The notes under the pieces were generated by a model. That model made no database searches. It was not told the origin of the DNA and saw only the letters and a list, made by a program, of their open reading frames with translations. Made by a program: the position numbers and the translations under genes. This document shows, piece by piece, positions 1 through 64,000 of a stretch of 64,000 nt of DNA. Origin of the DNA: Chiridota heheva (Eukaryota > Echinodermata > Holothuroidea > Apodida > Chiridotidae); NCBI GenBank assembly GCA_020152595.1, contig JAIGNY010002073.1:765001-829000 (forward strand), written 5' to 3'. Every line of letters begins with the position of its first letter. The first letter of the stretch is position 1.

Positions 1-805
1 TGCAAAGCTCCACTTATAATACATCACATAATTTGCATAAAAATTGCAAATTAATGCTTCAAAAACGCTGTGAAATGGTAAATTGAACCGATTTTGTTGA
101 TTTTTTTTTACTAGAATGGTTTAAAAAAAAAATTCGAATAATTTAGTAATGTTGTCTACACGTCCATAACAGTCATAAATCCGAATCTTGAAAAACGCTG
201 CCAGTGTAAAAATAAAGTGGTAAATGTGGACAGATTTTGTTGAAATTTGTAGGATGTTTTTTAAAAAAAGATTTTCAAGCATTTGCTTAAACATATCTAA
301 TGTTGCTTCTACGCGTCCATACTGTCCATTATGACATTCATGAGTACCCTCCGTTTTCGAGATCTCCAACGTACACGAAACTAACTAATAGGCTTTTATT
401 AACAGCCGTTCACAAATTTCAAAAATTGTGATCTTGTTATGCTGTACCGAGCCTGTCTGCGCTTATGTACGGCCTACGCCAGTTCAATATTTGCCTAACG
501 ATATTGTACATTGCAAAGGGAGCGTCATTTGAAACTCGTTGTTTTACAGCCATTATATCACTTTCAAAAATAAGTATGAAAACCTTGTGTCCGTAAACCC
601 AGTGCATATGTGATGGAATTGACATGTAAGTTTTTCATTCCTAATCCCTAAAATTTAGATTATCTTGTACGGTTTTAAAATTGTAAATTGTCATATACCA
701 TTTCCGCGAATAATATTCGTACTGATTTTTTCTTGACATGTATAATCATGTGGCTTTCATTGACTGGAATGAAAAAACTACTTAGTCCTGAAACAGTATG
801 TTGTT
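1..805. other. Non-coding flank with a diverged local duplication
   Basis: No convincing gene is visible. Positions about 55-190 and 186-335 are diverged copies of the same text: both contain AAAAACGCTG, GATTTTGTTGA and a C-TAC-CGTCCATA block. Short open frames here have no recognisable motifs and low-complexity composition. Confidence 0.5.
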
Positions 806-1539
806 TGTATTATTATTATTATTATTGTTGTTATTATTATTATTATTATTAATATTATTATTATAAGGCCTATTGTTATTATTATTACAATTATTTATAT
901 AGCGCCACTCCCGTGGATCGAAGTGCTTTAGCCTAGGCTTACAATAAAATTGATATTACGTAGACAAACTCTTAATGTTACAATATCAAAAAAATAAAAG
1001 AATTGCAGGACAATATACAAGCATAAAAGAATTGGTAAAAATCAAAAACTAGATAAATAAAACAAGAAATTAAATTTTAGAGACAGCATAAAACTTAATC
1101 AGTAGGAAAAAGATGAGTCTTAAGGGCCTTCTTAAACTAAGGTATAAACAGTTTGAGCCTGACAGATTGCAATAGGTAGATTATTCCACAAACGTGGTCC
1201 CAGGACAGAAAAGGCGCAGTCCCCACTGACACGATTACATGTAGTTCTTGGCACCACAAGGCGAGTGACATCCTTGTTGGATCTTGGACCAGGCGTCCAG
1301 GCTCATAAATATGCAGCAAATCTTGAAGTTATGAAGGCGCATTTTTTTTAATACAGTTGCTCACATACAGTATGATTTTAAAATCGATTCTCTGCTGGAT
1401 GGGCAACCAATGAAGAACACGCTAAAGGGGGAAGTGCTTGCACGTCTATCAACATAAAAATAATGCACTCTGCACGATTTTGAAGTCTTTGGAAGCGTTG
1501 AAGGTTTTCTTGTGATATGCCACCAAACAGGAAGTTGCC

Positions 1540-2298
1540 CTAATCCAGCCGAGAAAGGATGAGAGATCGCACTGCATGAGCACAAGTATTTTGATCAATG
1601 TACCGCCGGATTCTAGAAATATTACACAAATGAAAATTAACAGTACGACATATTGTAGAGATCTGGGAATTCATATTCATACAAGGCTCAAACATGATAC
1701 CTAAATTTTTAACGGATGATGAAGGAACAATCACAGACCCACTGATCTTCAAATCAATGGTCTGGATGGAATGCATTTGTTTTTTGGATGAAATGATAAA
1801 AAAAAAAATCAGTTTTGGTGTCATTAAGTCTAAGTTTGTTATGAAGCATCCAGCCTTTAACCACCGCAAAGCAATTTGACAAGCGAGCTTGGGCAGCTTC
1901 CCTATTACCCGGCTTTTAAGGATCGAAGCTAACATATACTGTAGCTGAGTGTCATCAGCATATATATGGTAAGCAGCATTGAGGAGTTTGAAAATGCAGG
2001 TAACAGGCTGCGAATAGGCATTGAAGATCGGAGGACCTGCAACAGATCCTTGGGGAACACCATATTTCAGAGGATGGGCAGTAGAATAACTACCAGAGAT
2101 ACAAACTGAACTCTTGCGATCACTAAGATAAGATCTAAACCAGTTTAAAACACAACCTTCGATACTATACTCACACTGAAGCCTATTTATAAGAAAAGTG
2201 TGGTCAATGGTATCAAAGGCTGCAGACATATCTAGAAGTACAAGTAAAACAACTCTACCCGAATCTAACTCATTTAATATATCATTCTTAACATGCAA
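1540..2298 (-). pseudogene. LINE reverse transcriptase domain fragment
   Basis: The translation carries the palm motifs of non-LTR reverse transcriptases: motif A DMSAAFDTIDH, the motif B region GVPQGSVAGPP, and the catalytic box YADDTQL. Both catalytic aspartates of YADD are kept. The frame stays open for about 250 codons; upstream RT sequence (IISKIPNKTSSLDPLPTWL) lies in a separate frame at 2512-2787, so the polymerase is split by frameshifts. The C-terminal part continues broken at 1137-1585. Confidence 0.85.
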
Positions 2299-3356
2299 TA
2301 ATGCAGTTTTGGTACTACTGTATGTGCCGGTTTGTAGGCAGATTAAAAATCTTAAGTAAGATGTTTTGAATGAAGATCTTCATTAAACCTAGAGCTTGCT
2401 GGATATTCAAGGATCTTGCCAAGGGTGGGAAGATTGGAGACGGGTCGATAATTTTTCAAAACATCCGGATTGAAGGTGGACTTCTTGATAAGAGGAGAAA
2501 TAATTGCATTTCTAAAGAATGGATGGAAAACAACCAGAACTAAATGAATTAGTCAAAAGAGACATGATTATTGAAGCTACTATGTCAACACATTCCTTAA
2601 AGAGCCAAGTGGGCAGTGGGTCAAGAGAACTTGTTTTGTTTGGGATCTTAGAAATTATATGTTGAATCTCAGCTTTATCTACAGGGTGGAAATTTGCAAA
2701 GATATCAGTACTGTGCATATGTAAATCATCAATCATCATCATAATCAAGCAGAAATACATCATCATTACATTGTTTACTGGTATCAAGAGAAGATATATT
2801 TACATTAACACATTCAACGTCAAGTTCAGACCTTATTTTTGACAATTTCTCAGTAAAAAAATTGGCAAAATTATTACTGAGAGTTTCATTTGAGCAGCAG
2901 ATTGGTTCCTTGCTGCTCAAGAAACCTTGGTGGAACTATTGAATAGTGAGTTAATTATCTTTGCATCTGCATTTGCCAAAACACCTTACAAATGCTCTGT
3001 TTTGGATTTAACAATAAGTTCATTTACAACTATATTTTGCTCAAGATATTTCAAGCGATCAGTATCACTGAGGGTTTTTCTCCACTTCCGCTCACATTTG
3101 CAGCGTTCTGTTCAGACTAATCTGACATCATCATTGAATCATTTAGGACATTTAATCGTTCATTGAAATCATGTCTGCTCTGGACAGTCTTTGTCAAGAA
3201 CTCTGTGCTCCCTTGTATCATACTCAGTAGCTTGAGCATTCAGATCTTTCAGCATATTGAGGCCGCTAAGCTCTTGGATAAGGTCAGTCTTGAAAACACC
3301 CAGATCAAGATCATTGAAATTTGTTATTGTGACAGCTTTCCTTTCTGGTGCAGGTT

Positions 3357-3650
3357 TCAGCTTTTTATTGAGCATTTAATCATGTGATGATCGGAACCAT
3401 ATAAGTTGGGAGAGACATTGCATTCTACCAACAAGTCATCATCAACTTGACAAATCACATGATCAAGAATATGACCAGACCTCTGAGTAGGCCTGTCAAC
3501 AAACTGGTGGAGATAATGTTCAGAAAGCAGATCTAAATATCGCAAAACTTCAGGTTTACTTGGATCATCAACGTAAATGTTAAAATCACCCATAATAATA
3601 ATTTTCCTCTTGATGTCTTGACCAATAATAGCATGTGGTCAAGGGACTGT
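3357..3650 (-). pseudogene. LINE APE-type endonuclease fragment
   Basis: It shows the GDFN motif (MGDFNIYVDD) and, further on, GSDHHMIKC, which corresponds to the terminal SDH motif of apurinic-like LINE endonucleases. A hydrophobic strand (KRKIII) precedes GDFN, as is usual. Only the C-terminal half of the nuclease remains; the N-terminal SLNA and SETW motifs are absent, in line with 5' truncation. Confidence 0.75.
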
Positions 3651-3655
3651 CTCTA

Positions 3656-4371
3656 TAGTCCACCAGTTAAGATGATGTGGTGTGGCCCAGGAAGCTGCTG
3701 TCACCCTGGGGGACCTAGGCCTAGATGGAAACACCTGAGGATCCCTATGAATACATAAGTAAAATAGGCAGAGTGTACGTGCTAGTATAAGAAAAAAATA
3801 CAGGGGGGGCATGTTGGTATACCTACATGTAAGCTACAGGTGAAACAAGATGTTGCATTTGGATACGCCAGCACTAGTTATGGAATCATTTAACATTGTT
3901 CGGTTGTAATTTCTTTCACTTTAACCTGTTTTTGTATGCTGACATTGTAGGATTGCTGTTGTTTACTGATCTGCGGCCTCACGAAGGTAATGGTTTTTCC
4001 TTATGCACCATCATTGAAGATAAAAGACAACAAGTTTTGGCAAAACTTTATTCAACTTTACACAACTTTCCTAAGAATATTCTTTACTAAAATATTAAAA
4101 ATCTGTTATCACTAGTTAGGTTCACAACAAATTTATTGTTTATGCACAAAATAATCCTGTAGGACAGGTGATGTTCATGTGCTGGGCAGATGATACCCAG
4201 TGAATAATTAGGTACATCGCAATATAGGAGCTGGCGCTTGTGTGAAGGCGACACTCAAATCTGCTCTCTGTTTCTTTACATTTTCGTGCATTTTTAGTTT
4301 CTCGTCAGTTGTAAATTTTTAACAGATGACTTTTACTAGCCTATGGATAAGCTTGGATTATTTTTCTAGTC
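3656..4371. other. Spacer between two opposing LINEs
   Basis: No gene recognised. A short GC-richer stretch around 3670-3740 (with CTAGGCCTAG) interrupts AT-rich sequence. The part after about 4240 could be 5' untranslated sequence of the following plus-strand LINE, but there is no direct mark of its start. Confidence 0.4.
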
Positions 4372-6468
4372 ATGTTTTACATCTATTTTTTAAGAGTAAT
4401 GTGTTTTTCAAACCTTATTAATCTTACATTACCTAGAAATAATATACACGTAAGCAGTGAACCTGGACAGGCACTAAATCATAACAATGAAAGGATTCGA
4501 TATACAAAAGATGAAATACTTCGTTTGAGGAAGCATTCTAATCACAATGGATATTTTGATGCCTTGGATGTTTCCACTTGTTCTAATATAATGGATTGCA
4601 ATATAAAGAAAAGGAGGAAAAGAGGTAAGAGATCAGGTGTAAAGCAAAAAGAACTATCAATGAATGTATCTCAAAGTACTATCAACTGGGACAACATCAC
4701 AAAAGTAACTTTGTTAGATCAACCAAAACAATACCATCGCAATGTAAAGCTTGTATCTTTAAATGCCCAATCCATGAAAAACAAAGACACAATGATTGTA
4801 GATTACCTTTTATCTGACAATGTTGATATTTGTGTTATAAGTGAAACCTGGATAAATGACAATGATCAAGCTTGGATTGAGGGTTGTGATGTAAATAAAC
4901 ATGGTTTTAACGTACTCTCATCGCATAGAGTGGGGCGTCCAGGAGGGGGATTAGCCTGTGTGTACAAAGATAACTATGTCACAAAACAAATCAAACATGG
5001 TAACAAGCCTTCCTTTGAATATGCTATATGGCGTGTGGAAATTAGTAGTACTGACGTTATGAACATTGTAGGTATCTATCACCCTCCCCGTTCCGACAAA
5101 AATCCCAGCAATTCAACGTTTGTAAATGAATTCTCCATCTTCTTAGCCAATGAAGTTCTGCAGTTAGAGAACATTTTAATAACTGGTGATTTTAATATAA
5201 GGGTAAACCACTTGAATGATAATGACGTCGTAGCATTCAAAGATAACCTTTACTCGTTAGGATTGGACCAGCATGTTCATTTTCCAACCCACAACAAAGG
5301 TAACACTGTCGATTTGCTTATATCTGAAAACCAGGGCAAATTGAAAATCAAGGAATGCTCCCAAGGCCCGTTTTTGTCGAATCACAGTGCAGTTTCTTGC
5401 ATTACAACAATTGAGAGGACTGATGTTTCTCGCAAGAAAAAGACATTCAGAAAACTGAAAAATGTGTCTGTCCAGAATCTACTCGGCGATATGGACCTTG
5501 ATAAGATCTTGCAAAGCAATGCTTGTCTTAACGAGTTGGTTGCAGTATTTGATGTGGAAGCCACAAAAGCATTAGACATACATGCTCCTCTTGTTCATAA
5601 AGTAATCACAGTAAGGGACACAAAGCCTTGGTACACAGACGAAATTAAAAAACAGAAAAGAGTGATGAGAAGAAAGGAGCGTTTATGGAAACAACTTAAA
5701 ACTCAAGAATCATGGAAAGATTTTAAAACTGAAAGGTATAAGTATAAAAAGATGCTAAAAGATTCAAAAAGGAACACAATTAACGATAAAGTAACAGAGT
5801 GTGGCAACGATCAAAAAAAATTATTCACACTTGTAGCTGAACTAACTGGCACAAAATCTAGCAACCCTCTCCCAATGGGTAAATCAGACGAAGAACTGCC
5901 AGAAGAATTCTCTGAATTCTTCATCAACAAAATTTTACAAATTCGTGATGAACTTGACCATCACCCCAAATATTCTCCAAGCAGCAGAAAGGATATTCCA
6001 CAACTCGATACTTTCAATGAACTGTCTGAGATGGAGATTCGCAAGATCATCACCTTCATGCCAACAAAATCAAGCGATTGTGATATTCTACCCACAAAGT
6101 TTATTAAAGAAGGTCTGAATGTTCTTCTCCCAGTATTGAAGAAACTCGTAAACAAGTCGCTTGAAAGTGGTGTTTTTGCCGATAATTGGAAATCTGCTCT
6201 GATACGTCCCCTCCTCAAAAAACCTAAGTTGGACTTGATACTGCAAAACTACAGACCTATTAGTAATCTTGGGTTCATTTCAAAACTTGTTGAGAAAGCA
6301 GCACTGTTTCATTTCAATACACATTGTGCTGATCACAACCTTCTGCCAGACTATCAATCGGCCTATCGTCAACATTACAGTTGTGAAACAGCCCTCACAA
6401 AAATTGTGAATGACATTCTTTGGGCCATGGAAAAAAGGAGGTGTGTGCTTTGGCAGCAATCGATTTAA
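4372..6468 (+). pseudogene. LINE ORF2 N-terminal part: endonuclease and start of RT
   Basis: Endonuclease motifs in order: LVSLNAQSM, VISETWI, GIYHPPRS, ITGDFNIRV, and LSNHSAVSC near residue 340. The last normally reads SDH, so an Asp is replaced by Asn here. RT begins with QNYRPISNLGF and YQSAYRQHYSCETAL. The frame then runs out of phase just before motif A: the motif (DLSAAFDTVDH) is present at about 6460-6493 in another frame. The upstream ATG at 4372 is only the first in frame; the true start may be later. Confidence 0.85.
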
Positions 6469-6549
6469 GTGCTGCTTTTGACACCGTAGACCATGGGTAT
6501 TGCTAAATGTTCTCGAGGCTAAATTTGGTATCACAGGAGCCGCCCTGAA

Positions 6550-7560
6550 GTGGTTCAAAGCTATCTTTTAGATCGAAAGTGCAAAGTTCAAATCGGGCGA
6601 TATATATTCCATCTCAAAAATCTACAATTCTCAGTTCCACAGGGATCGTGCATGGGTCCGATATTGTACCTTGCATATGCAAGCACTTTACAAGAAGTAA
6701 TTCCCACCCAGATTTCAGTCTACGGATACGCCGATGATCACGCCCTGGCGACCAATTTCAAAGCGAATGACAAGACATCGGAGAGACAGTCAATTACTCA
6801 GCTAGAGAAATGCATGGACAACATCAAAGACTGGATGGATCTCAACCGCCTTAAAATGAACAGTGCAAAGACAGAGTTTATTCTTTTTGGTCAGACTAAG
6901 CAGTTGCAGAAAACCGATACTCACACAATTGAAGTGGTGGATGACACTATTGAAAGATCCGACTCTGTTAAATATCTGGGTGTATATTTAGATAAAACAT
7001 TATCAATGGACAAACATATATCTCACATTTGTAGAATCTGTATGTTAAATTTGCAAAGAATCAAACTCATTCGTTCCTTTCTTTCTGTTGACTCGTGCAA
7101 GATTTTAGTTCAATGTTTAGTTATTTCACACCTTGATTATGCCAACGCTATCTTAGCCACCCTACCTAAAAGTTATCTCAACAAGCTCCAGAGAGTACAG
7201 AACTATGCTGCAAAACTCATTTTAAAATGTCACATAAGAGACAGTTCTACAGAAAGCTTAAAACAACTACACTGGCTTCCCGTTCACGCTCGAATTGACT
7301 TCAAAATCCTTACCTTAGTTTTTAAATGCCTTCATGACAGCGCCCCATTTTACCTTAAGTCTTTAATCAACTATAGAGTCAATGTTCGTTCCGGTTTGAG
7401 ATCTGCAAGTGATGATAAAATCTTAGAAATTCCCTTTACTCGTAGTTCTAAGTTTGCTGATAGATCCTTTAGTGTATGTGGCCCTAAGATTTGGAATAAG
7501 CTTCCGTACAATATCCGCAACTGCAGCAATCTTGCCCGTCAAAACTCATCTATTTATTAG
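6550..7560 (+). pseudogene. LINE ORF2 C-terminal part: RT palm and C-terminus
   Basis: It contains VPQGSCMGPILY (motif B region), the catalytic box YADDHAL, the thumb-like VKYLGVYLD motif and the C-terminal RSFSVCGPKIWNKLPYNI, then stops at TAG 7558-7560. A second break between motif A and this segment lies at about 6535-6560. Catalytic aspartates are kept, so inactivation is by frameshift rather than by active-site loss. Confidence 0.85.
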
Positions 7561-7778
7561 GGATTACAATTGATCGATTTTTATATTTTTCTATCACATT
7601 TTAAAGTTTTTATAGGTTGTACTTTTCCGCTTTTAATTTTTGTACATTTTACCGTTTAATTTTTTAGTTTGTTTATATATTCATATTATTTTGTATATTT
7701 TTATTGTACAGTGCACTCGTTATATTTTTATAAATGTTTGATTGCGCTATAGAAATGATTAATAATAATAATAATACA

Positions 7779-9295
7779 TAATATGCATTGGCTTTACCGT
7801 AGGCAGTAATGCCATAACCAAAACACAGGACCTAATGAATGCAATAAGCAATGTATTCCAAGCAGGTGAGTTAGCTTTGGCACACACAATGCGTTAATAC
7901 TGTAGTCAGAAATTAGAGAAGAATGCATGTACTGTATGTAGCCCACAACTAAATCAACAGCAAAGGACTAAGAACCAATCAAATTACTCCACAACACACA
8001 GAACTCAACTGAACTTGAAACTTGCACAAAAGGAGTGTAGAACAATAGCTATACACAACCTGAAAACAATGCAATGCAATGGGAAGTACCAAACCGCTAA
8101 AGCATGCATGGCGTAGCACAACTGTTATAAAGTTCTACAATATTAGGAGGGTCACTTACACTGTAGGACCGCGTAGGTCCTAAAGTTAAATGTAGGCCTG
8201 CCAATCATACAATGGTGATCATACATCATAGTGTAGTGGAGTATCTAAAAATTCTAGATTTTTATGATTTTATACTGTTTTTATGTTTCCATTCCGGGTT
8301 TTTTTTAATTCAAATATCTAAGTGATTTAATTTACTGATTAAAATTTTTGCAGGTTATTTGCAAACAAGTCAAAGCATTATATTCCTAATGCTCTAGTGT
8401 GTCATCCCAGTGTTATGCTATTTTTACTACATAGAAGACTAAGAAAATGCTTATTCTTTCAGGTATTCTTGGTCTTCTATTGGGTTGGTTAGGTTGGACT
8501 TTGTGGTGAGATGACCTCTAGGCCAAACAGCTGCCCTACCAACTGACTAGCTAACAATATTTGTGTGTACACATAACAAATGTCCCATAGTAAATACGCA
8601 TGTACAGTGGGTATGTGACTAATAACTACCAACTGACTAAGCTTTGAGATAGGGTTGACCTGGTCAGACCAGGTCAGGTTGATAGGTTGTCACATGACAG
8701 GTAGCCAAGCCCTCCTGAGGCAGTAAATACAAGAATTTAGGGCAGACAACCAGAGGACTTCATCGAGGAAACACGTATGTTCGACAAAGTTTGCTGCCAG
8801 TGTACATATACACATTATTACTAGGCCTACTATTATTCCAGCCTACAGTTCAAGGATTACGCTTAGATATTAGTACCATCTTATTAGTGGTTTTGTCACT
8901 GTTTGTGGACTTACATCAGGGGCAAGCCTATGTCCAGGGCCTAGCCAGGAGGTAAACCTTACAGTACTTAGTACAGAAGAGGAAAATGACCCAACTGTCT
9001 TTAAGTGTGTTCTTCTGGCAGCATGCGAGCAACACAGAGTTGGCTGATAACCTATTTGTGAGTACCCAGTAAATGGTGGTAAAAGTACTACAACTTGAAG
9101 CCTCTAAACCCAGCTCTCTGTCTTTGTCACTACTAGTTAGGACTTTGAACTCTGAGAACTTTATATCAGCACAGTGATTGTATTTCAGGCTGATATCTAT
9201 TAAACCAACGTTTATCCAGTCTAGATACAAAGGACTTGACACTTGGTGCGTTGACAACACTGGTTGGTAGGTGGTTGCAAATTTCTATATTATCT
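7779..9295. other. Non-coding spacer
   Basis: No gene recognised on either strand. It contains a perfect 9+1+9 palindrome at 8657-8675 (GACCTGGTC A GACCAGGTC). A minus-strand frame at 8928-9260 has no motif and is judged random. Promoter or 5' non-coding exons of the downstream host gene could lie here, but nothing in the sequence proves it. Confidence 0.4.
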
Positions 9296-9507
9296 CATAT
9301 TTAATTCTCCTCTTCCACCCCCTCTCTACTTTGTTTTTATTTCACTCATGCAACTCCTCTCTCGATCACAGCTTTCTGACTTTTGTTTTTGAATTTCTCT
9401 CATTCTCCTCTGTTTCCTTTCCTTCCTACCTCTAGAATGATCTGACCTCTCAGGCACAATTTGACCCTTGTTGTCATGGTGCCGTTAAGACCTCATCAAA
9501 CAAACCT
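9296..9507 (+). mobile_element. 3' end of RNase H-type LINE (copy A)
   Basis: Nearly identical to the 3' untranslated part of the copies at 13250, 20250 and 32265: starts at ATATTTAATTCTCCTC, contains CTCTCGATCACAGC and ATGATCTGACCTCTCAGGC, and ends GGTGCCGTTAAGACCTCATCAAACAAAC. Heavily 5' truncated. Confidence 0.85.
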
Positions 9508-9955
9508 ATAGGCCACACTTGAAATGGCAATCATAGAGGCCATTAGTTTAGGCTGCATAGGAAAAACCTCAAATTTTGTTTATTTTATATTCTTGTTTTA
9601 AAACTCTAATATCCCTGGTGATGAAGCTTTTCAAAATTGCAAGAAAAATTCTTTAACAATCCGTTCCGATTTTGCACGTAAGGAAAAAGATTTTTCAACA
9701 TTTTTTGCAGGGAATGCCTAGTTTAACAAATTTATTTTACAATTTTGAAGAGTTTTATGACCTGGGATGTAGTAAGAGTTTTATGACCTGGGATGTAGTT
9801 AGAGTTTTATGACCTGGGATGTAGTAAGAGTTTTATGACCTGGGATGTAGTATGAGTTTTTAAATGAGAATCAAAATTCAACTAAATTTGAGGTTTTCCT
9901 TTGCAGCCTACCCTAAAGACCCCTATGGTTGCCATTTCAAGTGTGGCCCTTATAA
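9508..9955. mobile_element. MITE-like element with ~70-bp terminal inverted repeats
   Basis: The left end GGCCACACTTGAAATGGCAA and the right end TTGCCATTTCAAGTGTGGCC are reverse complements, and the match continues for about 70 bp to AAAACCTCAAATTT with a few changes. No coding sequence lies inside; instead four 26-bp repeats occupy 9749-9852. It directly abuts the (CAAA)n tail of LINE copy A. Target-site duplication is unclear. Confidence 0.8.
9749..9852. repeat. 26-bp tandem repeat, 4 copies
   Basis: The unit AGAGTTTTATGACCTGGGATG plus GTAGTA repeats four times almost without change, inside the inverted-repeat element. Confidence 0.9.
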
Positions 9956-10494
9956 CACATTAGCTTTGTAAAACTAAAATTACCAGAACACATTTCTGTC
10001 CTCAAATAAAATATAAATTTTGGAATACAAATCAGGCAAAGTGGTTGCTACTTTGAAGGATTATAACAACTAAAGCCAAAGATTTATTTGACTTTTGATG
10101 TCAATGCAACATGTCAAGCTAAGTCATGCAATTTCTTTTAGCAATATCCAAATCAGAACCAAAATATTGCAAAAGTGATTGAATTTCCCATTGACTCAAA
10201 TAATAAAAATAAAACATATTATTTTCCCATAAATTAGTCTTGTTTCGCAGATGTTTGATTGGGAGGATAGCTGTGTTTGCTCAGAAGCAATATTATTATT
10301 ATCAGAGTTAATATCAGTATACCTCACTTGTAGTTGATGATTAATTTGAATCTTCCCTCGTTTTTTAACCTTATTGAAAATGAATGTACTGATATTAGTT
10401 TCACATGAAGAAGTATGAAGGAAAAATTTGCATTATTTTCATGAAAAGAATTTAGTTGTTAAGGAAAATTTTGAATATTTATTTTCCTTTGTAG

Positions 10495-10516
10495 ATGATA
10501 AAGCAACTTGCCAAAG
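10495..10516 (+). other. 5' untranslated part of first coding exon
   Basis: A good acceptor (TTTTCCTTTGTAG) ends at 10494. The exon then starts with an ATG at 10495 that is out of frame with the main start at 10517 and stops at TAA 10528-10530, giving an 11-codon overlapping upstream frame. At least one non-coding first exon must lie further upstream; I could not locate it. Confidence 0.55.
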
Positions 10517-11129
10517 ATGTTCAGTTTTAAGAAAAAAAAGAAATCCTCATTGGATAACAAAGACAAAGATAAAGATTCAATTGGAAGCCAAAAGTCATCA
10601 AAAGGAGGTTTCTTATCAAGAAGAAAATCAAAATCAAAGTCCAGTCTTGTATCATTGGAAGTGTCTCTAAATAATTTGTCAGTTACATCACCAAACACTA
10701 ATGGCTCTATTAATAATGGAACAGATGGACATACTGATATTCCAAGGGAAAACAAAACTAATGGACAGACAGATTTTACGTTGAATGTAAAAAATACCAA
10801 CCCTGCTCTACCAAAATATGTGAATAATCAGCCTCCAGGGTATCAAATACTAGGTCAGCTTGCTTCAGAAGTAGAGGGGCTGCAAAGGCAATCAAGGAGT
10901 GAGTCCTCTCAGGGAAAGAAAGACTCACCTAAGAAAGCTCTTCAAGCAAACAGTAAGACAGGAGAGGTGAAGAGCTACAATGCAAAGCCATTAGAAGCTC
11001 TTCAAGCAAACAGTGAGACAGGAGAGGTGAAGAGCTACAATGCAAAGCCATTAGAGAGCTGGAAGGATGCAGAGGTCCTGGAATGGTTACAGGACAATGA
11101 ACTTAGTTACTTTGTGGAACTCTTTGAGG
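10517..11129 (+). CDS. Exon 1: basic Ser-rich N-terminus and start of SAM1
   Basis: The start at 10517 opens MFSFKKKKKSSLDNKDKDKD, a lysine-rich tract followed by Ser/Asn-rich low-complexity sequence. A 60-nt in-frame tandem duplication (10937-10996 and 10997-11056) gives two 20-residue repeats beginning ALQANS. The exon ends in the first half of a SAM domain (SWKDAEVLEWLQDNELSYF). Donor G|GTATGT; phase 1. Confidence 0.85.
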
Positions 11130-14100
11130 GTATGTACAATTTTTAAACATTATTCATAACTTTTCATGTGAACTGATGGGAAATACAGTACATAGAAAGT
11201 ACAGTAGGTTGTAAAATCATATTTACAAATTTGATTTCTTGTGAACATTTTTATGTATATGGGTATAGATCAATTTCTATATTGTCTAAATAAGTATAAC
11301 TGTATAATCTGAACAGATCAGTAAGTAAACTACAATTTCATGGAATTTTTAAACATAAATAGGAAATCATAATCTTTGTATCATTAGCTGATGCTTTAGG
11401 TGTTATAATTTCTTTTAACACCAAGAGAAATACAAAGAAACATGATTTACCTTTACCTGTCGTTTACCAATAGATAAAGCATTGTTATCATTGTTAGTGG
11501 AACTGTTATACGAATACTGTTTTGAAAAGATTATACATACATGTACGTTACATGCACATGTAATTAGCACACAATGATCTGAACATTTGTGGATGAGTAT
11601 TAAAAAAAGGCTAAAATTGACTGTAATAGGTAATGCATACTATTACATAATGCATCCATATAGGGTGTTTTCTAAGTTAAATACATTATAAGGAATGTCA
11701 GGCATAAAAATATGTTCCCTGAAGTCAAGTAAGCGTACAACATGATGTTATTAATGCCTAGCATATCATGGAAATGATTTAAATGATGCAATATCTTAAA
11801 TAAACAACATAAATGGTAATTAAACACAATGACAACCATACTTAATACCCTGAATTGTAAGACCAATTTTCATTTTGCAAAATTTCTGAAATTTTCATCA
11901 TGAGTTTCCAAAGTTTGCACCATGGAACTATATTTGATACCTACTGTGCAGTCTCTGCTTTCATGAGCTATCTAGATTTGAAAATCTGATCCACTCTATT
12001 TTAGTTTGTAAGTAAAGGGAATAGTTAGTTCTACAGGATATGCTGCAAAGACTAATGAGTTATTAACTACTGCAGTACGGTATAGAGAAAGATTTTGGAA
12101 TTTTTCATCTTTAATATGTACATGTATGGTAACATAGTGGTACATTAAAAAGTAGGACAATAAAACTAAACCAGATTTTGTAATTTTGACCAAAATGAAT
12201 AAAAGAATGTGCTTGTATTGGCTGAAAAGGATACTTAGGTCTCCATTGAATAATCAAGTACTTTGTTTGGACCCTACACTTTTCGTAAATTATGAAGTAA
12301 CCTTCAAAAATGCAATCTAGACTAGCATCCTTAAAGATTGTTCACTGTGGTTTGGTAAAACAGAACTGATAACTACTGAATGATGTTGAAGATTGCATTT
12401 ATTTCTTTTTCTTTTAAGGGTGTGAAATCGATGGAGATTATTTGATGCAAATTAATGAAGAAGATCTTAGTAAGTACAAAGATATTTATTTGAGTGAGAC
12501 AGTTCATTTAGAGAGTGAATGTGAAATGTTTTTGAATATGTCTATCTCAGTATATTGATGCATTTACTAGGACTTTTAACTTATATGTCCCCATTTTGGA
12601 ATAACATTTGGATTATTTCCTTTACTATTTTGCTCTCATTCATATAAGATCTACTTGCTTGACCAATTTAAAATCATTGCAAGGAATAATGAATGGGTCT
12701 TTAAAGGATTAGTTCAGTGGTCAAGCATGTTCATCTTATTTGAAAGAAACTTTAAAAGAAACAAAATGGCGAAGAACGCATTCCAAAATCTTATTCCGTT
12801 AAGGAAATATTTAAGTTTAAAGCTCTGTATTATCTGTGTAGAAATAAGTGGTGTAGTAAGTCTACTATGGAAAGTTGACGTCTTTATGCTCACATTCTTT
12901 ACAATTGTTAATCTATTTTAAAGAAAGTATATTTACATTTTTTACTATTTAAATTATTTTTTCTCGAATTTTATTCAGGTGGTACATGTATATTATAAAT
13001 ACCCTTACTAGATTCAGTTTTACTACTTTTTTGACAATATCCCATGGTTTTTAAACTACAAAATTGCAGGACAAAACATGATAGAATACATAAAGACTTT
13101 GACGAATCTGAGGCTATGACATCTCAACTAGTCTGATTTTAGTCGTTTCTAAACAAATAATACCAAACTTTAATCTTAGATACCTCCTTAATGGAATAAT
13201 GTTTTTGAATGCTTTCTTCACTCTTTTGTTTCCTTTGAAGTCCTCTTTCAAGGCTGTTCTTACTTCATTACTCAATCTTAAATGGGATAACCTCACCTGC
13301 CACCTCCTCCTCCGGAAACTCTTTTCTCCCACCCTCTGCAGGAAAAGTGTTCTTTTCTTCTGGATACCCAGCCATGTTGGCATCCCTGGCAATGACAGGG
13401 CTGATACAGCCACTAAGCTTGCCCTTAACCTCCTTTCTTCCCCTTTTCCCAAAACCCTCTCTGACATCAAACCGCTTATCGCTTCTCTTGTTCGTGACCG
13501 TTGGCAAACCTTATGGAACTTCCAAATTGATAACAAACTCCATGTTATCCAGCCCACAATCCCGATCAAATCCACCATCAATAACCTTTCTCGATCGACA
13601 ACGCTCATATTACCCGCCTTAGAATTGGTCACGCCCACCTCACTCACTCCCACCTCCTTATTGGTTCCCCCAACCCCTCTGTAACAATTCACTGCATCCT
13701 CACAATCCAACACGTTCTCCTTGCTTGCCCCCTGTACAACCTTCCCAAAGCTTCCCTCGCTCCCCACAACTCAATTGCTGAGTTCTTCCAGAAAAATCCT
13801 CCAGATAAAATAATCTCCTTCCTTCAGCATGCATCCCTCTACAACCATATTTAATTCTCCTCTTCCACCCCCTCTCTACTTTGTTTTTGTTTTACCCATG
13901 CACCTCCTCTCTCGATCACAGCTTTCTGGCTTTTGTTCTTGAATTTCTCTCATTCTCCCCCTGGTCTCTTTCCTTACTACCTCTAAAATGATCTGACCTC
14001 TCAGGCACAATTTGACCTTCGTTGTCGTGGTGCCGTTAAGACCTCATCAAACAAACAAACAAACTTTCATATACTGTAAGATAGACTTCTTGACCTTTAA

Positions 14101-17100
14101 ACTAATCCTTTAATTTGAGTCTCTAAAGTAATTTATCTTTCTCTTACACACAACATTATAATAAATCGCTCTGACAGCAGTATTCAAATTCAGTTCTGAT
14201 CTAGAAAATCCAGTGCTTTTTGTTGTTGTGCTTCTTGTACTGTAAGAAGTTTGTGGAAGCATTTGAACACGAGTTTATTTATGTACAGATCACATAAACT
14301 TGCCTATTTATTATAACTGCCAAGCACAAAATAAGACAACTTGTGAAAATTCTTACAAGTTTGCAAAAAAAATAAAAAATAATGATGATACTTTTTGTCA
14401 GAATTCTCCTTCTCACTGTGAACATGATCATTTCATATAAAAGTGTTGCTATTCTTTTCTTTTCACTACCAGTTACAATTTCTCATTTGGACACCTCCTA
14501 AATTAATATGACATGGGTACTAATCTCTGGATTCAATTAAATGTCATTTATTCCCCCTCCCCACTAAGCTCACCAATATATTTTTAACGAAAATTCTTCA
14601 GAAAATGTATACTTATTTTTGAACTACTTTATCCTCAGTTGACTTGGATGTTGATGAACCAGAGCTGAGGCTGAAGCTGCTCAATGCTGTGAAGGATCTG
14701 GGAGGTCATCTTCTCAAGATGACCAAAACACCACGAACGAAGAGGACCAACCTGAAACCTTTAAGGTGCGTTATCATTGTTTTGGAAAGGTTTTAATAGG
14801 GTGCAGTTGTGAAATGTTTTGGTTTAATTCCCTGAAAGAAGTTTGTGTTTTAAATTTGATGGAATAATCTTGATGGCTTTAATTAGAAAATTTGAATGTT
14901 TCATCCTATTGTGTTTTCCATTTATCTTGAAATGAAGCAAAATGATCCATATTCTAAATTCCGTCAAGGCTGTCAATTATATTGGACAAACCTATAGTAA
15001 TATATTGAATTATCATAATATTGAATATAAAAATACTAATTTACAAAAACTGCCCACAAACAGACTGTTTTTGCCTAGTAAATTGCATTTTTGTCGTAAA
15101 GCGTTTAGGCTTAATGCTTAACTGAAAAGCTATTTTCATTAATCAATGATAATGGTGTATTTATTTGTGTGACAAATTGTAAAATTGTAGCACAATATAA
15201 TAGCACAAATTGTAACATTGTAGCACAATATGATTTGTGTTAAAGAGACTCTAAGATGATAGTTGCAGGAAGCTCTCCAAGAATGACAACCTTGTCAAAA
15301 ATAGAAAATATGATCATTTATAGAAAGTAAGCCTATATCTTGCAATGGACTCATCAATTAATTTGATAAGTTTATGTTTTTATGCTAAGATTTCCTGTGT
15401 GCTTGCAGTTTGATTGTGTGTAATTAGTTTTGTGGGTGTTCTATTTTGTGAAGCCTTTGAAGGATTTTTAAAGCGCTTTCATGCACACCAATGTAAGTCT
15501 GTCAGTACTATAGTAGTTCTGTGTACCATTGCTTTTGCTTGTATATATTCTGATTAATGTGTAATTTTGAATGTGGAAAAATACAAATAAGTGAAATGAA
15601 ATTAGTCTTCAGCATCTTACTCATCTGCCCGTCTCCATTGTTCTGTGCATCAGCTTTTCTTTTATACCGTGACCTATTTCATGTTTTGTTATAACTTCAG
15701 GTGTGGGTGTTGCAAATTCATCCATGCATATCAGAATCATACTGTGTGGTGATATGCACTTGGAAACCTTTAAGTACATGTAGTGAAGGTCTTTAACTAC
15801 AGATTTCTGTTTCACCAAGAAGTACTGTAGTTGTTATTCTTTAATCAGAGAGAATGTGACATGAACTGTATTAACAAACACAAGTAATTAATTTCTTTAG
15901 CAGAAATATTTCAATTATAATAATGATAATACATTTATATAATGCAAAAATCTGCAAGCATTCTAATGTGCATCACAATAAGATAAAACTAAACAAAGGC
16001 AATACGAAAAAAGTATGTTTTTAACTTGGCCTTAAACAAACTTAGTATACTTAGTGTAAGAACTCTTATACTGAGTGTACAGTGTAAGAACAATACCAAA
16101 GTAAACATTGTAGTATATGTGTTCCCATAAACATATTGAGACTTTAGAAACGGCAATTAATACAAAATTTCGGAAAACACTTTTTGAAATTATGTGTTGT
16201 AAGTTGTGTTGTGGAATAGGTTGTGCATTCTGTGCAATGAAGTTCAGTATTTTTAATGCATGAATATTTAAAGAATATTTTGATGTTTTCATTGTGGTTT
16301 ACTACTTTGAATTAACTCAAAATATTTGTTATAAATCTGGAAATATTTATGTGCTTGTGTAACACTTAAAATGAATAAGTAAACCATTTAAAATCATAAC
16401 ACTTTGATCATTTGATCTGTTTACTCAAACACTCCAGCACACAGTGTAAGCTTGAACATATGAAACTTGTGTTTCCCATTGGTTATGTAAATATTCCAAA
16501 CTTCAGTCAAAGTACACTTTTAAAACACTTTTTTTATTAGGTGTGAAGGAGTTTGGAGAAACTGATATGGAAGGATAATTTAGGGGGGTTTCTTCTTCTT
16601 TCCTTTCCTTTTGTGTTTCATAAGCACCTGCCTGCTTATTTTTGTTTCTTTTGCATTGTTGCTATTACATGTTTGAGACATGCATCATAAAGTTCATTTC
16701 TTCAAGGAATAGCTAAAGAGTAGAGCTCTTTAGCCAAATCTCTTTTCACTGAACTTTGATTATATTTCATATTTTTGGAGATTAAGATATCAGTGCTCTT
16801 CAATATGTACCCTATGTATTGGTTAAAGTAAAAGTTTTAACTTTGATCTTTTAGGCTTAGCTTTCTCTCATTTCCATTTGTTTTTTTCTTCTGGTACATT
16901 TTTTGTGTACAATATTTTCCTCTTGGTTCCCTATCACATTTGCATAGCAGTATGACAGCAGAAAGGAAAAAAGCTGTCAATTCTATGCGGCTCCGAAAAA
17001 CTAATATCAATTTTTTTGTGGTATTGTTCACCAACAGCCTCATCCCTTGTTCAAGCTGGTTTATGCACTGTATGTGTACAATTAGTTGTCTTAGTTCAAT

Positions 17101-20100
17101 CAGTAGGAAGCTTTATCATGCAACAAGTGCACTCATATCCTCTCATGGTGTTTTTATTTTGCATTTCAATCTTAGAGTGAGGATCAGTTCTCACTGCCAG
17201 GGTTAAACGCCAATGATGACTCAAAATCAAACCCTGAGGATAGCTGGGAGAGTGATGATGATTCTGAAAGTGAATGGAGTTTTGGGTTGCCAGGTGATGA
17301 AAAGAAGAAAAATGAGCATGCTGGGAAGGTGGAGAAGAAAACAACTCAAGATCTAAGGGTTCGCCTCAAGGAACCTGAACAAATTGAAGGTTTGCTAATT
17401 ATGCAATTTATGAAGTTATTATAGTGATATGCTAATTATTCAATTAATGACATGTTTTTATTTAATATACTTGAATGATTAGTTCAGGAGTCAGGCATGT
17501 CCATCTTACATGAAAGAGGACATCAAAAGAAAGAATATGGTGAAAAAGCATTCAAAAATATTTTTTCATTAAGGAGATATTGAAGTTTGGTATCATTGGT
17601 GTAGAAATGACTGAAATCAGACTAGTTGAGATGTTACAGCTTTAGATTCCTCAGTCTTTATGTATTCTATTATATTTTATCCTGCGAATTTGTGGCTTAA
17701 AAACTGTTTGATATGTTAGGAAAGTAGTAAAACAGAGTTTATTAATGGTAATTATAATATACCACCTTAAGATAGTTTAAGAAAAATCATTCAAATTTTA
17801 AGAAAGCTAAATAAATTTTCCTAAAAATACATTAACAATTATAAAGAATGTGAGGATAAAGATGCCAACTTTTCATAGTAGACTTACAACACCAGTCATT
17901 TCTGCACAGATGAGACAGGCTTTAAACTTAAATATCTTTTGATGGAATAAGTTATTTTAATGTTTTTTCCTTATTTTGTTTCTTTTAAAGTCCTCTTTCA
18001 TATAAGATGAATTTGCTTGACCACTGAGCTAATCCTTTAACAACAGTGAAGATGAAAATTTGCATGCTGGTTGGAACCCTTTTGGTGCCTGATTAACTGA
18101 AGGAGAAAGTCATTCTTATTCTTGGTTTGAAATTCAGATTTTTTTTAATTTCACTGATTCACCTCGTATGAACTTTCTTCTTATTTATTCTAATGATTGA
18201 AGGTTGTAAGAGTTCTGATGAGATTCAGAATGAAAAGAAAAGAAACATTGTTCTTTCAACTCTTATCTCCCAGCAGAGGAAATTTTACGTCCTCCAACTG
18301 TTTTCAGAGAAGTTCCTTCCAGATTTGAAGAGAAGCGCATCGAAGACTGGGTTGAATGTGATATTATGCAATGGCTGAGTTCTGTTGGATTAGAGAAACT
18401 AGCAGAAAGATTTGACGGTATGTGTAAAAAAATAAAACACTGAAAGTCTTCCTAACTACTTCTCTGATTGTAGGTTATGCTCTTTATTAACTGGTCTTAC
18501 AATAATCCCAGCAGTTACCCTGCTGTGGTTTTGTCACACTGTTTTGATATGAAATTAAACCCAAAGGACTTGTTTGGATAAGATTAAAAGAAATTATAAC
18601 CAATTATCTCTGTGCTTATTCTGCCATGTTGAATAGCTAACCAACAATTCTTAGAAATGTTATCTATATTCATGATAGCTACGGGCATTTCACATTACTT
18701 CTTATGGGGTTCTAAATATTTCAAATAGGTTATCAAGCTGAGGTTTTAAGCCTTAGCAACTACACAGAGCATATATAGTGATTTATTGATTTATTTCCTT
18801 TCATCCTTAAACATTTAAAATACTCGGTGTAGTCAAGCAACTGTTGGAAGACTAATATTTGATACTCCATTTTTGTTTTGACAAGCTGCTCAGTATACCC
18901 TCGTTTGGCACATATGACCTGACTGTTAAGGTGCCATTAAACCCAAACAAACAAACAGAATACAACTCATACAGGAAAGTTGAAACTCTTGGATTTCTAA
19001 CATGATGAATAATTGCCCAAAAATGAAATAGACTTTAAATAAAACTTTTAAAAACATAAAAATATCAAATATGACAAAAATAAAAGCAATAAATTCTTCT
19101 TGCATTGTCATGGGTTGAGCTATAACATCATTGATGTTTAGTTTTTAATTGTTTTATGTCAAATTTATTTTGTTACTAAACTCTCCCTGTTAAAGCCAAG
19201 ACAGTAGTGATATTTAAAATTCACATACACATCCTGAGATAGTTCCAGTCGATATAAATTCAATCATTGTTCACATTTACCACGACAAATTTCAGAAGAT
19301 GTGGAAATATACAACTACACAGATAGTGAATACTTAGGGTCCTTATAAGTTGGATGGAGTTATTCAGTGTTGCATTATATTTTCATTTATTTCTAGTAAT
19401 AAAACTTTCAAGCAGAACACCTTTCTATCCTGAAATTTTGATTTTTTTTTTTTATATGTTGATACTGTGACTGTGTGAATAATTTTTGTTCTTGCAGGTA
19501 GTGGAATAACTGGCAAGCAATTGAAGAATATTGACATGTCTTTTTAGGTTACTAAACTCTCCCTATTGTTAAATAGGCCAAAAGACAAGATTGATGCTCT
19601 CCTATAAATTCAATCATTGTTTTACTGAGATGAACCCCTTCCTTCTGGGTCCTTAGATATTTTTGCATTTTATTTTCATTTATTTCTAGTAATAAAATTT
19701 ATAAATGATTTTTTTTTTTTATATTTGATGACCTTATTCCATGTCCTCATCAAACAAACAAACAAACAATTTTTTTAGGTAAGAACTGAGATGAAGAGAT
19801 ATTTTTGAATAATGTATAAATGAATTTGATGCCTTATTCCAAGAATTACATGAAGCATCAAGTTGGCTAATAATGTATGAAAATGTAACGCTTGAGCTTC
19901 ATAGATTTGCATTTGATTAAAAAATGGAGAAAGTCACGGGTGTTAAACTTTTTCTCTATTCAGAGAAACAATTTTTACTCTAATTAGATTTACATTGAAT
20001 ATGTTTGATATTTCTGGGAAATTAAAAAGTGTGAAGATTTCACAGAAAGATTGTAATTTTAGCTGAAAAGTGTAATAAGAAATTAGAATGATACAGAGAT

Positions 20101-23100
20101 AAATTTCCTTTACCTGAAATTAGAATTGGATTTTTGGAACCTTTCCTAAAAGTTTCATTGAAGCAGAAAAACATAAATTTTGTTAAATGTTTTATTGTAC
20201 TATCATAGTATTATAGATGATATCTTATTATTTCTAAATAAATATTGTATTGCCATTTTCTCCGACTCAAAGGCTGTTTTTACTTCATTACTTAATCTTA
20301 AATGGGATAACCTCACATACCACCTCCTCCTCCAGAAACTCTTTTTTCCCACCCTCTGCAGGAAAAGGGTTCTTTTTCTTCTTGATACCCAGCCATGTTG
20401 GCATCCCTGGCAATGACAGGGCTGATGCAGCCGCTAAGCTTGCCCTCAACCTCCTCCCTACCCCTTTTCCCAAAACCCTCTCTGACATCAAACCGCTTAG
20501 CTCTTCTCTTGTTCATGACTGCTGGCAAACCTCATGGAACTATCAAATTGATAACAAACTCCATGTCATCCAGCCCAGAATCCCGATCAAATCCACCATT
20601 AACAACCTCTCTCGTATCAACAACGTTCATATTACCCGTCTTAGAATTGGTCACACCCACCTCACTCACTCCCACCTCCTTATTGGTTCCTCCCAACCCC
20701 TCTGTAACAATTGCCACTGTTTTCTCACCATCCATCACGTTCTCCTTGCTAGCCCCCTGTACAACCTTCCCAGAGCTTCTCTCGCTCCCCACAACTCAAT
20801 TGCTGAGTTCTTCCAGAAAAATCTTCCAGATTAAATTATCTCCTTCCTTTATCATGCTTCCCTCTACAACCATATTTAATTCTCCTCTTCCACCCCCTCC
20901 TTACTTTGTTTTTGTTTCACCCATGCACCTCCTCTCTCGATCACAGCTTTCTGACTTTTGTTCTTGAATTTTCCCTCATTCTCCCCCTGTTTTCTTTCCT
21001 TCCTACCTCTAAAATGATCTGACCTCTCAGGCACAATTTGACCCTTGTTGTCATGGTGCCATTAAGACCTCATCAAACAAACAAACAAGCATAGCAAATG
21101 CTCTTTTTGAAAGTAAATTTTCTTTTTCATTTGTAGAAGTAACAATGCTTTCTTTGTTTATTGTTTATTTATTTGATTATGTCTGGTTATCAACTGTTGA
21201 GTAAGCATCATATTTTCAAACATTGATAATAATTTTGAGGCTTAAACAGGTTAATTTTGTTTTGAAATTATACCTGCCTTTGTTAGATACCTTCATATAA
21301 ATGAAGCATTATTGTTATCTTAAATTTTCAGATAAAATGGAGATAACAAAAGCTTCTGACAGAGAGGCTCTCCTCTCCAACTTGTACAAACTCACCCATC
21401 CTGGCATTGATGTAGTAGACGATGAAGTATTTAGTGAGTATATTTGAAAGAATATTGGTACAATAGGCCTATTCAATGTCTCATTAGATTGACATTAATG
21501 AACTTTTACACAAAACAGATTTTGAGGTAAAGTAGTTTCCCAGAAATATTAGGGGAACCTCAAAGCCAAATTCCTGCTTAAATGCTAGTGTAAGCAAATG
21601 CTACCAGTATTTCTTAGATTTTAGCTCTGGTCAGACTGCATTTGAGTAAAGCACAGGTCCCTTTCTGGGCGTGGTTCGACAAAGGCTACTATTAATCCTT
21701 TGTCGGACTGAAATGGAGTGATTTACAGGTCTCCTTTTGAGCGTGGTTCGATAAAGATTACTATTAAGCCCTGTTGGTCTGAAATGGAGCGACGTGCAAT
21801 TCTCCTGTCTGAGTGTGGTTCGATAAAGGTTATTATTAACCCTTGTCAGAGTGAAATGAAGCGATGTGCAATTCTCCTGTTTGAGCGTGGTCCAACAAAG
21901 CATAGCGTAGTCCAACAAAGTTAACCCTTGTTGGACTGAAATGGAGAGATGTGCAGTTCTCCTGTCTGAGTGTGGTTCGATAAAGGTTATTATTAACTCT
22001 TGTCAGAGTGAAATGAAGCGATGTGCAATTCTCCTGTCTGAGCGTGGTCCAAAAAAGCATAGCGTAGTCCAACAAACTTAACCCTTGTTGGACTGAAATG
22101 GAGAGATGTGCAGTTCTCCTGTCTGAACGTGGTCCAACAAAGGTTAGTAATAATCCTTGTCAGACTGAAATGGAGTGATGTGCAGATCTCCTGTCTGAGC
22201 GTGGTCCGACAAGGGTTAATAGTATACCAGGTCAGACAAATTAGGCGACGTGCAGGTCTTCTTTCTGTGCGTGGTTTGACAAAGGTTACTATTAACCCTT
22301 GTTGGACTGAAATAGAGCGATGCGCAGTTCTCCTGTCTGAGCCTGGTCCGACAAGGGTTGATAGTAACCCTTGTCAGACAAATGGAGCGACGTGCAGGTC
22401 TCCTTTCTGTGCGTGGTTTGACAAAGGTTACTATTAACCCTTGTTGTACTGAAATGGAGCGATGTGCAGTTCTCCTGTCTGAGCCTGGTCTGACAAGGGT
22501 TAATAGTAACCCTTGTCAGACAAATGGAGCGATGTGCAGATCTTCTGTCTGAGCGTGGTCTGACAAAGGTTGCGTTTACTCCTTGTTGGACTGAAATAGA
22601 ACGACGAGCAGTTCTTCTGTCTGAGCATGGTTCAACAAAGGTTACTATTAACCCTTGTCAGGAGTGAAATGTAGCTACGTGGAGGTCTCCTTTCTGGGTA
22701 TGGTCCAAGAAGGGTTAAATCCGCCCTTAACAAATGACTTCATGAAAGCCAAGAATACATCTAAAAAATGTTGTATACTGCACAAAGGAGAATGAAAATG
22801 TATTTGAAATGTCCATTTTAATGTGCATTGACTCCCTCTGAGGCACTTTAAAAAATTACTTGTTACCAAGTCTACGAAATTCCTATCTTTGTAAAAGTTT
22901 ATATTTTTCTTGATCTTACATGTCAATGTTTTAGTGTGTAGAAGGTATACAACAAACTTCCATTTGACTAAAAGAATATTGCTCTCGTATCAACTAAATT
23001 TGTTAGAACAATTTGTGTTTAACAAAATGTACATAAAGGTACATACTTTGTAGAATATCACACTTTGTGTAATGTGTTAGTATAAGCAGTAGGTGTTAAT

Positions 23101-26100
23101 GTCTAATTGTTGATATTGTTTAGTATGTTCATGAGTCTTGCTTGTCTTAGGGTTTTTCGTTCAAAGAATAAAAGATACCAAACATTAAGTTTCATTATGC
23201 ATGGAAATGTTTTTAGTCCTCTTCTGTTTGTTTGTTTAGCCTACACAAATATTTAGTGCATTTTTGTCAAAACTTATCTTTTTGTTTTAGGTGCAATAAA
23301 TGAAGTGAGCAAATATGAAAAACAAAAATATCAGGCTGCCCTCAGTGTGCTGCAGTCACCTACCTCTGACATTGAGCTGCTGCCCCCTGAGTCGGGGAAC
23401 GACACTACCTTTGAACGCACTGACAGTGTGCTGAGTACTGCCAGTATGCTGAGTACTGCTAGTGAAACATCAAGTAGGACAAGCGTAAGTGGCGAGAAGA
23501 AAAAGAAAAGTGGGTGAGGTTTTAGTATTTTCTTTTTCATAAAGTGTGTCACTAAATATGCTTGAAAGCATTTGATTAAAGAAGCTTGACAGTGGATGGA
23601 ACTTTTCTGAATAGCTTGGAGTCATGAATATAATATAATTTATTTACAAAATTTTCTATTTAGTAATTTAAATTCTTTTTTGAATTAGATAATGCATAAA
23701 TATCCATCCATGTATCAGCAGTTTTGGAGAGGATTGTTTTAAAGGAGTATGGAATTATTTAGATTAATACTTCTAAAAGGAACTCAGACTTGAATGTGTT
23801 TGACTATTAAGGTTTACAAGTTGTCATATTTTTAAATAGTGAAAACTTAGTGTAATGCATGGTGTGCTGAATAAAGTAATCCTTTTGCTGTTTAACAATA
23901 CTTATCATTGATTACTTATCATTAATTACTTATCATTGATTACTTATCATTGATTACTTATCATTAATTACTTATCATTAATTACTTATCATTAATTACT
24001 TATCATTAATTACTTATCATTGATTACTTATCATTAATTACTTATCATTGATTACTTATCATTGATTACTTATCATTAATTACTTATCATTAATTACTTA
24101 TCATTAATTACTTATCATTAATTACTTATCATTGATTACTTATCATTAATTACTTATCATTAATTACTTATCATTAATAACTTACCAATAATTATCATTA
24201 ATTATTATTATTACTTATCATTAATCACTTATCATTAATTACTTATCATTATTTACTTATCATTAATTACTTATCATTAATCACTTATCATTAATTACTT
24301 ATCATTATTTACTTATCATTAATTACTTATCATTAATTACTTATCAGTAATTACTTATTAATTACTTATCATTAATTACTTATCATTAATTACTTATCAT
24401 TAATTACTTATCATTAATTACTTATCATTAATTACTTATCATTAATTACTTATCATTAATTACTTATCATTAATTTCAGAAGCTTAAACTGCCTGTGATT
24501 TGATTGTTGTTGCTCCATTGTAGCATTTTTGGAAAGTGATAAACATTTCAGGTTTTGACTGTATTTCTTAAGTTATTTGCTAAAAGAAATGTTTCTTTAA
24601 TCATACAATACATAGGAAATGACCTGTCAATGTGGTATATTTTGGTATATTTTTTGACATTGCATTGTATTTGTAGGAGCATCTCCAGACTGAAGAAGGC
24701 ATTCAGATCAAAAGATTCCAAGAACCAAAATATCGTCAGAGTATGGACCGATGTGGGAACAGCCAGTGAGTACCTTTCTCATTTTTAGCTTGACTATTCA
24801 ACGAATAGTAGAGCTATTCTAATTCCTTTGGCATTGGCATGGGTGTTTGGTTGAAGTTTTGGTTAACGTTTTCATAACTTAAGTTATGAATGGTGTACAT
24901 TCATGTGACTTGGCATAGCGGTAGAGGACATGGCTGCTGCTCAAATGAGCATGATTGGGGGTTTTATGAGCATACTAATTTGTTAGCTGCATAACAATGA
25001 AAATATTTGTCAGCTTAAAGTTTTTGGTTAAAGTTTACATAACTTTGACAATGACACAATTTATTTCTAGCAAATGATAATACATATGTGTAATAGACAA
25101 ATTATATACATCTTCAAATTAACAAAATACAATTTTTTATTTTTGTCTTGTGTTTAATCTGTAAATTATTGCATAGAAAAGGAGAATAACTTAAGTTATG
25201 AATGGTGTACATTCATGTAACCTGTCATAGGGGTAGAGGACATGGGTATTGTTCAAATGAGCATGATTGCGGGGTTATGTGTTCATACTAATAAGCTTAT
25301 CTGCATAACAATTGAAATATTTGTATCTATGATATGTCTAAAATTGAAGTGGATGTGGGGATTTTGTTAGCACAAATGATCATACATGTAAAGAGCATTG
25401 TCTACACTTAATGGTGAGTCTACACTTAATGGTGAAGTAAAGTGTCCATATTGATTAGGTTATTTGCATAACAATAGACTTTCATACAAAATATCTAACA
25501 TAAGCACATAACTTAAGTTATGAATAGTGTACATTCATGTAAGTTGGCACAGGGGTAGAGAACATGGGTATTGTTCAGATAAGTATGATTGGGTTTTTTG
25601 TGTGCATACTAATTAGCTTATTTGCATAACAATGAAAATATTTATATCTATGATATCTTTTATATTAAAGTGGGAGTGGGAATTGTGTTCACACAAATGA
25701 TCATATATGTGAAGAGCATTGTCTACACCTAATGGTGAGGTGTAATAATAATAATGATAATAGTTGGTGCTTATAAAGCGCCTTTAACTCAGAAGAATCT
25801 CAAAGCGCTGTACAATACAATAAAAATGGAAGAGAATAAACAAAAAACTTAAAATTCATAAGTTACAAAGTACCGAACATTAAAATTGAAATGCATATTT
25901 AAAATGGAATGCAAATTTAAAATGGAAATGCAGATTTAAAAAAAATGTGCATATTAATTAGGTTATTTGCATAACAATAGACTTTCATACAAATTATTTA
26001 ACCTGAGATATTAACTTGGTACATTGGTAGATGGCATTGGTACTGTTCATTTGAGCATGATTAGGGAGTTGTGTGTAAATACTGATTAGCTTATTTGCAT

Positions 26101-29100
26101 AACTATGAAAATATTTGTATATATGAGGAATAGGAATTGTGTTTACACAAATGATCATATGTGAAAAGCATTGTCAACACTTAATGGTAAGGTGTAATTG
26201 TGCATATTAATTAGGTTATTTGCATAACAATAGGCTTCCATAGAAAATATTTAACCTGAGATTTTAACTTGGTACTTGGTACAGTGGTTGATAGCATTGG
26301 TACTTGGTACTGTTTAGTTGAGCATGATTGGAGGGTTGTGTGTGAAAACTAATTAGCTTATTTGTATAACAATACAAATATTTGTATCTATGATATCTCT
26401 TAAATAAAAGTGGGTGTGGGGAATTTTGTATTTTTGTCTACACTCAATGATGAGGTGTAGTGTGCATATTAATTAGGTTATTTGCATAACAATAGACACA
26501 CGTACAAAATATTTTTAACCAAAGATAATAACTTGGTTCAGTGGTAGAGGGTATTGGTACTGTTTAGTTGAACATGGTTAGGGGGTTGTGTGTGCATACT
26601 AATTAGCCTATTTGTATAACAATAAAAATATTTGTATTTATGATATCTCTTGAATTAAAGTGGGAGTGGGGATTGTTTACACAAATGAGCATATGTGAAA
26701 AGCATTGTCTACACTTAATGGTGAGGTGTAATGTGCATATTAATTAGGTTATTTGCGTAACAATAGACTCATAGAAAATATTTACTCTGAGATAATAGCT
26801 TGTACTTGGTACAGGGGTAGAGGACATGAGTACTGTTTAAATAAGCATGATTGGGGGTTGTGTGTGCATACTAATTTACTTGTTTGCATAACAATAAAAA
26901 TATTTTTATCTATGATATCTCTTAAATTAAAGTGGGTGTGGGAAATTTTGTATTATTGTCTACACTCAATGGTGAGGTGTAGTGTGCATATTAATTAGGT
27001 TATTTGCATAGAAATAGACTTACGTACAAAATATTTCTAACCAAAGATAATAAGTTGGTTCAGTGGTGGAGGGCATTGGTACTGTTCAGTTGAACATGAT
27101 TAGGGGGTTGTGTGTGCATACTAATTAGCTTATTTGCATAGCAATGAAAATATTTGTATCTGTGGTATCTCTTGAATCAAAGAGGGTGTGGTGATTTTGC
27201 TTTAAAAAATGATCATACAGTATAAAGTATGTGAAGAGCATTGCTCACACTTAATGGTGAGGTATAGTGTGTATATTAATTAGGTTATTTGCATAAAAAT
27301 AGACTTTGCTGCAAAATGTTTGACCTGAGATCAAATATATATGGCAGGCGAGGCTTACTTACTTCACATTTGTAGTGTTGTTATGATATTGACATTCCTG
27401 ACATGAATAGCAATCAAAATGTTTGTCTTGCCATGAATAAAGAAGTAATACAAGTTTTCTTGCTTCTACAGGATTTTGAATTAGGGGCTTGATGACTTGA
27501 TGATAAAGTAACTGAAGGAATTAGGATGAGCGTGGGATTTCATGTGGGACAGGGTGGAATTGTGTGTAGGGCAGGGTGGGGTGGGATGTTGGTTAGGATT
27601 AATTGGCATCTTGAACAGGGTGGGTTGACATGTGGAACAGGGTGGGTTGGCATGTAGAACAACGTGGGTTGACATGTGCAACAGGGTGGGTTAGCATGTG
27701 GAACAGGGTGGGTTGGCATGTGGAACAGGGTGGGTTGTCATGTGGAACAGGGTGAGTCGACATATGGGACAGGGTGGAATGGCATGTGGTGGTGTGTCTG
27801 AATTTCAGTTGTAATGGCATGTGGGTCATGCAAGTGGTGGAATGGCATAGAGTATCTGGTTTTCAGGTGTGATTGCATGGAATATAGGCATTGGATAACA
27901 TTTGGGACAAGTTGGGTTGGGAAGTGGGATAGTCTGGCATATGCATTATTAGCGGTGAGGGGATTTGTATCGTTTCTAATGTCTAGTTTGTCATACGTTA
28001 AGCAATATTGTTTCACATAATTTCTCTTTAATCTTATTGTACATTTTTTATGCTTCTTGACTTTGCTTGACACACATATTTTCTTAAATTGGAAGTTGTA
28101 TTACAATCCAGGATGTAGTTGGGGATGTAGGGGTTGGGGCAGGGTGCAGGTTGGAAAGGGGGCTTAATGACATTCATTCAGTGTCATTGTCACTTTCTTT
28201 GTTGTTCAATTAATAGAACTAATATGTTATAGTTATAAAGACTGCTAGCTTTTACATGTTTTTTGAGTAACTGCATGGGTGAGGTACCCTTGAGCTTTTT
28301 TTGTTGTCCTAAAGTATCTGGGAAAACTCTAAAGATATTTTGAAGCTTGTGGTAAAATGCTGTGAAAATTAACAAAGCAAATGAAAATATAAGTGCATCT
28401 TTTAAAGCTCAAGTATTTTGAAATAATCTGTCCCTGCTATCCTATTTTTGTATGTACTTTCCTCAATAAGCCCATTCTATATACTAGCTTTAAATAGTCA
28501 AGCATACTGTCCTTCCGACAATTCTTGTTTACAAACAAACATCAGATATGTGTTCATAATCATTAAAAGTAAGTCAGAAATCTTTCAATAAATTTGACTA
28601 CCAAATTCAAATCGGTTTACACAAATTAATGTAAAATTAATCAAGCCTCATCCTCACCCTAATTCCTTCAGCCACTTTATCATCAAGTCATTTTCTACCC
28701 CACATTTCACTTATTGTTTATATTTTCCAAACCCTTAATTTAAAATCCTTTAGAAGCAAGAAAACTTTTATTAACTTCTTTATTCATGGCAAGACAAACA
28801 TTTTAATTGCTATTCATGTCACGAATGTCAATATCACAACAAAACTAGAAATGTGAAGTTAGTAAGTCTCGCCTGCCATATATTTTGATCTCAGGTCAAA
28901 AGTAGTACATGACTCTTGATACAAGTTTCATCATAAGAATGGTGTTTAAGCAGTGTGAGTACTGATACAAAAAGAACTTACTAGAATATATAAAATATTT
29001 GAGACTAAGAATGCCAGTTTTATTCATGGCAATGTAGAAGTAGCCTACTTTAGTGTCGTTTAGTTTTTTATTACAATCCTGGTTAGTGTTCAGTGAATGT

Positions 29101-32100
29101 ATACAGTACCAGGTATTTAGGCTAGTACATTTTTCCCCTGTACAAGTGAATAATTTAGTGCTCTTAGAAGCCATTAGTGATTAATTCATTTGATGCCCTT
29201 GACCCCCACCGGGCCCTAAAGTGGACCTCAGGACCCCACACAGTCGGGCAAGCGCTACGTGCTCGCATGATGCCGCTGGAATAATAATTAGTGTGCCATA
29301 ATGCTTACCTTCCTCTTTTTTTAATGTGCCACTCACATCCCTGTAAAGGATGCATTAAGTAAGCACATTCATAGTATATGAAAGAGATCGAAGTGCTAAA
29401 GAAAGTATTCCAAGAACTTATTCCATTAAGAAGATACACAAATTTACAAATCTATCAAACTTGTGTAAAAGTGACTGACAGCACATTACAAGCGACACCA
29501 CAGCCACACATTTATCAAAAATGCATATAATAGTACCTGATTGGTTTATTGACTGCTCCGCTGTGATGGATGCATATTACCCAGGGATTTAAGAAAGTTA
29601 TCAGTTTATGACACGATGGCACAAACCGATTCTGTTGTATATGTCACCGAAGTACTGAAACAGTGTAGTGGAGTAACTGCGATTTAGCATTTGAAATTTT
29701 GAATAAAATGTTTGAAATGAGTAAAAACGTTGAATCAACTTTCAATAGTATGCGTTAACAGTTTTGTAGACAGCGAGGGGGACATTACCCTTCTACAGTA
29801 TAGATTTCCACCTCTGTTATTCTCAAATAAATTTGTAAGATTTTTAAATTTGATATCTCCTCATTGTTATAAGATATGATAGGAGTTTCCTTACAATTCT
29901 TTTCATCCTCTTGTCCTGTCATCTATTCCCTTTCAAGATATCATACAAATGATACATTTACATTAGAGTTCTTTATAACAAATTTGTTTTTATTAATGTA
30001 ACAAAATCTGTCAAGAATTTGTACCAATCCATGTGTTTGAGAACAGTTTTACCATGAAACAGTTGATAAATTCAAAATTTGTTTTTTTAGGATTAAACTT
30101 TGTAGCTTGATATTTTGAGTGAAAATTCATATTAAATTATCTTAATGATAATGAATAAATTATTATGTAAATCTACGTATGTCTTTCTTTGAAACGAGTG
30201 AGAAGTTTTAATGTATGCCTTTTGACACTTATTCATTTAATTGTTACAATGTAATAAAATTCATTTAATTGTTACAATGTAATAATTTCAGTTGCTAATG
30301 ACATGTATGAAAGGTTTCTGGGAGTCTTTTTTTTTTATAAATTATTTTGAAATTATGTAAGTCCGTATCAAGTGGTTTGTTTACAGTGAAATTCAATTCG
30401 CTGTATCCCAATCAAGCCAAATATATTTTTCTCTAATATTACACAACAAATCATATAGTATCTGTAATCGTAAATTATCTTTGGTTACTGCGCAATAATA
30501 GGCTCATACAAAGAAGAATGAGTGAAGAGTAGATATAATCAAATGCATTCCAACAATTCAGATGCAATTAAAAGAAGATTACAAAGTTAAAAAGAAAATC
30601 TTAGATAAATTATAAGGGCATAGAGTAGATAGGTACTAAAAAGGGGCTAGGTTTTCCAGACTCTCAGTGATTTTATTTAAAGGTTAATTGTACCTTAGAT
30701 CTCATGTATTCCCTGTAATAGATTTTGGTTATTTTTTTGTGGTCATGGAATAATTGGTCATGTTTTTCATGTGTTTTGTGTTTTTTCTTGTTTCTCCCTT
30801 CCTGTGGATGATAATTCATTTCATTCATTTATTAAGAAGTAAATTTGATTCAGAATAGGGTCTTATCAGCTTTCATAAATAAAATCAAAACATGCTTGAG
30901 TTTTTTTACAGAAAGAACTTCTGTATTTCTTGTTTTGTTAAATGTGTTGAATAATGATTGTCAACACCTGTCAACAACTAGAAATATGAAAGATTTCTTA
31001 TTAAAGATTTTTCAAATGATTATTTCAAACGAATTAAACGTTTTCAGTGTGCTTTTTTAGTGTAGAGCTTTTAAAAGGGATAACTATTCACTACATCACC
31101 TTTTTGAGCATGATACAGTTGATGTTTATGTACTTCTCAAGCAAACCTATTTCTTGAATGTACAATGATTATCACTAAATCTGAACATGCAATTGAAGTG
31201 AAGTGTTAATCCATTTAGGATGTATGAATTCACATATGTACCTTGCATGAATGTAAAAGCAAATTGCAAACATTAAATACAATACAGCCCAGGTTTAAAT
31301 AAAGTCTTGCATCCTTACAAGTAGCATTTTCTTTTCTTTTTCCTGGAGAAGATGTATCAAATATAGCAAATATATGTTGCCTAGCCATGTATGCCATTTA
31401 ATGTCCACTATTGTGTACATGGGCCTGTCACAGTGCTGTTTTTATCTTCAGGTGTATCGGCTATAAACTGTCATTGCAGTATTGATTCCATAGAGCCAAG
31501 TTTTGTATCATCATATTATCTGCGAATGAAAGATTTTTACACTGATTTTTTTTTCTCTTTATTTTTCACTGAAAAATTCAAATGAGCATAATGAATATTC
31601 AATTTCAGTGTCCAAAAAATCTTTATATTTATGTAATTGCTTGAAGTAAAATGCTCTGGTGCTTTCGATAGAAGTTTGTAAATGTTCAAATACTTGCAGT
31701 GATACCACTGTTAATTGGAGCTTTACTGCAATATTTGATTCTCAAGTCTTACAAGATTGAGTGATGGCTATACTCCAAAAAATAGGTTTTTTTTCTTTGT
31801 AGCATAATATTGTTATTTACTATACAGTGGTTTCCTTATTGATGTGCAAATTATTTGAGAACTCGTGAAATAGATGATAGGTGATGGAAAATAAGCAAGT
31901 ACTGCTTGTTTGTGCTCATTTTCATATAATATTCAGTATTTCTAGGCTCAGATATTTTTTATATCTGCCCTCCAAATATTTCCTTTTTCCCTTAAAATAG
32001 AAAAGAATGAGAAATATAGGTATACAGTGCTGTAAACTCATGCATAGTAACTGATTTGCATATCAACTAGTATACTCATGTTTTACAATGTAAACATACT

Positions 32101-35100
32101 GTTGTATTGGTTTGTGGGTTGGAATCTAAATACTAACTTATGTATTAGTTGTGAATCTATATCTTTTTTTGTAACTTTTTTATCTTTGTTATCCATCCAT
32201 TTAGAGAAAACACAATCTAAATACATGCAAACTGAAATGATAAAAACCCCAATTTTCCACGCATAGCAAGAAGTATAAAGAAAGCACTGGAAAGATTAGG
32301 GTCCCCCAACCAGCTGCAAGACTGGAGCAACAAAAACGGTTTTAAATTCTCCAAAGACAAGACAGTCTGCATGCACTTTTGTCATTTCAACAACCTCTAC
32401 CCCAATTAACTTTGTGCTCGATGGCAATCGCATTCTTAAAGTTGAACACACAGAGTTCCTGGGTCTAACTCTAGACCCCAAGCTTACCTACAAGCAACAC
32501 ATCACCAACCTGAAACTAAAATGCAACAGCTCCCACAACATCCTCTGACTCCTCTACAACACTACTTGGGGTGCGAACCGCTTTGCTCTCCTCAAAATTT
32601 TCAGGCTCACCATTTGTGCCAAGCTTGACTATGGCAATATTGTCTACTGTGTCACTCATACCTCAACCACATCAACACCATCCAAAATGAAGCCCTCAAG
32701 CTTTGTCTAGGTGCCTACAGGACCTCCCCAATCACCAGCCTTCATGTTGAAGCCAACGAACCCCCTCTTTCCACTTAGATGTAGAAAGCTTAGCCTCTCC
32801 TATGCTTTTAGGGTCCTCACTAACACCCAGAACTCTGTTTACAACCTCATTAGGTACCCCAATTTCTCCACCCTCTTTGATAGGACTAAAACCCTATCCC
32901 CTCCCTTCAGCTTACGCATTAAATCAGACCTCTTCCATCTAGCCATCAACCCCACCACTCTCGGCACCTTCTCCTGGCCCACTTTTCCTCCTTGGGCCAC
33001 CCCCCTCCCTTCTGTCCACCTGGGCCTCTCTACTCATCACAAAGTTCAAACCCACCCTAACATCTTCAGCAATCTCCACAACCAAATTAAAGACCAACTC
33101 TCAAATTACACCTCCATCTATACTGATGGCTCCAAGGAAGGCAACAAGACAGCTGCTGCTGCTGTCATCCAAGACATCACCCTCAGTAGCAGACTTCCTG
33201 ACTACTCGTCCATCTTTTCAGCTAAGGCTAAGGCCATTCTCCTTGCAATCAACTTTATTGAGTACTCCCCGCTCAGCCACTTTGCCATTTTCTCCAACTC
33301 AAAGGCTGTTCTTACTTCTTTACTCAATCTTAAATGGGATAACCTCACATGCCACCTCCTCCTCCGGAAACTCTTTTCTCCCACCCTCTGCAGGAAAAGT
33401 ATTCTTTTCTTCTGGATACCCAGCCATGTTGGCATCCCAGGTAATGACAGGGCTAATGCAGCCGCTAAGCTTGCCCTCAACCTCCTCCCTGCCCCTTTTC
33501 CCAAAACCCTCTCTGACATCAAACCGCTTATCACTTCCCTTGTTCGGGACCGCTGGCTGGCAAACCTCATGGAACTCCCAATTTGATTATAAACTCCATG
33601 TCATCCAGCCCACCATTCCGATCAAATCCACCATCAACAACCTCTCTCGTATCGACAACGTTCATATTACCCATCTTAGAATTGGTCACACCCACCTCAC
33701 TCACTCCCACCTCCTTATCGGTTCCCCCCAACCCCTCTGCAACAATTGCCATTGCACCCTCACAATCCATCACGTTCTCCTTGCTTGCCCCCTGTACAAC
33801 CTTCCCAGAGCTTCCTTTGCTCCCCACGACTCAGTTGCTGAGTTCTTCTAGAAAAATCCTCCGTATAAAATTATCTCCTTCCTTCATCATGCCTCCCTCT
33901 ACAACCATATTTAATTCTCCTCTTCCACCCCCTCTCTACTTTGTTTTTGTTTCAACCATGCACCTCCCCTCTCAATCACATCTTTCTGACCTTTTGTTCT
34001 TGATTTTTTTTTATTCTCCCCCCTGTTTCCTTTCCTTCCTACCTCTAGAATGATCTGACCTCTCAGGCACAATTTGACCTTCGTTGTCGTGGTGCCGTTA
34101 AGCCCTCATCAACCAAACAAACAATCAATGAAAGAAATAAGAAGAGAGTAGAATCCTACACACTTTAAAAGTAACATTGAAAGAATTCCATTTGACAGCA
34201 ACAAATTGAAGAGAATTGACCGTAATACCCAAAATGTGGGAGAGGCATGCATAACATTCAGTTGTTATTAATTTGATTGAATTCCTTTTAAGTTAACAAT
34301 GTCAATTTGCACCCCAAATTCCCAACATCGAAAGATGTCAGGATATAAAAGAACCGCAGCAGACTATTATCAATTGTCTACTAACTGTGGTGTAGCGGTT
34401 ATCATACATGTCTACAGATCACGAAGCCCTGGGTTCAAGCCTGGGTTGGGTAGACACGCCAGTGCACCACAACTGGTTATCAAAGGCTGTGGACATGACT
34501 TGGTTGTCAATGTTATGTCTGTCCGTACGTCGTACCTGTGTTCTCGTCCGGGTCGTATTAAGCGTTTCGTGATAGCATTGTAATTATCATAATCGAATAC
34601 GCAGGCAACGACCCCGTCATTGTAATTGTGTGTTCCCTCGTCGTCGTATTATCAATTAACACCAAAATCAATCATATGGGAGTGAAGGAAAGCACCAACT
34701 ACTTTGAAATAGTTGGTATTATCAAACATTTAATATGGAATACTGTGAATAAAGGGTTGATTGTCTTGATGCATGCATGTTTAAAAGCCTTTCAAAGGGT
34801 AGTCATAAAATTAGTGGTTGACATCTATAAATACACTTGTTTTATAGAGGTATTTAAAAGGTACATTAAAGGTATTTGTTGAACTTAATTTTCAAGCTTA
34901 TCTGTAAAGATAATCTTTTAATATACTTCAGTACTTGCAATGTATGATCTGTATCAGCCCCTTAATATGAGCATTCTTAGCTATCAGTACATGTGAATGA
35001 ATGAAGTTCAGGTAAATCACATGGTTGTTCTGCTATTTTTTATATTTGGTAAATCACATGATTGTTTTGCTATTTTTTGTATTTGGTAAATCACATGGTT

Positions 35101-38100
35101 GTTCTGCTATTTTTTGTATTTGGTAAATCACATGGTTGTTCTGCTATTTTTGTCATTTACTGCTATTATGAAACCTGTTATGTGGCCCTTAAAAAATATT
35201 TCCATGTTTTTTCATAACCTTTCATAAGAAAGAGAAAAATGGTAGAAACAATTTAGTACAAAAATCATCTTGATATTCCTACCAGGAGATATTCAAATTT
35301 TTAGGTTCACAAAAAATGTTAATCAACGAATAGGAAAAGGTTCAGTGTGACTTCACAGCAACAAATTCTCCCACAAAGTTGATGTATTTCATTAAAATCT
35401 ATCATTCTTTTTTATTAGTAAAACCTGCTAGAAAAATAAATTGATGAAACTTAGGTATTTATATACATTGCCAAATATACCCTACTTCAATAACTTTTGG
35501 AAAATCGTTTCTAATCATACAGAAACAACCACTTAATGTTAATACATAGAAATTTGCAATGGAATTGTCTCTATGACATCATCAAACACAAGTTCATCAT
35601 ACTGTACGAAAACTTTAAAATGCAATTAGGAAATTTTCAAAAATCCATATCTCCTGAACGGAATATGATATCAACCTAATTTTTGTACTAAATTGGCTCT
35701 AAAAGTATGCTCTTTCAAATAAGATAAAAAAATAAAAAATCAGGGGAATATTCCTTTAAACTTTCTTTTCATTTCACTTAAATTTGGTGAAATATTCCTT
35801 ATCTTTTGCTCCTGTTTTAGGAGCAAGGCAGACACAATAACCCACTACTTGACATTTTTGTTATGTGGAAACCCCCAACAGTAATCTCTAATCTTAACCC
35901 AAAGTCTGTGCCTGAGTGACAGCATGGGGCAGGAAAGAAAAGAGGATTTAGTCAAGAGTCATTCAAACAAATATTTGACTTCCTTTAAGTTCTTTTACAC
36001 TGGGTAGAATCCATGATACTATTCATGCTATCAAACATTTGCCAAATGCCAGTGAAAACTTGTTTACTTATGAGAATGGATGTCATGTGGTATGATCTTT
36101 AAAAGTGACAGATTATCATGAATGGGATTACTGGAATCATGGACTCATGAATACTTGACAGTTTGAATACAAATACAGATACATTGTCATGTAATTCACA
36201 TTTAGAAAGTGAGACCAACTACTCTTATATAAAATGCTATTTACTTGCAACTTGTTAACAATACTGCTGTATTACATTTGCTTGTAGATTTAAATCTTTA
36301 GAATCTATTTTCAGTCTTCAGCAAACATGCAAAGAAAGCTAGTTTTATCAGCTCAACATCCCTTTAAGGGATTGAGCTTATGCGATGTCTGACTTAAGAG
36401 CCAGGTTCTCGCCCGAATACGGTCAGATTTTTGTAGAGTTTGTCATATCCTAAGCGTCTTTTAGATATTTTGCTGTGTTGCTATGTTTGCCTAAAATGGA
36501 TGGATATGTTGATGCAATAACAGTGCATATTGTTGCGTAGTTTAACAAATTTTGCATTCCAAAGTTCGCTAAAAATGTTTCAAATACTTACTTGAATTTC
36601 GCTCGGCGCAGTTTGAATGAATTTAGCATACATAATAACATTGGCTCGGGAAATACCACCGATACCTCCAAAGGAAAAAAACTCTGCTTTTAACAGTTCA
36701 GTGGTTTGAGCCTTAAACTATAGTTTAACATGTGCTAATTGGGCTTAATATCCTGGTTAGGATCTGTCCCACAGGATAGCCAAATTGGAGTATAACACTT
36801 GTAGTTGATAGCTCGTTTGGGCTATAAACTTGAGGTTAAAAACTATTAAATAGGGCCTACCCTGCATAGGCTATCCTATCAAGCATATAACGCAATTGAG
36901 GCTATAAAATCACCAAAGTATAAACAACCAAAATCCACATTGAGTCCACTGCCACATTACACGCACAAGCTGGCATGCAGTAATATTATCCACAATAACT
37001 TGCCTATTCACGAGAAGTTATTTGTTTGCGTATAGTTGATGCATAAAATTGCGAGTTTATTCTTGATGTGTATTTATTCAGGGGTCAAGAAAGAGGTCCA
37101 TCTTTGACAGAGGACTATAAAAGGAATTTTTAGAGGATTTGTTCAGTGGTTCAAACATGTCCATCGTATATGAAAGAGGATTCAAAAGAAACAAAATAGT
37201 GAAGAAAGCATTCAAAAATCTTATTCCACTAAGGAGATATTCAAGTTTAAAGCTCTCGTCTTTTCTGTGTAGAAATGACTGGTGTAGGAAGTCTAAGTTG
37301 ATGTATGCATCCTCACATTCTTAACAATTGGTAATGTAATTCTAGTTATTTTTTTCACTATTTGAAATATCTTTCCTCGAACTTCCTTTAGCCAGTATGT
37401 TATTAATACCCTTCCTATAGATTCAGTTTTACTACTTTTTGACATACAGTATCCCATGGTTTTTAAACCACAAAATGGCAGACCAAAATATGATAGAATA
37501 TACAAAGAAATCTGAGGCTATGACATCACAACTAGTCTGATTTCAGTCATTTCTACACAAATGATACCAAACTTTAAACTTAGCTATCTCCAAAATGGAA
37601 TAACATTATTGAATACTTTTTGTTACTATTTTATTTCTTCTGAAGTCCTCTTTCATATAAGATATACTTGCTTGACCCTGAAATTATCCTTTGAAATCTT
37701 TTTAGTTATATTTTGTTATAATGATTGCCATTGAAGTGTACAGTATTTGTGGGATGCTATTATTGATTAATTGTGCTTCATTAATTGCAATAATTAAGTA
37801 TTTGCTCAGAATGGCTAATATGTTAGTCAGTTGGTAGTATGAGTAAAATATATCATAATTAAAATCAGTCTCGTTGTAAGGATGCAAAATCCATCTTGAT
37901 TTTATACAGCAGTATTTTGCTGTTATTTTGTCTGTTTATGATTTCAATTTCACTCAAAAACAAACATTGCTAATAAAATTTCCTCCATGTTCCATTTGAG
38001 GCTTAAGTTTTGTAGGCTTACTTGAAAAACATTTTTCTTATTTTTAAACAATATTTGGGGCAACTTGAGTCCTGGCGTGCCTGGGGGCCCTAGGGGAATT

Positions 38101-41100
38101 TGGCCTCTACAGCAATGTCGGAACCAGTCTTATTTTCGCCCCCAGAACATATTAAACTATAGCTACATTATTGGTGTTCAAGCATCACAACCAATGGTGC
38201 CACTAGGGGTTTGATATTGGGGGCACAAACCTTTTTGGCATGGGGTCAATTGGCCTGCTGAAGCTGGAAGTTCTGAAACAAACTATTCCCCCTTTTTTAG
38301 TTTTCTAATATTTTTTTGTCATTATAAAAGAAAATGAATTACTTAGATAAAACAAAAAAATACATTAACCACCCTATTTGATATATAGTAATAGGATTTT
38401 CAATGTAATTCTTTTATTATTTGATATATATTTCTTTACTATTAAAATACATCTACAGGAGATATATTTGTCATTGTGTTTTTGCACGAAAGTGGTATTC
38501 TTGTGTTTGCCTTGAAAAATTTCATTGAATAATATTTGATAAACATTATGTTATTGCAGGTATCTCTGATATATATCTGAAGTACATTGTAGGCTACCAA
38601 CTCAGCCAGATTTCAAACAGAAGCAAACTTTCTTGCTTGTTGCTTTGAAATCAAATATTTGCCTTCCTGCCTCTTCTGCCCACCTCCATCTTCTTGTTTC
38701 ATGTAATTGAGATCCTCCAGAGCAAACAGCCCTATGCTTCAAGGAGTAGTATTCCTCAAACACCTCCAGTGGATAAAATAATGAACATGTTTTATTGATT
38801 ACTCCTTGTTTATTTTTTGCTTAAACTGTGTCTATTCATGGACCCTCCCATTATTAGCCTACACCCTCAGTTGAAAAGCTTGTGTTGATTGCAGTATTTG
38901 ATTGCTTATGGGAGGAATGTGAACGTTTGAAATGGTGGATAACTGTCAATTACTCGTTGATACATTTACACTAATGGTTTACAGTGGCAAAGTGGATGAG
39001 AAGTACAATTTAACAGATGTTTACAGTTTTACAACAATCTTTATATAATTAATAACTTTTTATGGATTGAAAGTTGGAATCTATTTTTGTTGGAGTTCCT
39101 AATTTCAATTTGGAGGTGATTGAAGTTACTTTGGAATGAGGAGGAACAATAAATATTGGGTTGTTCCGACTTTTACGAAACTCCAAAAATCATTTGTGAA
39201 CTTTCAACGATAGAATACTCGTTAAGGAACCCAAAAGCGTTAAGGAGCCCAAAAGTTCCTTTCATGTTTAGTTAGTCCTGTCACATGAAACTATATATAT
39301 TCTTTCCTTTAATCAAATTTGTGTGTTGTTACATAGTGAATTGAATCAAACTGAGAGTGACAGAGGGAAAAGAATATTCAGAGTGGCAAAATTTCCAGAT
39401 GGAATATATGACCTTTGAGTGGATGTGGAAGTTTTAGGTTATTTTTTAATATATATATTTACATACATTGAGTTGGATTTTTTTTTAAAGTTTATCATAG
39501 ATGTTGACAGTAAAATTGCTTTTTAAGAAATACAAAATAGATTAAAGAGTATCAAATTATGGTGCATAAAGACATAGGTTTATTAAAAGCTGACACATTT
39601 TACTGCACTGGAAAATTACAAACTCATCAATATCATTCAGCGTAAATTTTGAGTGTTTGTGTGTCAAAAATATGAAGAAGAAAAAAAAGTGATATAAACT
39701 CTTGGATTATTACAAATCATAGTGTGTATTTTAAATAAAATTACACTTAAATGTATATACCAATCTTTTTTGCATGTAAATCTCTATTGAGTTAGCCTAC
39801 TTGAATAAAATTGTATATGTTGTTCTCTAATCTTACCAATAGATTTACATTTAGATCTTTTGCCTCAATCTTAAATAGAAGACTTGTAGCATGGATGGAT
39901 AGTAGAAATATCCTAGACGAGGGACAGGCAGGTTTCCATGCTGGTTATGGTACAGCTGACAACATTTTTATTCTACATAGTATTATACAAAAAGTTTTGC
40001 TGAAGAAAAGACATGCCTGTTACTGCATGTTTGTAGACTTTAGTAAGGCTTTTGATTCCCTGAATAGAAACAAACTTTTTACAGATTGTCTCAAATTGGC
40101 CTTTAAGGGGAAATTATATGATTTCATCCTTTCTATTTGTAAATATTTTCAAGTTTGTGTGCGGCAAGGGGAACATGTATGTGATTTATTCTGCTGCAGC
40201 ACAGGTGGTAGGCAAGGGTGCGTTTTGAGCCCGATGCTTTCCACACTCTTTATCAATTTTTTTTTTTTGCCTTTTGCTTTTCCCCCTTTTCTTCTTTACA
40301 AACCTTCCATCTTCTCACTATCCTAAATTTTACTCCATACTTTATTAACACCCTTTTGGCACATTTGTCTCTGACTGTCGCGGTGCCGTTAAACATCAAC
40401 AAACCAAACCAAACTTTATCAATGATCTTGCTGAGATGTTTGAAAATAATATAGACGGTGTACAATTGTACCCCTATGACAATACAATTTCTATTCTTCT
40501 ATATGTGGACGATATAGTATTGCTTTCTGACAACATCAGGGGATTGTAACATTACATTTTTAAACTAGGAACTTTTTGTGAAAAAACTGGTATGAATGTT
40601 AATCTGATAAAACCAAAATTGTCTGCAAAAATAGGGGATGCCTAAGTAAGCCGAAAAGTGTTTTTTTCAAAGGTAACAAAATTAATTACATGTCTTACCA
40701 TAAGTATGTGGGTCATACTTTCTCTTCACGGAATGTATGGATAAAGGCAATAAATTTCTTAGCTGTACAGGGCGAGAAAATGTATAACATATTTCATAGT
40801 GCCTTACATTATTTGGAGGATACGCATTTCTCTACATACTCCAAATTATTTGACACCATGATTTGACTAGTTCTTACATATAAAAGCCAAATTTGGGACA
40901 TACTTTGTATAATAGTATTGAAAATGTACAAGTAAAAATTTTCAACGATCAAGAGGTCAGCCCCTAGCTCTGCCATCCTTGGTGATTGTGGCAGACACTT
41001 GGTGTGAGCCCAGTCAGTTATAAAGTGTATTCAATTTTGGATGAAACTAATTAGACTACCCACAAGTAAATATGCAAGGAAGTGTTATGATATGTTCTTA

Positions 41101-44100
41101 GAGCTTGACAAAAGGGTAAAAGTACATGGGTGACAAAAGTCAGAAATATTTTACAAAGCAGTAGATTTGGGTATGCATGGCTGTATCAAGAAATTGCAAA
41201 TGAAGCCAGTTTTCTTAGGATCTTCAAATTAAGAATGAAGAACATTAATCTACAAAATTGGCAAAGTTAGGTTCATTCTCAAGCTAAGTTGGAAATGTAT
41301 GTTTCTTCAAATCCATGTTATGTGTTGAGCCTTATATTTTGAATACCCACGATTTGAAGAAGAAAAAAAAGGTCACTAATTGCTAATTTCTGTTTTTTGT
41401 GTCTCAAACTGTGTAATAAGTTGGGTAGAAGGCAAACAATTCCAAGAAAAGAGAGAATTTGTTGTTTATGTAAAAATAATTGTGTGGAAAATGAATACCA
41501 CTTTTTAGCAATTTATTCTAGTTACAATGACTTAAGACAAAATTTTCTTTCTGACCTTGCTCACAACTCTTCATTTCATAATTTTATCTCACATGTAAAG
41601 AGAAGTAAGTTTGCTGTTAATTTTTCAGATTACATTAGACATGCAATGAAAAGATGAGAAGAGCTCATGAAACAGTAAAGTAAGAAGTGGGTAGTCGATG
41701 TATGTAACATTTGTTATATGCTGGACAATGTGAATTTGTATGTTATGGCTGGCAGCCGATATCAAATAAATAAATAAATAAATGAATAATTGTATATTTA
41801 GATCTTTTGTGTTGTATAAGATTTGCATATGAATGTGTGTTCACATTTAAATGTAGTATAAAAATCTTTAATCATTCTGTCAGTTAATACGATGTATATT
41901 AACAAATGGGAATGTTGAAAGAAAAGGTTAATTTTTCAATGACAACTTAAAAGATTTTTTTACCAAAAAATAGTTTGTTTTACATTAGTGGTTGAATGCC
42001 CTTCATTATCTGTAATATATTTCAAAACTTTTCAAGTAGATATTATGAAAATTGTTGGATTTAAAAGGGATTTTTTACATTAGTTTTTTCACATCTACAA
42101 AAAGTGAGAATGATATTCTGAAATATAGGCTTAAAAGTTTATTTGGTGGTTTCTACAAGTGACAATATTGTCATCAGTCAAAACTTACAAAAATTCTCAT
42201 TTATTTCTAATTTATACTCTCTGGTCTGACCCTAAAGGTGGTGAGCAGTAACATCGATGTGACAGACTTATGATGAAAGATATAGGATGAGATCCTCCAA
42301 TATTTTTAATTGATACTTTATCTATTAAAAGTAGATGCTGTACATGCAAAGATAATAGAATAAGTAAATGATAATCAGTGGACACAATAGAACATTGTGT
42401 GTTATTTCTTGAGAAGTGCACAGGCTAGGGAAAATGTTGACATTTTGAAATTGATTTAGCAGTAATGTGGCTCCAACAACAAATACGACATATTATTAGA
42501 ATTGCCAGAGTGAAAGCAATTGTTTTGTTGGTAAAAAGTAAATGTAACTTTCTATTATTTGTGAAGGAAGAGGGAGGAGGGGGAACATTGTAAATGAAGT
42601 TCACTATTAAAATGATAGAAAGTTATATAATTTGTTTAAGACAAGAAAATAGTAACATTTGAACTGGGAGTGTTTCAAATCACTCAAAATGAAATAGTCG
42701 TACTGTCAACAATGTTGTAAATTCTGTATGTCTTCTTTTCTGCAGAGGACAAACCTGTACGATTAAAACTTGAGTTGGAAGAGGACAGCACATCAGGTGA
42801 CCTTGTCCAAGATTGTCTATCCACTTTGAACATGCTAGAGGACCCGCGGTTGTACTGCATTGCAGAAGTCCTGGTCTCGGATAACAAAGAACACAGCACA
42901 GGTAGATGAATATCATATTTCACTGAACATAGAGGTCTTAATCTTTACTGTCTGCATTTTATTGTAGAGACTGTTTGCAATACTGCATTTTGGGCATGGT
43001 GTAATTTACAATTCAGTATCTACATGTTTACATGAGTTTCCTCCCCTCATATAGCTCACAGGATTCTCAGTTTTGAAAAAAAGGCTTCTCTTGCCTCCCA
43101 AGCCACCCCACAGAATATGACTCTTTTGGCTTCTATTTCATACTACCCTAAGATCAGTTTGCCTCAGTGCACTAACTGGATCTTGTTATTCTTCCATAGC
43201 AACCAATATCCTACAATCCCTGACAAAATTAAACACTAGAGATTCACGTCTTATTCAATTCACGTCCCTTTCGCATAAATTTACAAGCGCATACCCCCAC
43301 CCCATACCCCCTGCCCCCTGCGCCGTTTTTGACTTTGGCTGCAAACAAAATAATTGAATGTTGACGAATGCAATGGGTTTGTGTCATTTACTTTTGACGG
43401 GGATTGTAGTCGGATAAAAGATCTGACCATAGTGTATGCTATAGGCATTACATGACTACTATACTGTATGTCATCTCACCACCATTGGCCTTGCTTGTCT
43501 GATTATGCCAGCACTGAAGTTTACCATGGATCATATTTCATAAAACTCCCTGAATTGCAAAACTACAACTTATAATTTCAGAATCTGCTCCACAAAGTTT
43601 TTTTGTAGATAAAAGGACAAGTTTTTTTTCTGCAATATGAAATCCAAAAATGATTTATGTTTCGTTAATGATTTGATATTGCTATGAAGTCTGTCACAGT
43701 AGGGTGATGTACGTATGTATGTATGTATGTATGTATATGTGTGTATATATATATTTACATACACACATACACACACATACATACATACAAATATTACTTT
43801 TTGCGACCATTAGTTGTTCCCATATTACTATCATTGGGTTTTTGTTAATGGTTCTTCAGGGGCACCTTAGATACTGATATATTCATTTTACATCAGCAAA
43901 TGTAATATTTCTTGTTTCTGATCATTTTCAGTCACTGACAGGGAGATGGAGATTGAGGAGAGCCCCCTGAAGGTCAGGAGGAACTGGAGGGAGAGTCTGT
44001 CTGGTCATTTTGAACTGAGGCAGCGAACAGCACAGGGTGGCGTTATCAAGGTGATGTTTGTCTATATTATTGTTATGAACTGTTTTTATACTCATCCAAA

Positions 44101-47100
44101 AAGCTGTTTCACTTTTAATTTTAGGTGAGATATTTAGTTTTAAAGAAATGCTTATAGAAGGATTTGTTTAATTGTAGTTGTAATTCTTAAATCATACCAG
44201 TGTATTTTAAATAACTATATATGTATGCACATATATTAAAACTGGGAATACCTAGAGGCAGTCTTACTTAGGATGTTTAAACAACTATTGAAAATAGCAA
44301 AAGAACTCAAAGTTGTCACATTGAGAATGTTCCATTTTACAGGTTCTGTCATTTCATAATTCAAGAAAATATGCCAACGGACATATATATATTTTGTTCA
44401 TGTTAGTATTCTTTTGGCTCTTATTCAAGTATGGTGATTTCTTGGAATTTCCTCAATATTATTGTAAAAGAAGATTTTATGTACTCTGCTGCATAGCAAT
44501 GTCATCCATTTGATAAATGCCTTTAAAGCTATTTTTTCAGCACTTATTTAGTATCGTATAAGACATCATAAGGAGAAAAAATGGGATAAATTGTTTTGGT
44601 GTGTAAAGAGTAGAATTTTGAATTTGACATGATTTATGTATTTTGATTAACAGTTGGTATTGAGATTGCCCAATGAGCAGCCCAAAGGGAAGTTGATATC
44701 TTTATCTCTATCAACCCCTGCAAACGAGCTTATTCCACTTGCTCTGAAGAAGTTTGGGTTGATGGATGCGGAGCCCTCAAATTTCTGTCTCATGGAGGTT
44801 GACAAGGCTGGGGGTGAGATCAATATCATTATGTGTCATCCATGTTATTATCCAATCAAAATGATACAGTATGTTATCTATGAAAATAATGGGAACATAA
44901 CAATTATTATGTGAGTTTTGAAACTGGTCACAATTTATGCAAAAGGTGATTGAGGAAGGTGGCCATATTAATCTTGTTATTACTATCTTTTTATTGCTAT
45001 TTTCTGCTGATTTCAATATGATTATAAAGAAAATGAAAAGAAGGAACGTCACATGTCGCATGCATGATTCATCGTTTTTCCTATTGCGTTTAAACGAAAA
45101 GTGTATGTTACGTCTCTCACAATGTGTCTTAGAATTGAATGAAAACATTACTTCTGCAAAAAATGCATAGTTAGATGAATAAGGTGAAGGACACAATTCA
45201 TATGGACATCACAGGTAGACAGATAATTTGGTTGGTTATTTTTGTTTGAATGCCAAAAAATTGATCTCTTGAATTCAATTTCTAAGTTTATCATACTGTA
45301 AATCTTCTGTCACAAATAAAATTTGTCACAAGTAAATTTCTATTTGAATTTTATTAAGGCCACTAACAAAACAAAATATGGAAGATTTGGTTTTTCCAAA
45401 TGGTAACAAAATCACCTTATTAAGTTTTGGAATGTTTTAAACAGTAACTGAAGGTGCATATGACCAGTTAGTGAACTTTTGGGCACTTGCAAGTTGACAG
45501 TTTAAGGTTTAAGCAAACTTTTTATATTGCTTTGTACAGATATACAGGACATAACAGAGGACATTGTACCAATGCAAAGGGAATCTCATGCATATGTCCT
45601 TTGTGCAAAGAATGCCAAGGACATTGTGTTTGATTTTGCAACACCAAAATCTCAAGACAGCCAGAATGAAGAGATTGAAAGAAGTGAATCGTCACTTCCA
45701 GAACGTCCAAGATTTCAGGGGTAAGCTTAACTTAGCTTATAAAATGTCTCCTTTTTTTTTTTGCATTCAGTTTTTTTCCTCCTTATTTTTACATCACAAA
45801 TGCTTTCCTTTTGTTTCCTAATCTCAATTATTGCTTTGACCTATGAATCTTTCTTGGTGTTTTCTGGAGTAGAATTGTGTAGATTCTGTGGGAAACAATT
45901 TGCTTTATCTTTGTTGCTCATCAGAGCATATGCCTCACCTGCTATCTTTCTGTATTAAAGATTGTCTACTTTTGCGGCATGTAACTTTTTGTTCTATTCA
46001 TTGTTTTTTTAAATGACCATCATTTCTGTAAGATGCACCGCATATCTTCTTTTTGTATCAGGTTAGCTTGGGTTCTTCTGCTGGCTCAATTGATCTTTCT
46101 GCTGCTCTTTTACCTGACAATGAAAAACTCAGTAAATTAGAGAAAGAGGTTAGTTCCATGCATTTTGGCACATATTTTTATTTCCATCCTGATAATAATA
46201 ATAGTGATAATAATAGATGTTACTTAAATACGCCATTCACCAAAGTACCATGGCGCTTACAAAGTATCATGGCGCTTGATATATAGAATGATAAGATATA
46301 TATAGAGTGATAGTAAATATTATAGGATATACAATGGAAAGCATTTTAAGTCACATCTGTTAAGAAGCTTTGTGAGACTAGTTGTGGCATTCAAGACAGT
46401 CCAAACATTATATGCATATAACCAGAGTTCATCATAAAGAACAATGGTTAAAACCATGGTACAGGGTGACCTGTAGAAATGTGACATGTGTGATGAGTTG
46501 TGTTTGAATTTGTTAAACTCTTATCTTGGATAAAGATTACATTTGGATACAAATTATGTTTTGGATAAAGATTACGTTGGATAAAGATTATGTTTGGATA
46601 AAGATTACGTTTGGATAAAGATTATACTTTTGGTTAAAGATTATGTTTGGATAAAGATTACGTTTGGATAAAGATTATGTTTGGATAAAGATTACATTTG
46701 GATAAAGATTATGTTTGGATAAAGATCATGTTAGGATAATTTGAAATTTACCATAAAGTGAGTGATCATTTACTTCTCCCCACACTTACTAAAGAGAAAG
46801 ATTACTCATATAGCTCGTCTGTTTATATTTTGCAATGCTAAAGTAGTGAACATGTCAAGTTTTGTTTTTTAAAAAGTGCTATTTTTTATAATTATTTTAG
46901 ATTTAAGTGGATAAACTCATTTTACCAGTAGGAAGTCATGCTAAAAGCCATTAAAAATGGTTTCTATGCTTTGCCTTTGCCTTATAGTATTATTGAACCA
47001 GCTGCACCCTAAAAGATTCAAGAATGATGTAATAGGTGTAAGAATAGAACATGTTTTTTCTGACAAATTACAGTTCCATTCTTGTAATATTTCAGTGTAA

Positions 47101-50100
47101 TTTGTCAATTATACATTTATCATTTATTGTGACAAAAGTAGTTAAATGCATTTGTGTTATACCTTAGTGCAATTCATTTTTTGACCATTTCTTTGCATGA
47201 CTAGTTCATCTCAGTCCTGTCTTAGTCTGCATGCATGTCACACATACTGTTTTCTATTCATGTTCATAGATGGCCAGTATAGAGGAATCACTGGAGGTAG
47301 TGGGTAGATCCAAATCATTGAATATCCCCAAGAAGAACCAAGCTGTGAAGGTCAGCCTCCTCAAATTGCTTCCTTTCTCATTATTTCTTTTTATTGCAGC
47401 AATACTTGGTTTCATCCAGCATTGTTTATTTTTCTGTCTACTCCTTTGCTTGCATCCTTTCCTTGCATCCTTTCCTTTCCATAGTCAATCTTTAATGGAA
47501 GCATGACAAAGATATATGTAGCCTTAGAAATCACAAGTGTATGCTTCACAATATGAAAAACACACACTATGCATGCAATCAAGATTTAATGCCATAGTTT
47601 TTAGTATTTTGCATGTTTTTGAAGAACCAGTGCACAGCACTTGTATTAGGATTAAGTAGAATCCGGCACATTGGCACATGTGATGTGGTCAAAGCTGATT
47701 TGCATATCTATCAATTCAATAAAATAGTGTTGCTTGATAATTGCAAAGAATGTTTATCATTTATCATGATGTTAATCATTAATCAGAACGGTATAAAAAT
47801 AAAAGTAAAAATATGATTCACTTCATTTATTGAAAGCATCCATGTTTTGCTAAGAAGGGCATAACAGCCATTTTATGACAATATCTACAGAAGGAGAAAA
47901 ATGGCAGGTCGCCAAGATCAAGTCTCAAAATGGATGCAAGGCTGCAGCAGCTTGAAGAGGAAAACAAACAGCTCCAAGAAAACCTGAAGCAGGTGCGTTC
48001 AACTAATATGCATAGGAGCCTGGTTTTGTGGCTGTTTGTGGGAACAGATATAAATTACCTGAAAATGTAATGTTACTGACATAAGCCAGAGCATAACTTT
48101 GCCAGAGTTTTACTTTGATATGCCAAGCTGCCTATGTCTGTGTGTGTAAGTTCTCTTAGATGAGCACTATTTCATTTAGCAGGTGCATATTTAATCAATC
48201 TGCTAACAAAAACAGTCAATCTAACTTTGTCAGATAACTTTTAAATGTCACCTTCTTCTGCCTAGATTTCCATTTCATCAAGTTTTACAGAAACCATGGT
48301 ATGGTACTTTCAAGTAATTCTTCTTTTGGAATTGAAATATGTAAATCTTTCCTGTCTATGCCAGTAATTGTTGTCCATTATAATTGATGAATACATTTAT
48401 GGAGGCTTGTTTTTTTACCTGGAAAAAAGGACACTTAAGAAAATCAGGAAATCTATGGCGTTTTGTGACATATGCCATTGCAATGAAGAAATCAGGTAAA
48501 GGTTTCTGCTAATATACACCCATGTGTATGGTATGACAGTCATTATTTCCACAACAAATGGTACACCTCGGATTAATGTCTACAGCATCATTGTATTTGT
48601 ATACTTCAACAAAAGAAGGCACTTACTTATTTTCCTCACTTTTTGCATTTTGTAGAATGTTGAAAAGACTGAGGCAGACATTGCTCTCCTGCTCATAATA
48701 TATTTTTATCACAATGTTTTCATTTTTATTGTTTTATGACTAGTTTGAGACCATGCAGATTGTTTTCAAACAACTTAAAAGTTCGCTTGACCGACTACAA
48801 ACAGAAACAAACCTGAAGCTTTTACAGAGAAGACAAGCCTCCAGTCCAGATTTAGGTGAGTCTAACACTTTGTCAGATAATACCTTTCTTATTGTTGCAT
48901 TGCATGTAATTTAGGTGTAGAACTTTGTGCTCAGTTTTACTTACTTCCTCGGTGCTTATAGTGCAGAATCCCAAGGTTCTCTGCACTTTACAGAACAAAC
49001 AAAACTCAACACACAAATAATCCAAGAATAAGGTAAAAACATGAAAATAAAAGATGAACACAAAACAGTTACTATACATGCTGGAAATGTTTCTCAAAGA
49101 GAAAAGTCTTCAGGTGTTTTTTGAACACATCAATGGAGGAACTTTTTTCATTTCTAAAGGGTAAAGCATTCCACAGAGGTGGACTGGGATGATATAAAGC
49201 TCAGTACCCCACTTTCTTTTTGAAGGGAAAGTAACAATTTTAATTAAATGCTTTGTACAACTGATACTGTTGTAGTGATTTTGATGGATACTTTGTAGTC
49301 TAAAAAGCTTAGGTATTGGTGTATATCAGATATGCGCTCATGGGGCAGCCTCTGCTATGTGTAAAGGATAATCGCTGAAGGGATGATTAGTATATTTCAG
49401 ATATGCGCTCATGGGGCAGCCTCTGCTATGTGTAAATGGTAATCGCTGAAGGGATGATTAGTATATTTCAGATATGCGCTCATGGGGCAGCCTCTGCTAT
49501 GTGTAAATGGTAATCGCTGAAGGGATGATTAGTATATTTCAGATATGCGCTCATGGGGCAGCCTCTGCTATGTGTAAATGGTAATCCCCGAAGGGATGAT
49601 TAGTATATATCAGATGTGCGCTCATGGGGCAGCCTCTGCTATGTGTAAATGGTAATCGCTGAAGGGATGATTAGTATATATCAGATGTGCGCTCATGGGG
49701 CAGCCTCTGCTATGTGTAAATGGTAATCCCCGAAGGGATGATTAGTATATATCAGATGTGCGCTCATGGGGCAGCCTCTGCTATGTGTAAATGGTAATCC
49801 CGAAGGATGATTAGTATATATCAGATGTGCGCTCATGGGGCAGCCTCTGCTATGTGTAAATGGTAATCCCTGAAGGGATGATAAGTATATATCAGATGTG
49901 CGCTCATGGGGCAGCCTCTGCTATGTGTAAATGGTAATCCCTGAAGGGATGATTAGTATATATCAGATGTGCGCTCATGGGGCAGCCTCTGCTATGTGTA
50001 AATGGTAATCCCTGAAGGGATGATTAGTATATATCAGATGTGCGCTCATGGGGCAGCCTCTGCTATGTGTAAATGGTAATCCCCGAAGGGATGATTAGTA

Positions 50101-53100
50101 TATATCAGATGTGCGCTCATGGGGCAGCCTCTGCTATGTGTAAATGGTAATCCCTGAAGGGATGATAAGTATATATCAGATGTGCGCTCATGGGGCAGCC
50201 TCTGCTATGTGTAAATGGTAATCCCAGAAGGGATGATTAGTATATATCAGATGTGCGCTCATGGGGCAGCCTCTGCTATGTGTAAATGGTAATCCCTGAA
50301 GGGATGATTAGTATATATCAGATATGCACTCATGGGGCAGCCTCTGCTATGTGTAAATGGTAATCCCTGAAGGGATGATTAGTATATTTCAGATATGCGC
50401 TCATGGGGCAGCCTCTGCTATGTGTAAATGGTAATCCCTGAAGGGATGATTAGTATATATCAGATATGCGCTCATGGGGCAGCCTCTGCTATGTGTAAAT
50501 GGTAATCCCCGAAGGGATGATTAGTATATATCAGATATGCGCTCATGGGGCAGCCTCTGCTATGTGTAAATGGTAATCCCTGAAGGGATGATTAGTATAT
50601 ATCAGATATGCACTCATGGGGCAGCCTCTGCTATGTGTAAATGGTAATCCCTGAAGGGATGATTAGTATATATCAGATATGCGCTCATGGGGCAGCCTCT
50701 GCTATGTGTAAATGGTAATCCCTGAAGGGATGATTGTTTTTCCTGCATCTTTATGTTTGAACTTATTCTACATGTAGTGAAAACTTCATGAAATTTGCTG
50801 AGGGACAGATTTGGTTTATTTCAAATTTGCATTAGGGTTGCAGTAGGGGCTAATTCTTTACTGAATAAATCTGAGTTCACATGGTCTAATATGCATTTAC
50901 ATGTTTAGTTCTTTTTGTCTCTCCTCTTAGATTCCTTGCCTAGAGATCTAGCCCAGCCCATGTTCCATTTGGAAAACATCTCACAAGAAATTGAAACACA
51001 GCAAGCCAAGATTAATAAAATGAAAAAGGAGATTGAACAGAAAAGAATAACAAATTCAGACAGGTTAGTCATGACTGTTTTTTGACGATTTGGAGAACAT
51101 CTTTATGATTCAATGGGTGAAAATCACCATTTAATTTTTTATATGTAAATCTGCTCAAATATGTTAGATTTATTGTGAGGAATGTTGCTTGTTTGTTTTG
51201 TATTCTTAAAACAGGAAAATTACCCAAGTGTATCTTTACAGTTAACTGGCTGTTTTATAGACAAATAAATAACAGTTTTCTCATAGTCCTGACTGAAGTG
51301 GAAAGATTATTGTTGTTCTTTTCAGCAGTACAACAAGCAGCTCCAGGAACGCTCTTGCGATAGAAGAAGCTTCTTTGATTGGTCTGAAGTTTGAGCAAGC
51401 TAGATTACTTTGCATGATGGAGGTAACCATGACCGACTACCAGTTATCAGTGATGAAGGTAGGTGTAATAGAGGGGGAGGTCCATGAAGAACAAATACTG
51501 ATGGGCGTTTTTAAGGGAGGTAGCTGTGCAGAAAGAAAATCAGGAATGTTACTCATTTATTATATCTCTACTGTTTTCTGAAGTACTCAAATCTCTGTCT
51601 CCTTGCATTGATCTTTTTGGTGGTAAGCTGAATTTTATTGGGACAGCCTTTATTTAAAAGTGGCAAGCTGAGACGATCTTGTATTGTTTCATGAGTACCT
51701 TATACACTCAGGTTTGACACATTTCAAGTTCTGTGGCAGTGACAGCACAGCAGCATATTTCCCAATAAGTTGTTACAAATAGCAGGTTGACGAACACTGA
51801 AAAAAGATCAAAGAAAGCACAAAATGATTGTGACGTCAGTGTCAATCATTTAAAATATTTTTGAATAATCAAGTTTTGCTTCATCTTTTCTAAAGAATTT
51901 CAAATCTGATAAAAGTTTCAATTGAGTCTTTGATATCCATTTTTCATTTTGCAAAGATTATTTTCAAGATTTTTAAAATTTGCCACTGGATATCAAGGAT
52001 TGTATTTGCTGTTCTTTTTACAACAGAGAAGAGATCTTTCAGAAAACAAATCAATCAGCTGTCATCTACCAACCAATCAGATGCAGTCTATATTTAGTGC
52101 CACTGTTAGTGCGGGTGATGAGGGCTATCAGTTTGGGCTCGGTACAGCAGATGGCAGAGATGGTGTATTCATAGACAGATGCCCACATGGAACCAGGATA
52201 AGATCTGGAGATAGGTAAATACTCTCATTAATCACAAATAGTATATTATTGTTGTAGTAGGGAAAAGAAAGGTTTTTCACTTGTACACTTTACTTGATAA
52301 TGCTGACAAGTGGTGCTTTTAGGTTGCTTATTTGAAATAACTTAAAGGATTATTGGTGCCGCATGTTTCTATATTTGATGTTACTGAAGAACCAGGGAAA
52401 ATGAGCAAAAAGATGCACAGACATGGTTTAGGATTATAGATGTCTCTTCGTCTGTGCAGCTGACGGCTCGTCTTTCTACTCCTCAAACATGTGTTTTATA
52501 GCATTTAGCTTACCTTCTCTTGAGGTGCATTATTTATTCTTTGATTTATTTCAACCTTTCTATCTGCTGTAAAGTTACTGATTGCAGAAGAATACTTAAA
52601 ATATTGCAGGAGTTGCCCTGAAAACCACAAATAGTATACTCGCTCCATTTTTGACAGAATTTTGGAAATCAATAATCACTGCGTGCTGAATTCGTCCATT
52701 GCTGATGTGAACACAAAGTTAAACAGCACCTCTACAGCAACATTGGTCCTACTCAGAGAAATGGATCATGATGTCATCCATTTAAATGCAAAGGTCACTG
52801 ACCTTGAAGAGCAATTAGAGTCAGCAGCTACATGTCTAGAGGAGGATCATAGGGAGGCAGATTTCCTCAGGGAGGAGGTCTTGAAACTCAAGTAAGAAAA
52901 TCTGTATTGTTCTTGATACCTCTACGAGTTTATCATCATATGTTGACTAGGTTTAAATTGTACCCCTAAACATCTTTTTGATCATGTAATTTGACTGCTG
53001 GAAAATTATGTCACAAAATCCATGGTTTCAATAAGTAGTGACTTTCTAATCTCACATCATTACTTTATAGTAATATGTTCCAAAATAAAGCTAGAAAATT

Positions 53101-56100
53101 AACTGCATCTTGTTAGCAAATAAGCTTCATCTGTTTTCCTGTGCATTATGACAAATGGCAGTGTTTAAATTGCAGATAAAGTGTGGGGGCTTTTGAGCAG
53201 AATTTGGGAGTGTCAAAAAGTCTGTCAGTACATGGGACACATTTAGAATTGCATTTATTCTATAATCTGCCTCAAAAATATTCAAAAATGAATATTTTAA
53301 AAATTGAAATTATTTCTTTAATAATTCGAGTCGAGGTAACTTAGAGATATTCATCACAGAATGGATTAAATCCAGCTACATATGTTCCTGCAGTTGCTTT
53401 TCATTATCTGATTTCATAAAAAATTGTTGCTTATATAAGTAAATTTCTTGATTTGTAATTCTTTTGGATTTGTAATAGTTGGATGCATTGAACTAAAAAA
53501 TAAGTGCAGTAAGTGTTGTGTCTCTTAGTAGTTAATATGACATTAATAGACCATTGCCTGTTTTCATATAATCAAATTGTTCGTCCCTTTCACCTTGTAA
53601 GTTTGTTAAGTTTTATTCTCACCTTGGTTTTGCTAAGAATCATGTTGTTTTACTATCTTGTTCATTTGTGTTTTATTTTTAATGCAATTCATTTTTTCCA
53701 TCCAGAGACTCTTTAGAATTGCCAAATCCACAGGTCCATCAGCAACATGTGAGTCAGACTTTCTCTATGGGTTTCACAGCTGTGCCATCTAAGTGTTCTT
53801 AGAAATATTGATCAAATTGTGGAAAATATTATATGAATGTTTGAAACATGCTTTTGAGCCCATAAATGGGACCTTTTTCTTTTTTGTAGTGTACAGGAAC
53901 TCTTTAAGTTAAAAGTACTGAGGAAAAGTAAAATTTGATCGAAAGTACATTACTTTTTTTGATAAAAAAGTATAGGTGACTTTTAAGACTTTTGTTTTAA
54001 GCTGTGCTGAAGTATAAACCATAGCAGCTACCATATTCAGGCATGTGAGACTTCAGCTATTCAGCTGATTGCAGCTATTTTCCAAGCTAATTTCACCTAT
54101 TTACTGCATAGTTGACAATACTTAGCTATTTTGATTAGAAAATTGATAAAGTTCAGCATGTGAGATTCAACTATTTAGCTGATTGCAGCTATTTTCCAAG
54201 CTAATTTCACCTATTTTCCAAGCTAATTTCACCTATTTTCCAAGCTAATTTCACCAATTTTCTGCATAGTTGACGATACTTAGCTATTTTGATGAGAAAA
54301 TTGATAAAGTTCAGCATGTGAGACTTCAGCTATTTAGCTGATTGCAGCTATTTTCCAAGCCAATTTCACCTATTTTCTGCATAATTGACAATACTTAGTT
54401 ATTTTGATAAGAAAATTGATCAATTTCAGCTATAAATCATTACTCACATGTCTGCATATTAAAGAAAAAGCTTTAATTGTAAGACTAACTGTTAAGTGCC
54501 ATTAAACAAAAACAAATTTAAAGTAAGGTCCATTGTGTAATAAAGATATAATACATTTTGTGTTATTAAGTTCTTGGGCATAGTTATATGTGTCACAATC
54601 AATCCTCCTGAACATTGTATTCCCATCGGCTTATTTTGTTCAAAATATATTGAAACAACTTTTTGCACATGAAACTGTGCTCAAAATTTCTGTGGAAGTC
54701 TTTAGTTCAGCTAAATTTTGCTTTTTTCACTAAATTGTCAGAAATAACTTATGTTTTCAAATCCCAATCAGTTCATTGCCTGTTGTTTATCACATTTGCT
54801 GTGAACAGGACAAAGCAGTGGTCTAGCAATACCTTTGACTTCCTTCTTTTTTTCAAAGAACAAAAACCAATTTCTATAACAGCTTACCAATTTCTATAAC
54901 AGCTTACCAATTTCTATAACAGCTTAAAATAAGGTAACTCACACAAGGATATAAGAACATGCTAAACAACTAATATAAAAACAGTTTAACGAGGTAATAA
55001 CAGTAAAAATTACTGTTCACAAAAAAAAGAACCCCACTCCTCTTCTGGACATGGTATTTTAAGTTCACTCTAATTTTGTAATTTGTAATAAAAGTACCTT
55101 TTTATTGTCTGCAGATTCTAGGATTTTAATTACTTTTGTTGTTCTTCCAAATTAGGCAGAGGTGTAACATCATGTATAATTGATTTATCACAATTTTGTT
55201 TAAGTAGGATTTTATCAATCACCTTGCTCTTTTACCACAGGTACTTTATGTTACAGAAAATCACATACCCAACAAGAACGATATCATAACACCAGAAAAC
55301 GTAAGAGCAATTTGATTAATTGTGTAAGGAAATAAAGCGTTGTTGTTAGGTAGGTACGGTGGCCGACTGGGATGCAAGGAATTTAATTTGTTGTATTGGT
55401 GTGTCTTCCATTCCAAGAATTGATAAATGTTGTAACTCAGGTACAGAACCAAACTTGTAATCAAATGGTGCTGGAATTAACTCCTGCATGAATTATGTCC
55501 TTATGCAAGATGCTTCAGACATTCATCAATCTACTCGGCTGATAATGAATACCAGTAGTGGTGGGGAGTTAATAACTTGTGGTGTCTTGTCCAAGGATAG
55601 TCAATGTCTCTAAAATGCTTGCACATTGCAAACCCAGGATAAGCACTGATATTATTGGGCTTGGGAAAGATTTTGACTGGAAATTTTAGTCCAGGAGAAA
55701 AAAATTAAATGTAAAATATTGCATCATATGACTTAAATTATTAAAAGACAAGTTATGGTGAGATGGTTATTGTTCAATGGTTATTGAAAATTCATTCTTT
55801 TTACTTAAGAGAGTCATGGATTGAAAGTTCATACTATGCCACTGAAAGCTCAATGGATTACCATCACATCTTTCCAAACTAACTCTTTAATCAACTTTTG
55901 AATAAGTCACTTATTGTCCTGATTTTCCTTTTGAAAACACAAGGCTGATTTCAAATTTTAATTTGTACCGTGTGTTGTGATAACATTCATCGGCTCACGA
56001 TCTCTTCATGATATTGTACTTTTTGAGGTGTACTTTGATAAACATGATCATCGAGGTATACAAACAACAATTACAAATTTTGGCAGTGAATCTCCATTGT

Positions 56101-59100
56101 TTACACGTTCTGGTTTCATATTATCAAAAACATAATACCCTGACACCTTTGCCAGATTTATGGAAATTTGATACAGAACATCATGTAGCAAATTTGTAAT
56201 GCACCTGGGTATAGGTTTTATGTATTTAAATATTTTGTAGTATATAAGTAATTGAAACAAAATCCATTTATATTTAAATACTCAAGCAGCCACTGGTGGT
56301 AGAGACTTGCAATCATTTAAATCAAATATTAATTAACTTTACTGTGATAACATTCATAGCTCACAATCTCTTCAGGTATGAAACTGTTTTGAGGGATACT
56401 TTGATAAACATAATTATCAGGGTAAACAAACAACTACAAATTTTGGCAGTGAGTCTGCATCATTGTTTACACGTTTTGGTTTCCATATTATTATTTTCCT
56501 GACAGCCTTTGCCAAAATGATGTAAGTACAGTACAACAAGTTGTTATGTGCACTGTGCTGGGAATAGATTTGGATACTAATAAGCCTGTAGTATAATAAA
56601 AAACATTGAAGCAAAATATTTATTAAGAAATCAATTTGTTGTCATTTATAATAACAGGTTCTTGCATAGAAAATACTTAAAAGATGATGGAGATACATGA
56701 AGGCATCTTATCATTCATTCATTGGAGATGCAATTAGTTATTGTATATATTTCTATCATTTACTGGAAGATTTACATTCTCTTTAACAGGAAGTCAAGAA
56801 AAATGTTGGTGATATTTTGCAAGAGATTGATAATGACATGCCCCTCTGGGAAGCCTTGAAAAGCTTCAGCAAGGCAAGCAAACACTACATATTCATCCTC
56901 TCTTAGCTTGTAACGTATTTGCTTCTCTCTTTTACCTTTCCCTTTCCACCTCTAATAACATGGTAGTGATCACATTTCCTGACCTGATGATAATGCAAAG
57001 CCTGTACATTGTTCCACACACATATCTGGAGAAAGACTGGAAATTGTAATCGCAATGGATTTAACTTTTTGTTGCAAATGGATGTTTGAAGTAGAAATCA
57101 AAAATGAATACCTTATTCTAATAAACCTGCTCTAATAAGTGCCCACCCAATATTTTGTGGCTGATAACATAATTTATTTCTTTAATGTGAAATCTTAGAA
57201 TAAGTTTTATTACATTTCTTTCTTATTTTGCATCTGACATTCAAGATGGTTTTGTGGTGGTTTATTGTGGGGCTATAGTAAACCTATAGAACCATTTCAC
57301 ACAATGCAGGTGGAATAGCACACTGCCTGGCTGCACACAACTCCAGAGTATGGGCGCTTATCAAGAAACTTTGGGCCTAAAAAGCAGAGCAATGCTTATT
57401 ATATTGAAAACGGTAGTATGAATGATTACTTGAGTGGGTGGGAAGCACCAGTGGAGTTGTAATGTTAGTCATCTTTAAATTGTGAAACCTTTTTGCAGCT
57501 ACTCTCTTTGTGATATATGACAGAAAGCATCATCTATTTACTTTTTATTTTAAAGGGTGAAATCCTAGAAGTGTTTAGAGAGGAACTACAAGAGGCAGGG
57601 AGACAAAAGCAGTACCTGGACCAACTCTACACCCTCATGCTGGAGAAGGCTCCGCACTTACTGCAGGTCATGGAGGAGGACAACGAGGCAAGGTGAGTGA
57701 TTCACCTTTCTAATTTATCATGAATTATACAATTCCCTATTACTGAAATATTTGCCTATTTTTGGTATTGAGCGTGTACTTTTCTGTATCGAGCATGCAC
57801 TTTATGGTATTGAGCATGTACTTTTTGGTATTGAGCATGTACTTTTCTGTATCGAGCATGTACTTTTTGATGAGCATGTATGTACTTTTGTGTATTGAGC
57901 ATGTACTTTTGGTAATGAGCATGTATGTACTTTTTGTGTATTGAGCATGTACTTTTAGGTATTGAACATGTACTTTTTGGTATTGAGCATGTACTTTTGT
58001 GTATTGAGCATGTACTTTTGTGTATTGAGCATGTACTTTTTAGTATTGAGCATGTACTTCTTGGTATTGAGCATGTACTTCTTAGTATTGAGCATGTACT
58101 TTTGTGTATTGAGCATGTACTTTTCGGTATTGAGCATGTACTCTTTAGTATTGAGCATGTACTTTTTAGTATTGAGCATGTACTTTTAGGTATTAAGCAT
58201 GTACTTTTTGGTATTGAGCATGTACTTTTGTGTATTGAGCATGTACTTTTGTGTATTGAGCGTGTACTTTTCGGTATTGAGCATGTACTTTTTAGTATTG
58301 AGCATGTACTTTTGTGTATTGAGCATGTACTTTTGTGTATTGAGCATGTACTTTTGTGTATTGAGCATGTACTTTTGCATTGAGCATGTACTTTTTAGTA
58401 TTGAGCATGTACTTTTAGTATTGAGCATGTACTTCTTGGTATTGAGCATGTACTTTTTGGTATTGAGCATGTACTCTTTAGTATTGAGCATGTACTTTTG
58501 TGTATTGAGCATGTACTTTTGTGTATTGAGCATGTACTTTTGTGTATTGAGCATGTACTTTTGGTATTGAGCATGTACTTTTAGTATTGAGCATGTACTT
58601 TTAGTATTGAGCATGTACTTCTTGGTATTGAGCATGTACTTCTTGGTATTGAGCATGTACTTCTTAGTATTGAGCATGTACTTTTGTGTATTGAGCATGT
58701 ACTTTTCGGTATTGAGCATGTACTCTTTAGTATTGAGCATGTACTTTTTAGTATTGAGCATGTACTTTTAGGTATTAAGCATGTACTTTTTGGTATTGAG
58801 CATGTACTTTTGTGTATTGAGCATGTACTTTTGTGTATTGAGCGTGTACTTTTCGGTATTGAGCATGTACTTTTTAGTATTGAGCATGTACTTTTGTGTA
58901 TTGAGCATGTACTTTTGTGTATTGAGCATGTACTTTTGTGTATTGAGCATGTACTTTTCGGTATTGAGCATGTACTTTTTAGTATTGAGCATGTACTTTT
59001 TAGTATTGAGCATGTACTTCTTGGTATTGAGCATGTACTTCTTGGTATTGAGCATGTACTTCTTAGTATTGAGCATGTACTTTTGTGTATTGAGCATGTA

Positions 59101-60103
59101 CTTTTCGGTATTGAGCATGTACTCTTTAGTATTGAGCATGTACTTTTTAGTATTGAGCATGTACTTTTAGGTATTAAGCATGTACTTTTTGGTATTGAGC
59201 ATGTACTTTTGTGTATTGAGCATGTACTTTTGTGTATTGAGCATGTACTTTTGTGTATTGAGCATGTACTTTTTAGTATTGAGCATGTACTTTTGTGTAT
59301 TGAGCATGTACTTTTGTGTATTGAGCATGTACTTTTGTGTATTGAGCATGTACTTTTCGGTATTAAGCATGTACTTTTTAGTATTGAGCATGTACTTTTT
59401 AGTATTGAGCATGTACTTCTTGGTATTGAGCATGTACTTTTTGGTATTGAGCATGTACTTTTGTGTATTGAGCTATATATATTTTTGGTATTAAGCCCTG
59501 TTGTATTGTGCTATGCACTTATTCAGTCTTGAGCCATGATATTGTTGTCAAACTATGTATGTCTTCAGACCAAAACAGTGTCCATTTTAAAGCAATGTGC
59601 AATCTCAGCAAGCAATGTACATTGTCAGTACTACTTCCTATTTTTTTACTTTTTTAATGCCCTGAAAAACATTTTACATTTTCATCTGTTGCCAACAGAT
59701 CTTTTAGTGTTTATGGCCCCAAAATGTAGAGCAGTCTCCTGGGCAATGTGATAAATAGTAATACTATTCAAATTTTTAGGAAAAAGCTAAAACCCCATAT
59801 TTTTACTAAAAGACAATATTTTATGATTTTTAGTATTTCTACTTGTTAAGATATTTGCATGTATCTAGCCTTTTTTATATTGATAACTTGTTTTTTATAC
59901 ATCATTTTCTACAGTTAAGTATTATCTGTAAATATTGCTATTTTAAAAAATTATAGAATTGAACCATTTAGGCATTTTTTTTTTTTTTTTACTATTATAT
60001 TTCCTACATTTTATTTCATTTTATGTGAAGTGTACTCATTACATTTATATTTATTGCCTGTAATGGGATAATAATAATTAATAATCTTAATCTTATCCAT
60101 ATA

Positions 60104-60168
<65 letters not shown>

Positions 60169-60374
60169 ATATATATATAATTTGAATTCTTCACTATATG
60201 CTAGGTGTTAATATATATATATAAGGGCATATTAACAATGTAATATTAACATTAAAGTCATATATATGCTAAGGGCACTTAACAATGTAATATTAACATT
60301 AAAGTCATATCAACAGTTATTAAAATCTCTTTTTTTTTTGCAGTGATTTATCTGGCGATGAAGAATTTTGCTGA
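10517..60374 (+). CDS. SAM-SAM-RA-RA-coiled coil-PDZ scaffold protein (multi-exon gene)
   Basis: I assembled this gene from splice sites and phase continuity; exons are listed separately. The product is about 1,220 residues. Domains, by similarity seen in the translation: SAM at about 180-250, SAM at 360-445, two Ras-association-like ubiquitin folds at 547-640 and 636-735, coiled coil 755-960, PDZ 985-1060, coiled coil 1060-1107, helical C-terminus 1142-1224. SAM domains mediate polymerisation or partner binding, RA folds bind Ras/Rap GTPases and PDZ binds C-terminal peptides, so a membrane-proximal scaffold linked to small-GTPase signalling is likely (inference). No signal peptide or membrane segment is seen. 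I do not recognise the gene as a named orthologue. Two places need care: the exon 3/4 junction and the middle exon of SAM2. Confidence 0.85.
11130..12418 (+). other. Intron 1
   Basis: GTATGT to TTTTAAG. AT-rich; no repeat family or gene recognised inside. Confidence 0.75.
12419..12469 (+). CDS. Exon 2: middle of SAM1 (51 nt)
   Basis: Acceptor CTTTTAAG, donor TTA|GTAAGT, phases 1 to 1. It encodes CEIDGDYLMQINEEDL, the hydrophobic-IDG-loop-helix segment typical of SAM domains. Size and phases equal those of the SAM2 middle exon at 19498. Confidence 0.9.
12701..14113. mobile_element. TTAA-type palindromic element (copy 1), split by a LINE
   Basis: The left end TTAAAGGATTAGTTCAGTGG and the right end CTAATCCTTTAA are inverted, and the inverted match extends about 165 bp inwards on each side. 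The ends sit on TTAA, as for piggyBac-type non-autonomous elements. An RNase H LINE fragment lies within its right arm with CTTTC repeated at both junctions. Shared with copies at 17471 and 37130. Confidence 0.75.
13250..14065 (+). mobile_element. RNase H-type LINE fragment (copy B)
   Basis: 5' truncated within the RNase H domain: the WIPSHVGIPGNDRAD motif is present, followed by the shared 3' untranslated sequence and GGTGCCGTTAAGACC with a (CAAA)n tail. A CTTTC duplication flanks the insertion. High similarity to copies C and D suggests relatively young insertions; frames are broken. Confidence 0.85.
14639..14765 (+). CDS. Exon 3: C-terminal half of SAM1
   Basis: Acceptor ATCCTCAG, donor AAG|GTGCGT. 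Encodes DLDVDEPELRLKLLNAVKDL followed by a basic linker (KTPRTKRTNLKPL). The long amphipathic helix is the usual last helix of a SAM domain. Ends in phase 2. Confidence 0.9.
15269..15293 (+). CDS. Possible micro-exon bridging exons 3 and 4
   Basis: Exon 3 ends in phase 2, while the natural acceptor of exon 4 needs phase 0. This 25-nt segment after TTGCAG would give RKLSKNDNL and fix the phase, but its donor (CTT|GTCAAA) is weak. A 10-nt segment after TTTATTAG at 16542 is another candidate. Treat as unproven. Confidence 0.2.
15905..16040 (-). mobile_element. CR1/L2-like LINE 3' end
   Basis: On the minus strand the sequence reads a C-terminal block SLFKAKLKTYFFRIAF, a stop, then TATATAAATGTATTATCATTATTATAA. 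Same design as the LINE ends at 806 and 7741. Confidence 0.65.
17176..17389 (+). CDS. Exon 4: acidic linker between the SAM domains
   Basis: Encodes SEDQFSLPGLNANDDSKSN, then an Asp/Glu/Ser-rich stretch (WESDDDSESEWSFGLPG) and a charged end. An in-frame TAG lies immediately upstream, so the exon starts at 17176 (acceptor CTTAG) or at 17178 (acceptor GAG, which would match exon 3 phase directly). Donor GAAG|GTTTGC; phase 1. Confidence 0.8.
17471..18040. mobile_element. TTAA-type palindromic element (copy 2)
   Basis: About 570 bp, uninterrupted. Left arm GATTAGTTCAGGAGTC, right arm GACCACTGAGCTAATCCTTTAA. It includes TCATATAAGATGAATTTGC, matching the other copies. No open frame. Lies in intron 4. 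Confidence 0.8.
18274..18417 (+). CDS. Exon 5: first half of SAM2
   Basis: Encodes EEILRPPTVFREVPSRFEE, then DWVECDIMQWLSSVGLEKL, the N-terminal helices of a second SAM domain. The acceptor is a tandem CAGCAG, so the exon may start at 18274 or 18277, adding or dropping one Ala. Donor GACG|GTATGT; phase 1, the same position as the exon 1 donor in SAM1. Confidence 0.9.
18880..18960 (+). mobile_element. Short LINE/SINE 3' end with (CAAA)n tail
   Basis: GGCACATATGACCTGACTGT, then AAGGTGCCATTAAACC and CAAACAAACAAAC; a diverged relative of the RNase H LINE 3' end. Confidence 0.55.
19498..19547 (+). pseudogene. Middle exon of SAM2, 3' end disrupted
   Basis: After a good acceptor (TTCTTGCAG) the sequence encodes GSGITGKQLKNIDMS, the SAM segment that should join exon 5 to exon 6. 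The frame then meets TAG at the exon end because the T tract has five Ts; six would keep it open and give a 51-nt phase 1-1 exon. No good donor follows here (GTTACT); a strong one (GTAAGA) lies at 19779 after an inserted sequence. Either this copy is damaged, the base call is short by one T, or the exon is skipped (exon 5 to 6 also joins in frame). Confidence 0.75.
19550..19771 (+). mobile_element. Short retroposon-like insertion at an exon-intron border
   Basis: The segment starts TACTAAACTCTCCCT and ends in CCTCATCAAACAAACAAAC, the same (CAAA)n tail type as the RNase H LINE family. It is flanked by TTTTTAGGT at 19541-19549 and 19772-19780, a probable 9-bp target duplication that contains the splice donor. 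Its body resembles sequence at about 19170-19460 just upstream, so the same family, or a local duplication, is present twice. Confidence 0.65.
20249..21088 (+). mobile_element. RNase H-type LINE fragment (copy C)
   Basis: Begins inside RNase H at AIFSDSKAVFTSLLNL, which keeps the catalytic Asp lost in copy D. It then has GIPGNDRADAAAKLALN in another frame, the common 3' untranslated region and GGTGCCATTAAGACC with (CAAA)n. 5' truncated; frames are broken. Confidence 0.85.
21332..21433 (+). CDS. Exon 6: C-terminal half of SAM2
   Basis: Acceptor TTTTCAG, donor TTTA|GTGAGT, phases 1 to 1. Encodes KMEITKASDREALLSNLYKL and THPGIDVVDDEVF; the helix ITKASDREALLSNLYKL is the terminal SAM helix. Confidence 0.9.
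21434..23290 (+). other. Intron 6
   Basis: GTGAGT to TTTTGTTTTAG. The middle is filled by the ~71-bp hairpin-bearing satellite (21656-22730); the rest is plain AT-rich sequence. Confidence 0.7.
21656..22730. repeat. ~71-bp tandem satellite with internal palindromes, about 14 units
   Basis: The unit is built on CTGAAATGGAGCGATGTGCA, GTTCTCCTGTCTGAGCGTGG and TCCGACAAAGGTTACTATTA. Several units contain inverted repeats; the best, at 22488-22521, has perfect 15-nt arms (GTCTGACAAGGGTTA) around ATAG. Some units carry an extra CATAGCGTAGTCCAACAAA. Short open frames across it are artefacts. Confidence 0.9.
23291..23513 (+). CDS. Exon 7: Ser/Thr-rich linker
   Basis: Acceptor TTTGTTTTAG, donor TGG|GTGAGG (phase 2). 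Encodes AINEVSKYEKQKYQAALSVL followed by a Ser/Thr-rich region with the near-repeat SVLSTASMLSTAS and a basic end (EKKKKS). Likely flexible and a candidate for phosphorylation; no domain recognised. Confidence 0.9.
23901..24474. repeat. 14-bp tandem repeat, about 41 units
   Basis: The unit CTTATCATTAATTA alternates with CTTATCATTGATTA, differing at one base, with a degenerate stretch near 24175-24350. In intron 7. Confidence 0.95.
24677..24765 (+). CDS. Exon 8: basic linker before RA1
   Basis: Acceptor TTTGTAG, donor GCCA|GTGAGT (phase 1). Encodes SISRLKKAFRSKDSKNQNIV and RVWTDVGTA. A basic patch directly precedes the first RA-like fold. The next exon is 18 kb away; phases match, so no exon between them is required. 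Confidence 0.85.
24790..27330. repeat. ~250-270-bp tandem repeat array, about 9 units
   Basis: Units contain TTAATTAGGTTATTTGCATA, a GGTAGAGGACATGG-type block, CATACTAATTAGCTTATTTG and CACTTAATGGTGAGGTGTA. The first three units carry the palindrome ATAACTTAAGTTAT. Units differ by about 10-20 percent. A LINE 3' end interrupts one unit at 25741-25943. Confidence 0.85.
25741..25943 (-). mobile_element. CR1/L2-like LINE 3' end inserted in the tandem array
   Basis: On the minus strand it reads TACAGCGCTTTGAGATTCTT, AAAGGCGCTTTATAAGCACC, then a TTATTATTATTA tail. It splits GGTGAGGTGTA from ATGTGCATATTAATTAGG, which are joined in neighbouring units. Confidence 0.75.
27319..28900. mobile_element. 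Foldback element with ~210-250-bp inverted repeats
   Basis: The left arm (27319-27530) and right arm (about 28648-28900) are reverse complements: TTTGACCTGAGATCAAA against TTTTGATCTCAGGTCAAA, GGCAGGCGAG against CTCGCCTGCC, and GACTTGATGATAAAGT against ACTTTATCATCAAGTC. The right arm has an extra ~38 bp. The 1.1-kb centre has a 22-bp G-rich array and no intact transposase. Confidence 0.8.
27600..27800. repeat. 22-bp G-rich tandem repeat
   Basis: The unit GGGTGGGTTGACATGTGGAA plus CA repeats about nine times with small changes, inside the foldback element. Minus-strand Pro/Thr/His-rich frames here are artefacts. Confidence 0.9.
29160..29300. other. Short GC-rich island
   Basis: GACCCCCACCGGGCCCTAAA, CAGTCGGGCAAGCGCTACGT and GCTCGCATGATGCCGC stand out from AT-rich surroundings. 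Possibly the remnant of a repeat; no frame recognised. Confidence 0.4.
29348..29485. mobile_element. Partial TTAA-type palindromic element (copy 4)
   Basis: Matches the left arm: TATATGAAAGAGATCG, CTTATTCCATTAAGAAGATA, then GTGTAAAAGTGACTG. The right half is absent. Confidence 0.55.
29490..32264. other. Intronic AT-rich stretch, no gene seen
   Basis: Apart from a 27-bp duplication near 30232-30291 (ATTCATTTAATTGTTACAAT) nothing stands out on either strand. Confidence 0.5.
32265..34118 (+). mobile_element. RNase H-type LINE (copy D), longest copy
   Basis: Starts within the C-terminal part of RT (GFKFSKDKTVCMHFC at about 32335, then a frameshifted FLGL block and LCLGAYRTSPITSLHVEA), continues through the connecting region and RNase H, and ends with the common 3' untranslated part, GGTGCCGTTAAGCCC and a (CAAA)n tail. 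LINEs of the I/R1/LOA type carry RNase H after RT; the exact clade is not resolved. Confidence 0.85.
32711..33586 (+). pseudogene. LINE RT C-terminus and RNase H domain
   Basis: RNase H motifs in order: SIYTDGSKEG (first Asp), SAKAKAILLAINFIE (family has Glu where the second K stands), IFSNSKAVLTSLL (Asn where Asp is expected) and IPSHVGIPGNDRANAAAKLA (last Asp). Two of four catalytic acids are thus substituted. The frame ends early at 33586; downstream coding continues in other frames to about 33850. Confidence 0.85.
34365..34375. repeat. Left target-site duplication of SINE
   Basis: TATTATCAATT, identical to 34647-34657. Confidence 0.8.
34376..34646 (+). mobile_element. tRNA-derived SINE (271 bp)
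   Basis: Starts exactly at a tRNA-like head (34376-34455): acceptor arms GTCTACT and GGTAGAC pair over 7 bp, an A box TGGTGTAGCGG (34388-34398) and a B box GGTTCAAGCCT (34432-34442) are present, and the T arm pairs with wobble. The body is GC-richer than its surroundings and ends in TCGTCGTCG. An 11-bp target duplication flanks it. The head resembles a Val/Glu-type tRNA but the anticodon arm is poor, so it is a SINE, not a working tRNA. Confidence 0.8.
34647..34657. repeat. Right target-site duplication of SINE
   Basis: TATTATCAATT, identical to 34365-34375. Confidence 0.8.
35011..35157. repeat. 37-bp tandem repeat, 4 units
   Basis: The unit starts GGTAAATCACATGGTTGTTC and ends CTGCTATTTTTTGTATTT. 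Confidence 0.9.
35160..37129. other. Intronic stretch, no gene seen
   Basis: AT-rich. A perfect 16-bp palindrome TTAAACTATAGTTTAA lies at 36713-36728. Around 35640-35740 there is weak resemblance to the palindromic element arms (ATATCTCC, CTCTTTCAAATAAGAT). Confidence 0.4.
37130..37694. mobile_element. TTAA-type palindromic element (copy 3)
   Basis: Left arm GAGGATTTGTTCAGTGGTTC and GAAAGAGGATTCAAAAGAAA; right arm CCTCTTTCATATAAGATA and TTGCTTGACCCTGAAATTAT. Ends are TTAG and TTGA, decayed from TTAA. Non-coding. Confidence 0.8.
37695..39848. other. Intronic stretch, no gene seen
   Basis: AT-rich with a short GC-richer part near 38045-38110 (GTGCCTGGGGGCCCTAGGGG). No repeat family or coding sequence recognised. 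Confidence 0.4.
39849..39862. repeat. Left target-site duplication of LINE
   Basis: ATTTAGATCTTTTG, identical to 41796-41809. Confidence 0.85.
40248..40257. repeat. Left TSD of nested retroposon
   Basis: CTTTATCAAT, identical to 40414-40423; the RT reading frame resumes across the second copy. Confidence 0.85.
40258..40413 (+). mobile_element. 156-bp retroposon nested in the LINE
   Basis: Begins with a T run and pyrimidine-rich sequence and ends CTGTCGCGGTGCCGTTAAAC followed by ATCAACAAACCAAACCAAA, the same 3' end design as the RNase H LINE family. Flanked by a 10-bp duplication of RT coding sequence, so it landed after the host LINE. Confidence 0.85.
41796..41809. repeat. Right target-site duplication of LINE
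   Basis: ATTTAGATCTTTTG, identical to 39849-39862. Confidence 0.85.
42746..42901 (+). CDS. Exon 9: first Ras-association-like fold (RA1), N-terminal part
   Basis: Acceptor TTTTCTGCAG, donor ACAG|GTAGAT, phases 1 to 1. Encodes KPVRLKLELEEDSTSGDLVQ and later DPRLYCIAEVLVSDN. The pattern strand - EDSTS-hydrophobic helix - YCIAEV is that of RA domains (ubiquitin-like fold). Confidence 0.9.
42902..43931 (+). other. Intron 9 with a palindromic microsatellite
   Basis: GTAGAT to TTTTCAG. At about 43713-43790 a (GTAT)n run, a TATATA centre and an (ATAC)n run form an inverted simple repeat. Nothing else recognised. Confidence 0.7.
43713..43790. repeat. Inverted (GTAT)n/(ATAC)n microsatellite
   Basis: GTATGTATGTATGTATGT on one side and ACACATACATACATACA on the other are complementary, separated by TATATATATATTTA. 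Confidence 0.85.
43932..44050 (+). CDS. Exon 10: RA1 C-terminal part
   Basis: Acceptor CATTTTCAG, donor AAG|GTGATG (phase 0). Encodes EIEESPLKVRRNWRESLSGH and FELRQRTAQGGVIK. The E-xPLxVxxxW pattern and the FxLRxR strand fit the end of an RA domain. Confidence 0.9.
44654..44813 (+). CDS. Exon 11: second RA-like fold (RA2)
   Basis: Acceptor GATTAACAG, donor GGGG|GTGAGA (phase 1). Encodes LVLRLPNEQPKGKLISLSLS, then ELIPLALKKFGLMDAEPSNF and CLMEVDKAG. The order beta-beta-helix (LALKKFGL)-FCLMEV matches RA domains; two RA folds in a row are seen in a few Ras/Rap effectors. Confidence 0.9.
45540..45720 (+). CDS. Exon 12: end of RA2 and linker
   Basis: Acceptor TTTGTACAG, donor CAGGG|GTAAGC (phase 2). 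Encodes DIQDITEDIVPMQRESHAYV and LCAKNAKDIVFDFATP, closing the second ubiquitin-like fold, then a charged linker (NEEIERSESSLPERPRF). Confidence 0.9.
46067..46148 (+). CDS. Exon 13: linker into coiled coil
   Basis: Encodes LGSSAGSIDLSAALLPDNEK and LSKLEKE. The CAG at 46061 would break the frame; the TAG ending at 46066 fits phase 2, so that acceptor is chosen. Donor GAG|GTTAGT (phase 0). Confidence 0.8.
46188..46290 (-). mobile_element. CR1/L2-like LINE 3' end
   Basis: On the minus strand: AAGCGCCATGGTACTTTGG, GTATTTAAGTAACATC, then a TATTATTATCACTATTATTA tail. In intron 13. Confidence 0.65.
46520..46745. repeat. 17-bp tandem repeat, about 12 units
   Basis: The unit TTGGATAAAGATTATGT alternates with ...ACGT and ...ACAT endings. 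In intron 13. Confidence 0.85.
47270..47350 (+). CDS. Exon 14: linker
   Basis: Acceptor TGTTCATAG, donor AAG|GTCAGC, phase 0 on both sides (81 nt, could be a cassette). Encodes MASIEESLEVVGRSKSLNIP and KKNQAVK. Confidence 0.8.
47891..47992 (+). CDS. Exon 15: coiled coil
   Basis: Acceptor TATCTACAG, donor CAG|GTGCGT, phase 0-0 (102 nt). Encodes KEKNGRSPRSSLKMDARLQQ followed by LEEENKQLQENLKQ, a clear heptad pattern with Leu at core positions. Confidence 0.9.
48744..48855 (+). CDS. Exon 16: coiled coil continued
   Basis: Acceptor TTATGACTAG, donor TTAG|GTGAGT (phase 1). Encodes FETMQIVFKQLKSSLDRLQT and ETNLKLLQRRQASSPDL; heptad-like leucines continue, then a Ser/Pro end. Confidence 0.9.
48936..49225 (-). 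mobile_element. CR1/L2-like LINE C-terminus and 3' end
   Basis: On the minus strand it encodes HPSPPLWNALPFRNEKSSSI and DVFKKHLKTFLFEKHF before a stop, the usual end of LINE ORF2, followed by untranslated sequence. In intron 16, just before the 71-bp array. Confidence 0.75.
49327..50735. repeat. 71-bp tandem array, about 20 units
   Basis: The unit begins CAGATATGCGCTCATGGGGC and contains AGCCTCTGCTATGTGTAAAT and the palindrome ATCCCTGAAGGGAT. Units are nearly identical, with three core variants (ATCGCTGAAGGGAT, ATCCCCGAAGGGAT, ATCCCTGAAGGGAT). In intron 16. Confidence 0.95.
50931..51063 (+). CDS. Exon 17: coiled coil continued
   Basis: Acceptor CTCCTCTTAG, donor GACAG|GTTAGT (phase 2). Encodes SLPRDLAQPMFHLENISQEI and ETQQAKINKMKKEIEQKRIT, strongly helical and charged. 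Confidence 0.9.
51326..51458 (+). CDS. Exon 18: helical region before PDZ
   Basis: Acceptor TTTTCAGCAG is a tandem NAGNAG site, so the start is 51326 or 51329 (one Ser more or less, both in frame). Donor AAG|GTAGGT (phase 0). Encodes NALAIEEASLIGLKFEQARL and LCMMEVTMTDYQLSVMK. Confidence 0.85.
52027..52214 (+). CDS. Exon 19: N-terminal half of PDZ domain
   Basis: Acceptor TTTACAACAG, donor GATAG|GTAAAT (phase 2). Encodes FSATVSAGDEGYQFGLGTAD and GVFIDRCPHGTRIRSGDR. FGLG stands at the carboxylate-binding loop position, followed by the V-F-I strand and the RSGDRIL turn typical of PDZ domains. Confidence 0.9.
52658..52891 (+). CDS. Exon 20: C-terminal half of PDZ and coiled coil
   Basis: Acceptor TTTTGACAG, donor CTCAA|GTAAGA (phase 2). 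Encodes ILEINNHCVLNSSIADVNTK and LVLLREMD, completing the PDZ fold, followed by HLNAKVTDLEEQLESAATCL, a coiled coil. Confidence 0.9.
53706..53748 (+). CDS. Exon 21: short linker exon
   Basis: Acceptor TTCCATCCAG, donor CAT|GTGAGT, phase 2 to 0 (43 nt). Encodes KDSLELPNPQVHQQH. Supported by splice consensus and phase only. Confidence 0.75.
54038..54435. repeat. ~116-bp tandem repeat with nested 22-bp repeat
   Basis: About three units of GCATGTGAGACTTCAGCTAT, GATTGCAGCTATTTTCCAAG and TTTGATGAGAAAATTGATAA. In the second unit TTTTCCAAGCTAATTTCACC is repeated three times. In intron 21. Confidence 0.85.
54470..54525 (+). mobile_element. Diverged retroposon 3' end
   Basis: CTAACTGTTAAGTGCCATTA followed by AACAAAAACAAA resembles the GGTGCCRTTAA plus (CAAA)n ends elsewhere. 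Weak. Confidence 0.35.
55241..55300 (+). CDS. Exon 22: short linker exon
   Basis: Acceptor TTTTACCACAG, donor AAC|GTAAGA, phase 0-0 (60 nt). Encodes VLYVTENHIPNKNDIITPEN. Symmetric, so it could be skipped without a frame change. Confidence 0.75.
55969..56530. repeat. Local diverged duplication of ~200 bp
   Basis: 55975-56160 and 56341-56522 share GTGATAACATTCAT, CTTTGATAAACAT, ACAAATTTTGGCAGTGA and TTGTTTACACGTT in the same order. Short frames on both strands are coincidental. In intron 22. Confidence 0.75.
56790..56873 (+). CDS. Exon 23: C-terminal helical region
   Basis: Acceptor TCTTTAACAG, phase 0. Encodes EVKKNVGDILQEIDNDMPLW and EALKSFSK. The only donor that keeps the frame is AAG|GCAAGC, a GC-type donor; the frame closes at a TAG soon after and no GT lies before it. 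Confidence 0.85.
57556..57692 (+). CDS. Exon 24: C-terminal helix
   Basis: Acceptor ATTTTAAAG, donor GCAAG|GTGAGT (phase 2). Encodes GEILEVFREELQEAGRQKQY and LDQLYTLMLEKAPHLLQVME, a long amphipathic helix. Confidence 0.9.
57762..59473. repeat. 21-bp tandem minisatellite, about 80 units
   Basis: The unit TATTGAGCATGTACTTTTGTG varies mainly in the last six or seven bases. Because 21 is a multiple of three, the array is open in several frames on both strands, giving spurious Ile-Glu-His-Val-Leu and Leu-Asn-Thr-Lys-Tyr type repeats. It lies wholly inside the last intron (57693-60343). Long blocks recur, showing higher-order duplication. Confidence 0.95.
59680..60090 (+). mobile_element. CR1/L2-like LINE C-terminus and 3' end
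   Basis: Encodes RSFSVYGPKM, a stop, then IQIFRKKLKPHIFTK, matching LINE ORF2 ends; the 3' part ends with GATAATAATAATTAATAATC. Followed by a (TA)n run. In the last intron. Confidence 0.75.
60103..60178. repeat. (TA)n microsatellite
   Basis: An almost pure TA run with one TATTATA break, next to the LINE tail. Confidence 0.95.
60344..60374 (+). CDS. Exon 25: last coding exon and stop
   Basis: Acceptor TTTTTTTTTGCAG, phase 2. Encodes SDLSGDEEFC then TGA at 60372-60374. The acidic tail ending in Cys is short and matches no PDZ-ligand consensus I can name. Confidence 0.85.
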
Positions 60375-60845
60375 CAGAGCAAAGAGAGCAGCTGCTGTAC
60401 CTAGCAGTAAATTATAGTTTAAAAAAAGTACTTGTAATTTGTGTCACATTTTCATATAATTTGTAAATATATGTTACAAAGTGAAAAACAGAAGGGATTT
60501 GGACAGTATTATTGTTAAAAATTTATGTACAAAATACCAGGCTGTAATACCTATTAATTTTATAATTGTGATGAATTCTTTCCATCGGGATAAATCAGGA
60601 ATCTTAACATAAATATGTATAAACGTGGATCTCATCTGAAATTGACTTTTGCAATCAGAGGTGGAATGTGAATTTTTATCGGGGGGATATTGTTAATTAA
60701 TTCAGTCTTGCCTGTTGTATTCAGAAAGGTGCAAAGATGATTTTGTAAGGTTTTATATTTTGAGTCAATTTTTGTATAAAATGTTTTAATGATTTGAGTG
60801 CTTTTAAAATAATGTCTTTGAGAATAAAGGTTTTTAGAAGGCATT
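60375..60845 (+). other. 3' untranslated region
   Basis: AT-rich sequence after the stop, running to the first good polyadenylation signal. The end is inferred from the AATAAA and the GT-rich stretch after it. Confidence 0.5.
60823..60828 (+). promoter_or_regulatory. Polyadenylation signal AATAAA
   Basis: Canonical hexamer about 450 bases after the stop codon, followed by TTTTTAG and a GT-rich stretch (TTTCTGTGTTTTTG) suitable for cleavage-factor binding. Confidence 0.55.
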
Positions 60846-61457
60846 TTCTGTGTTTTTGACAGTTAAGTGTGTATAGAAAAGACTGAAACTTAACACATGT
60901 TTTACCCCTAAGTTGAATAATCAAAAGTTGTTCTAATGCTGTATTATTGAACTCATTGTTTTATATTTAATAGCTCTATTTTTAGTATTATCTAAGGATG
61001 TATATATATGTTTTAGACAGAGAGAGCTGACACATTAATTTTCATGATTGTTATAGAATAAGTTGTTTAGATAATGTGCCATATAAACTTCATCAACTTG
61101 AAGTTCATCAACGTCGAGTGTGAATTTTACAAATTATTTTACTGGTAGGCCTACGAAACACAAAAAAGCCTGTCTATATTTTTATATCATATTTTATGAA
61201 TCAGGTAAAAAGTCTTGTAAACCATGAACACATATCATTCCAGGTTCCTACTGTCACATTATGTATTTGCTATTTCTCATAAAGCATTGTTCTTAAGTAA
61301 CGAAGTTAAAATCAGGGTGTTTCGCACAGAGGCTGTGGTGAGAAACAATGCCACCTCAAATAACCTTATCTATTTTAACGTTAAGCCTTGATGTTCTTTT
61401 ATAACATTTTTACTATCAAATGTTTTATTGCTTTTTAAGTCTCTTTTGTGGTTTTAA

Positions 61458-61677
61458 TTGCTACATAAAAGTCATGTATTCTCGGTTGCTACATAAAAGT
61501 CATGTATTCTCGCTGCTACATTAAAGTCATGTATTCTCGGTTGCTACATAAAAAGTCATGTATTCTCAGTTGCTACATAAAAGTCATGTATTCTCAGTTG
61601 CTACATAAAAGTCATGTATTCTCGGTTGCTACATAAAAGTCATGTATTCTCGGTTGCTACATAAAAGTCATGTATTC
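61458..61677. repeat. 28-bp tandem repeat, 8 units
   Basis: The unit TTGCTACATAAAAGTCATGT plus ATTCTCGG has few changes. Confidence 0.9.
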
Positions 61678-61781
61678 ACAATTAGACATAAATGCTGTTT
61701 TTACATTCAGTGATATTTGACCTTGTACATTTCAGAGTATTAAGACGATTTCAGTTTGTTGACTGAATCTGGATAGGATGC

Positions 61782-61925
61782 TTGGTATAGGTGATCAAGC
61801 ATGTCCATGGTACATATATTACAGAGGACAAAATGATAAACACTGGGGAAGACATTTCTGGGAATATTCCATTAATTAGTAAATTCTAAAGCTCTCATTC
61901 CTAGTAGGCAATTAAAATGTCATTT
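61782..61925. mobile_element. Partial TTAA-type palindromic element (copy 5)
   Basis: GGTGATCAAGCATGTCCATG, ACAGAGGACAAAATG, AATATTCCATTAATTAG and TCTAAAGCTCTCATTC match the left arm of the family. Confidence 0.5.
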
Positions 61926-62689
61926 TTGCTTACTACCACCAGAAATATTCAAAGATGAATTTTTCATAGATGAATAAACTCAAACTAAAAATATCTGTAA
62001 AAATGATTAATTTCCAAGGCCTGTAAACAGGAAGATTAATTTCCAAGTCCTGTAAACAGGAAGTGAGCCTGTGATGTCACTTCTGTCAATTAAACTTTTC
62101 TTACAGTCATTTTGACATGGAATTTAAAACATCGAAATCTTTGCAATGGAATAAGATTTTAATTTGCTCTTCACAAAATGGGTTAATATTTTATCCCTGT
62201 ATTATTATAAGATAATAATAATTAAGGATGCATCAGATATCAGGTCCAGCCAGACTGTCCAGTGACAAAAAATCTGGTTTCGGTTCCAGCTGGATCTGAA
62301 CAAATGTCGGGCTGGATTATTTTAAAAACTGGCCTGAATTATCTCTTAAGAAGATGTTGGTAATAGCTTTAATTTGCTTAGATTTAAAACATCTTCTTAA
62401 AATAAATTAAAACTTGTCAAAGTATGAAATATACAGTTTAATACAATATGTTATTTAATATTCTGACAAATTTGAGCTACTGTTAGAATAAACAAAAGAT
62501 GTAGGCCTACAGTATGACCAAACTGATACAACTATCATAATGAAATGAAGCTTCAGAGTATAGGGCCTACAACAAACAGTTAGTATAAAGTGGAAACATT
62601 TCTGGCAGCCTTTATCAGTGCATTACTAACCCCTAGCTTAATCCAGAAAAGGGCAGGGATGTCACTGACCTACAGGGGCATTACAAGGC

Positions 62690-62910
62690 ATCAAGGGCAC
62701 TTTGAGGGAAGGTTTAAGGGCACTTTGAGGGCAGGTTTAAGGGCACTTTCAGGGCAGGTTTAAGGGCACTTTGAGGGCAGGTCTAAGGGCACTTTCAGGG
62801 CAGGTTTAAGGGTACTTTTGAGGGCAGGTTTAAGGGCACTTTGGGGCAGGTTTAAAGGCACTTTGAGGGCAGGATTAGGGCACTTTGAGGGCAAGTTCAA
62901 GGGCACTTGA
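62690..62910. repeat. 23-bp tandem repeat, about 10 units
   Basis: The unit TTTAAGGGCACTTTGAGGGC plus AGG, with small indels. Confidence 0.9.
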
Positions 62911-63044
62911 AATGTAAATAAGGGAGTAACCACTGCAACAAGTTGTGTCCCTGCATCTTTTTATATTGCCAGGGGAAATAATCAAAAGAAGGTAAAATAG
63001 TTCTCAAAAGTATGTTTTTGTTAAGATAATGTAGAGCTTTAAGT

Positions 63045-63290
63045 GAAAAGGGGCATGGCGGAGCCAATAAGGGGAAAAGTGGAGCCTATAAGGGGCAATG
63101 GTGGAGCCATTAAGGGGCAAAGTGGAGCCAAAGGGGCAAAGTGGAGCCAATAGGGGCATGGTGGAGCCAATAAGGGGCATGGTGGAGCCAATTAGGGGCA
63201 GTGGAGCCAATAGGGGCATGGTGGAGCCAATAGAGGCATGGTGGAGCCAATAAGGGGCATGGTGGAGCCAATAAGGGGCAAAGTGGAGCA
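63045..63290. repeat. ~21-bp tandem repeat, about 12 units
   Basis: The unit GGAGCCAATAAGGGGCATGG plus T, some units shortened. The minus-strand Ser-Thr-Met-Pro-type frame across it is an artefact of the repeat. Confidence 0.9.
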
Positions 63291-64000
63291 CCCCTTTTAA
63301 AAAGCTAAACTAGAGACCTGTAATAAATTTGTGTAGTAAAATTTAACTATAGAAATTATTTTGTCTTTTCTTCATCATTTTCATGTGTAAACCATCCCCT
63401 TATATGTTAAATTTCAGAACTTATGATATAAAGCAACATAAAATACATGAAGTCTCTTTTTCATATAACAGAAAAAACTTCCATCTAATGAGGTCAGTAC
63501 AGTGGAATATCGTCAAATCATCTAAGAAGCATCTCTGATCAGCATAAGTTGAAATACATTCTTCATGACCAATTAAAATTAAACACTTCTAGTGAAGTTT
63601 TAGCACTATTAAGCACGTTGAATTTCACATAAGATAGCTATTACGTTTTCTTCCATTTCTAGAATGGTATGCACAATGATGTTTTTTGTTCTAAGAAAAA
63701 TATTGCATTATAAATATTGCTTACTAAATGATGTATAATTAACTAAATTGTAGTTTCTTTACAACCCATTTGCTCTCTTTCTCAATATGAGCTTTTTGAA
63801 ATGTGACTTTTGCACAAACTTTAAAGGTAGTGTACACTATTTTTCCAACAAACACATTTACATGTATCCAGCAATCAATTCTAAAATTTTTGTTAGTTAC
63901 TAATGTTTATTGAATAATGTAGTTAGTTATACACCACTCCATGTCCTATGTAGTTACTACATATGTATATTGGATAATGTAGAAACAATTATTCATTGTG

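Follow-up and report, generated by a model that had tools for sequence, protein, structure and literature searches.

Interleaved flanking sequences at a SAM2 splice donor in Chiridota heheva point to a chimeric assembly consensus

In the assembly of Chiridota heheva (GCA_020152595.1; 1.1 Gb in 3,744 contigs), positions 19541-19778 of the window, i.e., the 64,000 nucleotides from 765,001 to 829,000 on the forward strand of contig JAIGNY010002073.1, are probably a chimeric assembly consensus rather than a real insertion that breaks the SAM2 gene. Judging from the letters of the sequence, we put the probability of this reading at about 0.6. The stretch is largely a patchwork in which an upstream intron sequence (source X) and the downstream flank (source Y) alternate, each in its own order, and it ends in a LINE-like tail. 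The initial annotation had taken it for a retroposon that duplicated the splice donor, and missed the mosaic of both flanks that makes up most of the insert.

Exons and splice donors of SAM2

The exons and donors concerned are the following.
18277..18417, + strand: SAM2 exon A, encoding the 5' part of the domain; start 18277 placed from the frame; donor GTATGT (GACG followed by GTATGT)
19498..19547, + strand: SAM2 middle exon as assembled, 50 nt, preceded by ...TTCTTGCAG
19548..19553, + strand: donor GTTACT, weak (log-odds -1.1), where the insert begins on its left
19779..19784, + strand: strong donor GTAAGA after TTTTTTTAG, log-odds 5.4
21332..21433, + strand: SAM2 exon C (DKMEITKAS...), end taken from a GTGAGT donor

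The reading frame of exon A continues into ...LAERFD and ends in phase 1, which exon C carries on; skipping of the middle exon (18417 to 21332) preserves the frame. As assembled, the middle exon terminates in ATG TCT TTT TAG, in which the TAG is in frame. With a hand-entered position matrix, the donor of exon A has a log-odds score of 3.4, against 5.4 for GTAAGA and -1.1 for GTTACT, and GTAAGA is located 231 nt past GTTACT, beyond the (CAAA)n tail. The initial annotation was accurate on these points: the exon has an in-frame stop at its end (19547) and no good donor, and a strong donor follows about 230 bp later, after the tail.

One extra T would lengthen the middle exon to 51 nt and give the product ...IDMSFL joined to DKMEI. 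The Pfam profile SAM_2 (PF07647) gives 50.2 bits with the 51-nt middle exon, which is above the curated cut-off, 41.4 bits with XX at the end of the middle exon, and 18.9 bits with the middle exon skipped, which is below the cut-off of 20.5. Reading frame and profile favour the 51-nt exon, and they agree with the earlier proposals that this exon supplies the missing SAM segment and is one T short. The T tract has 5 residues to the left of the insert and 7 to the right, where the frame and the SAM profile lead one to expect 6.

A protein search of the genome looked for a SAM2 paralogue from which the end of the exon could be judged. The good matches were confined to the gene itself, all three exons of which were recovered, and three weak matches were observed outside the window (E = 0.13 to 0.95); in this search the short middle exon itself reached only E = 0.10, so that a paralogue with short exons could be missed. 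Elsewhere in the window, a 60-bp tandem duplication (10935-11060; ALQANS.TGEVKSYNAKPLE twice) is found in a long open frame that leads to a first SAM-like segment, for which Pfam support is weak (SAM_3, E = 0.33).

At 19770-19784, TTTTTTTAG is followed directly by GTAAGA, which we take to be the form of a joined acceptor and donor, i.e., of a recursive splice site. If the insert is real, such a site could allow the RNA to lose the insert as a 231-nt intron.

Composition of the insert

The sequences that make up the insert, and those that adjoin it, are as follows.
18896..19149, + strand: dispersed high-copy repeat of ~250 bp with an internal CAAA run, located in the intron beside X; 39 or more further matches (86-93% identity), a minimum because 40 of 1195 candidates were scored
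19172..19457, + strand: source X, upstream intron sequence, of which five exact patches recur in the insert
19549..19741, + strand: interleaved mosaic of exact X and Y patches
19745..19769, + strand: LINE 3' tail CCTCAT(CAAA)n, the last ~25 nt of the insert
19772..19841, + strand: source Y, downstream flank including the strong donor, of which 58 of 70 bases recur in order

The duplicate content of the insert comes from adjoining sequence of the same contig. The five X patches (17, 19, 9, 27, and 19 nt) represent 91 of the 286 bases of X, in order, and there are six Y patches (9, 11, 11, 9, 8, and 10 nt), with gaps in Y of 4, 1, 7, 0, and 0 bases between successive ones. Along the insert the patches are arranged as Y X X Y X Y X Y X Y Y, and the positions in both X and Y only rise. 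At four of the joins, neighboring patches share 1-3 bases. The listed patches all have sense orientation, the strand on which the patch search was made, and reverse-complemented Y scores 0. Exact patches cover 141 of the 206 bases of 19541-19746; for the other 65, among them an uninterrupted 38 nt at 19565-19602, there is no exact local source.

The sequence TTTTTAGGT occurs at 19541-19549 and again at 19772-19780, i.e., on both sides of the insert, as had been noted before. Because this pair is also the first of the six ordered Y patches, a target-site duplication is not required to explain it.

When 19547-19772 is compared with the upstream intron, the similarity score is 188; 200 shuffled sequences reach at most 111 and 209 other windows at most 110, so that the likeness exceeds chance. 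After masking of the X blocks, in which overlap bases common to both sources were kept for Y and N was excluded, Y (19781-19850) still has a score of 24. The highest score among 26,344 other windows of 70 nt, taken from 264 kb, is 10; windows around the locus had been dropped from this set, and some of the rest fall in 22.5 kb of withheld bases and are unable to score. In a two-source merge, the real Y adds 18 and random windows add at most 6 (n = 393, from 400 after removal of windows near the locus), and the real X adds 58 and random windows at most 15 (n = 285, from 300 after the same removal). The match to Y is not due to chance.

A scan for chains with shifting offsets over 3,967 segments, from which segments that were more than half tandem repeat had been left out, returned 17 chains in four places: nine at the insert locus, five in a tandem array near 614 kb of the same contig, and three short ones (38-41 nt) in two other places. 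Apart from this tandem array and the two places with weak chains, no second mosaic of the kind was found in the 264 kb. When segments are ranked by matches to both flanks alone, with offset shifts not required, the locus is eighth, behind tandem repeats; in the tandem repeat at 24.9-26.1 kb, the offsets are nearly constant. Other tandem arrays in the window are one of ~72-bp units (CTGTCTGAGCGTGGTCCGACAAAGG...) at 21660-22718, in the next intron, and two long ones at 57759-59496 and 49315-50735, with 21-bp units (open in several frames) and 71-bp units, respectively.

The LINE tail

Twenty-three nucleotides of the insert tail, CCTCATCAAACAAACAAACAAAC, agree base for base with the end of the LINE copy at 14042. 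The 21-nt tail pattern GACCTCATCAAACAAACAAAC, with GA in front, occurs in the genome 4,121 times without mismatch, against 0 times when read backwards, and the pattern preceded by C, G, or T occurs 5,275 times; in the insert it is preceded by T. One LINE family has four 3' ends in the window, each on the + strand and with a CCTCATC... CAAA-type tail (9477-9505, 14028-14064, 21054-21090, and 34090-34129), and those nearest to the insert are 1.3 kb downstream and 5.7 kb upstream. Two long + frames at 4351-7560, with endonuclease-like and reverse-transcriptase-like sequence, appear by eye to belong to another LINE.

The remaining ~195 nt of the insert had no other copies in the genome searches. 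The search with 19400-19900, which skips very common words and is thus strong but not absolute, returned only the query locus and two short matches, one of 38 nt in the intron upstream of it and one of 43 nt at the end of the tail. A 31-nt stretch from the part without a local source has one occurrence in 1.1 Gb at up to 3 mismatches. The insert without its tail scores 60-63 against the LINE 3' end, where shuffles have means of 55-65 and 48 to 119 of 200 score no lower than the real sequence. A dispersed SINE or LINE body was rejected on this evidence, as no copies were found and similarity to the LINE 3' end does not extend beyond the tail; so was the whole LINE 3' end as a third merged source, which had seemed plausible by eye.

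Repeats of at least 10 nt were sought around thirteen other tails: 9 have none, 3 have repeats of 10-11 nt that include tail letters, and 1 (L033) has a repeat of 47 nt. The last was considered as a long target-site duplication and rejected, as it is part of a tandem repeat.

A chimeric consensus as the preferred explanation

In the explanation that we prefer, the assembler would have combined three sequences in one path, namely the upstream intron (X), the genuine flank on the downstream side (Y), and a LINE 3' tail, the tail perhaps coming from an allele with a LINE insertion at this site. The merged path would keep pieces of each source in order and then continue into Y proper, and the short T tract and the lost donor would be edge effects of the merge. 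The gene would then read through, with a 51-nt middle exon and the GTAAGA donor (...TTTTTTAG followed by GTAAGA). Such a merge would have taken place in the computer and not in the organism, with the LINE allele as its possible trigger.

This explanation is favored because a consensus from misplaced or collapsed reads would take up each source in its own order, because T tracts of 5 and 7, where 6 residues are expected, are in keeping with it, and because a polymerase would need four re-entries into Y near its points of exit. Against it, plain global alignments of X with Y, run with six scoring schemes, place 0 or 1 of 5 Y patches correctly, and shuffled Y, aligned with three of these schemes, is placed just as well; the simplest merge, in which the X-Y alignment sets the patch positions, is therefore not reproduced. 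The 65 of 206 bases that lack an exact local source also count against it, as does the eighth place of the locus in the ranking that does not require offset shifts. Apart from the tandem array and the weak chains, the mosaic has no parallel in the 264 kb, so that no systematic artefact is indicated. No alternative haplotype contig was found among the scored candidates (2/2; 40 of 1195).

The earlier retroposon reading is borne out only in part: the tail is retroposon-like, but the genome searches gave no sign of a retroposon body. The claim that SAM2 is damaged relies on a stretch whose composition suggests an assembly merge; if the insert is real, skipping of the exon preserves the frame but takes the SAM match below the cut-off. 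If the insert is an artefact, it bears a recognisable signature, two flanks interleaved in order, which a reader of the sequence can mistake for a retroposon with a target-site duplication, and by which an intact gene can appear broken. If it is real, it would show with unusual clarity how two templates were used in alternation next to a splice site.

Real insertion and other alternatives

Real template switching, with its two forms taken together, is the most serious alternative to the chimeric consensus, though on balance it is unlikely. Slightly less probable is a germline insertion in which a LINE reverse transcriptase or a repair polymerase made ~8 switches between two neighboring templates, moving forward along both, and closed the product with a LINE tail, which would have moved the donor by 231 bp and disabled a SAM domain.

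In the first form, a polymerase would have changed templates repeatedly as a break was repaired or DNA was replicated (polymerase-theta end joining, MMBIR, or serial slippage), copying the flanks and a nearby LINE tail. We regard this form as doubtful, although it is the stronger of the two. It would account for patches from both flanks in direct orientation, for the four joins with overlaps of 1-3 bases, and for a tail of a kind that is present close by on either side; templated inserts built from flanks are described (PMC5068794). The order of the patches is harder to reconcile with it: Y is re-entered four times after X patches, 4, 1, 7, and 0 bases past the point of exit, and X is likewise resumed in order. 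If five X and five Y blocks were placed at random (the last two Y patches counted as one), the observed order would arise once in 14,400. Moreover, the X patches are located 90-375 bp from the site, compared with the ~85% of polymerase-theta inserts that are reported to be primed within 10 bp of the breakpoints (PMC5068794).

The second form is a LINE insertion in which the reverse transcriptase copied only the (CAAA)n tail and then jumped to the host pre-mRNA, with TTTTTAGGT as the target-site duplication. The tail does belong to a LINE with more than 4,000 tail copies, the listed patches share the sense orientation that a transcript would give, and TTTTTAGGT is present on both sides; chimeric retrogenes formed by double LINE template jumps are described (PMC2104539). 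This form is nevertheless improbable, as the enzyme would have to change ~8 times between two parts of a single transcript and take up each of them again in order, and all five other LINE tails with T in front are ordinary LINE copies that have no mosaic (5/5; two of them, L039 and L042, are nearly the same sequence).

Marginally less probable still is that the intron-exon unit was duplicated in tandem long ago and that its second copy decayed through deletions. The five colinear X blocks and the ~95% identity of a 38-nt block are in favor of this. Against it, near-perfect blocks beside large gaps are unlike neutral decay, and the masked control on Y indicates that the Y patches are real copies. 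A duplicated unit of X, exon, and Y would be expected to leave Y before X, not shuffled into it; this explanation was rejected because deletions cannot interleave two sources.

An ordinary SINE-like retroposon with a CAAA tail and a target-site duplication, as first proposed, is very improbable: the LINE-like tail with its >4,000 genome copies and the flanking TTTTTAGGT stand, but no other copy of the body was found, the body is unlike the LINE 3' end, and local sequence, i.e., the mosaic of X and Y, accounts for most of it.

Comparison with known systems

In the parts consulted of the literature on false duplications, slippage, polishing, LINE integration, and templated insertions, the exact interleaved pattern was not found, and three described systems resemble it in part. 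Templated inserts derived from flanks are attributed to templated synthesis with primer-template switching, in a single cycle or in several (PMC5068794). As in the polymerase-theta insertions described there, flank pieces make up the insert and the joins have short overlaps; unlike in those insertions, the patches here come from as far as 375 bp away, and both sources are strictly in order and repeatedly resumed.

Double LINE template jumps are described as yielding chimeric retrogenes, which share with the insert a LINE-derived part and direct repeats at the ends (PMC2104539). They differ from it in that they involve one or two jumps between different transcripts, whereas here ~8 switches within one transcript would be needed.

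Haplotype divergence and read errors cause false duplications in assemblies, including false exon gains (PMC9516828). Compared by sequence alone, the second copy in the insert is a patchwork of two neighbors and not a whole allele as in such duplications; like them, it gives a contig two versions of local sequence, next to an exon, and changes the gene model.
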